From contig JAHEZH010000024.1 in the NCBI GenBank assembly GCA_023251155.1, positions 1 through 43,243 on the forward strand: a stretch of DNA of 43,243 nt. The letters run 5' to 3'. Position 1 is the stretch's first letter. Each line of letters opens with the position of its first letter. This DNA comes from Flammeovirgaceae bacterium. Its GTDB lineage: Bacteria; Bacteroidota; Bacteroidia; Cytophagales; Cyclobacteriaceae. Below, in pieces: positions 1 through 43,243 of this stretch. A model generated the notes under the pieces. It worked only from the letters and a program-made list of their open reading frames with translations, did no database searches and was not told the DNA's origin. Position numbers and translations under genes: made by a program.

Positions 1-1925
1 TTACTTCCGGAAATAGCTTTGGTACAATCAAAGGAGCACTTGGCCTGGGTTTGATTTTTCTTCTTGGGTACATCCATCTTTTACTTCAATCCGATTCACG
101 ATCAGAAGATCATTTGCTCAACAGCAAAGAACCGATCCTTTATTATGAAGCTATCATCAAAAGTGCCCCGGAAGCAAAAGCCAATTCATGGAAAATCGAG
201 CTGGAACTACTTTCAGCCAAAACCGATCAATGGCATCCTGTAAAGGGGAAGGTACTTGCCTATGTTTCGAAGAAATCGGAGGTATTGAAATGGAGGTACG
301 AAGATCACCTACTCATTCAGGGTGCTCCTTATGAATTAAAGCCTCCAGCCAATCCCGGTGAATTTGACTTCAAGCGCTTCCTCACTTTTAAAAACATCTA
401 CCATCAGCATTATATCCCGGCAGAAAATATAAAGTGGATTGGACCTGCAGATCTTAAAAGTATTATCTACTACTCCCATCAGGCAAGAGCATGGGCTTCA
501 GATAAGATCGATACTTACATTCATGGCGATCAGGAACAAGCGATCGCTATGGCATTGATACTGGGCGTCACCGATGGCATCGACCATGAAGTATTAAATG
601 CGTATGCTGCCAGCGGTGCCATGCATGTGCTCGCAGTATCAGGTATGCACGTGGGAATTATTTATGCGATTGTGCTCTTCGTATTAAAACCATTGAACCG
701 ATACGCATGGGGGCGATGGGCGATTGCGGCCATCGGTCTTCTACTGCTATGGATGTTTGCGTTTGTCACCGGCCTCACTCCTTCTGTGCTTCGTGCCGTG
801 ACGATGTTTTCGTTTATGGTAGTGGCCCGGCCTTTCAACCGGGGCACAAACATTTACAATACCTTAGCTGCTTCTGCTTTTGTGCTGTTGATTTACAACC
901 CGTACCTGATTATGTCGGTGGGATTTCAATTATCCTATTTAGCGGTACTCGGCATTGTCTATCTTTATAAACCGATCTATCATTTATGGGAGATCAAGAA
1001 TCGGATCGGTGACTGGATATGGCAGATGACGTGCCTTTCACTGGTAGCGCAGGTAGCGACCTTCTCGCTGGGGCTACTGTACTTCCATCAGTTTCCGGTT
1101 TACTTTCTCGCCTCCAATCTTTTCGTGATACCGATGTCCACCATGGTGTTGGTATTTGGTATTGTATTTCTATCCGTAAGTTTTATCGCTCCGCTTGCAC
1201 AATGGACAGGACAACTCACCGAATGGTCAATTCAATTACTGAACTGGACGGTATTCAAAACCGAGCAACTTCCATACAGTCGTATTGCCGACATTCATAT
1301 CAATACCCTGCAATGCTGGCTGCTGATGGGGTTATTACTATCGCTTATTTTCATTTTTCAATTTCGTTCGGTCAAATGGCTTTATACCGCGGTAGGGTTC
1401 ACCGTGTTATTCACGTATTTCCAATGGGTGCACTTCTCAGAGAGCGTCAGTACAGAAAAGTGGATTATCTACAGCGTGAACGGGCACCGCGCCATGGAAT
1501 GGATCAGCCACGGTCAATCTCACTTCTATGCTGACTCGACGCTATTCAACGAGGCAGATCGCATTCGCTTTCACATCCAGCCTAACCGATTACTTACGGG
1601 AGTCGAGCGTGTTCAAAGCGACTCCATTCCGTTTCAGCGGGAAGTGAAAAAAGGAATAAGTTTGTTTTACTGGAATGACAAGGTGATTGCAAACGTGCAT
1701 AAAAAAGAAACGGCCTTACCCTCCATCGCTTCAGTGGATTATGTGGTCGTAAGCAATAATGCGGTGGCCTCGTGGAATGAACTGAAGAAAGTGAAGGCGA
1801 ATCAAATTATATTTGACGGAAGTAATTCGAAATGGTGGATGGATAAAATGAGAAAGCAGGCGCTGGCCGATTCCATTATGATTCATTCCGTGATGGATGA
1901 CGGTGCCTTTATAGTGACTAACTAA
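1..1925 (+). CDS. comEC: ComEC/Rec2-family competence membrane protein (5' end outside window)
   Basis: Polytopic inner-membrane protein of the family that forms the channel for single-stranded DNA in natural transformation. The reading frame is open to the left edge (first full codon at position 3), so the N-terminus is missing; a TTG at 51 lies inside the gene and is not its start. Visible parts, counted from that TTG: an N-terminal DUF4131-like soluble segment with NPGEFDFKRFL (about residues 102-111), then the Competence domain with the hallmark block LGVTDGI and SGMHVG (about 168-200), followed by many hydrophobic helices to about residue 440. The C-terminal ~170 residues do not show a metallo-beta-lactamase HxHxDH motif, as is common for shorter Bacteroidota members. 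The stop lies 7 bases before the enoyl-CoA hydratase ATG, so the two are probably co-transcribed. Confidence 0.93.
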   Translation, partial: TSGNSFGTIKGALGLGLIFLLGYIHLLLQSDSRSEDHLLNSKEPILYYEAIIKSAPEAKANSWKIELELLSAKTDQWHPVKGKVLAYVSKKSEVLKWRYEDHLLIQGAPYELKPPANPGEFDFKRFLTFKNIYHQHYIPAENIKWIGPADLKSIIYYSHQARAWASDKIDTYIHGDQEQAIAMALILGVTDGIDHEVLNAYAASGAMHVLAVSGMHVGIIYAIVLFVLKPLNRYAWGRWAIAAIGLLLLWMFAFVTGLTPSVLRAVTMFSFMVVARPFNRGTNIYNTLAASAFVLLIYNPYLIMSVGFQLSYLAVLGIVYLYKPIYHLWEIKNRIGDWIWQMTCLSLVAQVATFSLGLLYFHQFPVYFLASNLFVIPMSTMVLVFGIVFLSVSFIAPLAQWTGQLTEWSIQLLNWTVFKTEQLPYSRIADIHINTLQCWLLMGLLLSLIFIFQFRSVKWLYTAVGFTVLFTYFQWVHFSESVSTEKWIIYSVNGHRAMEWISHGQSHFYADSTLFNEADRIRFHIQPNRLLTGVERVQSDSIPFQREVKKGISLFYWNDKVIANVHKKETALPSIASVDYVVVSNNAVASWNELKKVKANQIIFDGSNSKWWMDKMRKQALADSIMIHSVMDDGAFIVTN

Positions 1926-1932
1926 ATATGAT

Positions 1933-2706
1933 ATGAGTCTTGTACTTTATGAGGTGAACGATCGGGTCGGATACCTTACGCTTAATCGCCCGGAGAAGAG
2001 AAATGCACTCAGCCATGAGTTAGTAAGCGAACTGAAAGTTGCATTACGGAGAGCAGAGGAGGATGCCCATGTGAAGGTCATTGTACTGAAGGCAAACGGA
2101 GAAGCGTTTTGTGCCGGTGCAGATCTGGCTTATCTGCAACAGCTCCAGCATTTTTCATTCGAAGAAAATCTGGCCGACTCCCATCACCTGAAAGCATTAT
2201 TTCTGCAAATCTATACGCTAAAGAAAGTGGTGATCGCACAGGTGCAAGGGCATGCGCTGGCAGGTGGATGTGGGATTGCTACGGTATGTGATTTTGCTTA
2301 CGCTGTACCCGAAGCCAGGCTGGGATATACTGAAGTAAAGATCGGCTTCATTCCTGCCATTGTAATGGTTTTCCTGTTAAGAAAGATAGGGGAACAAAAA
2401 GCAAAACAACTGCTGTTGAGCGGAGAACTTATCAAAGCAGAGACCGCCATGCAGATGGGACTGATCAACCAGGTGGTGCCGGCTGAATCGTTGGAGGCAA
2501 CAGTATCTGCCTTCGCCCAAAAATTAATTAAAAATAATTCTGCTCAATCGATGGAACTGACCAAAAAGATGATCAGCGAAGTGCAATCGTTGCCAATGAG
2601 TGAGGCATTGAACTATGCTGCTGAAATGAATGCAAATGCACGTGCCACAGACGATTGCAAGAAAGGGATCGATGCTTTTCTCCATAAGAAAGAGATCTCG
2701 TGGTAA
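1933..2706 (+). CDS. Enoyl-CoA hydratase/isomerase (crotonase) family protein
   Basis: A 257-residue crotonase-fold enzyme, the usual length for the family, acting on CoA thioesters in fatty-acid or branched-chain amino-acid breakdown. The N-terminus has the family start with NRPEKRNALS (about residues 19-28). The oxyanion-hole segments are visible as FCAGADL (about 59-65) and HALAGGCG (about 106-113), followed by the conserved LGYTEVKIGFIPA stretch carrying the catalytic acidic position. The sequence pattern is close to methylglutaconyl-CoA hydratases of Bacteroidota, but substrate cannot be fixed from sequence alone. It starts 7 bases after comEC, on an ATG; another ATG at 1928 is out of frame. 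It is probably the last gene of that transcript, since about 95 non-coding bases follow. Confidence 0.92.
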   Translation: MSLVLYEVNDRVGYLTLNRPEKRNALSHELVSELKVALRRAEEDAHVKVIVLKANGEAFCAGADLAYLQQLQHFSFEENLADSHHLKALFLQIYTLKKVVIAQVQGHALAGGCGIATVCDFAYAVPEARLGYTEVKIGFIPAIVMVFLLRKIGEQKAKQLLLSGELIKAETAMQMGLINQVVPAESLEATVSAFAQKLIKNNSAQSMELTKKMISEVQSLPMSEALNYAAEMNANARATDDCKKGIDAFLHKKEISW

Positions 2707-2801
2707 TCATACGTATCGTTGAATAAACGGGAGTATCGACAGAAGATATTTGGTTATTAAATGCATAGTGGCTAAAATGCCAGTAAAATATTCCCACCTC
2801 T

Positions 2802-3680
2802 ATGCACCTGAATTACCTAAACCAAAAAAAAACAATGCTGCTCTTCGCTTTAATGCAGAGCATACTGGTGTGCTCTGCACAGAACTATACCGGTGACACC
2901 TGGTCGCAAGTAAAAGCAAGTGGCAAGGGATCCGTTACCATGGCGTATGTAGAAACACCTGGCTTCGTTTACAAAGACAAAGCAGGAAAACTAACGGGTA
3001 TCTGTGTGGATATCATGAACGACTTCATCAAGTTTGTTAATGACACCCGGAAAGTAAGCCTCGAAAGTAAGTTCGCAGGCGATGGCTCCAATTTCAAAGG
3101 CATGTACGATAATGTGAAGACTTCTACCGGGGGCGTATTCGGACTTGGTAACATTACCATTACCGAAGACCGCAAGAAAGAAGTGAAGTTCAGCCCTCCA
3201 TTCATTACCAACTTTGCGATCCTTATTACTCACAACGAAGTACCTACCCTAACCAAGCTGGATGATCTTTCGGCCACCTTCACAAAATTGACTGCCTACA
3301 CAGCCAAAGGCACACTCAATGAAAAACGGATCAACGAGTTAAAGCAAAAATATTTTCCTGAAATGAAGATCACACTCACCTCTACCAGCCCGGAAACACT
3401 TTCCAAAATGGTGGCAGACCCGAATGGCTTCGCTTATCTTGACCTGGCCTTTTATCTGGATGCTATACAGGAACATAAATCCATCAAGCGTCATCCGGTT
3501 GGAGACAAGGGGGCAGAACAGTTTGGTTTCGTTATGCCTCTGAACAGCGACTGGTATCCCTTGCTGGATGAATTCTTCAAAGCCAACGGTGGATATACCA
3601 ACTCGACAGCGTACAAAGCCATCCTTACCAAACACCTTGGAGAAACTGGCGTAAAGCTGCTTCAATCCGCAAGCAAATAA
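2802..3680 (+). CDS. Periplasmic substrate-binding protein (SBP family 3 type)
   Basis: A 292-residue exported solute-binding protein of the amino-acid/polar-compound type (SBP_bac_3). The N-terminus is a signal peptide: either ATG at 2802 or the ATG at 2835 (residue 12), which gives a short core of MLLFALMQSILVCSAQ; cleavage after CSA is likely. The mature part shows the family layout: a GFVYKDKAGKLTGICVDIM segment typical of the first lobe, VFGLGNITITEDRKKEVKFSPP for ligand-binding and hinge, and a second lobe ending in DSWY-like DWYPLLDEFFKANGG. No permease or ATPase gene is adjacent, so it is either an orphan binding protein or serves a transporter elsewhere. Ligand unknown. A strong terminator follows it. 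Confidence 0.85.
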   Translation: MHLNYLNQKKTMLLFALMQSILVCSAQNYTGDTWSQVKASGKGSVTMAYVETPGFVYKDKAGKLTGICVDIMNDFIKFVNDTRKVSLESKFAGDGSNFKGMYDNVKTSTGGVFGLGNITITEDRKKEVKFSPPFITNFAILITHNEVPTLTKLDDLSATFTKLTAYTAKGTLNEKRINELKQKYFPEMKITLTSTSPETLSKMVADPNGFAYLDLAFYLDAIQEHKSIKRHPVGDKGAEQFGFVMPLNSDWYPLLDEFFKANGGYTNSTAYKAILTKHLGETGVKLLQSASK

Positions 3681-3703
3681 GTCAAGTCTCTCCCCTATCT
3701 GAC

Positions 3704-3740
3704 AGACCCGAAGCTTTCAACAGTTTCGGGTCTTTTATTT
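3704..3740 (+). terminator. Intrinsic terminator after the binding-protein gene
   Basis: A perfect 9-bp stem, AGACCCGAA (3704-3712) pairing with TTCGGGTCT (3725-3733), with a 12-base loop, followed by a T-rich run (TTTTATTTT). It lies 23 bases after the stop of the binding-protein gene and before recQ, so it separates the two transcription units. Confidence 0.9.
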
Positions 3741-3781
3741 TACCGGATTGATGTAAATTCACGGTTGTAATCTGTATTTCA

Positions 3782-5692
3782 TTGCCGACACCAAAAGACA
3801 TACTCGAATATTTCTGGGGCTATTCTCAATTCCGACCTCCACAGGAAGAGATCATAAACTCCGTATTGTTTGGGCAAGACACCCTGGCTATACTACCAAC
3901 TGGTGGTGGTAAGTCCGTGTGCTTTCAGGTACCATCCCTGATTAAGGAGGGGATCTGTATCGTCATCACTCCGCTTATTGCGTTGATGCAGGATCAGGTA
4001 GAGCAACTGAAAGAGCTGGACATTGCCGCTATTGCCGTTCATTCCGGTATGGGCCGCAGTGAGATGGACATTGCATTGGACAACTGTGTATACGGGAAAA
4101 TAAAATTCCTTTACGTATCACCGGAACGGGTACAGACCGATCTCTTCCAGGAACGATTCAGAAAAATGAATGTATCACTCATCGCCATTGACGAAGCGCA
4201 TTGCATTTCTCAATGGGGTCATGATTTTCGTCCACCGTATTTACAAATTCATGTACTGCGCGAACTTAAACCCACTGTTCCTTTCATCGCCCTTACTGCA
4301 TCGGCCACGCAACTGGTGAAAGAAGATATCATTAAGCATCTTCACCTTAAAGATACGGTTGTCTTTCAAAAAAGTTTTGCACGCGATAATCTCAGCCTGG
4401 TGGTGCGCAACACGGAGAACAAAGAAAAGAAGCTGATCGAGATCTTACGAAAAGTACCCGGCTCTGCCATTATCTATGTGCGGTCAAGAAAATCAACACA
4501 GGATATTGCCGGCTTCTTAATCAAACAACGGATCAGTGCTACCTTCTATCATGCAGGCCTCAGTCACTTCGATCGCACGCATCGGCAGAGTGAGTGGATA
4601 CAAAACAAAAGCAGGGTGATGGTAGCCACCAATGCGTTCGGTATGGGCATCAACAAACCGGATGTGCGCGTGGTCATCCATCTCGATCTTCCTGAAAACA
4701 TGGAAGCCTACTACCAGGAGGCAGGCCGGGCAGGTCGTGATGGCAAACGTGCTTATGCTACGATCATCTATCACGCCGCTGATGTTGAAAGTCTTCAGAA
4801 TAAAGTAAAGCAATCGCAGCCTTCATTGGAGTACATCAAACTGGTCTACCAGGCGTTGGCCAACTACTACCAGCTGGCGATGGGCAGTGCTCTGAATGAA
4901 AGCTTCATTTTCGATCTGGAAGAATTCAGTAAACGATTCAACTTTCAACCTGCTGCTGTCCATCCGGCATTAAAAAAACTGGAGGAAGAAGGATTAGTTC
5001 AATTAAGCGACAGCTTCTATCGTCCATCACGCATCCATTTTTCTATCGATAAGAAAAAACTGTACGAGTTTCAGGTAGCCAATGCGCGGTATGACTCTTT
5101 CGTGAAAACATTGCTGCGCATGTATGGTGGGGAATTGTTTTCTGATTTTGTGACCATCTCGGAAAGCCAATTGGCGAAAGCCACTTCGGCAACCGTTCCT
5201 GAAATAAAAATCGCACTCCTCCAACTTCAGAAATTATCACTGCTGGATTATGAACCGGCTTCTGATCAGCCGCAAATCACTTTTCTTTTACCCCGGCAAG
5301 ATGCTGATCATTTACCCATAGATAAAGTTCACCTGGAGGAACGAAGAAATCTTCACTTTTCGAAAATGGAATCAATGATCAGCTACACCACACAGGATCA
5401 CCGGTGTCGGATGCAGGTGATACAGGAGTATTTCAATGAAGTAACTCATCAGATCTGCGGTATCTGTGATGTCTGCATTAATAATAAAAAAAGCAATGAT
5501 CTTTCTGTACTTAAGGATTACCAGGAACAAATCATTTACCTGCTCAATCAGAAACCATTGACCATCGAAGAGCTTGAACTTGCAGTCGATGCCAAAGACA
5601 ATGAACTATTCATAGAAGTAGTACGTGAAATGGTTGATGAAGGGATCATCAACTATGATGAGTTCTGGGTATTGCATCTGCTAAAGAAATAG
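3782..5692 (+). CDS. recQ: RecQ-family ATP-dependent DNA helicase
   Basis: 3'-5' superfamily 2 DNA helicase used in recombination and replication-fork repair. In order: Walker A TGGGKS (residues 40-45), DEAH box (137-140), SATQLV motif III (about 173-178), the helicase C lobe with NAFGMGINKPDVR (284-296) and QEAGRAGRDG (312-321), then the RecQ-Ct zinc site with Cys542, Cys559, Cys562 and Cys565 in the standard C-x16-C-x2-C-x2-C spacing. The last ~70 residues do not look like a clear HRDC domain. The start is a TTG at 3782: the frame is closed by a TGA at 3749, no ATG lies between, and starting at the next ATG would delete the helicase core. It is transcribed alone, between a terminator and the CotH gene. 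Confidence 0.95.
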   Translation: MPTPKDILEYFWGYSQFRPPQEEIINSVLFGQDTLAILPTGGGKSVCFQVPSLIKEGICIVITPLIALMQDQVEQLKELDIAAIAVHSGMGRSEMDIALDNCVYGKIKFLYVSPERVQTDLFQERFRKMNVSLIAIDEAHCISQWGHDFRPPYLQIHVLRELKPTVPFIALTASATQLVKEDIIKHLHLKDTVVFQKSFARDNLSLVVRNTENKEKKLIEILRKVPGSAIIYVRSRKSTQDIAGFLIKQRISATFYHAGLSHFDRTHRQSEWIQNKSRVMVATNAFGMGINKPDVRVVIHLDLPENMEAYYQEAGRAGRDGKRAYATIIYHAADVESLQNKVKQSQPSLEYIKLVYQALANYYQLAMGSALNESFIFDLEEFSKRFNFQPAAVHPALKKLEEEGLVQLSDSFYRPSRIHFSIDKKKLYEFQVANARYDSFVKTLLRMYGGELFSDFVTISESQLAKATSATVPEIKIALLQLQKLSLLDYEPASDQPQITFLLPRQDADHLPIDKVHLEERRNLHFSKMESMISYTTQDHRCRMQVIQEYFNEVTHQICGICDVCINNKKSNDLSVLKDYQEQIIYLLNQKPLTIEELELAVDAKDNELFIEVVREMVDEGIINYDEFWVLHLLKK

Positions 5693-5786
5693 TCAGGAAG
5701 CCATGACCGGGTACCTTAAAGCAATGATTAGTGAATACCAATGACAAGTGAATAGCGTTATTTCTTTACTTCAATACACCCTCCGT

Positions 5787-7166
5787 ATGATCATGCATTC
5801 GCCCATCTTAAAATATACAGGCTATGTCTTTCTTTTCCTCCTGGTGTGCTGCAAAACCGAGGAAGTGGAACCGGAAGTGATTGATCCTGATTTTGAAATT
5901 CCGGACTGGACAGCATCATCACACGGAAACAAAGTCAAGCCCAACTACACCACGGTCTTTCCTCAGGACAAAGTAAATACGATCGAGATCAGGATGACAA
6001 AATCGGACTGGGCAACGATCCACACCAATATGAAGGTGCTGTTCGGTTTCAATTTTGGTGCGGGTGGATCGCGGCCGGTAAACTCAGCCTTTCCTGAAGC
6101 AGATCCTGAGTATGTAGCGGTGTCTCTTAAATTCAACGGGATAGAGTGGTACAAAGTGGGCTTTCGTCTGAAAGGAAACTCCTCATTGCAAAACAGCTGG
6201 AGCCAGGGAATATACAAACTTCCCTTCCGTCTTCATTTCGATAAATTTGAAGATGACTATCCTCAGATAAAGAATCAACGCTTCTATGGATTCAAAGAAC
6301 TTTCCATGTCACCCGGTGCAAATGACAACTCGCTGATACGTGAAAAAGTATCGGCGGATATTTTTCGTGCCGCAGGTATCGCCTGTTCGCAAACTTCTTT
6401 TTACAAAGTCTATATCGATTTTGGAGATGGACTTAAATACTGTGGTGTGTACACGATGGTGGAAGTGGTGGATGACTCCATGGTAAAAAATCAGTTTGGC
6501 GATGATAAAGGAAACATTTACAAACCCGAATCTACCTTCCGCACATTCATTCCCGATCAGTTCGAAAAGAAAAACAATGAAGACGAAAACAACTTCAGCG
6601 ATGTGCAGGCCATGATCAATGCACTGAACAGTCCGCAACGGTCCGGTAATCCTGCCGAATGGAGAGCAAATCTTGAAAAGAACTTCGATGTTGATTATTT
6701 CCTGAAGTGGCTGGCTGCCAACACGACCATGCTCAACTGGGATACGTATGGAACCATGGCTCACAATTACTATCTGTTTAATAATCCAGGTAAAGGACTG
6801 ACATGGATACCCTGGGATAACAATGAATCGATGAGCATACGATCCAGCACCAATGTGACTATTTCACTGTCTACCGTTTCGGCAAGCTGGCCATTGATTC
6901 GTAACCTGATGGATGACCCGGTCTACAACGCCACCTATCGAGTTAATGTGAGAAGTTTTACCGATAATGTATTCATCCCTGAAAAGATGAACGTGTTGTT
7001 TGATCGCTATCACAATCTTATTTCTCCGTATGTGATTGGTCCCGATGAAAAAGAGCAAGGCAAATTCACACACCTCACTAATGGGGACTCCTTTAACCGT
7101 GAGTTAACTAACCTGAAACAGCATGTCGCCAACCGGAACCAGGTGGTGAATGACTATCTGAAGTAA
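5787..7166 (+). CDS. CotH kinase-family lipoprotein
   Basis: A 459-residue predicted lipoprotein with a CotH domain. CotH proteins are atypical protein kinases first known from spore coats; outside spore formers they are found as secreted or surface proteins with unproven targets. I chose the ATG at 5787 (5793 is equally possible) over a GTG at 5748 because it places a short basic stretch and hydrophobic core directly before a lipobox-like LLVCC, with Cys21 or Cys22 as the lipidation site. CotH signatures: FRLKGNSSLQ in the N-lobe, the long NQRFYGFKELSMSPGANDNSLIREK segment, GVYTMVEVVDDSMV, and WIPWDNNES, the acidic motif near the C-terminus equivalent to the DWDNE type. Neighbours give no functional clue; a convergent gene begins 58 bases downstream. 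Confidence 0.85.
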   Translation: MIMHSPILKYTGYVFLFLLVCCKTEEVEPEVIDPDFEIPDWTASSHGNKVKPNYTTVFPQDKVNTIEIRMTKSDWATIHTNMKVLFGFNFGAGGSRPVNSAFPEADPEYVAVSLKFNGIEWYKVGFRLKGNSSLQNSWSQGIYKLPFRLHFDKFEDDYPQIKNQRFYGFKELSMSPGANDNSLIREKVSADIFRAAGIACSQTSFYKVYIDFGDGLKYCGVYTMVEVVDDSMVKNQFGDDKGNIYKPESTFRTFIPDQFEKKNNEDENNFSDVQAMINALNSPQRSGNPAEWRANLEKNFDVDYFLKWLAANTTMLNWDTYGTMAHNYYLFNNPGKGLTWIPWDNNESMSIRSSTNVTISLSTVSASWPLIRNLMDDPVYNATYRVNVRSFTDNVFIPEKMNVLFDRYHNLISPYVIGPDEKEQGKFTHLTNGDSFNRELTNLKQHVANRNQVVNDYLK

Positions 7167-7224
7167 CTAGGGATTACTCGTCTGCGGATCAGTACTACAA
7201 GTAATACATAGCTGGTTAAATGGA

Positions 7225-7659
7225 TCAGTGCGCTGCTTTAAGATAGGCCCAGCCCGTCTCCTGCTTCTGCACCAGCTCTACCAAAGCAGAAGGAACGATG
7301 ATTGCCGAAGGCAACAGTTCTTCTTTCTTAACATTCTGTCTGCGCATGGAGTTATTGCAAGCAGCAAACACCACTCCCTTTGCTGACCATTCTGCTACGG
7401 CCTTGGCTGCTTTCGACTTTGAAGCCACAAGCAATTCCAATCCTCCCCCCTGGCACACCACCTCTATCTCTGCTTTAGGCCACACGGTGCGAATGTTACG
7501 TACTTGCGCGACTACGGTTGCCTGCTCCGCAGAATCAGCAGAAGTAAACTGCATCACCATCTTATGCACTTTGTTATCCAGTACGGTGTTAGCGGGTTGT
7601 TGTGCTTTTGCTGCTAGGGTGATTAATAGCAATACCACCAAAATGTGTCGTGTTTTCAT
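7225..7659 (-). CDS. Exported DsrE/DsrF-like protein
   Basis: A 144-residue small protein with a clear signal peptide (MKTRHILVVLLLITLAAKAQ, cleavage near AKA-Q). The mature part has the DsrE-like alpha/beta fold pattern: a first strand with KMVMQFTSAD, an IEVVCQGGGLELL strand-turn, and the conserved cysteine region GVVFAACNNSMRR, whose Cys matches the persulfide-carrying position in DsrE-like proteins. DsrE relatives pass sulfane sulfur between enzymes; an exported form suggests work in the periplasm. It lies 5 bases downstream of a TsdA-like cytochrome gene on the same strand, so the two are almost certainly one operon and probably handle the same sulfur compound. The sulfur role is inferred from the family and the neighbour. 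Confidence 0.82.
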   Translation of the reverse strand: MKTRHILVVLLLITLAAKAQQPANTVLDNKVHKMVMQFTSADSAEQATVVAQVRNIRTVWPKAEIEVVCQGGGLELLVASKSKAAKAVAEWSAKGVVFAACNNSMRRQNVKKEELLPSAIIVPSALVELVQKQETGWAYLKAAH

Positions 7660-7664
7660 ATGCG

Positions 7665-8693
7665 TTAGTTTGTTTTTTGTGCTTGATAAAATTTTTCGAT
7701 GGGGGCAAATGGCCCGTATTTATGTTGTTCTTCACTGAAGTTATCGGCATACGGGCCAAAGGGATGATCAACAGGTTTCGTTTCGAGCTTCGGCCAATCG
7801 GCAATAAACGCTTTCTTTACACGAGGCATACTTAATACATACGCGGCAATATCCCATGACTCTTGTTCGGTAAGTACAGGGTGATCATAAGTAGCACCAT
7901 GCGGCATGTTGGCATAAATGTATTTGGCAAAGTTGGAGATGCGATAGAGGCCGGCAGCCGTGTTAAAACTATTCGCTCCACTGAGTGGCGGATAGAGGTA
8001 GGTACCGTCGGTCAGATTCTTCTGTCCTTCGCCTTCAGCACCATGACACACGCTGCAGTTCTTCCTGTAATTTATTTTTCCCATGTGACGATCGGCAGCA
8101 CGGCTGAGCCATTTCATCTCAGGTAATCCTGACCCTTTTGCTCTCTGACCTTTAGGTACATCTTTGCCCACCCAACGAATATAAGCAACAATACTTTTCA
8201 TCTCCACCGACGATGAATCCAGCGGAGCGCCATTTAAACTGCGCTGAAAACAATCGTTTACTCTCCGCTCGATAGTTTCAAAACTTCCCGAGCGTGCTCT
8301 GAACTTGGGATACATCGAAGCAACCGATCCAAAGTTATTGCCGTAAGGTTTCGTACCCGCCTCCAGATGGCAGTTCTGACAATTCATGCCATTTGCCTTT
8401 TTTGATAACGACCCCGAAGGCCCGATAAAAGCAGAAGTGCGAATGATCAAGTCTCGACCATAGCGAATTGATTTTCCCTCCTCTGAATCGGATATAGCAG
8501 CAGGATCGGGTGCTGTCCAAAGTGAAGTGATGACTTCTCCGGGCGGAGTTAAATGCTCACCCCTCTTTGGCAGAAACCCGGGACGGAAGTAGTGAATAGC
8601 ACCCAACAGAATAAAGATAACAACGACAACAAAAATGACGGAAACGACTCGTGCCAGTCGTATTATCGTGTCGATTGCCTGTTGGGATTTCAT
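7665..8693 (-). CDS. Membrane-anchored diheme c-type cytochrome, TsdA-like (thiosulfate dehydrogenase family)
   Basis: A 342-residue diheme cytochrome c. I use the ATG at 8693 (an upstream ATG at 8720 adds nine residues) because a single hydrophobic anchor follows immediately (about residues 15-33), so the protein is tethered with the hemes in the periplasm. Heme sites are CQNCH (Cys105, Cys108, His109) and CSVCH (Cys213, Cys216, His217). Between them lies NDCFQRSLNG with Cys148, matching the segment that supplies the unusual cysteine heme ligand in thiosulfate dehydrogenases; Met263 in NMPHG is a plausible ligand for heme 2. TsdA interconverts thiosulfate and tetrathionate. Direction and electron partner cannot be read from sequence; no TsdB-like cytochrome is adjacent. 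Co-operonic with an exported DsrE protein. Confidence 0.83.
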   Translation of the reverse strand: MKSQQAIDTIIRLARVVSVIFVVVVIFILLGAIHYFRPGFLPKRGEHLTPPGEVITSLWTAPDPAAISDSEEGKSIRYGRDLIIRTSAFIGPSGSLSKKANGMNCQNCHLEAGTKPYGNNFGSVASMYPKFRARSGSFETIERRVNDCFQRSLNGAPLDSSSVEMKSIVAYIRWVGKDVPKGQRAKGSGLPEMKWLSRAADRHMGKINYRKNCSVCHGAEGEGQKNLTDGTYLYPPLSGANSFNTAAGLYRISNFAKYIYANMPHGATYDHPVLTEQESWDIAAYVLSMPRVKKAFIADWPKLETKPVDHPFGPYADNFSEEQHKYGPFAPIEKFYQAQKTN

Positions 8694-8807
8694 AAAATCG
8701 ATGTCAAGGTAAACGTTCAATAACCGATTCCAAAATCAATTTACCCGACCGGTAACAAGTGGCATTTAAAGTATAAAGTTTGCCTATATTTCCGGAAATT
8801 TTACAAT

Positions 8808-9278
8808 ATGAAGATCACAAAAGACAAGGTGGTAGCTATTCATTATAAGCTCACCAACAATGAGGGAGAAGTACTGGATTCCAGCGAAGGAAGAGATCCA
8901 CTCGTTTATATTCACGGACATGGCAACCTGATTATAGGCATGGAAGAAGGTGTAGAAGGAAAAGTGAAAGGTGATAAACTCACATTGACAATTGCTCCTG
9001 AAAAAGGGTATGGTGTAAAAGATGCTGAGCTTACACAGAAAGTACCACGCTCTGCATTTGGTGATCAGAAAGTAGAAAAGGGAATGCAATTCTCCACCAA
9101 CCAGGGCGGAGTAGTGACCGTAACGGAAGTAGGGTTAAACGAGATTACCGTGGATGCCAATCATCCGCTGGCTGGTGTTGAACTTAATTTTGCGGTGGAA
9201 GTGGTTTCGGTAAGAGATGCTACCAGCGATGAACTGGCGCATGGCCACGTACATGGCCCGGGTGGCCACCATCATTAA
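8808..9278 (+). CDS. slyD: SlyD-type FKBP peptidyl-prolyl cis-trans isomerase
   Basis: A 156-residue cytoplasmic FKBP-fold prolyl isomerase and chaperone. The FKBP domain is split by the insert-in-flap domain typical of SlyD: N-terminal KVVAIHYKLTNNEGEVLDSS, the GHGNLIIGMEEGVEGKVKGD loop of the active site, then the flap insert from about residue 65 to 120 and return to ELNFAVEVVSV. The C-terminus is a short histidine-rich tail (HGHVHGPGGHHH), which in SlyD proteins binds nickel and other metals. No hydrogenase or urease genes are nearby, so a general folding role is most likely. The acyltransferase gene starts 12 bases after its stop, suggesting co-transcription. Confidence 0.93.
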   Translation: MKITKDKVVAIHYKLTNNEGEVLDSSEGRDPLVYIHGHGNLIIGMEEGVEGKVKGDKLTLTIAPEKGYGVKDAELTQKVPRSAFGDQKVEKGMQFSTNQGGVVTVTEVGLNEITVDANHPLAGVELNFAVEVVSVRDATSDELAHGHVHGPGGHHH

Positions 9279-9290
9279 TCCAATCCTTCT

Positions 9291-10376
9291 GTGACTCGTT
9301 CGCAGAACATACATTATCCAGCGCTGACAGGGCTTCGTGCCCTGTCAGCGTATATGGTCTTTCTTTTCCACGCCAACCCTTTTGATAAAGAAGGATGGCA
9401 AAGCCCCCTCTTCCGGTTTACCAATGAACTTCACGTAGGTGTATCACTCTTTTTTGTATTGAGTGGTTTTCTGATTTATACCCGGTATAGCGAAGAATTT
9501 CAATTTACGGGTAGCTGGGTTAAGCACTATTTACAGAACCGCTTTGCCAAGATCTACCCGCTTTATTTTGTTGTCCTCATTACACTTATTACGCTCACTT
9601 TATTTCAATCGCACGTATCGCTCACCCGCGAAATGATTTTGACGTATGCCATTAATTTCTCTCTGCTCCAGGGCTTTTTCGATGATTTGAAATTTACCGG
9701 TATTATGCAAGCGTGGTCACTCACGGTAGAAGAATGCTTTTATATCTCCATCCCTTTGATCCTACTCTGGCAAAAGCGATTTTCTATTTTCCTGTTACCT
9801 CTCTTATTGATCTCGTTGGGAATAGTATTGGTTATTGCGCTTAGCCCGGTTCACTTCTTTGGACTCTTTTCCGATATACCGTTCATGATGGAATACACTT
9901 TTTTCGGAAGGTGTTTTGAGTTCTTTGCAGGAATTATTCTGGCGATCTATTTAAAAAAACAACCTGTTCGTATTGCTGGCAAATATGGATATACCCTTTT
10001 GGGATTCACTGCATTAATCATTCTTATTTGTGTAATCGCTTGCTTCTCTGACGAAAATCATTCGGGCATAGATCATCCCGCAGGCAGGATGATTAATAAC
10101 TTCTTTATCCCGATAGCGGCTGTTGTGCTGCTTTTTGGATTGATTACTGAGCAAAGCTACTTACAAAAAATACTGTCCACGCCGGTAGCCGATATACTCG
10201 GAAAAAGTTCCTACGCTTTTTACCTGATTCATGCCGGCTACTTCTATGAAATCATCTATTACCAGGTCAGTCACCATACCGCTGTCATTTTTATAGTCAT
10301 GAACCTGATGGCCGTAGTGCTTTACTACGCCATAGAAAAACCAATGAATAACCGGTGGAGAGCTAAAGAAAGCTGA
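9291..10376 (+). CDS. Acyltransferase 3 family membrane protein
   Basis: A 361-residue integral membrane O-acyltransferase of the Acyltransferase 3 family (OafA/NodX-like), which moves acetyl or other acyl groups onto sugars of surface glycans or antibiotics. It starts at GTG 9291. The N-terminus carries the family motif PALTGLRALSAYMVFLFHA, including the conserved histidine; further on are the FFVLSGFLIYTRY and QAWSLTVEECFY blocks typical of the family, and about ten hydrophobic helices. No glycan cluster is adjacent, so the acceptor is unknown. A perfect 12-bp inverted repeat lies within codons 11-20 (separate entry). It is convergent with the PorU2-like gene, with only five bases between the two stops. 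Confidence 0.9.
   Translation: MTRSQNIHYPALTGLRALSAYMVFLFHANPFDKEGWQSPLFRFTNELHVGVSLFFVLSGFLIYTRYSEEFQFTGSWVKHYLQNRFAKIYPLYFVVLITLITLTLFQSHVSLTREMILTYAINFSLLQGFFDDLKFTGIMQAWSLTVEECFYISIPLILLWQKRFSIFLLPLLLISLGIVLVIALSPVHFFGLFSDIPFMMEYTFFGRCFEFFAGIILAIYLKKQPVRIAGKYGYTLLGFTALIILICVIACFSDENHSGIDHPAGRMINNFFIPIAAVVLLFGLITEQSYLQKILSTPVADILGKSSYAFYLIHAGYFYEIIYYQVSHHTAVIFIVMNLMAVVLYYAIEKPMNNRWRAKES
9322..9350 (+). repeat. Perfect 12-bp inverted repeat inside the acyltransferase start region
   Basis: CGCTGACAGGGC (9322-9333) and GCCCTGTCAGCG (9339-9350) are exact reverse complements separated by five bases (TTCGT). It begins 31 bases after the GTG start, within codons for the conserved ALTGLRALSA motif. 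In the mRNA it would form a very stable hairpin just downstream of the initiating ribosome. No T-run follows directly, so it is not a standard terminator. Confidence 0.9.
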
Positions 10377-10381
10377 TCCTA

Positions 10382-13300
10382 TTATTTTACTACGACCAGT
10401 TTGCCATAGGTGCTTTCAATTGCACCATTCGCACCTACTGACATGCGATAAATATAAACGCCTGGTGATAACCGGTTACCTTGCTGATCATGTGCATTCC
10501 ATCTGAGCTCATGTGTGCCTACATAGAAACGAGTCAGTTGCTCTTCTGTAAACTCATTGACCAATCTTCCTTCGGCTGACCATATCTGAAGCGTAAACTT
10601 ATCTAACTCCGATTGGCCAGCCAGCTGAAAGCGGAAGAAGAAATCAGCAGGCGATGGATTAGGATAAACCGCAGTAAATTGAACAGCGGTTTCAAATTTC
10701 ACGCTGAACGTTACTTCATAGGGATCAGTACCTGCCTTATTTCCACTTGCATCCTGCGCCTGAATTCTTAATGTATACGTTCCTTCCGGAAGACTCACTG
10801 GTTTGAAAACAACTGTAAAATCGTTTCCATCGGAAGCCGGAGTCCATTTTACTGTATTTCCTGATAATGCAATGCGCGAAAAATTACAATTGCTACTTGC
10901 ACATGGATACTTCAAAAACACATCAACACCGGTGGTGTCTGTTTTGTAGAAAAGTGAATTCTCATCTTTCAAAACCAGTTGTATTGTGGGGTTCGAAGAC
11001 ACGACATCACCATTGGTGAGGTAGCGGCCATCCACCGTGACATCCAACACAGGATTAATCTGGTCAGGCAATACGTTGAGGTAATCCACCAGATCAATCG
11101 TATTGTTTTCATAATACAACTCCGATTGAATTCTTCTGTTGACAAACACTTCCACATCATTTAACCCTGACTTGGGTTTGCTCACAATTTGAAAATGAGA
11201 ACTATCGCCTGGTGCAGGTGGTTTGATGGTAAAGTCTCTTTTTTCCGAAATGAGGCTCTTCTTATTGTATGTCTCTACTTCGACCTTCAATGAATCGGCA
11301 AAGGTTTTCTCCGAGATATTGACAAACGAATAATTACCTGTCCACGTCTGTCCTTCCTGAAGCGTAAGCTGTTGTGACGTTCCTTTATAAACCAATATAC
11401 CTTCCGCCACCGGCTCAAAGAAAACAAACCATTTTTTCAGTTGAGCTGCACTCAGGTCAACATCATCTTTCGTAAAGTACACCAGCTTAAGGTGTGGATA
11501 ATCCGTGGCTGATAGCGATGACAAATTATACGTACTGCTCATGTTTGCCTGAAGTAATACCTCGGTCCCATCACGCTGCACTCCATACAAATCAAATCGC
11601 ACTTCATCGTTGTTCGTCTTCTCGCTTACTCTCGAAATAAATTGTTTCCACGAATGTGCAGGCCCTATCAATGTCGATCGCAACGAGCCCGATGAAACTT
11701 TTCCCGTCAGTGTTTCATTCAGCACCAGTTCTTGTTCCGTCTCCGGAGTGAGTGTGCTCCGGATGATTTTAGCTGTTCCGGCAGGAGCTCCCTTCTTGCC
11801 CAATATTACCACTGGCTCACCCGGTATAATTCCATTAATCTGAGCAACACTGATTCCAAACTCCGCCATTTTATTTTTAACATCCGTGGGCCATACATCT
11901 AAGCCTGCATCACCCAACGTAAAGAGGATTACAGAATCACCACTATTGATATTATTGACATATTGAATAAGATCATCACCCAAACCGGTCAGCGTTTCGG
12001 TAGTTAAAAAACTATTGATAATCTGAGGCTCTCGCCCGCACGCTCTCCTTCCCGCATTCAGGTAAGTGAATGGAATTCCTTCATACGGCACCACTGTATT
12101 CTTATTGAAGGCAACCAGGTTGATCGTATTGTCCCTGCAATCAAATCCCTGTATCGAATGCCAGTAGTCCACGCCATTGATGGTGAAGGCGGCATTGCCG
12201 GCCGGTGCGGCATTATCCTTTCCGTACGTCTTTACAAAGATGTCTGTAGTGGTGGTTTCAAAACTCAACTTACCCGTGGGCGTTTCTTTTATCAACCCTG
12301 AAGTAACATCTTCAGAAAACTGGGGGGCATGCATTTGAGTCCATCCTTCTGATCCGTTGATGATGTAAGAGAACGATGTGGTTTGCCATTCATCATTCTC
12401 TTGTGGCGAAGCTTGCGCAAAACGCGTACGCCAATAGTACACGGTAGAATCCGTAGCGGGAAGTTGTACTTTTTGCGTTAACAGTACTTTACCGGTAACG
12501 GTGAATTGCCGTAACAGGGAAGAATTAAAGGTAGGTAGGGTATCCATCTCTACCAGGTATTGCCTGCTCTCCGAAAGCATATCTGAATTCTGGAATACGA
12601 GGTTGACATCCCGTTTATTCACGATGCTGTAAGCCGATGGAAAAAGATTGACTGTACCCGAGATGGAAAGCACAAACGTTCCCTGATTATCGTCTTCATC
12701 CAGTTCAGCAATAGTATTGTCCGGATCGAGCGTAACAACAAATGTGTTATTGGAGAAGCTCTTGCTCTGCCCTCTGCGGATGTTAAATATTAATGTATCC
12801 TGGTTAAGTGGTTGTGCGTAGGATGCACTGTACGGAATAACGGTATTGTCATTGAGTGTCCGTGCTACATTGATCTTTAGAGGTAAACGCGTAATCAATC
12901 CGGAATTCTTTACAACGATTTTCAATGCAAATGAATCCGCTGAGGCTTCCACCGGATTACCATCAAAGCCTGTTGCAGAGAGGGAATTATCGGTAATCTC
13001 AAAGTCAGGCTTGCCCGCACCGAATAATTTTAACGAGGGGTCTCCCAGCAAAATCATTTGATGCGAAATAGCTACCGTATTGATGCCTGGTGATGAAGAT
13101 AAACCAAGGTATCGTTTGGCCACTTCCTTTTGCACATCGCCTACGCCCGCCCTGATGCCGGAAGAATCAGCGAAAGCCGATTGATAAAAAAGATCAGAAT
13201 ATAATTTCAGGTCGTTGGAATATCCGTACGAGCTGTTGGCAATAAAACTGCGCGCGCCTTTGTTAGCCGTCAATATCCAGTCTTCACCGAAATTATTCAT

Positions 13301-15331
13301 GTTATTAAAAAACTCTCCTGCATTGCATCCATTCACCAAAAAGGAAGGGTACTTACCGGGATTGTTATATCCCATAGCAGGGTTGCTGACATAACCAATA
13401 TCAATGTCGGTAGCATTGGGGGCGGAGTGTCCGAAAAAAGTAATCAGGTTCACCCCTTTGTTTACCTGCTCGGAGATATTAATTAATTCAATAGCCGTTG
13501 CCTCATGCTTGCCCAGTGTTTTAACAGAAGCACCGTAGTATTGATCTTGTGCCACTGAAGCAAATCCATCCATGTATTGTTTAAACAGACTAAGCTCAAA
13601 AGGCTGAATACCTCCACTTAAGTGAAGCACTTGCTTGTGCCATGATTCGTTATAGGAAGAAGCCTCTACCTCCTTTATTTTATTCAGATAAGCGGCTACC
13701 TGCGCAGGTGTGCTGGCTGTAATTCTGCCGGTAGCAATGGCCGGTAAGTGAGCCACCCCGCTCAGCCCCGCAGAGTAAACCATATCCGATGCAGGATATC
13801 CTCCGGTAGGAACCAGGTCTTTCAATTCACTGGCCGCAATGGTTCTTCGGTACATATTGGCAAACACTTCCCTGCCCTTCCCGATGAAAAACAAATATTT
13901 AATGTTGCCACCGGCATGAATAAATTTTACAAACTCATGAATCGCCAATGAAGAGGTTTCTCCATAATTAAACTGGTTGAACAACTGATCAACCGTTACA
14001 ATAAGTGTATCGTAATTCCCTCCTGCGTCAGAAGCCCGGTAAGAGGCATAGGCTTTCACGGCATCGCTATACCCCAGTGCAGGCTTTGTTAATGATGGGT
14101 GGGTAACAATAATAAAGTCATGACTGGAAGGAGTAATGCTTCTGAACGAAACTTTTTTAAGCTCAGGTGTGATAAACTGGCTGGATACCAGCAGCGTTCG
14201 TGCATCGCTGGTATTGGGTATAATGGCGGTAACCGTTGTGCCTGCGGAAGCGGTTCCGATAGTGATTATGTTATCCGGATCGGTAATATCCCAAAGCCGC
14301 GGACTGGCGGGAGCATTGGTGAGCTCAATATATGACTTCGCGGCTCCTGCCGGGAGTGTAAATTGCTTTTGAGTTTGCCCTGTCAGATCAAATCCCTGCG
14401 CAAAGTTTACTTTAATATAGGAGATACTTAATAAATCACGTCCTCCGCCCAATCCCAATGCCTTTACTCTCACAGCCATTTTTCCATCCGCTCCTACATC
14501 CGACCAGTTGAGTGTTTTTGTTATGGTCGGTGTTTCATAGTTGGTAAAGCTTTGTGTTTCAATCAGCCGGAGTGATCCGGTATTCGGGCCTACATAAACT
14601 TCAGCAACGTGATTTAAATCTTCACGCCCCATCAATTGTATTTCAAATTGCGGACCGGCAGCAGTAGTAACGGTATTAATAAGCTGATCAATAATCACAT
14701 CCTGGAAGCCCGTACAACCGGAAGTTCCTGTGCAGATGGTTGAACCTGTCCATCCCTCTCCGTTATTGAAGTAGGAATATTGAATGACATCCGAAAGTGT
14801 TTCACCTCCTGAATACTGACTGGTAAATAAAGAAAGCCGCTGCGATGTCTGTGCTGTTTGTTTGGGAAGACCGGAGACATTCACTTCCGAAAAGGAAGTC
14901 ATTCGCTTGCCCTGAACCGGCAATTGATTCCAGGTTAAAAAATAAGCGGCCGTGTCACTATATATATTGTAATAAGAATGGGGCTGTGCTGATGCGGGAG
15001 TATATAATTTGGAATCCCTGGTGCCATCGTTATGCTGACCATAAAATTCCAGGTACTCCGTGGCATCAAATTTTGAATCAGCGGGTTGCTGATCGTTTTT
15101 AAAATAAATGGCTTGTTGTGTCCCACGGTGAAAGATCTGGATAAAACGAGGATCGATGGAACCCACCGGAACACCTGCATTTTGCAGATCGGTATAAGTG
15201 AGACGGTAAACGCCATCCTGTGCTACAGGAATTTTGTAGTAAGTCTGGCTAAAATCAATCCAGCTGTTTACCGATTGAGCAAAGTCGAATAATGGCAAGA
15301 GGCATATCCCTGCTAATAGTCCCTTCTTCAT
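10382..15331 (-). CDS. porU2: PorU2-like C25 (gingipain-family) cysteine peptidase with T9SS sorting domain
   Basis: A 1649-residue secreted protein. I use the ATG at 15331 because it begins a clean signal peptide (MKKGLLAGICLLPLFDFAQS); the frame extends upstream to 15436 without such a signal. A gingipain-type C25 peptidase domain spans roughly residues 390-780 with catalytic His635 in FFGHSAP and Cys669 in VNGCNAGEF. It is followed by a CARDB/Ig-like region, a long beta-rich region, and a C-terminal type IX secretion sorting domain of about 85 residues (VYPNPSPADF near its start, SPGVYIYRMSVG near its end). PorU is the sortase that removes such C-terminal domains; larger homologues like this one are called PorU2. 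It is monocistronic here, convergent with the acyltransferase and divergent from padR. Its client proteins are unknown. Confidence 0.85.
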   Translation of the reverse strand: MKKGLLAGICLLPLFDFAQSVNSWIDFSQTYYKIPVAQDGVYRLTYTDLQNAGVPVGSIDPRFIQIFHRGTQQAIYFKNDQQPADSKFDATEYLEFYGQHNDGTRDSKLYTPASAQPHSYYNIYSDTAAYFLTWNQLPVQGKRMTSFSEVNVSGLPKQTAQTSQRLSLFTSQYSGGETLSDVIQYSYFNNGEGWTGSTICTGTSGCTGFQDVIIDQLINTVTTAAGPQFEIQLMGREDLNHVAEVYVGPNTGSLRLIETQSFTNYETPTITKTLNWSDVGADGKMAVRVKALGLGGGRDLLSISYIKVNFAQGFDLTGQTQKQFTLPAGAAKSYIELTNAPASPRLWDITDPDNIITIGTASAGTTVTAIIPNTSDARTLLVSSQFITPELKKVSFRSITPSSHDFIIVTHPSLTKPALGYSDAVKAYASYRASDAGGNYDTLIVTVDQLFNQFNYGETSSLAIHEFVKFIHAGGNIKYLFFIGKGREVFANMYRRTIAASELKDLVPTGGYPASDMVYSAGLSGVAHLPAIATGRITASTPAQVAAYLNKIKEVEASSYNESWHKQVLHLSGGIQPFELSLFKQYMDGFASVAQDQYYGASVKTLGKHEATAIELINISEQVNKGVNLITFFGHSAPNATDIDIGYVSNPAMGYNNPGKYPSFLVNGCNAGEFFNNMNNFGEDWILTANKGARSFIANSSYGYSNDLKLYSDLFYQSAFADSSGIRAGVGDVQKEVAKRYLGLSSSPGINTVAISHQMILLGDPSLKLFGAGKPDFEITDNSLSATGFDGNPVEASADSFALKIVVKNSGLITRLPLKINVARTLNDNTVIPYSASYAQPLNQDTLIFNIRRGQSKSFSNNTFVVTLDPDNTIAELDEDDNQGTFVLSISGTVNLFPSAYSIVNKRDVNLVFQNSDMLSESRQYLVEMDTLPTFNSSLLRQFTVTGKVLLTQKVQLPATDSTVYYWRTRFAQASPQENDEWQTTSFSYIINGSEGWTQMHAPQFSEDVTSGLIKETPTGKLSFETTTTDIFVKTYGKDNAAPAGNAAFTINGVDYWHSIQGFDCRDNTINLVAFNKNTVVPYEGIPFTYLNAGRRACGREPQIINSFLTTETLTGLGDDLIQYVNNINSGDSVILFTLGDAGLDVWPTDVKNKMAEFGISVAQINGIIPGEPVVILGKKGAPAGTAKIIRSTLTPETEQELVLNETLTGKVSSGSLRSTLIGPAHSWKQFISRVSEKTNNDEVRFDLYGVQRDGTEVLLQANMSSTYNLSSLSATDYPHLKLVYFTKDDVDLSAAQLKKWFVFFEPVAEGILVYKGTSQQLTLQEGQTWTGNYSFVNISEKTFADSLKVEVETYNKKSLISEKRDFTIKPPAPGDSSHFQIVSKPKSGLNDVEVFVNRRIQSELYYENNTIDLVDYLNVLPDQINPVLDVTVDGRYLTNGDVVSSNPTIQLVLKDENSLFYKTDTTGVDVFLKYPCASSNCNFSRIALSGNTVKWTPASDGNDFTVVFKPVSLPEGTYTLRIQAQDASGNKAGTDPYEVTFSVKFETAVQFTAVYPNPSPADFFFRFQLAGQSELDKFTLQIWSAEGRLVNEFTEEQLTRFYVGTHELRWNAHDQQGNRLSPGVYIYRMSVGANGAIESTYGKLVVVK

Positions 15332-15399
15332 CACGTTCAATAACTTATCAATGCCCAAACCCACCGCTTTATAACCCTCAAAGTTGCACAAAATAAAAA

Positions 15400-15420
15400 T
15401 AAGTGAATTATTTTCACTTA
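15400..15420. promoter_or_regulatory. Palindromic candidate operator between the PorU2-like gene and padR
   Basis: TAAGTGAA (15400-15407) and TTCACTTA (15413-15420) form a perfect 8-bp inverted repeat with a 5-base spacer. It sits in the divergent region, 64 bases before padR. PadR-family regulators commonly repress their own operon by binding palindromes, so this is a candidate site; binding is inferred only. Confidence 0.4.
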
Positions 15421-15484
15421 GTACTTGGCCATGCATAGTACCTTATCCGTATACTAGCTCAGGAATCGACTTAAACGAGGATAT

Positions 15485-15826
15485 ATGAACCTTGAAAACA
15501 CGCAAATTCAAATGAAAAAGGGGATTTTGGAGTATTGTATCCTTCATATCATCTCGCGCGGAGAAGTGTATGCTTCAGATATGCTTGATGAATTGACCTC
15601 TGCCCACATGATCGTAGTAGAAGGTACGCTGTACCCACTACTCACCCGGTTGAAGAATTCAGGCCTGCTGGAATACAAGTGGGTCGAATCGAAATCCGGG
15701 CCTCCACGCAAGTATTACAAGCTAACCGACGAAGGAAGCAAATTTCTCAACGGCCTGACGGAAACCTGGGATGACCTGGTGCACTCCACTGAAATGATTA
15801 CCAAACGAACTACAGCTAACGCCTAA
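15485..15826 (+). CDS. PadR-family transcriptional regulator
   Basis: A 113-residue winged-helix regulator. The PadR signature is complete: MKKGILEYCILHIIS at the start of the wing-helix fold, the recognition region with VVEGTLYPLLTRLKNSGLL (about residues 40-58), and the wing with SGPPRKYYKLTDEG (about 71-84). It is a short form without the C-terminal Vir_act_alpha_C extension. It lies 29 bases upstream of a PspC/GIN membrane protein on the same strand, an arrangement repeatedly found in Bacteroidota, and so probably controls that gene and itself in response to envelope or antibiotic-type stress. The inducer is unknown. Confidence 0.92.
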   Translation: MNLENTQIQMKKGILEYCILHIISRGEVYASDMLDELTSAHMIVVEGTLYPLLTRLKNSGLLEYKWVESKSGPPRKYYKLTDEGSKFLNGLTETWDDLVHSTEMITKRTTANA

Positions 15827-15855
15827 GTACTAACTCCTACCTTCATAGATCAGTC

Positions 15856-18264
15856 ATGAAAAAGAATATCAGCATCAACATCAGCGGCATCATTTTCCAC
15901 ATCGAAGAAGACGGTTACGAAACGCTGCGCAAATACCTGGATTCCATCAACAGCTACTTCGGCTCGTTCGAAGACAGCAGTGAAATCCTTGCCGATATAG
16001 AAAGTCGTATTGCCGAAATATTTCTATCACGCCTCAACGATGGCAAGCAGGTAGTTACTGCCGAAGACGTAAGCGCACTCATTGGCACCATGGGAAATGT
16101 GAACGATTTCAAAGCTGCTGAAGAGCAGGAGTTCACAACAGGTGCGCCTAAGCAGGAATCAAAACAAAAGGAATACAGCCATTCCTCATCAGCTACATCG
16201 CCTCATAAAAAATTATTCCGCGATGAGAAGCGTAAGATTGTTGGCGGTATCTGCGCCGGTCTTGCGTACTATTTCAATATCGATTCGGTTTGGCCACGTT
16301 TGATTTTTGCGCTGCTCACGTTAGGAACCTATGGAGGTTTCCTGATTGTGTATGCCATCTTATGGATCGCTATTCCTGCTTCCGCTGAATTGGAAGAAGA
16401 AGCTGCGGTAAAGAAAATGTACCGCAACCCGGAAAATAAAGTAGTAGGTGGGGTAGCCTCCGGTGTCGCTGCGTATTTTGGAATTGACTCCACCATCATC
16501 CGTGTGGTCTTCGTAGGATTAACATTTGCCGCGTTCCTGGGAGTGTTACTCTATATCATCCTATGGATTGCATTACCCGAGGCAAAGACCATCACCGAGA
16601 AAATGGAAATGCAGGGCGAACCGGTTACACTTTCCAACATTGAATCGTCCATTAAAAAAGGAATAAATGAAAAGGAAGGCCCTGAAGAAAGTACGCTTGC
16701 AAAAATTGTTTTGTTTCCCTTTCGGCTGATCGCGATGATCATTAATGCCATCGCCCGGTTGCTCGGGCCGTTATTTAAAACATTGATTGATGTGCTGCGC
16801 GTATTGATCGGTGTATCCATCAGCTTAACAGGGGTGTGTATGATCTTCGCGTTGATCATCGGCTTCGGCACCATGCTGGGTATTGTTCACACGACCGAAT
16901 GGTCACTGTTTTCGGAATACCCGGTGAACAATTTCAACATGCCTCTGGACGCCATCCGCAATATGTTTCCGCTATGGACAGTGATTGCCGCTTTCTTAAC
17001 CGCATTTATACCGGCATTATTCATCACGATGCTGGGTAATTCCATCATCGCAAAGCGAATTACCTTCAATGCGTATGTAGGCTGGACGTTGTTCGTACTG
17101 TTCTTCATCAGTATTGCCATCATGGGGATTACCATACCGCGCATTGTATTCGCCTTCGCGGAAGATGGAGAACACAAAACAGAGCGCACATTTGTAACTA
17201 ACGGAAAGACCCCCATTCTTAAAGTAAGAGAAACCGGTCTGGATGGATACCACGTGATTGATCTGAACCTGATCGGTACCGATGATAAAGAAATCAAATT
17301 GGTAGAACGCTTCCAGTCGCAGGGAAGCTCACGCAAAATAGCCGCTGAAAATGCACAAATGATCGAGTACAACGTAGAGCAGGCAGACAGTACCATTACT
17401 TTTGATTCGAACATCACGTTTAAGAAAGACGCCAAATTCCGCGCACAGCGTTTGAAAATGGATTTGTACATTCCGTACAATCAGCCTTTTGTTATCGAAG
17501 AAGAGCTGTGGAGATTGATTCATTACAAGGGCAACTACTATGACTTTGATCGTGATGACAAAGAAACATGGAAGATCACTACCGAGGGATTACAATGTAT
17601 CAGCTGTTCTAACAATCTGGTACTTGGCCGATCGGAAGAATCATCTCTACCGGTGAATGATGAATTGGGATTGAGCGATTTTAATTCAGTTGACCTGACG
17701 GGCATACTGGATGTACACCTCGAACGAGGAGACAACTATGCCGTGCGGATGGATGGCGCTGAAAGCATAAAGAAACATTATCGTTTCTCGGTGGACGGAG
17801 AAACACTGGTTGTAAAGTATGAAAATGACGGCCACTCGTTCTGGAAGAGAAACTTCTCCGACAATTCGAAACTAAAGATCACCATCACCATGCCTTCTTT
17901 GCGAAAACTGGAAGCCAAAGGTGCCGGTGAAATCAAATTCCGCGGGTTTGATGAAGATGAAGTGGATATTGAGTTACTGGGAGCCGTGCAGGCAGAAGGC
18001 CAGCTTCATGCCCGCGTTATCAATATTGATATGACGGGTGCCACCCAACTTGAACTGCAGGGAAATGGTGATGAAATGGAAGCCGACATTACCGGCGCAT
18101 GCCAGTTGAAAGCATATCATTACGAAGTGAAAAATGCTACGATAGAAGCACGCGGAGCTTCATCAGCAGAAGTATTGGTAACCGAAACATTGGATGAGAA
18201 AAAAGGAATCGCTTCCTCCATTTCGCATCGTGGAAACCCATCCAACGTGCACATCGAAGATTAA
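15856..18264 (+). CDS. PspC-domain membrane protein with C-terminal GIN (DUF2807) domain
   Basis: An 802-residue envelope protein. Order of parts: a cytoplasmic N-terminal segment of about 115 residues; two tandem PspC domains (about 118-178 and 186-244), each with the GGxxxGxAxYFxID pattern and an amphipathic plus membrane helix; four further hydrophobic helices between about 285 and 435; then an extracytoplasmic part ending in a head-GIN/DUF2807 beta-helix (about 625-790), recognisable by its repeating strands such as FNSVDLTGILDVHLERGDNY and KLEAKGAGEIKFRG. PspC proteins sense membrane stress; GIN domains are found on many Bacteroidota surface proteins. It follows a PadR regulator and ends at a terminator, giving a two-gene unit. 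The function of the combined protein is not known. Confidence 0.88.
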   Translation: MKKNISINISGIIFHIEEDGYETLRKYLDSINSYFGSFEDSSEILADIESRIAEIFLSRLNDGKQVVTAEDVSALIGTMGNVNDFKAAEEQEFTTGAPKQESKQKEYSHSSSATSPHKKLFRDEKRKIVGGICAGLAYYFNIDSVWPRLIFALLTLGTYGGFLIVYAILWIAIPASAELEEEAAVKKMYRNPENKVVGGVASGVAAYFGIDSTIIRVVFVGLTFAAFLGVLLYIILWIALPEAKTITEKMEMQGEPVTLSNIESSIKKGINEKEGPEESTLAKIVLFPFRLIAMIINAIARLLGPLFKTLIDVLRVLIGVSISLTGVCMIFALIIGFGTMLGIVHTTEWSLFSEYPVNNFNMPLDAIRNMFPLWTVIAAFLTAFIPALFITMLGNSIIAKRITFNAYVGWTLFVLFFISIAIMGITIPRIVFAFAEDGEHKTERTFVTNGKTPILKVRETGLDGYHVIDLNLIGTDDKEIKLVERFQSQGSSRKIAAENAQMIEYNVEQADSTITFDSNITFKKDAKFRAQRLKMDLYIPYNQPFVIEEELWRLIHYKGNYYDFDRDDKETWKITTEGLQCISCSNNLVLGRSEESSLPVNDELGLSDFNSVDLTGILDVHLERGDNYAVRMDGAESIKKHYRFSVDGETLVVKYENDGHSFWKRNFSDNSKLKITITMPSLRKLEAKGAGEIKFRGFDEDEVDIELLGAVQAEGQLHARVINIDMTGATQLELQGNGDEMEADITGACQLKAYHYEVKNATIEARGASSAEVLVTETLDEKKGIASSISHRGNPSNVHIED

Positions 18265-18285
18265 GAAAAAACATTCTTACTGAAG

Positions 18286-18323
18286 AAATAGCCTGTGCCT
18301 TGCGCACGGGCTATTTTTGTTTT
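18286..18323 (+). terminator. Intrinsic terminator after the PspC/GIN gene
   Basis: A 13-bp stem with one G-U pair (AAATAGCCTGTGC, 18286-18298, with GCACGGGCTATTT, 18304-18316) and a five-base loop, followed by a T-rich run (TTGTTTTA). It starts 22 bases after the stop codon. Confidence 0.9.
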
Positions 18324-18387
18324 ACTGCTTTCGGACGATACATCTCTGTTTTTCGCGTTAATATTGCATCATACCAACTCATGAAAT

Positions 18388-18816
18388 ATGAAAACGGCAT
18401 TGATCTTACTGATGGCGATCAGCTCATTTTCAGGTTTTACTCAGAAGCAAGGCATCTGCGGACGCATATTATGGCTTGCGGGTAACCAAATGCCCGGGCC
18501 AAATGCGAAGCCAACACCTGCATTGGGCATTCAACGCGAAATTCATGTGTACGAGCTCACCTCCATTAAAGACACGGAGCAGGAAGAGGTCTTCTTCAAA
18601 AATATTCGAACCAAACTGGTCCTAAAGACACTATCCCAACCAGATGGTTCATTCAAAATCAAACTGCCAGCAGGGAAATATACAGTGTTTGTAAAAGAGC
18701 CGAGAGGATTATTTGCCAACCAGTTCGACCAGGAAAGCATGATCAACCCCGTTCTGGTGCAGGAAAAACGATTTTCGGTCATCGATATCACGGTAAACTA
18801 CCAGGCGGCCTATTAA
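18388..18816 (+). CDS. Exported protein with a carboxypeptidase-regulatory-like segment, function unknown
   Basis: A 142-residue protein with a signal peptide (MKTALILLMAISSFSGFTQ). The mature part reads like a small beta-sandwich: it opens with a KQGICGRILWLAGNQMPGP segment, and the SQPDGSFKIKLPAGKYTVFVKE stretch (about residues 85-106) has the pattern of a carboxypeptidase regulatory-like (CarboxypepD_reg) fold, often seen in Bacteroidota exported proteins. I cannot assign a specific role. It stands between the terminator of the PspC/GIN gene and the ECF sigma factor gene, with 77 bases to the latter. A link to the sigma factor operon is possible but unsupported. Confidence 0.75.
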   Translation: MKTALILLMAISSFSGFTQKQGICGRILWLAGNQMPGPNAKPTPALGIQREIHVYELTSIKDTEQEEVFFKNIRTKLVLKTLSQPDGSFKIKLPAGKYTVFVKEPRGLFANQFDQESMINPVLVQEKRFSVIDITVNYQAAY

Positions 18817-18893
18817 TCAGGCACACCAAAATTCTTTTGCAGGCAATGCAACCTCCCCCCTGTTACCTGCATCTTGTTATTGAAACGGTCTAA

Positions 18894-19487
18894 ATGGGAT
18901 TACAAATTTACCACGTAGCAGACAACCAACTGATTGAAGGGTGCAAAAGGCGGGATCAGCATGCCCAGCGCTTCCTTTACGAACATTTTTCCGGAAAAAT
19001 GTTTGCGCTCTGCTGCCGGTATGTGAAAGACAAAATGGAGGCCGAAGATGTATTGATCACTGCATTCACCAAAATCTTTGAACGCATTGATCAGTTTAAG
19101 AATGAAGGAAGTTTTGAAGGATGGATCAGACGTATTGTAGTCAATGAATCGCTCACGTATCTGCGCAAAAACAAAAGCATGTACCTGGAAACAGACATTG
19201 AAGCTGCCGATCGTGAGCCTGATTATGAAGCATTGGATAGTCAGCTGCAAGCCGATGATCTTTTGAAACTGATTGCCGATCTGCCCGCAGGATACCGGAT
19301 CGTGTTCAACATGTATTCCATTGATGGTTACTCGCACAAAGAGATTGCCGATCAATTGGGAATAACCGAGAGCACTTCCAAATCGCAGTTAAGCAGAGCG
19401 CGTGTAGTCCTTCAAAAAGCGTTGATGGAAATGGAGACCGATGTAAAAACAAAGCGTCATGAGCAACAAAGTGGACAAGCTATTTAA
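18894..19487 (+). CDS. ECF-type RNA polymerase sigma factor
   Basis: A 197-residue sigma-70 family factor of the extracytoplasmic function group. Region 2 is clear: DQHAQRFLYEHFSGKMFALCCRYVKD followed by AEDVLITAFTKIFERIDQFK and the WIRRIVVNESLTYLR block (about residues 25-100). Region 4 has LPAGYRIVFNMYSIDGYSHKEIADQLGITESTSKSQLSRAR (about 130-170), the helix-turn-helix for the -35 element. The next gene starts inside the last 29 bases of this one and encodes a single-pass membrane protein that is a good anti-sigma candidate, followed by an outer-membrane barrel. The triad looks like an envelope-stress switch. The start at ATG 18894 is the first in frame near the conserved N-terminus. Confidence 0.93.
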   Translation: MGLQIYHVADNQLIEGCKRRDQHAQRFLYEHFSGKMFALCCRYVKDKMEAEDVLITAFTKIFERIDQFKNEGSFEGWIRRIVVNESLTYLRKNKSMYLETDIEAADREPDYEALDSQLQADDLLKLIADLPAGYRIVFNMYSIDGYSHKEIADQLGITESTSKSQLSRARVVLQKALMEMETDVKTKRHEQQSGQAI

Positions 19488-20157
19488 AGAAAAGTTAGGA
19501 GAGCATTCACTTTCTCCTTCGGCTAAAGCGTGGGAAAAAATAGAAGCTAACCTGGCAAAAAAAAATAAAGGAGTCATCTGGTTCCGTGTAGCCGCTGTAT
19601 TGGCTTTGGTTGGTCTGCTCACATTTATCTGGATCCGGAAGGAAAAAACCGCTTTGCCCGATCAAATGGCAAACCAAGACCAGGTAAAAACTGAAAAAGA
19701 AAAACCGGCTCCTGTTAAAGAGAAAGCAGCGAAGCAACTACTTCCTTCCATCACGCAGCAAACGGTTAAGAAAGAAAACAACACCCTTTCTAAAAAGAAA
19801 CACCAGAACACCATTAACCCAGAACCGGTTTCACCTAAAACAAACAACGAACAGCCTGCTCTGGCAGTGATGAACGAAAAGAAGGAGGAAGTGCCGGTCA
19901 TCACCACCGAAGTGAAAAGTGCGCAGGTAACCACTCCCAAATCAATCAAGCTCACGTTTTCCTTGCCTTCGCTAAAAGAAGAGGTGAATGAAGCTGAGCA
20001 GGCAGTAGCGGCAACCGAAGAGAAGAAAAGCACTTTACAGAAAGCAGTCAATGATATCCGCACAGGCGATGTATTGGGTAGTCTGCGTGATGCAAAGGAC
20101 GATTTGTTTGCCTGGGAATTCAAAAAAGACAAAACCAAAAAGACGACATTGAATTGA
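19459..20157 (+). CDS. Putative anti-sigma factor, single-pass membrane protein
   Basis: A 232-residue protein whose start overlaps the ECF sigma factor gene by 29 bases. The N-terminal ~37 residues are cytoplasmic and contain a helical SPSAKAWEKIEANLAKKN segment, followed by one membrane helix (about 38-59). The remainder is a highly charged, lysine- and glutamate-rich low-complexity region, presumably periplasmic. This topology, and translational coupling to the sigma gene, are what is expected of an anti-sigma factor that holds its sigma at the membrane; there is no recognisable zinc-binding anti-sigma motif, so the call rests on context and topology. Similar proteins are common after ECF genes in Cytophagales-type genomes. 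Confidence 0.7.
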   Translation: MSNKVDKLFKEKLGEHSLSPSAKAWEKIEANLAKKNKGVIWFRVAAVLALVGLLTFIWIRKEKTALPDQMANQDQVKTEKEKPAPVKEKAAKQLLPSITQQTVKKENNTLSKKKHQNTINPEPVSPKTNNEQPALAVMNEKKEEVPVITTEVKSAQVTTPKSIKLTFSLPSLKEEVNEAEQAVAATEEKKSTLQKAVNDIRTGDVLGSLRDAKDDLFAWEFKKDKTKKTTLN

Positions 20158-20214
20158 GTGATTTCATTATCCCGCCATTCGGTGCCGATTGACTAACCAT
20201 TAACTACAACAATC

Positions 20215-21213
20215 ATGAAACGATTACTTGCAATAGCGATACTAGCACTTACTTTTTATCATTCCACGTTCAGCCAAAATGCCGATACTGTAGAAATCCA
20301 TGTAGGTGATTCCAGTAAAGTCACTTTCCGGGTTCAGAATAAAAAAGACCTGGAGACGTTGAAGAAATACGACTTTCAAGCCGTAGTCCATGACCTGGTT
20401 TCAAAACTGGAACAGCGTGATAGTTCTTCACTGAAAAAACCGGCCAGCGATTACCTTACATCAAACACTTCTGTTGCCACTACGGACACTGCTCCTGAGG
20501 AAGAAACCTGGGAAGAGAATACTTATCGCAGTAAAAGAGATCGCCGAAGAGACCGTTATCATTATCGAAGACGCACCTATCATTCCATCAACTTTGATTT
20601 GGGTACTAACAATTATTTATCCGATGGAAAATTCCCGGATGAAAACAATAACCTCTATTCCGTCAAGCCATGGGGATCGTGGTACGTGGGTATCAACTCC
20701 ATTCAACGCTCACGTGTGGCTGGAAAATTCTTTGTAGAATGGGGAGGAGGAGTAAGCTGGTACAACTTCAAATTTCAAAACCCTGGCGTGCTGATGTCAA
20801 AAGATAATAACAGTGTGCTCTTCACTGAAGATCCACGCGATGTGGATTTCAAGAAAAGTAAATTGACGGCCTGCTATCTCAATTTATCGCTGGTACCGGT
20901 GATCGATTTCGGAGGCAACCGCAGAAAGTCAATGATGTTTGACAGCGATCATTCGGAATCCGTACGTTTTGGTGCCGGGCCTTACATTGGTTACCGCATC
21001 GGCAGCTATACCAAACAAGTGTATAAGGAAGAAGGCGATAAACAAAAAGACCGCAATCACGACAGCTTTTATTTGGATAACATTCGTTACGGTGTGCGCT
21101 TCCAGTTTGGGTTCAGCGATGTGGATCTGTTCTTCAACTATGACCTCAACGAACTATTCGTTGCCAATAAAGGACCAAAGTTAAACGCCTTCAGCTTCGG
21201 AATTACTTTATAA
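20215..21213 (+). CDS. Predicted outer-membrane beta-barrel protein
   Basis: A 332-residue exported protein with signal peptide (MKRLLAIAILALTFYHSTFSQ). Residues 22-110 form a charged, helical periplasmic segment ending in an arginine-rich patch (RSKRDRRRDRYHYRRR). From about residue 120 on, alternating short amphipathic strands dominate (SINFDLGTNNYL, GSWYVGINSIQRSRVAGKFFVEWGGGVSWYNF, SVRFGAGPYIGYRIGSYT, VRFQFGFSDVDLFFNYD), with the last strand AFSFGITL at the end, as expected of a barrel inserted in the outer membrane. It is the third gene of the sigma/anti-sigma set, and could be the regulated target or the sensor. A terminator follows. Confidence 0.82.
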   Translation: MKRLLAIAILALTFYHSTFSQNADTVEIHVGDSSKVTFRVQNKKDLETLKKYDFQAVVHDLVSKLEQRDSSSLKKPASDYLTSNTSVATTDTAPEEETWEENTYRSKRDRRRDRYHYRRRTYHSINFDLGTNNYLSDGKFPDENNNLYSVKPWGSWYVGINSIQRSRVAGKFFVEWGGGVSWYNFKFQNPGVLMSKDNNSVLFTEDPRDVDFKKSKLTACYLNLSLVPVIDFGGNRRKSMMFDSDHSESVRFGAGPYIGYRIGSYTKQVYKEEGDKQKDRNHDSFYLDNIRYGVRFQFGFSDVDLFFNYDLNELFVANKGPKLNAFSFGITL

Positions 21214-21231
21214 CCAAATTCACCATCACTG

Positions 21232-21272
21232 AAAGGCAGGAGCAATGATTCCATTACTCCTGCCTTTTGTTC
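21232..21272 (+). terminator. Intrinsic terminator after the beta-barrel gene
   Basis: AAAGGCAGGAG (21232-21242) and CTCCTGCCTTT (21257-21267) pair perfectly over 11 bp, followed by TTGTTCTTT. It lies between convergent genes, and the AAA-start of the left arm means it may also act weakly in the other direction. Confidence 0.88.
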
Positions 21273-21273
21273 T

Positions 21274-21774
21274 TTAAACCAGTTCGCCTTTTAAAATCAG
21301 TTCACGCTCATCCCCCTTCAGTTGAAGCTGACCGCTTAATCGTTTGGGTGTTGGCCGTTGAAGTAAGATATAGAGAAGGCAGATCATGAAAAATCCAATA
21401 AACCACTCTTCTGCCGTAAGCATAAAACCAACAAGCACAATCACCGATGATGAAACCCCTATGCTCATTTTCAAGGTAGTGAGTGACGCATACCTGTCCA
21501 GCCTGTCTCCCATTCCTTTCATTTGCCGGATACTTTTTAATTTTAAATACACAACCAAGTGAACACTTGTTAGTTCGAGCACAGCTACAAAAGGCACTAT
21601 TATTTTCAAGTAAAATACAATCTCTTCATCCAGTAACACCAGATTCAAATGGGCAAATCGCTGAAAGAGATACTGGGTAATTAATAGTACCAGAGGCAGC
21701 AATAGCAATGCATAACACCGGCTTTGCAGTCGATAAAAGTATTCCTTGATGGAAGAAAATTTCATGTGTTTCAA
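21274..21774 (-). CDS. Four-helix membrane protein of unknown function
   Basis: A 166-residue integral membrane protein. Four hydrophobic helices can be seen: about residues 21-40, 53-75, 105-120 and 124-140, arranged as two pairs, with a basic loop (LKLKSIRQMKGMGDRLDRY) between them that should be cytoplasmic by the positive-inside rule. The C-terminus is a short soluble tail. I do not recognise the family. The ATG at 21774 is followed three codons later by another; either may be used. It is transcribed alone, convergent with the barrel gene, with 170 bases to the TetR gene that diverges from it. Confidence 0.7.
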   Translation of the reverse strand: MKHMKFSSIKEYFYRLQSRCYALLLLPLVLLITQYLFQRFAHLNLVLLDEEIVFYLKIIVPFVAVLELTSVHLVVYLKLKSIRQMKGMGDRLDRYASLTTLKMSIGVSSSVIVLVGFMLTAEEWFIGFFMICLLYILLQRPTPKRLSGQLQLKGDERELILKGELV

Positions 21775-21945
21775 CTTTATATTATATTGAGCGCTATCGG
21801 AATAAAAATCAATCCTGGTCTTACTTTCAGTTCAATAGCGTTGTGAAATACCTTGCTTAACCGAGTTGAAAGATCGCCTCACGGCTGATGGATATTTCAA
21901 GTATCAAAATTAATTATTTATCTTCGGGATTAATTGATCGGAAAG

Positions 21946-22545
21946 ATGGGAACGTTGGACACTTTAAACTCGCTATCACGCAAAGAACAAGTTATTCGTA
22001 AAGCAGCTGAACTGTTTCGGATAAAAGGTTATGCGGCTTCCTCCATGCGCGATCTGGCGCAAATGCTTGGCATTGAAGCAGCAAGCCTTTACTCACACAT
22101 TCGTTCCAAAGAAGAAATACTTCAAAGCCTTTGCTTCGACATGGCCACCGAATTCCGTAAGTCACTGGAAGAAGTAGAAAAACAAAACGTAGGGGCCAGC
22201 GAAAAGCTGAAAAACGGTATCATCGGCCACATACAAGTGATGGCCAAAGACCTTACTGCTTCTGCTGTTTTCATGAATGAGCACCGTCACCTGAGTGCCC
22301 CTTTCCTTCGTGATTTTCTTTTGCTTCGTATCAATTACATCAACCGCTTTAAAAACATTATTGAAGAGGGGGTAAAAACAGGAGAGTTTAAAGAGTCGAT
22401 TGATAAAAAACTGGCGGTGATGACGCTCTTCAGTTCACTGAACTGGATGCCTCAATGGTATGATCCCTATAGTCATATTGTGCCTGCCGACCTGGGTAAG
22501 CAACTGGCCGATATGCTGGTGAATGGATTGAAGAAAGAAGGATAA
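21946..22545 (+). CDS. TetR/AcrR-family transcriptional regulator
   Basis: A 199-residue regulator. The N-terminal DNA-binding domain is standard TetR: VIRKAAELFRIKGYAASSMRDLAQMLGIEAASLYSHIRSKEEIL (about residues 15-58). The ligand-binding half includes EHRHLSAPFLRDFLLLRINYINRFKNIIEEGVKTGEF and ends in SLNWMPQWYDPYSHIVPADLGKQLADMLVNGL, a pattern shared with regulators of lipid, phenylacetate or steroid breakdown (KstR2/PaaR-like groups), so an acyl-CoA ligand is plausible. I prefer ATG at 21946 to a TTG at 21934. A TATCTTCG sequence at 21919-21926 resembles the Bacteroidota -7 element. No target genes are adjacent on the same strand. Confidence 0.9.
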   Translation: MGTLDTLNSLSRKEQVIRKAAELFRIKGYAASSMRDLAQMLGIEAASLYSHIRSKEEILQSLCFDMATEFRKSLEEVEKQNVGASEKLKNGIIGHIQVMAKDLTASAVFMNEHRHLSAPFLRDFLLLRINYINRFKNIIEEGVKTGEFKESIDKKLAVMTLFSSLNWMPQWYDPYSHIVPADLGKQLADMLVNGLKKEG

Positions 22546-22605
22546 TCCGCTCAAATACCATTTACGTTAGTTCGCTCCGCAAATATTCCTGCGGAAAATC
22601 CGTAG

Positions 22606-22845
22606 TTAATTCCAACACAAATACGGTCCCGAAAGAAGTTCCACTTCGCGAATCACTGCTTTGAATGCTTCGTAAGGAGAATCGAAGCAGGATTGCAAAT
22701 AGGCTACGGTGCTGCTGTCTTCAGGCAATTCATTATTCATCCACTTCCAGATATCATCTGCCATGATCAGCAGCTCGTTGGAATGAAACCTGGGATAGTA
22801 TTTGTACAACACATCAAGCGCCAGAAGGAAGTGAAGGTATTTCAT
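22606..22845 (-). CDS. Small conserved-looking protein, function unknown
   Basis: A 79-residue soluble, mostly helical protein (MKYLHFLLALDVLYKYYPRF at the start, SPYEAFKAVIREVELLSGPY near the end). Composition is protein-like, with many aromatic residues and no low-complexity tract; the opposite strand also has an open frame (22693-22902), but it has a poorer composition. I do not recognise the family and nothing adjacent explains it. It is convergent with the TetR gene, 60 bases away. Confidence 0.6.
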   Translation of the reverse strand: MKYLHFLLALDVLYKYYPRFHSNELLIMADDIWKWMNNELPEDSSTVAYLQSCFDSPYEAFKAVIREVELLSGPYLCWN

Positions 22846-22861
22846 AAAGGTTTCCCTCTAA

Positions 22862-23146
22862 ATTGTACCGAATATCGAAGATCAGGAAGGCTTCATCGCT
22901 AATTGGGTAAAAAAGTTTTTGAACGGTAAGATAAAGACTACATTAGCGAAAGAGAGTACTTCAGCTAAAGACATCTACCGCACCAGGGGTGATGAGCCGA
23001 TGGAGGCGTGAGAATACGCTGTTTGTGTAGCCGTGAAGTGGAAGAAATATTCAGACAATACCAGACGGGATCATTCGTTTTATGTACTGTCTGAACAACC
23101 ACCTCGAAAAAGTGTTAGTAAAGTTGTTGAGGAACCTAAATTTTGA
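22862..23146 (+). pseudogene. Possible broken small gene with an in-frame TGA
   Basis: This otherwise empty 300-base stretch holds one frame that reads like protein for 94 codons but is split by a TGA at 23009-23011. The first part (49 codons) gives a hydrophilic sequence with EDQEGFIANWVKKFLNG and DIYRTRGDEPMEA. The second (44 codons, ending with TGA at 23144-23146) includes KWKKYSDNTRRDHSFYVLSE. There is no ATG, GTG or TTG at the beginning: the frame is closed by TAA at 22859 and the first codons are ATT GTA. A TTG at 22919 and a GTG at 23033 could start two short separate peptides instead. Missing start plus internal stop suggest decay; a chance open frame in AT-rich DNA remains possible. 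Confidence 0.3.
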
Positions 23147-23149
23147 AAT

Positions 23150-23494
23150 ATGAAACCACAAGTAAAATTGATCGATCTGTTGATGGTCGTGACGGGGTTG
23201 GTTGGAGCGGTGTTGATCTGGTTGCATATCGATCCAAGAGGTACCCTGTTGTATCTGAGTTTTTTATTCTTCGGCTCAAGCCGTGTGATTGAGTTTTTCT
23301 CTACCAATCATTTCGAACGCAACAACCTGAAAGAGGTATTAAAATTAGTCACCTCCGTATTGATTACGATCATTGCAGGCTCTCACCTGATCATCGGTGG
23401 CAAACCGATGTTCGGAGTACTTTCGTTGCTCGTATTGCTGCTGGCCTTCTCTACCCTGGAGCCGCAGAACGATGCCGAATCAGAGACACTGTAA
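23150..23494 (+). CDS. Small membrane protein of unknown function
   Basis: A 114-residue integral membrane protein with four hydrophobic segments: about residues 8-25 (LLMVVTGLVGAVLIWL), 32-50, 64-80 (LVTSVLITIIAGSHLII) and 86-103, with short polar loops and a small acidic C-terminal tail. I do not recognise the family. It is followed 29 bases later by a DinB-fold gene on the same strand, so the two may share a transcript. It starts 3 bases after the end of a possible broken reading frame. Confidence 0.75.
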   Translation: MKPQVKLIDLLMVVTGLVGAVLIWLHIDPRGTLLYLSFLFFGSSRVIEFFSTNHFERNNLKEVLKLVTSVLITIIAGSHLIIGGKPMFGVLSLLVLLLAFSTLEPQNDAESETL

Positions 23495-23523
23495 ATCATC
23501 CCTCACTACTGGTATCTTTCCTG

Positions 23524-23973
23524 ATGGAAAAAGTGATTCATGAACTTCGTGAACTGATTGCCGCATCCGTACTCTTGCTGAAAGATATTCCGGAAAGTGA
23601 TTTTTCGTCAAAGCCGGTTTCGCACAGGTGGAGTAAAAAAGAAATCATGGGGCACCTTATCGACTCTGCTCAAAATAACCTGCGCCGGTTTATTGTATCG
23701 CAATATGAAAGCACTCCTCCGCACATTATTTACCAGCAGGAATTCTGGGTCAGCGCCAACCAATACCAGAAGATGAAAACCAGCGATGTGATTGAGTTAT
23801 GGCGACTCACGAATGCTCAGATCATTTCGGTACTCTCCTCCATGCCTCCCGAAAAACAAGAATTTCTCTGCCAAACCAATGAGCCTAAAACACTTCATTG
23901 GCTGGCCGTAGATTACCTACGCCACACCCGTCATCATTTGAGCCAGGTGGTTTCCATTGGCCTCAACCGGTAA
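23524..23973 (+). CDS. DinB/YfiT-superfamily protein, probable metal-dependent hydrolase or transferase
   Basis: A 149-residue four-helix-bundle protein of the DinB superfamily (DinB_2 type). The three metal-ligand histidines are visible in the usual places: one in the EIMGHLIDSAQNN segment (about residue 44), and two in YLRHTRHHLSQV near the C-terminus (about 134-139). HRWSKKE is the typical entry motif before the first histidine. Members use zinc or nickel and act as thiol-dependent S-transferases or hydrolases in stress defence; this one's substrate is unknown. It follows a small membrane protein and ends before the long leader of the sulfite reductase operon. Confidence 0.88.
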   Translation: MEKVIHELRELIAASVLLLKDIPESDFSSKPVSHRWSKKEIMGHLIDSAQNNLRRFIVSQYESTPPHIIYQQEFWVSANQYQKMKTSDVIELWRLTNAQIISVLSSMPPEKQEFLCQTNEPKTLHWLAVDYLRHTRHHLSQVVSIGLNR

Positions 23974-24031
23974 ACCACTACCCGCCACTCCAAACAAATT
24001 CGCTCTAATGTATTGGATCACAAACAGTTGT

Positions 24032-24090
24032 TCGTAAATAATAATAGCCAATTAGTTACGATAACTATTGATTCTTACGAAGTATCGTAA
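24032..24090. promoter_or_regulatory. Cluster of four TTACGA/TCGTAA half-sites upstream of the sulfite reductase promoter
   Basis: The hexamer TTACGA or its complement occurs four times in 59 bases: TCGTAA at 24032-24037, TTACGA at 24056-24061, TTACGA at 24075-24080 and TCGTAA at 24085-24090. The last two form the perfect 16-bp palindrome TTACGAAGTATCGTAA (24075-24090), which sits exactly between the proposed -33 and -7 promoter elements, where a bound repressor would block RNA polymerase. The regulator is unknown. Confidence 0.5.
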
Positions 24091-24098
24091 TACATTTG
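24068..24098 (+). promoter_or_regulatory. Bacteroidota-type promoter for the sulfite reductase leader
   Basis: TTG at 24068-24070 and TACATTTG at 24091-24098 match the Bacteroidota -33 TTG and -7 TAnnTTTG elements with a 20-base spacer, inside the normal 19-21 range. Transcription would start near 24105, giving a leader of about 195 bases before the reductase ATG and placing the leader peptide start about 20 bases into the RNA. Confidence 0.65.
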
Positions 24099-24125
24099 AC
24101 AAACTCTATTAAGTAGATAGAATTT

Positions 24126-24218
24126 ATGTATTACTCAGCACCCATAGCAACTGAATTTAAAACAGCTCCCTGTTGGCATTGTAAACCACATGCGTATCTA
24201 CCAGCAGGAAAGCTTTAA
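24126..24218 (+). CDS. 30-residue leader peptide with a Cys-Trp-His-Cys run (attenuator control peptide)
   Basis: A complete short reading frame of 30 codons plus TAA, read from ATG 24126, lying in the leader of the sulfite reductase operon. Codons 16-19 are TGT TGG CAT TGT, giving Cys-Trp-His-Cys, in a peptide that reads ...KTAPCWHCKPHAYLPAGKL. The two cysteine codons lie at 24171-24173 and 24180-24182. The stop codon overlaps the RNA segment that would otherwise act as antiterminator. I infer that it is translated to sense cysteinyl-tRNA and has no function as a protein, like the trp, his and thr leader peptides. No Shine-Dalgarno sequence is visible, which is normal here. A free-standing small protein with a CxxC motif is the alternative. 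Confidence 0.65.
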   Translation: MYYSAPIATEFKTAPCWHCKPHAYLPAGKL

Positions 24219-24283
24219 CTCACACATGAACTAATATTTAAACCCGAAGAAGCCTTTCCTGTACAACGGAGAGGCTTTTTTTT
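24164..24283 (+). promoter_or_regulatory. Transcription attenuator (alternative 1:2, 2:3 and 3:4 hairpins)
   Basis: Four RNA segments can pair in mutually exclusive ways. 1:2 - CCTGTTGG (24169-24176) with CCAGCAGG (24201-24208), 8 bp with one G-U, plus AGCT/AGCT (24164-24167 with 24211-24214). 2:3 (antiterminator) - GCAGGAAAGCTT (24204-24215) with 24250-24262, 12 bp including one G-U and one bulged C at 24253. 3:4 (terminator) - 24250-24259 with 24268-24277. A ribosome waiting at the Cys codons covers segment 1, so 2:3 forms and transcription continues. A ribosome that reaches the leader stop covers segment 2, so 3:4 forms and transcription stops. Pairings are seen in the sequence; the mechanism is inferred by analogy with amino-acid biosynthesis attenuators. 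Confidence 0.7.
24250..24283 (+). terminator. Attenuator terminator before the sulfite reductase gene
   Basis: AAGCCTTTCC (24250-24259) pairs with GGAGAGGCTT (24268-24277) over 10 bp with one G-U, an eight-base loop, and then eight Ts (24276-24283). It lies 17 bases before the reductase ATG and after its promoter, so it can only act as a conditional terminator of the leader transcript. Confidence 0.88.
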
Positions 24284-24300
24284 GACCCAAGAAGAACAAA

Positions 24301-26412
24301 ATGGAAAGTTTCAGAACAGAATTGGAAGACATTAACAATCCAATCGTAGCCCGCGACATCATTGAGCTGGAAAAGAAAATCCGCTTATTTCAGGAAGGAA
24401 AAATTGATACCGATAAGTTTCGCAGCATGCGCCTGGCACGAGGCATCTACGGCCAGCGGCAGCCGGGAGTACAAATGATTCGCATTAAACTTCCTTTGGG
24501 GCGCATCACCACCAAACAACTCCGGAGAATAGCTGACATCTCAGACGAATATGCAAGCAGCAACCTGCGCGCCACTACCCGTCAGGATATTCAAATTCAT
24601 TTTGTAAGCCTGGACAAAACACCGGAGCTGTGGGCCAAGCTGGAGAAAGATGAAATCACCCTTCGCGAAGCATGCGGGAATACCGTGCGAAACATAACCG
24701 CTTCCGCTATGGCGGGAATCGATCCTAAAGAACCCTTTGATGTGACTCCTTATGCACATGAAATGTTTCAGTACTTCCTGCGTAATCCAATCAGCCAGGA
24801 AATGGGACGTAAGTTCAAGATTGCGTTTTCATCGAGCGAAGAAGATACCGCTTATACCTTCATTCATGATCTGGGCTTTCTTCCCAAAATAAAAGATGGC
24901 AAGCGCGGATTTAAAGTAGTGATTGGCGGAGGGCTGGGAGCCAATCCCTACCTGGCCCAGGTGGCGTTTGAGTTTCTGGAGGAAGATCAGATCATGCCGT
25001 TCACCGAAAGTATCATTCGCGTGTTCGATCGCTTTGGTGAACGCAATCGCAGAATGAAAGCGCGTTTGAAATTTCTGGTCGATGAAATCGGATTGCCTGA
25101 ATTAATGCGTCTGGCTGAAGAAGAGCGCATCGCGTTAAAGCGAAAAGTGTATCAAGTCAATGAAGACAGTTTGCCTGACCCTGAGTTATCCGAATTTGAA
25201 TCAGAAGCAGAACCTGAATTCATTGACGAACACCGCTACCAGAGCTGGCATTCCACCAATATCGTAGAACAAAAGCAGGAAGATCTGTTTGGTGTGTACA
25301 TCAAACTTCCCCTGGGCAATCTCTCTTCGGATAAAGCAAGAAAGCTGGCCGATATCGTGGATAAGTATGCCGCGAATGAAATGCGTATTACTATCAATCA
25401 AGGATACCTCATTCGCCATGTACGGCCGCACGCACTTCGGCACTTATATGTAGCCCTGGACGAACTTGGCCTGGCCGAACCTGGCTTTGACAGCGTGGGC
25501 GATATCACTGCCTGCCCGGGAACCGACTCCTGTAACCTGGCCATCTCGGACAGTACTAACATTTCATTGGAGTTTGAGCGCGTTATCCGTGAGGAGTTTC
25601 CGGACCTGATTTATAATAATGACATCAAAATAAAAATCAGCGGTTGCCCTAACTCCTGCGGGCAACATGGCCTTGCCGGAATCGGTTTTCATGGAAGTAC
25701 CATTAAGGACAAACAAGGAAAAGTTTTACCAGCCCTGGTGGTGTTATTAGGTGGCGGAAAGTTGAAGAATGGGGAGGGCATTATTTCTGATAAACTCATT
25801 AAGCTGCCAAGCCGACGTGGCCCGGACGCCTTGCGTATTCTGCTTAGAGATTACGAAACCAATAGCATTGATGGAGAGTATTACCATAGCTACTTCACCC
25901 GCCAGGGAAGAAATCATTTTTACAATCTGTTGAAACCACTGGGTGATGTAACGAATACATTGACCACCGAATACATCGACTGGGGGCAGGAAGAGCGCTT
26001 CATCCTTCACACGGCAGTAGGTGAGTGTGCCGGGGTGATCATTGATCTGGTGGCTACGCTTTTCTATGAATCAGAAGAGAAGCTGGCGTTGGCAAAAGAA
26101 AATTTCAACAATAAACACTATGCCGATTCAATTTATCATAGCTACAGTGCCTTCATCAACACGGCAAAAGCATTGCTTCTGACTAAAGAGATCAAGCCCA
26201 GTACTCAGATCCAATTGCTGAATGATTTTCAGCAACACTTTGTAGACAGTGGTTTGTTTCCTTTTGAGGGTGACTTCAAAGAATTTGTATTGCGCATCAA
26301 CAAGAATCAACCCGGAGCTGATTTTGCCGCTCAATACATGAATGATTCCTCCAAGTTTTTAAGTGATATCGAAGCCTTCAGAGCAAAAGAAAACGAAGCC
26401 ATCGTAAAATGA
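24301..26412 (+). CDS. Siroheme-dependent sulfite/nitrite reductase fused to a C-terminal HEPN-like domain
   Basis: A 703-residue reductase, about 120-150 residues longer than usual. It has the duplicated ferredoxin-like and siroheme/[4Fe-4S] halves: PGVQMIRIKLPLGRI (about 55-69) and LFGVYIKLPLGNLS (about 329-342) are the paired substrate-side repeats; the cluster ligands are Cys405 and Cys411 (ACPGTDSCNLAIS) and Cys449 and Cys453 (GCPNSCGQHG). Residues about 575-695 form an all-helical region with YADSIYHSYSAFINTAKALLL, resembling HEPN domains. The enzyme reduces sulfite to sulfide (or nitrite to ammonia); the Cys-type attenuator upstream and the siroheme gene downstream favour sulfite assimilation. 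The next gene overlaps by 4 bases (ATGA), so translation is coupled. Confidence 0.9.
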   Translation: MESFRTELEDINNPIVARDIIELEKKIRLFQEGKIDTDKFRSMRLARGIYGQRQPGVQMIRIKLPLGRITTKQLRRIADISDEYASSNLRATTRQDIQIHFVSLDKTPELWAKLEKDEITLREACGNTVRNITASAMAGIDPKEPFDVTPYAHEMFQYFLRNPISQEMGRKFKIAFSSSEEDTAYTFIHDLGFLPKIKDGKRGFKVVIGGGLGANPYLAQVAFEFLEEDQIMPFTESIIRVFDRFGERNRRMKARLKFLVDEIGLPELMRLAEEERIALKRKVYQVNEDSLPDPELSEFESEAEPEFIDEHRYQSWHSTNIVEQKQEDLFGVYIKLPLGNLSSDKARKLADIVDKYAANEMRITINQGYLIRHVRPHALRHLYVALDELGLAEPGFDSVGDITACPGTDSCNLAISDSTNISLEFERVIREEFPDLIYNNDIKIKISGCPNSCGQHGLAGIGFHGSTIKDKQGKVLPALVVLLGGGKLKNGEGIISDKLIKLPSRRGPDALRILLRDYETNSIDGEYYHSYFTRQGRNHFYNLLKPLGDVTNTLTTEYIDWGQEERFILHTAVGECAGVIIDLVATLFYESEEKLALAKENFNNKHYADSIYHSYSAFINTAKALLLTKEIKPSTQIQLLNDFQQHFVDSGLFPFEGDFKEFVLRINKNQPGADFAAQYMNDSSKFLSDIEAFRAKENEAIVK

Positions 26413-27206
26413 TAACCTATACATCAGACCCGAAGCCACGGCTCACGCTGGTGGGTGCCGGCCCCGGTGATCCGGAATTGATTACCCTCAAAGCAATCAA
26501 TACACTTCGCAGTGCGAACATCGTGCTGTACGACGCATTGGTTGCTCCGGAGATTCTGAAGTTTATTCCGGATCGTATTCCATCCATTGAAGTGGGCAAG
26601 CGTGCCGGAAAGCATTCGTATTCACAGCAAGAGATCAATGAATTAATCGTGGAGAGTGCACTGGCTCATGGCCATGTGGTGCGCTTAAAAGGAGGAGATC
26701 CGTTTGTGTTTGGAAGAGCTACTGAAGAACTGGAAGTAGCACGACTGAACGGCATCCCTGCCGAGGTGATTCCTGGCATCAGCAGCTCGATTGCTGTACC
26801 GGCCAGCATTGGCATACCCGTAACCGCGCGTGGCGTAAGTGAAAGCTTTTGGGTAGTAACCGGCACCACACGCGAAGGTATTCTCTCTGCGGACATCGCA
26901 TTGGCGGCAAAGTCTACAGCCACTGTTGTTGTACTGATGGGGTTGAAGAAGATCCATGAAATCATGGCTCTTTTCGCAGCAGAAGGAAAAAGTGACACAC
27001 CGGTAGCCGTTATTCAAAACGGTACACTGGCCAATCAAAAATCCGTGGTGGGCACCGTGGAAAGTATGGTGAGGCAATTGACGGAAGAGATCATCGGCTC
27101 GCCTGCTGTCATCGTTATCGGGGAAGTGGTACGCTATACCGATCATTTCAAACTGGCCGAAACGTATGCCGGATGTTCACTATCAGCAGCCACCATGAAG
27201 CTTTAA
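26409..27206 (+). CDS. cobA: Uroporphyrinogen-III C-methyltransferase (SUMT)
   Basis: A 265-residue SAM-dependent methyltransferase that makes precorrin-2 from uroporphyrinogen III, the first committed step to siroheme. The tetrapyrrole methylase signatures are complete: LVGAGPGDPELITLKA (about residues 14-29), the VVRLKGGDPFVFGRATEEL block (about 90-108), and PGISSSIAVPASIGIPVTARGVS (about 122-144), with VTGTT and VLMGLKK further on. It is a stand-alone SUMT without the CysG dehydrogenase/ferrochelatase half, so the last siroheme steps must be supplied elsewhere. Its ATG overlaps the stop of the siroheme reductase by four bases, so enzyme and cofactor synthesis are made from one transcript and share the leader attenuator. 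Confidence 0.95.
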   Translation: MITYTSDPKPRLTLVGAGPGDPELITLKAINTLRSANIVLYDALVAPEILKFIPDRIPSIEVGKRAGKHSYSQQEINELIVESALAHGHVVRLKGGDPFVFGRATEELEVARLNGIPAEVIPGISSSIAVPASIGIPVTARGVSESFWVVTGTTREGILSADIALAAKSTATVVVLMGLKKIHEIMALFAAEGKSDTPVAVIQNGTLANQKSVVGTVESMVRQLTEEIIGSPAVIVIGEVVRYTDHFKLAETYAGCSLSAATMKL

Positions 27207-27260
27207 TTCAAAACCGTCCGAATTTTATTACATCCCACTTCAAAGGAAGTTTAAACATTT

Positions 27261-27268
27261 TACTTTTG
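27261..27268 (+). promoter_or_regulatory. Candidate -7 promoter element for the lipoprotein gene
   Basis: TACTTTTG matches TAnnTTTG exactly. It lies 40 bases before the GTG chosen as the start of the lipoprotein gene, which supports that start. No TTG is visible about 20 bases upstream, so the promoter is incomplete by consensus. Confidence 0.4.
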
Positions 27269-27307
27269 CACCTCGTATATGGTGCACTGGCTATAATTGT
27301 TACCGAA

Positions 27308-27913
27308 GTGAAAACAGGCGGAATCTTTCTTTTTAGTGTGTTGGGCTTGCTGCTTGCTTCCTGTATGAAGAAAGAGGAAGCCTCTGGTGCCAGTTTTACA
27401 CACGTGGATTCCCTCAACGAAACCTACCTGATGATGCAGGACTCCATGCTGCACACCTGGAATGTGATGATCAAAGACGAAAATGAAAAACTTCAGCACA
27501 TCAACCGGTTATTAAAAAAACTGGAAGACGATGATTTTTATGATCAGACGGAGGTGCACTCTCTTCAGGAACGCCTCAATCAGCTGGAGCGCATTCGTTT
27601 CAGTCAAAAATCGATGAGCAATTCACACGTAGTGGAAGAATACGATTTTGCGGCAACTACCCTGATCTCCGAAATCATTGCGCTGGTGGAATCCGATCCT
27701 GATTTCTTTAAAAACAAGGACCTGCAACAGCTTACCGATCTGATTAAACTGGCCGATCAGCGTGTATCTACATACCGTGAGGAATACGATGCCGTAGTGC
27801 TTCCCTTCAACGAGTTCTTAAAGAAAAACGGAGCCGATCTGAAAGAAATAGCACCTGACTGGACAGGCGAACTAAAACCTACTTTCTCCGAGCAGGAAGA
27901 AGAACAGCCGTAG
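27308..27913 (+). CDS. Predicted lipoprotein with helical, coiled-coil-prone mature region
   Basis: A 201-residue protein. The frame is open from ATG 27173, but that start lies within the SUMT gene and would put a long tail before the signal sequence. GTG at 27308 instead gives a compact lipoprotein signal (basic residue, GGIFLFSVLGLLL, lipobox LASC with Cys18) and fits a -7 element 40 bases upstream. The mature part is rich in Glu, Lys, Leu and Gln with heptad-like stretches (about 45-100: DSMLHTWNVM, ENEKLQHINRLLKKLEDD, VHSLQERLNQLERIRF) and later DLIKLADQRVSTYREEYD, so it is probably a helical bundle or coiled coil in the periplasm. Family not recognised. trmN6-like gene follows after 36 bases. 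Confidence 0.7.
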   Translation: MKTGGIFLFSVLGLLLASCMKKEEASGASFTHVDSLNETYLMMQDSMLHTWNVMIKDENEKLQHINRLLKKLEDDDFYDQTEVHSLQERLNQLERIRFSQKSMSNSHVVEEYDFAATTLISEIIALVESDPDFFKNKDLQQLTDLIKLADQRVSTYREEYDAVVLPFNEFLKKNGADLKEIAPDWTGELKPTFSEQEEEQP

Positions 27914-27949
27914 CAGGTCCGCCCAAATCTATTTTGTTTCTTTGCGCAG

Positions 27950-28651
27950 GTGAGCAAGCCGTTTCAATTCAAACAATTCAGCTTACGCGATGATCAGTGC
28001 GCCATGAAAATAGGCACTGACGGAGTTCTTTTAGGAGCCTGGGTCAATGTCGATCATGCAAAAACGGTTCTTGATATTGGTGCTGGTTCGGGGCTAATTG
28101 CCCTGATGATTGCCCAGCGGAGCAAAGTGGCTGAACAAATAATGGCCGTAGAGCTGGGAAAAGAGGATGCGCAGCAGGCAACCGAAAACGCTCTGGCTTC
28201 GCCCTGGCCCTCCAGGATCCAGGTACATCAGTCACGCATTCAGGATTTCCGTTCTGATCATTCCTTCCATTTGATTGTCAGTAATCCCCCCTTTTTTAAC
28301 AACAGCCTCCTGCCTCCCTCCGGCAAACGGAAAGCAGCCCGCCATACTGAAAGTCTTTCTTACCAGGACCTGTTAGCATCAGCCGAAAGGCTTATTACCA
28401 CTGGCGGCATTTTTGCAGTAGTGCTCCCCGCCAGGGAAGGTGCGCTTTTTATCAGTATGGCACAATTTCACGGGTTTTATCCCTCACGACAGTGTGCAGT
28501 GTACACGAGAGCAAGCAAGCCTCAGGAGCGATGGCTACTGGAATTTTCGAGACAGCCCAGCCCTGCTCACATTGAAAAACTGATACTTTTCACGGAGGGA
28601 AATGAAAGGTCGCCGGAGTATGAAAAATTAACAGAACTATTTTATCTTTAA
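27950..28651 (+). CDS. trmN6: tRNA1(Val) (adenine(37)-N6)-methyltransferase, TrmN6 type
   Basis: A 233-residue class I SAM-dependent methyltransferase acting on the exocyclic amine of adenine in tRNA. The family opening FKQFSLRDDQCAMKIGTDGVLLGAW (about residues 7-31) is the best evidence, with the SAM site LDIGAGSGLIAL (41-52) and the catalytic NPPF motif at 112-115 (VSNPPFFNNSL), typical of N6-adenine enzymes. C-terminal half has the ARHTESLSYQDLLASAERLI and KPQERWLLEF blocks of the YfiC/TrmN6 group. The start is GTG 27950. A TTTCTTTG sequence at 27937-27944, one base off the -7 consensus, would put the transcript start almost on the GTG. Confidence 0.9.
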   Translation: MSKPFQFKQFSLRDDQCAMKIGTDGVLLGAWVNVDHAKTVLDIGAGSGLIALMIAQRSKVAEQIMAVELGKEDAQQATENALASPWPSRIQVHQSRIQDFRSDHSFHLIVSNPPFFNNSLLPPSGKRKAARHTESLSYQDLLASAERLITTGGIFAVVLPAREGALFISMAQFHGFYPSRQCAVYTRASKPQERWLLEFSRQPSPAHIEKLILFTEGNERSPEYEKLTELFYL

Positions 28652-28721
28652 ACTCTATAGAGATTAAGGTCTTTCGATAATCAAATTTTAATCCTGATAA
28701 TCAATTCGTTACAAAAAAATC

Positions 28722-28743
28722 AATATATGTTTAAACATATATT
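28722..28743. promoter_or_regulatory. Perfect 22-bp palindrome upstream of yceI, candidate MarR operator
   Basis: The 22 bases are their own exact reverse complement, with the centre at 28732/28733 and core ATATGTTTAAACATAT. It lies 40 bases before the yceI ATG, in the promoter zone. MarR regulators bind such AT-rich palindromes as dimers, and a marR gene follows yceI, so self-regulation of this two-gene unit is a natural inference. Confidence 0.6.
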
Positions 28744-28782
28744 ATTAAAACTTCGTTACTTCGTACATCAATTAAAAAAACT

Positions 28783-29355
28783 ATGAAAAAACTCAATCTC
28801 CTATTTGCAGCCCTGTTATTAACTGGTGCTACATTCGCACAATCTACCTGGTCTGTGGATAAAGCCCACGCTAAACTAGGATTCACCGTTACTCACTTGC
28901 TGGTATCAGAAGTGGATGGCGCGTTCGACAAGTTCGATTCTAAAATCACTTCTTCCAAAGACGATTTTTCTGATGCTGTAATTGAATTGACTGCCGAAAC
29001 GGCTAGTGTGAACACGGCTAACGAAAATCGTGACAAGCACTTGAAAAGCCCTGACTTTTTCGATGTTGAAAAATTCCCAACGCTTACTTTCAAGAGTACT
29101 TCCGTTAAAAAAGTAGATGCTAAAAACTACAAAGTAACTGGCGATCTTACTTTCCACGGAGTAACTAAGTCGGTAACCCTTGATGCTACGTTGAATGGTA
29201 CTACCGTTCACCCTTACAACAAGAAGACCATTGCTGCTTTCCGTGTAGGAGGCGTGATCAAGCGTTCTGACTTTGCTTTCGGAGCCGGTACTCCTGCTGC
29301 CGTAGTTGGTGACGAAGTGACTTTGCTTGCTAAAGTAGAGTTTATCAAAAACTAA
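28783..29355 (+). CDS. YceI-family periplasmic protein
   Basis: A 190-residue exported lipocalin-like protein with signal peptide (MKKLNLLFAALLLTGATFAQ). The mature protein has the YceI hallmarks: STWSVDKAHAKLGFTVTHLLVSEVDGAFDKF at the N-terminus, ASVNTANENRDKHLKSPDFFDVEKFPTLTFKS in the middle, the VTGDLTFHGVTKSVTLDATL strand pair, and a final EVTLLAKVEF strand. Members form a long hydrophobic tunnel and bind isoprenoid or other lipids in the periplasm; some respond to acid or base stress. A 22-bp palindrome precedes it, and a terminator followed by a marR gene comes after. Confidence 0.95.
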   Translation: MKKLNLLFAALLLTGATFAQSTWSVDKAHAKLGFTVTHLLVSEVDGAFDKFDSKITSSKDDFSDAVIELTAETASVNTANENRDKHLKSPDFFDVEKFPTLTFKSTSVKKVDAKNYKVTGDLTFHGVTKSVTLDATLNGTTVHPYNKKTIAAFRVGGVIKRSDFAFGAGTPAAVVGDEVTLLAKVEFIKN

Positions 29356-29371
29356 GTTTATATTAGAAGAG

Positions 29372-29406
29372 GCAACAGGCAGCATTAACACTGCCTGTTG
29401 CTTTTT
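29372..29406 (+). terminator. Intrinsic terminator between yceI and marR
   Basis: GCAACAGGCAG (29372-29382) pairs perfectly over 11 bp with CTGCCTGTTGC (29391-29401), an eight-base loop, then TTTTTA. It ends only a few bases before the marR ATG at 29411, so marR is either read by partial read-through, giving less regulator than YceI, or from a promoter not seen here. Confidence 0.9.
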
Positions 29407-29410
29407 ATTT

Positions 29411-29860
29411 ATGAAAATTGAAGAAGAAATCAAGCAACCCAAATTCAGAAGCGACTATCAGAAAGTGGCTATTAATCTGATATTCACCGCTAACTGGCTT
29501 ATCAATAAGCAACAGGATTTCTTTAAACCTTACGGCATTACTGCCTCCCAATTCAACATCCTGCGTATTCTGCGCGGACAACACCCCAACAAAATCTCTG
29601 GTGTCGAAATTAAATCCAGGATGCTGGATAAAAATTCGGACATACCGCGATTACTAGACCGGCTTGTCAAAAAGAACCTGATCTTGAAAACAGTTTGCCC
29701 CAGCGATAAACGGGCGGCCGATGTCATCATTACAGAAACAGGGCTTTCCATTCTTTACCAGATTGATGAACTGCTCGATCAGATCGAGTCACGGCAGCTG
29801 AAGCTGACAAAAGAAGAAGCCACTCAATTGAGTGACTTACTTGACAAGTGTCGCGACTAA
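29411..29860 (+). CDS. MarR-family transcriptional regulator
   Basis: A 149-residue winged-helix regulator. The conserved core is present: FFKPYGITASQFNILRILRGQHPNKISGVEIKSRMLDKNSDIPRLLDRLVKKNLI (about residues 37-92), with the recognition helix in SDIPRLLDRLVKKN, and the wing SDKRAADVIITETGLSIL (about 96-114), whose DKR-x4-I-x-IT pattern is the MarR signature. MarR repressors are released by small phenolic or oxidant ligands. It lies directly after the yceI terminator; a 22-bp palindrome before yceI is the probable operator. It is convergent with the oligopeptidase gene, with 78 bases between stops and no terminator seen. Confidence 0.92.
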   Translation: MKIEEEIKQPKFRSDYQKVAINLIFTANWLINKQQDFFKPYGITASQFNILRILRGQHPNKISGVEIKSRMLDKNSDIPRLLDRLVKKNLILKTVCPSDKRAADVIITETGLSILYQIDELLDQIESRQLKLTKEEATQLSDLLDKCRD

Positions 29861-29938
29861 ACGCTGATCATTTCTACTGAGGCACCTCTCTAACATGTTC
29901 CCGCAAGATTAAAGCGGTTTCCAACGTCGAGTCGTGAT

Positions 29939-31660
29939 TTAAATGGCCGCCAATTCTCCTCGTACAAAATCCATCAGTTCCTTAATGTACGCTTTACTGA
30001 AATCAAATTTGATTCCTGCCGCCTGGTACGTTTCAGGTATTGTTTTGGTGTGACCTAATTTCAGCGCATTCATGTAGCCCTCCAGCCCTTTTCGATTATC
30101 CTTTTTGAAATTGCGCCATACGGCCACCGCTCCAAGCTGAGCCATACCGTATTCGATATAATAGAATGGCACCTCATACAAGTGAAGCTGTTTTTGCCAC
30201 AGGTAATTTTTGCCTTCTTCCAATCCCGACCAATCGGTAGTCGTATCGGCAAAGCGATCAAAGGTTTTAATCCAGTTCGTCTTGCGCTCCTCTAATGTGT
30301 GAGTGGGGTTTTCATAGAGCCAATGCTGAAACTTATCGATCGTGGCCACCCAGGGCAAAGTCTCAATCAAATCTTCGAGATGCTCGCGTTTGGCACGTCT
30401 CAATTGCTGTGGATCCGGAAAAAAGAGATCCCAATGATCCATCGATATCAATTCCATGGACATGGAAGCCAACTCCGCTACTTCCATAGGGGGTGATTTA
30501 AAATCGTTCAGCTCCAAATCTTTGGTGAGAAAATTATGTACCGCATGTCCACCCTCATGCATGATGGTGGTCATATCCCGCAAGGTGGAAGTGGCATTCA
30601 TAAAAATGAAGGGCACTCCTATTTCGGCTAACGGATAGTTATAACCACCCGGTGCTTTACCTATCCGTGATTCCAGATCGAGATGGCCCATCTCACGCAT
30701 GATGGAAAGACACTGACCTAAAAACGGATCAAGCCGGCGGAAACATTCAATTGATTTTTCGGTAAGGTCTTTGCCTCCATCAAATGCACTCAAGGCTTCT
30801 CTTCCTTCCGCATCCACTGCTTTATCCCACGGACGAAGGTCTTTTACTTTCAGTTGTGCCTTACGCTCCTTTGCCAGGTCGTTCAGTATAGGAACCACTT
30901 CCGACTGAATGGCATCATGAAAATCAAAACAGTCTTTCGGGGTATAATCAAAACGTCCGTAGGACTTAAACATGTAGTCGCGGAAGTTTTTGAAATCAGC
31001 ATTGATCGCTACCTGGTTGCGAAGTGCAATGAGTTTAGAAAAAAGCTGATCAAGCTGCTCTTTGTCGTTCAGTCTTCGCGTGGTAATTTTTTTATACACT
31101 TCCTCCCGCTTGGCACGGTCGGTGGACATCAGTAAAACACCTGCTTGCTGTAGTGTGAGTTCTTTCCCTTCGATTTCTACCGTCATGGCTCCGGAGAGCT
31201 GCGCATACTTTTGTGTCTCTGTATTGATCTCTGTATAGAGGGGTACGTTGGCCTCACGGAATATTTCCGTTTCCTTCTTCAGGTTACGAATCATCATATC
31301 ATATCCCGTTACCTTCTCCAGTTCTTTGAGATAAGGAGAAGCCAATGCTTTCTTATTCAGTTCATCGGATACGGGGGCAATATGGGGCTGAATATTTTGT
31401 ACAAAATCCATATAGGCTTCGCTGTATTCCTTGTTTTCGGTAAAGCACGTCATCCGGATATAGCGCCACCCCATATCTTCCGATATGATGGACTCCAGCT
31501 CACTGCGGTGATGCAACCATGTTTTAAGGTCGGTTAACGAAAGAAGATCACGGCTCAGCAATTCATCGAAGTACGGCTTCAAAGAATCCCATGAACCAAC
31601 TGTAAAATTTTCAGGAAGAAACGTGCGCACCGGGCGCTGTGGAATAACGATATCACTCAT
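29939..31660 (-). CDS. M3-family metallo-oligopeptidase (oligoendopeptidase F-like)
   Basis: A 573-residue cytoplasmic zinc peptidase that cuts short peptides. I use ATG 31660 (MSDIVIPQRPVRTFLP) rather than an in-frame start at 31696, whose extra residues are unlike the family. Zinc-site HEGGH falls at residues 368-372, in the context ATSTLRDMTTIMHEGGHAVHNFL; the third ligand is a Glu in the PPMEVAELASMSMEL stretch about 25 residues on. The order is an N-terminal helical PepF-type domain, then the M3 catalytic domain ending at about residue 560. There is no signal peptide. It is transcribed alone. The upstream 250-base gap is shared with the divergent antiporter gene. Confidence 0.93.
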   Translation of the reverse strand: MSDIVIPQRPVRTFLPENFTVGSWDSLKPYFDELLSRDLLSLTDLKTWLHHRSELESIISEDMGWRYIRMTCFTENKEYSEAYMDFVQNIQPHIAPVSDELNKKALASPYLKELEKVTGYDMMIRNLKKETEIFREANVPLYTEINTETQKYAQLSGAMTVEIEGKELTLQQAGVLLMSTDRAKREEVYKKITTRRLNDKEQLDQLFSKLIALRNQVAINADFKNFRDYMFKSYGRFDYTPKDCFDFHDAIQSEVVPILNDLAKERKAQLKVKDLRPWDKAVDAEGREALSAFDGGKDLTEKSIECFRRLDPFLGQCLSIMREMGHLDLESRIGKAPGGYNYPLAEIGVPFIFMNATSTLRDMTTIMHEGGHAVHNFLTKDLELNDFKSPPMEVAELASMSMELISMDHWDLFFPDPQQLRRAKREHLEDLIETLPWVATIDKFQHWLYENPTHTLEERKTNWIKTFDRFADTTTDWSGLEEGKNYLWQKQLHLYEVPFYYIEYGMAQLGAVAVWRNFKKDNRKGLEGYMNALKLGHTKTIPETYQAAGIKFDFSKAYIKELMDFVRGELAAI

Positions 31661-31834
31661 CACTTTATTCAATTTAATAACCTTAAAAATAATCAAAAAA
31701 CAGAGTCAGCCCTACAGGCCGTTTTACAAAAAGCATTAACCAAAGCGTAAGTTACTCTTCACGCTTACATTAGAATTTTATTAATTAATAAACGGAACCG
31801 TATTTTAAATCATCGCTCTTAGAGCCGATTTCGC

Positions 31835-31842
31835 TATTTTTG
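31835..31842 (+). promoter_or_regulatory. Candidate -7 promoter element for the antiporter gene
   Basis: TATTTTTG matches TAnnTTTG exactly and lies 70 bases before the antiporter ATG. The rest of the 250-base divergent gap (31661-31911) is AT-rich and shows no other gene or clear hairpin; no good TTG is seen at the expected -33 spacing. Confidence 0.4.
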
Positions 31843-31911
31843 GAGTCAATATTTAGTCAATACCCGGCACGTTGATGGTTATCAACTGATGTCTGAACTA
31901 TCCGGACACAC

Positions 31912-33393
31912 ATGAACATCACTTTTTCTATTGAAAATGTTTTATTACTCGGCTCACTGCTACTCTTCATCAGCATCATTGCCAGTAAAACTTCGTTCAA
32001 GTTTGGGATACCTGCTCTCATCCTCTTTCTTATTGTAGGCATGCTGGCCGGATCAGATGGGCCAGGCAAGATTTATTTCAACGATCCACAAACCGCGCGA
32101 TTCCTCGGCATTGTTGCTTTAACCTTTATCTTGTTTTCCGGTGGACTGGAAACGAAGTGGGAAAGCATCCGGCCTATTTTAAAAGACGGGCTTTCCTTAT
32201 CCACTATTGGCGTAGTGATTACGGCCGTATCGGTCGGGTTATTTTCTCAGTACTTGTTAGGCTTTACCATGCGTGAGAGTCTGCTACTGGGCGCTATTGT
32301 CTCTTCTACGGATGCCGCAGCTGTGTTTTCCATTCTACGGTCCCGGAGTATCGGATTGAAGGGTAACGTGCGTCCACTTCTGGAATTTGAAAGTGGAAGT
32401 AACGACCCGATGGCCTACTTCCTCACCTTGAGTTTTATTTACCTGGTACAAAATCCGGAGGCAACGCTGGTGTCGCTTATTCCTAAATTTCTGAAGGCCA
32501 TGCTCATTGGTGCCATAGCCGGTTATGTCTTTGGTAAGCTGATGATCTGGATCGTAAACAAGATTAAACTGGATGCCGAAGGTTTATATCCGGTACTTAT
32601 TTTGTCCATGGTGTTCTTCACCTTTTCGTTTACGGATACCATTGGGGGTAACGGATTTCTTGCCATCTACATTGCGGCCATTTTATTAGGCAACAGTAAC
32701 TTTATCCACAAGAAAAGCCTGATCAAATTTTACGATGGCCAGGCATGGCTGCTTCAAATTGTGATGTTCCTTGCATTGGGTCTGTTGGTTTATCCCAGTC
32801 ACATCGTCCCTATCATTGGCGAAGGGGTACTGATTTCTTTGTTCCTCATTTTCATCGCACGACCATTGGCTGTTTTTGTTTCGATGGCTTTCGCTAAAGA
32901 CATGAACTTCCGTAAGAAGCTTTTCATTTCATGGGTGGGCCTGCGGGGTGCCGTACCGATCATTTTTGCTACTTATCCGCTCATTGCAGGAGTTCCCTAT
33001 TCGGAAACGATATTTAATCTCGTGTTCTTCATCTCTGTTTCATCCGTTTTGATACAAGGAACCACACTACCCATCGTGGCCAAGTGGCTTCACGTAAGTG
33101 TGCCTGAAAAACTGAAACGAAAATTTCCACTGGATATAGAATTGAAAGATGGACAGAAGTCGGAATTGATGGAGCTGGATATACCGGCTACCTCACCCGC
33201 CGTAGGCAAAGCCATTGTGCAATTGAAACTTCCCGCAAGCGCTTTGATTGTCCTCATTCACCGGCAAGAGCAGTACATTAACGCATCCGGTGACACGGTT
33301 ATTGATGCCGGAGATCACTTGCTGGTGCTGGCCGATACCAAGACAACGGTAGATAAAGTATATGAAGTGTTTGGGATGCAGCCTCATCATTAA
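31912..33393 (+). CDS. Potassium/proton antiporter, CPA1 family (NhaP2/CvrA-like)
   Basis: A 493-residue inner-membrane cation/proton antiporter. About twelve to thirteen membrane helices occupy residues 8-385. Key elements: FGIPALILFLIVGMLAGSDG near the first helices, LTFILFSGGLETKW, the SSTDAAAVFSILRSR motif and LLEFESGSNDPMAYFLT, whose ND pair is the proposed cation/proton site of CPA1 antiporters, then SWVGLRGAVPIIFA. Residues about 405-490 form a soluble RCK_C/TrkA_C-type domain (ELDIPATSPAVGKAIVQLKLP... GDHLLVLADTKTTVDKVYEVF), which points to the potassium/proton type regulated by a ligand. It is monocistronic or followed by a small hypothetical gene after 88 bases. Confidence 0.93.
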   Translation: MNITFSIENVLLLGSLLLFISIIASKTSFKFGIPALILFLIVGMLAGSDGPGKIYFNDPQTARFLGIVALTFILFSGGLETKWESIRPILKDGLSLSTIGVVITAVSVGLFSQYLLGFTMRESLLLGAIVSSTDAAAVFSILRSRSIGLKGNVRPLLEFESGSNDPMAYFLTLSFIYLVQNPEATLVSLIPKFLKAMLIGAIAGYVFGKLMIWIVNKIKLDAEGLYPVLILSMVFFTFSFTDTIGGNGFLAIYIAAILLGNSNFIHKKSLIKFYDGQAWLLQIVMFLALGLLVYPSHIVPIIGEGVLISLFLIFIARPLAVFVSMAFAKDMNFRKKLFISWVGLRGAVPIIFATYPLIAGVPYSETIFNLVFFISVSSVLIQGTTLPIVAKWLHVSVPEKLKRKFPLDIELKDGQKSELMELDIPATSPAVGKAIVQLKLPASALIVLIHRQEQYINASGDTVIDAGDHLLVLADTKTTVDKVYEVFGMQPHH

Positions 33394-33481
33394 TCCGTCG
33401 CGTAAAGATGTTAAGACGCAAAAAAATCAACACTTCTCCAACCATCAATATAGGACCATTACTGTCTCACTTCTTTAAAAT

Positions 33482-33742
33482 ATGGAATTGCTATTGGATC
33501 AGATCATTGACTTATTGGAAATGCACCAGCTCAATGTGATTCGTGTGAATGAATTACTGGAGGATTGTTTCTCCCTCATTACTGATACGGATGTACAAAA
33601 CAGAAGTGCATTAGTAAAAAAGAAGAACATCATCGAGAACCGTATGCGAATGATTGATGAGACCCTGCAAAGAAATCAGATTGCTTTAATCGGTTTTGAG
33701 CGCCTGAGGCCGTCTGTCGAGAAATTTTACAGCACTCACTAA
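33482..33742 (+). CDS. Small hypothetical protein, likely helical
   Basis: An 86-residue protein, probably two or three helices without membrane segments: MELLLDQIIDLLEMHQLNVIRVNELLEDCFSL then a charged stretch with KKKNIIENRMRMIDETLQRNQ. No family recognised. It starts at ATG 33482, 88 bases after the antiporter, and is convergent with the CYTH gene (18 bases between stops). The reverse strand also has an open frame here (33630-33839), with poorer composition. Confidence 0.55.
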   Translation: MELLLDQIIDLLEMHQLNVIRVNELLEDCFSLITDTDVQNRSALVKKKNIIENRMRMIDETLQRNQIALIGFERLRPSVEKFYSTH

Positions 33743-33760
33743 ACCATTCAACTCTTTGCT

Positions 33761-34228
33761 TCACCATGTAGTGAAGGGATGAAGAGAAAGATTTGAATTG
33801 GCATATCTCCGGTCCGCTGTTACATTCTCTCCCACCCACTCTGGCACCGAATAGTATTCTGATTCACTTGTGAGCTCGATCTCAGCGACCATCAATCCTT
33901 CATTCTGGTCTTTAAATTCATCTACTTCCCAGGTATGTCCATTATCCACAACCAGGTGACGCGTCTTTACTATGATACCTGAAGAGAAGTGACTGATCAA
34001 TTCATTGGCCTCCGCAATGGGTATTTCATATTCAAACTCCAGACGAGCTGAGCCTACTGTCTTGCCTTTTATGGTTAAGAATCCCTGCTCTCCTTTTGTT
34101 CTTATCCGAATGGTTTTATCCGGATCAGTGAGCAGATAGGCTTGTTTTATCGTTACACTTTGATGAGGAACGATTTTCTTCCATGGTTCGGTTTTCACCA
34201 GGTACTTGTGTTCTATCTCTATTGCCAT
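33761..34228 (-). CDS. CYTH-domain protein (triphosphate tunnel metalloenzyme)
   Basis: A 155-residue CYTH (CyaB/thiamine triphosphatase) domain protein. The diagnostic ExExK motif is at the very N-terminus (MAIEIEHKYLV: Glu4, Glu6, Lys8). Further triphosphate-binding strands follow: TIRIRTKGEQGFLTIKGKTVGSARLEFEYEI (about residues 38-68) with the typical alternating Arg, Lys and Glu positions, then TWEVDEFKDQNEGLMVAEIEL (about 100-120). Bacterial relatives of this length are mostly inorganic triphosphatases; adenylate cyclase activity is less likely. A TAGATTTG element on this strand (34243-34236) sits only about seven bases before the ATG, which would make the mRNA almost leaderless. Confidence 0.9.
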   Translation of the reverse strand: MAIEIEHKYLVKTEPWKKIVPHQSVTIKQAYLLTDPDKTIRIRTKGEQGFLTIKGKTVGSARLEFEYEIPIAEANELISHFSSGIIVKTRHLVVDNGHTWEVDEFKDQNEGLMVAEIELTSESEYYSVPEWVGENVTADRRYANSNLSLHPFTTW

Positions 34229-34235
34229 CGTACTG

Positions 34236-34243
34236 CAAATCTA
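34236..34243 (-). promoter_or_regulatory. Candidate -7 element directly before the CYTH gene
   Basis: On the minus strand TAGATTTG matches TAnnTTTG exactly. Its last base is seven bases from the ATG, so transcription would start on or next to the start codon. A TTG with a spacer of about 24 bases is present but the spacing is long. Confidence 0.4.
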
Positions 34244-34279
34244 ATACATTCGTCAGGCATTCATTTCCAAACGATAGCT

Positions 34280-34321
34280 AACACTAAAACCTTTCCTGTT
34301 TTAGAAGAAAGGTTTAGTGTT
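34280..34321. repeat. Imperfect hairpin after the lipid-modification operon
   Basis: AACACTAAAACCTTT (34280-34294) pairs with AAAGGTTTAGTGTT (34308-34321) with one bulged A. It lies 15 bases beyond the last gene of the minus-strand operon, where a terminator is expected, but no T-run follows on either strand. Confidence 0.55.
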
Positions 34322-34336
34322 GGTCATAAGTACCGA

Positions 34337-35560
34337 TTACGGCTTGGCATACACCAGCTGCAATACCGTAATGTGTTTCAGCTTAAATGCCGATTCGCAA
34401 TACTGGAGATAGTAATTCCACTTGCGGATGAAACGATCGTCCATACCGAGTTTCTTTACTTCGTTGAGATGATGGTTGAACTCATCAAACCACATGCGCA
34501 GCGTGCGTGCGTAGTCCAGGCCAATGTCTTTCAGGTCGTAGAGGTTCCATTCTGAAACTTTATTTACCGCTTCCTGTATAGCAGCTATGGAAGGAGTTTG
34601 TGAACCCGGGAAAATATGCTTTTGTATGAAATCCACATCCTTTCGAAACTCGCGATAGCGTTTATCCCGGGATGTGATTACCTGAATGGCCATGGAGCCT
34701 CCGGCTTTCAACACCTCATTGCACTTTTTAAAATAGACCGGCATATACTCATGCCCCACGGCCTCCAGCATTTCAATAGAAACGATTTTATCAAAACTTC
34801 CTTCGATGGTGCGGTAATCCTGAATGCGTATATCGATCAGATCTGCTAACCCCTCACGGCTAATTCGCTCTTTGGCATAATTGAACTGTTCCTGCGAAAT
34901 GGTGACCGTGGTTACTTTACATCCATATTTTTTGGCCGCATGTACTGCTAATCCACCCCATCCGCTACCAATCTCCAGAAGGTGATCACTGGCTTTCAAA
35001 TCCAGTTGCCGGCAAAGACGGTCATATTTTTCAAACTGTGCCTGTTCAAGTGTATCGTTCTCGCTTTTGAAAATCGCGCTTGAATAGGTCATGGTCTTGT
35101 CCAGGAAGAGACTATAAAAATCGTTTCCCAAGTCGTAATGCTCAGAAATGTTTTTACGAGATCCGTCCAATGTATTCTCGCGACCGGAGTGGTACCACTT
35201 GTTGGCTACCCGAAATAAGTTGGCGGCGTACTTGCGCAAGCCTTTTCCCGTAAGGGCCGCATTGTGATTGAGGTTTACAATAAACCAGGTAATCACATCC
35301 GCGATACTTGAGGTATGCCAATCGCCATCCATGTAGGATTCTGCAAAACCAATATCACCATACAGTACACACTTGGTGAAAAAGGCCGGATTGGTGATGC
35401 GGATATTTGCTTTTACTTCGTTGCCATTTCCAAAAACCATCTCATGGCCATCGTGCCATTGCATGTACAAAGATCCGTTTGGCATTCCACTAAATAAGCG
35501 AATGATCATTGTCTCGTACAACGAAAATCTTTTTGTTAATGAAAGGGTACTTGATGTCAT
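34337..35560 (-). CDS. Cyclopropane-fatty-acyl-phospholipid synthase family methyltransferase
   Basis: A 407-residue SAM-dependent enzyme of the CFA synthase family, which adds a methylene or methyl group across double bonds of membrane phospholipid chains. Signature parts: an N-terminal lipid-binding region with VLYGDIGFAESYMDGDW (about 65-81), ISEHYDLGNDFYSLFLDKTMTYS (about 138-160), SAM site LLEIGSGWGGLAVHAA (about 194-209), and DKIVSIEMLEAVGHEYMPVYF (about 258-278), with QKHIFPGSQTPS near the C-terminus. It is the last gene of a six-gene operon and overlaps the DUF1365 gene by four bases. A second, shorter methyltransferase of the same family is in the operon, so two different chain modifications or steps are likely. 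Confidence 0.92.
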   Translation of the reverse strand: MTSSTLSLTKRFSLYETMIIRLFSGMPNGSLYMQWHDGHEMVFGNGNEVKANIRITNPAFFTKCVLYGDIGFAESYMDGDWHTSSIADVITWFIVNLNHNAALTGKGLRKYAANLFRVANKWYHSGRENTLDGSRKNISEHYDLGNDFYSLFLDKTMTYSSAIFKSENDTLEQAQFEKYDRLCRQLDLKASDHLLEIGSGWGGLAVHAAKKYGCKVTTVTISQEQFNYAKERISREGLADLIDIRIQDYRTIEGSFDKIVSIEMLEAVGHEYMPVYFKKCNEVLKAGGSMAIQVITSRDKRYREFRKDVDFIQKHIFPGSQTPSIAAIQEAVNKVSEWNLYDLKDIGLDYARTLRMWFDEFNHHLNEVKKLGMDDRFIRKWNYYLQYCESAFKLKHITVLQLVYAKP

Positions 35561-36366
35561 GCGTTTGTAGGTTTTAACTTTTTATAATTGTAAGCATCAC
35601 GTTGCAGATGCAGGTGAACGTTCTTCTTCTGAAAAGGCACCCGCTTCATCCAGAGTATAAATGCCTGCCAGAATATCAATGTCATAATGCGGGCGGTAAT
35701 GAAAGGGAAGCGCACCCCGTACCAGAGTAACCGTGCATCGGTCAGCGCCTTCTTTTTACCGTTAAGAGAAGTTAATAAAAATCGTTTATTTTCCTCATAA
35801 TCGTCCACACGCATATTCAGCGTATTGCCGGGAAGTTTAAAGATAAAATCGAACGATGATTCCAGGCTGGCGAAAGGTGATACGTAAAAATGCTTGGTGA
35901 TTCTGCGCTGAAAAGTACTGTTGTTCAGGTGCGTCTTATCCAATACATACATTTTCATTTCGCCATGTGTATTGCATACTTCAGCCACCGCACAAACGGG
36001 TCGGTCGTAGTGGTCGTAGCACAGGTAAAATGATATCGGGTTGAATGAATAGCCCCACACTGCCATATTGGTGACCAGCATTATTCTTCCTTCCCCGAGC
36101 ACAATATGCTGACTTTCCAAAAATTCGGTGATGTTCTGCTTGGTGGTTTTCCCATTCTTCAATCTGCCGAATGGAAACTGTACATGATCGCTGTCGCGAA
36201 ACGCGAACCAATTGAATGCATTGCGACTGAATAGCCAGAGTTTTTTATGCAGCGTGTCCACCTCCTCCAGGTCAATCGAAAACATGAAAATCCTGTACCG
36301 GAAGCTGTTCTTTTTGGGGAACAGGCGGTGGTGCATTACATCACATTCGTACAAGCAGGAATTCAT
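35557..36366 (-). CDS. DUF1365-family protein
   Basis: A 269-residue protein of DUF1365. The N-terminus has the family pattern YECDVMHHRLFPKKNSFRYRIFMFSIDLEEVD (about 6-37), and a central NMAVWGYSFNPISFYLCYD segment (about 101-119), which is the strongest block. DUF1365 genes are almost always beside a COG2907-type FAD oxidase and a CFA synthase, and are thought to act on fatty-acyl phospholipids, but the reaction is not established to my knowledge. Here it lies between the two, overlapping the CFA synthase gene by four bases and following the FAD oxidase by 34. No membrane helix of standard length is obvious. Confidence 0.9.
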   Translation of the reverse strand: MNSCLYECDVMHHRLFPKKNSFRYRIFMFSIDLEEVDTLHKKLWLFSRNAFNWFAFRDSDHVQFPFGRLKNGKTTKQNITEFLESQHIVLGEGRIMLVTNMAVWGYSFNPISFYLCYDHYDRPVCAVAEVCNTHGEMKMYVLDKTHLNNSTFQRRITKHFYVSPFASLESSFDFIFKLPGNTLNMRVDDYEENKRFLLTSLNGKKKALTDARLLWYGVRFPFITARIMTLIFWQAFILWMKRVPFQKKNVHLHLQRDAYNYKKLKPTNA

Positions 36367-36400
36367 TTTTTTTACTTTTTCCGGTAATACCTATCCCTAT

Positions 36401-37699
36401 TTACGAAACCAATTCACTAACTGGATTGGAGTGTTTTACGGTCACTTCTCTCCATGGATCGCGCCCCAGCAGGCGAGTACACAACTGTACCGCACTGGTA
36501 AACGCATCTTCATGAAAACCAAACCGGAAATAGCTTCCACAAAAGAAACTTACTCCATTCTCATTCAGCTGGTGCAGCTCCAACTGCGACTTGGCTGTAG
36601 CCGGCGTGAAGATTGGATGTTCGTATTCGATGGTGCGGAGCACTTTTGATTGATCAATCACTCCATGATCATTAATCGAAACAAAATAATTCCTGTTCTT
36701 CGATACCTGCTGAAGTCGGTTCATATCGTAAACCGTAGTGGACGTGAGTTGCCCGTTGATTTCCTGCACGCGATAATTCCATGCTGACCAGGTAGATTGG
36801 ATCTTTGGCATTATCGCCTCGTCCGTATGGAGTGTGGCGATGTTCTTCTGATATTCAAAAGGAGACAGTAACCGGCGTTCCAGTGCCGTCGGGTTTTCAA
36901 TCAACCGTAGTGCCTGATCGGCATGGCAGGCAAAGATCACTTTGTCGTATGTTTTTTCTGATCCATCTGCCGTCATCACTTTTGCCTTCCCTCCTTCTCT
37001 TATTACCCGTTTCACTCGCTGATTCAACCGAATCCGGTTTTTAAAAGGAGCAATCAATTTATCACGGTACTGGTGACTTCCGTTGTGCACCGTGTACCAT
37101 TGAAACTGCGCATTGATTCCCAGCATACCATGGTTCTTGAAAAAATGGACCAGTGCGCGCACCGGATATTGAAGCGTAATATCAGTAGGTGTTGACCAGA
37201 GCGCTGAACTCATGGGCACCACGTACTTATAAATGAAGGCATTGCTATAGTTCTTTTCCTTGGCGTAATCCATCAATGAATACGAAGCATACTTTTCCAT
37301 GGTCAGCACTTCCTCTGCTTCATCGTAAAAGCGTTTGATCTCAAACAGCATTTTCCAGAAAGAAATACTGAAGTAATTTTTCTTCTGGGCGAACAGGTTC
37401 AGGCTATTGTATTCCAGACCGGTGGGAAGGTATTGTACACCGAAAGACATATTGGTTGGTTTTACCTCCACCTTCAGTTCAGTAAACAAGCGCACCAGGT
37501 TGGGGTAGGTAATGTTATTGAACACAATGAATCCGGTATCGATGGGGATTTCCTTACCCTCCTCCTGTACGTTCACCGTGTTGGTATGACCGCCTACGTA
37601 AGAATTCTGCTCATAGAAATCCAGTTCATATTCGTTATGAAGAAAGTGTCCGCACCCCATGCCTGCGATACCTGTTCCGATGATTGCGATTGATTCCAT
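36401..37699 (-). CDS. FAD-dependent amine-oxidase-like oxidoreductase (COG2907 type)
   Basis: A 432-residue flavoprotein. The Rossmann motif GTGIAGMGCG (residues 8-17) follows the start directly, then the second dinucleotide-contact segment YEQNSYVGGHTNTV (about 29-42) with the GGH typical of this subgroup, and IDTGFIVFNNITYPNL (about 53-68). Near the C-terminus is VSFFCGSYFRFGFHEDAFTSAV, the FAD-binding end. The subgroup clusters with DUF1365 and CFA synthase genes and is proposed to desaturate or oxidise methylated fatty acyl chains, as in the furan fatty acid route of alphaproteobacteria. That role is inferred from family and context. It is 56 bases after the second methyltransferase gene. 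Confidence 0.88.
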   Translation of the reverse strand: MESIAIIGTGIAGMGCGHFLHNEYELDFYEQNSYVGGHTNTVNVQEEGKEIPIDTGFIVFNNITYPNLVRLFTELKVEVKPTNMSFGVQYLPTGLEYNSLNLFAQKKNYFSISFWKMLFEIKRFYDEAEEVLTMEKYASYSLMDYAKEKNYSNAFIYKYVVPMSSALWSTPTDITLQYPVRALVHFFKNHGMLGINAQFQWYTVHNGSHQYRDKLIAPFKNRIRLNQRVKRVIREGGKAKVMTADGSEKTYDKVIFACHADQALRLIENPTALERRLLSPFEYQKNIATLHTDEAIMPKIQSTWSAWNYRVQEINGQLTSTTVYDMNRLQQVSKNRNYFVSINDHGVIDQSKVLRTIEYEHPIFTPATAKSQLELHQLNENGVSFFCGSYFRFGFHEDAFTSAVQLCTRLLGRDPWREVTVKHSNPVSELVS

Positions 37700-37755
37700 A
37701 CGCGTAGTAATGAGAAGTTGGTTAGTAGTGAGTGATGAGACTGATTAATGATGGT

Positions 37756-38784
37756 TTATCGCTTTTCAAAAAGGTAGTGGCTTACAAACCATTCTTCTCC
37801 TTTACGGAAAGACCACAGTTCGGCACAGGCCATGTAGAAAATACGCCAGTACACCCACCATTTCACGGCCTGGTCTTTACCATAGGTTTGTTCGAACAAA
37901 GGCATGATCTCGGCCTTGTTCTTATCCATGTTTTTCAACCACGCCTCTGATGTCTTTCCGTAGTGGGTTCCGTTCACTCTCCAGTGCTTCTCGATTTTAA
38001 AATCATCAGCGAAGTAGAGCAGCAGGTGATCGCTTGGCATTACACCTCCCGAGAAAAAGTATTTCGACATCCAATCCGATTCATCTTTCACTTCATAGAG
38101 GTAAGCAAGGTACTTATGTGTGAAGATGTGAATGAACATTTTGCCCCCATTCACAAGAAAGCCGGAAAGTTTGTTCATCAGTACTTTGTAGTTACGCATG
38201 TGTTCAAACATCTCCACGGATACAATGCGATCAAATTTTTCATCGGTTTGAAATACATTCATGTCGGCCGTAATGATGGTGAGGTTGGTAAGACCGTGCT
38301 TCCTTGCTTCTCCGTCAATAAAGATTTTCTGGGTGCGGGAGTTGGACACTCCTGTGATTTTACTGTTGGGAAATTTCTTTGCCATAAACAGGGAAAGCGA
38401 CCCCCATCCACAGCCACACTCCAATATGCGCTGACCATCTTTGAGTTGTGCTCTGCGGCAAGTGAGCTCCAGCATGTCTTCTTCCGATTGATCCAGTGAG
38501 GTGACTCCGTCTTTCCAATAGCCACAGCTGTACTTTAAATTTTTGCCCAGCGACAATTGGAAGAAACGGGTAGGCAGTTCATAATGCTGCTCGTTGGCCG
38601 CTTTGGTATCTTCGGCAATGGGCTTTTGTTTGAGCAGATCAACAAACGCCATCAATTTTTCGTGCTGATCTTCCAGGTCATGCACTGTTTCATCGGCCAG
38701 TCTTTTTTCGCAGTTACTGCGAATACCCCTGCGGATTAAAAAATCAGGAACCAGATTTTTTTCAATTAATGAATCGTACCACAT
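37756..38784 (-). CDS. Class I SAM-dependent methyltransferase, CFA synthase-like
   Basis: A 342-residue methyltransferase related to CFA synthases and to coclaurine N-methyltransferase-like proteins. NEQHYELPTRFFQLSLGKNLKYSCGYW (about 64-90) corresponds to the HYDxxNDFY block of CFA synthase; the SAM site is RILECGCGWGSLSLFMAKKF (about 119-138), then ITGVSNSRTQK and DRIVSVEMFEHMRNY. It lacks the N-terminal extension seen in the 407-residue homologue in the same operon. Possible roles are methylation of an unsaturated chain, or a non-lipid substrate; operon context favours lipid. It abuts the DUF1295 gene (its ATG is the base after that gene's stop), so translation is probably coupled. Confidence 0.88.
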   Translation of the reverse strand: MWYDSLIEKNLVPDFLIRRGIRSNCEKRLADETVHDLEDQHEKLMAFVDLLKQKPIAEDTKAANEQHYELPTRFFQLSLGKNLKYSCGYWKDGVTSLDQSEEDMLELTCRRAQLKDGQRILECGCGWGSLSLFMAKKFPNSKITGVSNSRTQKIFIDGEARKHGLTNLTIITADMNVFQTDEKFDRIVSVEMFEHMRNYKVLMNKLSGFLVNGGKMFIHIFTHKYLAYLYEVKDESDWMSKYFFSGGVMPSDHLLLYFADDFKIEKHWRVNGTHYGKTSEAWLKNMDKNKAEIMPLFEQTYGKDQAVKWWVYWRIFYMACAELWSFRKGEEWFVSHYLFEKR

Positions 38785-39573
38785 TTACTTTTTTCTTTTA
38801 GGCAGCGGAACAAACGCTGACGTTGTTTTCTGATATTCGATAAAAGGCTGCCCTTTGGATTTCACCATTTGCATTTCTGTATAAGGAATTCCTGTCACCT
38901 TCAATAAAAAATAGAGCATGAATGCCGGACAGATGATGGTGATGTATCCCCATTGTGATCCTAATGCCATGATAAAGAAGGCAATCCAGATCATCCACTC
39001 AAAAAAATAGTTGGGATGGCGGGAGTAATACCACAAGCCCACATCGCATATTTTTCCTTTATTGGCAGGATCCGATTTGAACTTTTTAAGCTGCTGATCG
39101 GCTGTACTCTCACCGATTACCGCCATCAACCACACTATTCCACCTATGATTTCAATTCCATTCAACTCCGGAGAGCTGGTGTTCAGCATGATCAAGGCAA
39201 ACGGCAACGACAATATCAACGCAAGTAGTGCCTGAAAATAATAGAAGCGAAGCATGAGCAGGTGCTGTTTATTGCCCCACTCCTTCCTCAACGTAGTGTA
39301 GCGCACATCTTCCGCATGGCCGAGCGTACGAATCAATAAGTAAATTGCCAGGCGCATACCCCACACCACTACGGCAATTAAAATCAGATAGTGCCGAATA
39401 GCATGTTCTTCCACTTTCAAAAAGTAGATCACCGCCATCAAGGGAAAACTCGCTGACCATACCGCATCGACAATGGCGGCATTTCCTGTACGTAGCTGAA
39501 TGAGCCAGGTAACCGTGAAGAGGACAAGTAACGCCAATCCGGAAGCCAGGAAGAGAGCTAGAAGTGGCTGCAC
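38785..39573 (-). CDS. DUF1295-family membrane protein (steroid 5-alpha-reductase/isoprenylcysteine methyltransferase fold)
   Basis: A 262-residue integral membrane protein with about seven helices. The family signature is the C-terminal block LWYYSRHPNYFFEWMIWIAFF (about residues 177-197), where the SRHPNYF histidine and asparagine face the cofactor in related enzymes, followed by GIPYTEMQMVKSKGQPFIEYQKTTSAFVP. N-terminal part includes TGNAAIVDAVWSASF. The fold is shared by NADPH-dependent steroid and enoyl reductases and by ICMT-type methyltransferases, so a reductase role on a lipid chain is plausible. It is third from the end of transcription start in the operon, three bases after the DUF1475-like gene and abutting the second methyltransferase gene. 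Confidence 0.88.
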   Translation of the reverse strand: MQPLLALFLASGLALLVLFTVTWLIQLRTGNAAIVDAVWSASFPLMAVIYFLKVEEHAIRHYLILIAVVVWGMRLAIYLLIRTLGHAEDVRYTTLRKEWGNKQHLLMLRFYYFQALLALILSLPFALIMLNTSSPELNGIEIIGGIVWLMAVIGESTADQQLKKFKSDPANKGKICDVGLWYYSRHPNYFFEWMIWIAFFIMALGSQWGYITIICPAFMLYFLLKVTGIPYTEMQMVKSKGQPFIEYQKTTSAFVPLPKRKK

Positions 39574-39576
39574 AGG

Positions 39577-39924
39577 CTAAGTATGTTTAGAATTGACGTC
39601 AGGTTGAAGCAATTCCGCAATCCCTTCGCCCTCCTTCAGTCTGAAAAGCGCAATAAGTACATAACCGATGGAGCCAATACTTCCTAGCGTAAAGAACAGC
39701 ACGAGCCAAAGCAACTTCATCGCCATGTGCTTCTCTTTATAAAGCACCCACAGGTAGATGACCAATATATTCGCATAAAAATCCCAAAGCGTGGCGCGCA
39801 TCCAGGGAATCGCCCCCAGGTAATCCCACTCTTTAAAAAGGCTGCTCTCCAGGCTGGTGGCCACCACCATGTACACCATAAAAACCCAAACTGCGCTCAG
39901 GAAAATTTTAAGAAAGGTGATCAT
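39577..39924 (-). CDS. Small three-helix membrane protein, DUF1475-like
   Basis: A 115-residue membrane protein with three hydrophobic helices (about 4-22, 45-62 and 68-92). The segment IPWMRATLWDFYANILVIYLWVLYKEK (about 39-65) resembles the conserved core of DUF1475 proteins; I recall this from the family pattern and hold it with moderate confidence. It is the first gene of the six-gene minus-strand operon for lipid modification, three bases before the DUF1295 gene. Function is unknown; a partner or scaffold for the membrane enzyme that follows is possible. The 80-base gap to the divergent SMP-30-like gene must hold the operon promoter. Confidence 0.75.
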   Translation of the reverse strand: MITFLKIFLSAVWVFMVYMVVATSLESSLFKEWDYLGAIPWMRATLWDFYANILVIYLWVLYKEKHMAMKLLWLVLFFTLGSIGSIGYVLIALFRLKEGEGIAELLQPDVNSKHT

Positions 39925-39935
39925 GCATTTTTTAT

Positions 39936-39943
39936 TATGTTTG
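39936..39943 (+). promoter_or_regulatory. Candidate -7 element for the SMP-30-like gene
   Basis: TATGTTTG matches TAnnTTTG exactly, 61 bases before the ATG at 40005. No TTG is seen at the normal spacing. On the other strand TAAGGTTCG with a TTG 18 bases upstream is a weaker candidate for the lipid operon. Confidence 0.35.
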
Positions 39944-40004
39944 TTATATCTACGAACCTTACCCGGTAGTCAGATCTATCAAAAAGACTTTAAACTCAGT
40001 TTCC

Positions 40005-41012
40005 ATGAAGTATAAACACTTTGCCGCCATTATAGTTATCGCCAGTCTGGCATTTGCCTGCCAGCCGGCTAAGGAAAAAGAAAGAAAATCAGGGGGCACC
40101 ATCGAGCGCCTCGACCCCGAACTGGATAAAATCATCACTCCCCAGGCAACGGTGGATATCGTAGCGGAAGGATTTACGTGGAGCGAAGGACCGTTGTGGG
40201 TAGAAGCGAAAAACATGCTGCTCTTTTCTGATGTACCTGAAGATAAAGTTTATAAATGGACGGAAGAAAAGGGAGCCGAAGTATTTCTTACTCCGTCCGG
40301 GTTTACAGGCGAGAAAACCACCAGCAACGAACGTGGTGCCAACGGCCTTACTTTCAATCCTGAGGGAAAACTGGTACTTGCCCAGCATGGCGACAGAAGA
40401 ATAGCAGTCATGAATGCATCGCTCGACTCACCGAAGGCCATCTACACTTCCATTGCCGATCATTTTGAAGGTAAGCGTTTCAATAGCCCGAATGATGTGG
40501 TGCTGCGTAATAACCATTTTTATTTTACCGATCCGGCTTATGGATTGGGTAAAGGAACGGAAGATCCTGAAAAAGAGATTGCTTTCCAGGGAGTGTATTG
40601 CGTTTTCCCGGATGGTAGAGTGAACGTATTAGTCGATTCGATCACACGACCTAATGGCATTGCCTTCTCACCCGATGGAAAGTATTTATTCATTGCCAAC
40701 TCCGATCCCGAAAAAGCAAAATGGTACCAGTATGAATTGAACGATAGCAGCACCGTTGTATCCGGTAAAGTATTTTACGATGCCACTTCATTAACATCCA
40801 CTGAAAAAGGACTGCCTGACGGAATGAAAGTAGACAGCAAAGGAAACATCTATGCCAGCGGCCCGGGTGGCGTATGGATTTTCAATTCAACCGGTAAAGT
40901 ACTTGGCAAGATTAAAGTTGAAGGCCCGGCGTCCAACACGGCCTTATCGACCGATGAAAAAACATTGTTCATCACTAATGACGGGAATTTACTTCGTGTA
41001 AAAATGAGGTAG
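40005..41012 (+). CDS. SMP-30/gluconolactonase-like lipoprotein
   Basis: A 335-residue six-bladed beta-propeller of the SMP-30/gluconolactonase/LRE group, which opens sugar lactones or acts as a related esterase. The N-terminus is a lipoprotein signal with lipobox FAC (MKYKHFAAIIVIASLAFAC, Cys19), so it is anchored in the periplasm or outer membrane. The opening EGFTWSEGPLWVEAKNMLLFSDVPEDKVYKW (about 54-84) has the metal-binding Glu of the family; NSPNDVVLRNNHFYFTDPAYGLG (about 159-181) and FSPDGKYLFIANSDP, LPDGMKVDSKGNIYASGPGGVWIF are the later blade motifs with the conserved Asn and Asp ligands. It is transcribed away from the lipid operon. Confidence 0.92.
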   Translation: MKYKHFAAIIVIASLAFACQPAKEKERKSGGTIERLDPELDKIITPQATVDIVAEGFTWSEGPLWVEAKNMLLFSDVPEDKVYKWTEEKGAEVFLTPSGFTGEKTTSNERGANGLTFNPEGKLVLAQHGDRRIAVMNASLDSPKAIYTSIADHFEGKRFNSPNDVVLRNNHFYFTDPAYGLGKGTEDPEKEIAFQGVYCVFPDGRVNVLVDSITRPNGIAFSPDGKYLFIANSDPEKAKWYQYELNDSSTVVSGKVFYDATSLTSTEKGLPDGMKVDSKGNIYASGPGGVWIFNSTGKVLGKIKVEGPASNTALSTDEKTLFITNDGNLLRVKMR

Positions 41013-41100
41013 ACGATCTAACGACAAGACACAAAAAACCACTACCCACTATCGTTGCATTCGCCATTAGCGTTCTTTGCCGCTTTGCGTAACTCATTCC

Positions 41101-41355
41101 ATGAAACTCTTGATCGACATCATCGGCTGGATCGGTTCTATAGAAGTAATTGCTGCCTACGGGCTCAATAGCTATCAGCAGATTAAAACTGATTCGGTTT
41201 TATTTCAACTTCTGAATCTTACGGGAGCACTGTTTCTGATTGTCAACACGGTGTATTACCACGCCTATCCATCGGCATTCATTAATATTGTTTGGGTAAT
41301 TATTGCGGTGCTCTCTTTGGTGCGTTTATTTCCAAAAAAGAAAGCAGCACCCTAA
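41101..41355 (+). CDS. CBU_0592-family small membrane protein
   Basis: An 84-residue protein with three membrane helices. It matches the CBU_0592-like pattern: IDIIGWIGSIEVIAAYGLNSY at the start, LLNLTGALFLIVNTVYYHAYPSAFINIVWVIIAVLSLVRLF to the end. ATG at 41101 is preferred; a TTG at 41077 would only add a non-family tail. Function of the family is unknown. It lies 88 bases after the SMP-30-like gene and is followed by 110 non-coding bases with no clear hairpin. Confidence 0.85.
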   Translation: MKLLIDIIGWIGSIEVIAAYGLNSYQQIKTDSVLFQLLNLTGALFLIVNTVYYHAYPSAFINIVWVIIAVLSLVRLFPKKKAAP

Positions 41356-41465
41356 TGTCCTGAGCAACTCATTTCGTTTGAATAAAAAAGAGTCAGGTAT
41401 TTCATTCAAAATATTTCCGCAGGTAAGAAACATGGAGTAAATTCCTGATTCCAAATCTTACTATT

Positions 41466-42968
41466 ATGAAATCACGCCTTCTCTTTTTACTTCTGATTCC
41501 TTCCCTGCTCTTTGCACAAAAGAAAACCGATGCAACGCTTGCCAAAAAAATACAGGAGTTTGACGCTTATGTTACCAAAGCTCAGAAAGACTGGGAAGTG
41601 CCAGGGCTTTCACTGGCACTTGTCAAAAACGGGCAGGTTGTTTTTGTGAAAGGATATGGCGTCAGGGAATTGGGTAAACCCGAAACGATCAACGAGCAGA
41701 CCTTGTTCGCGTGTGCCTCTACCACCAAAGCCATGACCGCTGCCTGTATGGGCATATTAGTAGATGAGGGAAAAGTAAGCTGGGATGATGCCGTAATTAA
41801 ATACTTACCCGAATTCCAGTTGTATGATCCCTACGTGACAAGAGAAATCAAAATCCGTGATCTGTTCACGCATAACACCGGTGTTGGCAATGCCGATTTC
41901 CTTTGGGGAATAATGAACATTACCAGTGATGAAGTATTGGACAAAATGCGTTGGGTAAAACCAAGCTATTCACTGCGATCCAGTTTCATTTATCAGAACA
42001 TCTTTTACCTGGCAGCAGGAAAAGTGATCGAAAAGGTAAGTGGCAAACCGTGGAATCAATACGTTACCGAAAAAATATTCAGGCCCCTGGGAATGAAGCG
42101 TACCGTTTCGCTGGGCAAAGAAGCAACGGACCCGAATAAGACCAAACAGCATTTCAATGTGGAAGGAAAGATAACGGTAATCGAACAAAGTAATGCCGAT
42201 GAAATCGGGCCTGCCGGAAGTGTGTGGTCGTCTGCTGAAGACATTTCGAAATGGATGCTGTGCATGCTGGACAGCAGTAAATATGCCGGGGGGCGTTTGC
42301 TTACCGCAGCCACATGGCAGGAAATGTTCAAGCCTCAGGTGATTGTACCTTCTGGAGAATTTTACCCTACACAACAGCTCACCAAACCGAACTGGAGAAC
42401 GTATGGATTAGGTTGGTTCCAGCACGACTATAAAGGGAAGAAAGTTAACTTTCATACTGGTAGTCTTGACGGAGCTACTGCTATACATGGTCAGTTGCCG
42501 GAAGAGCGGTTGGGTATTTTTGTATTTGGAAATTATGACCATGCTGAACTACGGCATGCTTTACTTTACAAAGCATTTGATCACTTTGCACTGGGAGGCA
42601 CGCGCGATTGGAGTGCGGAGCTGCGGAAACTGTATGGCGGATTAAAAGAAGAAGGAAAAAAGAAAGAACAGGAATGGGAAGCTAAGCGGGTAGCCAATAC
42701 TCAACCTTCACTGCCAATAGAAGCCTACACCGGAAAATACACGGATCCGCTTTATGGTGAATTGATCGTCACTGCACATGAATCAAAACTCTCTTTCACA
42801 TTAAACAATTTTGAAAAAGCGACCTTTGATCACTGGAACTACGATACTTTCCGTGGCTGGTACGATAAGAAATGGTATGGAAAAGGAAATGCTTCCTTCT
42901 CACTATCCACCGAGGGAAAAGTAGACCGAGTGAATTTTGACGGGATTGAGTTCAAGAAAGCGGAATAA
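41466..42968 (+). CDS. Serine hydrolase of the class C beta-lactamase/penicillin-binding family, with C-terminal DUF3471-like domain
   Basis: A 500-residue exported serine hydrolase. Signal peptide MKSRLLFLLLIPSLLFAQ. The three active-site motifs of the fold are present: SxxK as Ser85-Thr-Thr-Lys88 (CASTTKAM), YxN as Tyr176-Gln-Asn178 (FIYQNIFY), and HTG at 330-332 (NFHTGSLDG), replacing the KTG of beta-lactamases. Residues about 405-500 form a beta-rich tail (IEAYTGKYTDPLYGELIVTAHESKLSF) of DUF3471 type. This arrangement is typical of esterases and D-amino-acid peptidases in Bacteroidota and does not by itself imply antibiotic resistance. No ampR-like regulator is near. It starts at ATG 41466. 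Confidence 0.93.
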   Translation: MKSRLLFLLLIPSLLFAQKKTDATLAKKIQEFDAYVTKAQKDWEVPGLSLALVKNGQVVFVKGYGVRELGKPETINEQTLFACASTTKAMTAACMGILVDEGKVSWDDAVIKYLPEFQLYDPYVTREIKIRDLFTHNTGVGNADFLWGIMNITSDEVLDKMRWVKPSYSLRSSFIYQNIFYLAAGKVIEKVSGKPWNQYVTEKIFRPLGMKRTVSLGKEATDPNKTKQHFNVEGKITVIEQSNADEIGPAGSVWSSAEDISKWMLCMLDSSKYAGGRLLTAATWQEMFKPQVIVPSGEFYPTQQLTKPNWRTYGLGWFQHDYKGKKVNFHTGSLDGATAIHGQLPEERLGIFVFGNYDHAELRHALLYKAFDHFALGGTRDWSAELRKLYGGLKEEGKKKEQEWEAKRVANTQPSLPIEAYTGKYTDPLYGELIVTAHESKLSFTLNNFEKATFDHWNYDTFRGWYDKKWYGKGNASFSLSTEGKVDRVNFDGIEFKKAE

Positions 42969-43023
42969 TTCAAACTCCTATGATCCCAGCTATTCCTTTG
43001 TAGCGCACTCCTGAAGATACCAT

Positions 43024-43049
43024 CGGAGCAAATGACCGCATTTGCTCCG
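43024..43049. repeat. Perfect 11-bp inverted repeat at the end of the minus-strand gene
   Basis: CGGAGCAAATG (43024-43034) and CATTTGCTCCG (43039-43049) are exact reverse complements with a four-base loop. The right arm ends directly beside the stop codon of the minus-strand reading frame, in a convergent gap. No T-run follows on either strand, so it may be a Rho-independent-like terminator without a U-tract or an mRNA-stabilising hairpin. Confidence 0.8.
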
Positions 43050-43243
43050 CTATACCACTTCACCCGCCTGATGGCAGCCTGCGTACTTCCACGTGATCTC
43101 TTTACCTCCTGCGCAAATCAAATCCACTGTACGAACCGGATGACCGGCACTGACATTATTTATCCGTTGCCATCGCTGTAACTGCCTGCAGAAACCATCC
43201 GGAGTGGGGTATCCACTGTTCTGTCCATCGCCACTCATTTCCA
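43050..43243 (-). CDS. C-terminal fragment of an unrecognised protein (5' end outside window)
   Basis: A frame open from the right edge to a TAG at 43050, about 64 codons. An ATG at 43238 lies in frame but the frame remains open beyond it, so the gene probably continues outside. The visible end has GYPTPDGFCRQLQRWQRINN and LICAGGKEITWKYAGCHQAGEVV, with three cysteines, suggesting an exported protein with a disulfide. The pattern faintly recalls C-terminal parts of PHB depolymerase-like esterases, but I cannot assign it. A perfect hairpin follows its stop directly. Confidence 0.45.
   Translation of the reverse strand, partial: EMSGDGQNSGYPTPDGFCRQLQRWQRINNVSAGHPVRTVDLICAGGKEITWKYAGCHQAGEVV

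Follow-up and report, generated by a model that had tools for sequence, protein, structure and literature searches.

Organization of the reductase locus

The window, i.e. the whole stretch of 43,243 nucleotides that was analysed, contains a gene for a siroheme sulfite/nitrite reductase family protein (24301-26412, forward strand, 703 aa; PF01077 and PF03460, NIR_SIR and ferredoxin-like half-domain). Its stop codon is overlapped by the gene for uroporphyrinogen-III C-methyltransferase (SUMT; 26409-27206, same strand), identified by PF00590 and, above cut-off, by TIGR01469. Both genes presumably belong to one operon. In the operons of related bacteria, a siroheme-synthase-type protein comes next. 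In Pontibacter (locus L041, 5537-7063), a siroheme synthase domain encoded in the same operon is fused to a TauE/SafE sulfite exporter domain.

A preliminary description of this DNA, made from its letters, named the two genes as sulfite reductase and SUMT. The latter assignment is settled by TIGR01469. The former is likely from gene context, whereas by sequence the protein is nearest to solved nitrite reductases: its best nine matches among solved structures are nitrite reductases by name. None of the ten NCBIfam models listed gave a score above its cut-off. Because SUMT, the siroheme synthase-TauE fusion in Pontibacter and a leader before cysH in one genome (see below) all favour sulfite over nitrite, the best reading is that the enzyme likely acts on sulfite, for cysteine synthesis. 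The C-terminal end of the reductase (residues 587-641) also matches a HEPN domain (E 1.6e-6).

Leader ORF and alternative RNA structures

The reductase gene is preceded by a leader ORF of 30 codons (24126-24218, forward strand; MYYSAPIATEFKTAPCWHCKPHAYLPAGKL). Codons 16-19 read Cys-Trp-His-Cys, i.e. two Cys within four codons (codon 16 at 24171-24173, codon 19 at 24180-24182). Segment 1 (CCTGTTGG, 24169-24176, forward strand like all segments described here) overlaps Cys codon 16 and has its partner at 24201-24208. Segment 2 (GCAGGAAAGCTT, 24204-24215) constitutes the 5' arm of an antiterminator. Segment 3 (AAGCCTTTCCTGT, 24250-24262), separated by 31 nt from the end of the leader ORF, is both the 3' arm of the antiterminator and the 5' arm of an intrinsic terminator. 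The latter is completed by segment 4 (GGAGAGGCTT, 24268-24277) and a U-tract (24276-24283), from whose end 17 nt lead to the reductase ATG at 24301.

The 2:3 helix consists of 12 pairs, including one G-U, plus one bulged C; the 3:4 stem, mutually exclusive with it, has 10 pairs including one G-U. Duplex energies amount to -17.1 kcal/mol for 2:3, -20.4 kcal/mol for 3:4 and -16.7 kcal/mol for 1:2. Pairing equal to 2:3 was reached by a fraction of 0.0006 of 5000 dinucleotide shuffles of 24177-24243, and pairing equal to 1:2 by a fraction of 0.003 of 5000 such shuffles of 24126-24196. The leader with its Cys-Trp-His-Cys stretch, the 12-bp antiterminator and the 10-bp terminator with eight Ts ending 17 nt before the ATG, all proposed in the preliminary description, are thus borne out.

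A dedicated hairpin search placed the terminator at 24246-24281 (-18.9 kcal/mol); a simple generic scan of 23800-24500 reported no terminators. Rfam yielded no match in the window at gathering score, and searches with five leader peptides hit no family among the NCBIfam leader-peptide models at an E limit of 1. At equilibrium, the full leader RNA folds preferentially as 3:4, so 2:3 must win by forming first.

The trp attenuator possesses a protector 1:2 hairpin, which gives termination in the absence of translation. In our case, significance for the 8-bp 1:2 hairpin was reached in the window (p 0.008) and in none of 11 relatives (p 0.11-0.80). The strong 1:2 hairpin is thus peculiar to the window, and the initial view that everything needed for trp-style attenuation is present went too far. 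RNAalifold detects a five-pair helix that joins the last Cys codons to segment 2 and is kept in the clade. Since these pairs hardly vary, this core neither supports nor refutes the pairing. When RNAs were folded free of ribosomes, segment 3 was predicted to pair upstream at 0.35-0.89 (0.89 in the window). As 2:3 is predicted without a ribosome and no strong 1:2 hairpin is conserved, equilibrium folding predicts that untranslated RNA would read through, which is the opposite of trp.

Conservation in related genomes

From a scan of named genomes, 80 reductase loci were kept. The 13 nearest to the window (L023-L035), 70-79% identical in the best segment, come from Fulvivirgaceae, Chryseosolibacter, Ohtaekwangia, Dawidia, Parachryseolinea, Chryseolinea, Pseudochryseolinea and MAGs. 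A clustered-Cys leader and a GAGCCTTT-type terminator precede the ATG at 12 of these 13 loci. In the same 12, the leader contains 2 to 8 Cys and its stop lies beyond segment 2 or adjoins it. Segment 2 reads GCAGGA in ten loci and ACAGGA in L031, giving [GA]CAGGA in 11 of the 13. The weakest case is L035, where leader and terminator are kept and the CAGGA of segment 2 is not recognisable. Neither clustered-Cys leader nor terminator was found at L028, and L008 (G019, same genus code) has no Cys leader.

In a phylogenetic tree constructed with FastTree, the window and 12 relatives, all with attenuator, group at support 97, and L028 branches outside; the attenuator labels of this tree were set by hand and count L036, L038, L052 and others as attenuator-bearing though the pipeline did not list them. 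L094 was removed from the tree by hand, and L085 was too short.

In an alignment of 13 sequences (A1), 97.7% of the 3:4 cells are paired, and two of the 3:4 pairs display two-sided change (as high in 37 of 500 shuffles). For 2:3, 73.7% of cells are paired, which is not above shuffles (205 of 500). These pair counts indicate that the close clade shows conservation more than covariation, and covariation within it is weak. Of what had been expected from a comparison with relatives, the Cys cluster, the stop position and the terminator were thus recovered (12 of 13 loci), while compensatory changes within the clade are few. In several of L024-L034, a GGATACGTNATGGTCT-like stretch extends across the leader stop in different frames (alignment A4); it is possibly an RNA element.

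Predicted switching by ribosome position

Pairing of segment 3 was examined with the ribosome at defined codons. In this model the ribosome masks the RNA as far as 13 nt past the first base of its A-site codon, and the value read out is how far segment 3 pairs with the remaining upstream RNA before segment 4 exists. For each of the 12 window-clade leaders tested, L027 having been omitted as a near duplicate of L026, predicted pairing was 0.54-0.93 when the ribosome stood at the cluster's best Cys codon and 0.00-0.26 when it stood at the stop.

The analysis was extended to 37 leaders, hand-picked for a Cys-rich leader together with a terminator; for L025, L031 and L034, the Cys cluster was assigned manually. 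Folding in silico gave a switch that is open at Cys and closed at the stop in 34 of them, as against 193 of 740 shuffles of the RNA between the last Cys and the terminator. The exceptions are L061, L195 and L201. Mean pairing of segment 3 was 0.78 at Cys and 0.10 at the stop for real leaders, 0.55 and 0.33 for shuffles. Shut-off occurs 0-7 codons past the last clustered Cys (median 4). Since predicted pairing is high at Cys, low at the stop and exceeds that of shuffles, the geometry of the predicted structures fits ribosome stalling at Cys codons. This agrees with the spacing suggested beforehand for the window, in which a stall at Cys would free segment 2 and a ribosome at the stop would hide it.

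Cysteine-rich leaders in a wider set of genomes

Regions upstream of reductase genes, 149 in all, were taken from the 80 named loci, from 60 further genomes within the order, from eight loci found first and from the window. One was too short (L094) and five duplicates were removed, which left 143. ORFs that start with ATG, span 8-60 codons and contain at least three Cys in six codons are present in 50 of the 143; on the reverse strands they occur in 5 of 143, and in flanking windows in 31 of 1204. No such ORF was detected by this strict definition in the remaining 93 regions; the window leader, having two Cys, is itself outside the 50.

Several leader types can be distinguished: CCCKH in the window clade, MGYEITKVMMHMCGCCWGNSTD in Chitinophaga, TCCMCC in Adhaeribacter and TCCCCCC in Botryobacter. 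Leaders also occur in tandem, namely in Adhaeribacter and, as Cys-run leaders, in L007; the loci with tandem leaders are L007, L118, L119, L063 and L076. Judged by eye, leaders of different lineages share little outside their Cys codons. Terminator and segment 2 vary jointly, the terminator having AGCCTTTCCTG in the window clade and GCCTCC in Chitinophaga; across remote genera, all of segments 2, 3 and 4 change together. Pairing of a leader's own segment 2 with its own segment 3 exceeded mean pairing with foreign partners in 31 of 34 leaders, a set hand-picked for a Cys-rich leader combined with a terminator. As these 34 leaders are related within groups, the evidence is overstated by the nominal Wilcoxon value.

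In Pontibacter and Botryobacter (L041, L045, L046, L051, L060), Cys-run leaders such as MCCCCCCCSC are found without a clear antiterminator-terminator pair. These leaders perhaps use another mode of control.

A second class of leaders with conserved peptide core

Seven leaders (L104, L107, L108, L112, L012, L195, L201) form a second class with the core RCxCWxWCC, in which L108 has Arg in place of the first Cys. L105, a near copy of L104, is kept outside the seven. Over the ten core codons, differences per codon position are 0.11/0.13/0.33, versus 0.61/0.45/0.64 in the eight codons upstream, with the reservation that the core was chosen for looking conserved, that L195 and L201 were found through the C-W-x-W-C-C pattern and that the 21 pairs are not independent. 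Having few differences at all three codon positions, the core points to selection on the peptide beyond Cys.

In genome G103, one RCECWFWCC leader is located before the reductase gene and another before cysH (identified by NF002537 above cut-off). An ORF passing the Cys criterion was found at three of 30 cysH loci: the one of G103 is real, and two, both TTG-started, were judged chance. The C-W-x-W-C-C pattern occurs in 55 of 390 genomes, with 66 places listed. Thirty of these places were inspected as loci (29 judged chance, one reductase leader), and a further eight comprised one leader before cysH, one before a reductase gene and six places judged chance. Five more are known reductase leaders, so that 43 of the 66 places were covered in all. 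A stricter class-wide pattern matched one of 395 genomes, and this match was judged chance. Alignment search with the second class returned eight clear matches in seven genomes, and weak ones from E 3e-4; since all clear matches had been used in building the alignment or found before, this search adds no independent count.

As a speculation, which we hold to be rather unlikely in its entirety, cysteine attenuation at the sulfite reductase operon could be an old and often re-invented form of sulfur control in Bacteroidota, and in one leader class the RC[AE]CW[FH]WCC nascent peptide could co-sense, making the ribosome hypersensitive to cysteine supply or another sulfur signal.

Related elements in the same genome

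The leader peptide of the window has no convincing second copy in its own genome; three further matches have E about 1, and the best of them (L002) was viewed by eye. With an E limit of 10, a covariance model of the close clade (R1) gave 15 matches in this genome; the window came first with 8.4e-9, followed by a match with 0.0245. Nine of the 14 other matches were inspected. None has a convincing Cys leader, and one is a His leader. At 1510-1640 of L238 (G000:C147), a His-run leader (MKTTQNSLHHHHHVTNMRGGYAF) is followed by a terminator (AAGGCTTGCC...GGCAAGCCTTTTTTATT) and then by a protein recognised by eye as HisG-like; this is a likely histidine attenuator. With such an arrangement before a HisG-like protein, ribosome-mediated attenuation is probably in use in the genome of the window. 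No Cys leader was found in the cysH-cysD region of this genome.

Promoter region and palindrome

Upstream of the leader, TTG (24068-24070) and TACATTTG (24091-24098) on the forward strand form a promoter-like pair, which we take to resemble the Bacteroidetes -33/-7 promoter consensus. The letters reported for this pair in the preliminary description are correct, and we regard it as a putative Bacteroidetes-type promoter, from which transcription is predicted to start just upstream of the leader. Of the 37 hand-picked leaders, 22 have a TAnnTT[TCA]G box at most 53 nt before their ATG, a count without chance control. The best sigma-70-type promoter of a generic scan, TTGACA-16-TAGAAT (24096-24123, 11/12; two sites found versus 1.5 expected), would start transcription at or inside the leader. 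Because Bacteroidetes promoters differ from the sigma-70-type consensus, this candidate was set aside.

At the promoter, the palindrome TCTAT-N7-ATAGA occupies 24105-24121. The corresponding pattern YCTAY-N(3-7)-RTAGR is present in the last 320 nt of 69 of the 143 reductase upstream regions, versus a mean of 4.5 and a maximum of 8 in 50 mononucleotide shuffles. Among the loci printed, it is positioned before the leader where one is present and nearer to the reductase gene in leaderless loci. The palindrome is likely an operator for a regulator at the promoter. A transcription factor may act at initiation, and the attenuator may have been added downstream in some lineages. Palindrome-like sites were also seen by eye upstream of the cysH-cysD region of the same genome.

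Proposed mechanism and alternative explanations

We consider it highly probable that 24126-24283 is a ribosome-mediated transcription attenuator sensing charged tRNA-Cys. With ample Cys-tRNA, the ribosome would proceed to the leader stop and cover segment 2, so that the 3:4 terminator would form before the reductase gene. When Cys-tRNA is scarce, the ribosome would stall at Cys codon 16 or 19, with segment 2 just past its leading edge. Free segment 2 would pair with segment 3 once the latter is transcribed, and polymerase would continue into the genes for reductase and SUMT. These downstream genes, a NIR_SIR protein plus SUMT, fit synthesis of the amino acid that is sensed. That low Cys-tRNA would switch the operon on was already part of the preliminary description; its reading as an attenuator is supported in silico by conservation in 12 of the 13 nearest loci and by the predicted switching.

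It is conceivable, if improbable, that the leader acts as a nascent-peptide-assisted sensor, the peptide slowing or arresting the ribosome by means of Trp, Arg or Lys besides Cys-tRNA, or sensing sulfide or metal. This partly overlaps with sensing of tRNA-Cys, and our estimates for the two are not mutually exclusive. Conservation of the RC[AE]CW[FH]WCC core at protein level in the second class argues for such a role, as does the recurrence of Trp adjoining Cys in the window clade and in Chitinophaga. The core was, however, picked for its conserved look, and L195 and L201, two of the seven leaders behind it, came from a search with the C-W-x-W-C-C pattern itself. Moreover, leaders of other lineages have little but Cys at this place (for example TKCCCACCCC in L007). 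A single base separates TGG from TGC and TGT, and mutation may account for part of the Trp.

We regard as very improbable that the Cys leader exerts control at the level of translation or through Rho, as discussed for mycobacteria, the hairpin being secondary. The Cys-run leaders of Pontibacter and Botryobacter, which precede the same gene without a clear terminator plus convincing 2:3, would suit this explanation; on the contrary, the window and the other 36 leaders carry a U-tract hairpin before the gene, though they were picked for the hairpin. That an ordinary terminator, be it a fixed attenuating hairpin or the end of an upstream transcript, merely follows a chance ORF with meaningless Cys codons is hardly credible: short ORFs are indeed common (130 of at least 25 aa overlap 20000-30000) and the window leader has only two Cys, but Cys-rich leaders are about tenfold enriched before the reductase gene, recur at 12 of the 13 nearest named loci and are placed as expected relative to segment 2.

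Comparison with known systems

The attenuator proposed here has no described counterpart for cysteine in Bacteroidota that we found in open-licence full-text literature, which accords with the earlier statement that none of this kind was known. What is known already are Cys leaders in Actinobacteria and Rhodobacterales. Leader-peptide attenuation was suggested for amino-acid operons of Flavobacterium psychrophilum (PMC9723704, in excerpt), a member of Bacteroidota like Flammeovirgaceae bacterium, from which the window comes. In the main text of that paper, 'cysteine' appears once, for a protease, and 'sulfite' is absent. Leader-like sORFs are on record for B. thetaiotaomicron (PMC7366714, in excerpt). 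Excerpts of a Streptomyces reannotation (PMC8079986) contain nothing on Cys leaders, and Bacteroidetes are not named in the text of a premature-terminator survey (PMC2965389).

Control of sulfate assimilation in Bacteroidota is hardly described in the papers found, and the window locus offers a testable cis-acting switch. This switch is recognisable in the sequence and lies in relatives that bear names and are in part cultured, such as Ohtaekwangia, Chryseolinea, Chitinophaga and Adhaeribacter. Tandem leaders, and sequences that change while the geometry stays constant, recommend it for studies of how attenuators originate and disappear. Nascent-chain effects are a question of their own, posed by the leader class with the conserved Cys/Trp peptide.

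Attenuators of the trp type, found at trp and his operons of Proteobacteria, combine a leader containing codons of the end product with alternative 2:3 and 3:4 structures before a biosynthetic operon. The window system shares with them the leader ORF with end-product codons, the 2:3 antiterminator set against 3:4 and the biosynthetic operon downstream. It differs in that it would sense Cys, occurs in Bacteroidota and shows no strong 1:2 hairpin conserved in the 11 relatives compared. As to cysteine, mycobacterial Cys leaders were reportedly shown by Canestrari in 2020 to depend on cysteine supply.

Cysteine-responsive leaders of mycobacteria are also referred to in excerpts of citing papers (PMC13236596, PMC9094748, PMC9031893). 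In Mycobacterium and other Actinobacteria, leaders with Cys runs near the stop were described before cys operons, in the excerpted text without a conserved terminator hairpin (PMC1262725). Both these polycysteine leaders and that of the window place Cys codons ahead of sulfur-assimilation operons, but the window locus has a terminator and an antiterminator, whereas the excerpted text of PMC1262725 gives no conserved terminator hairpin.

The uORFC-8-2 family of Rhodobacterales, as far as excerpts of its description go, lies before cysS, has tandem Cys usually at positions 14 and 15 and a terminator with U-run, and is predicted to act by attenuation (PMC8632094). Cys uORF and terminator stem with U-run are thus common to both systems. 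On the other hand, uORFC-8-2 controls cysteinyl-tRNA synthetase in Alphaproteobacteria and, in the excerpted description, has its Cys codons in the first stem (PMC8632094), while the window leader precedes reductase and siroheme genes; the gene directly downstream codes for a NIR_SIR protein, not cysS, which places the locus outside uORFC-8-2 by location. With the window locus and its relatives, cysteine attenuation by means of an intrinsic terminator would reach a further phylum and a further target enzyme.
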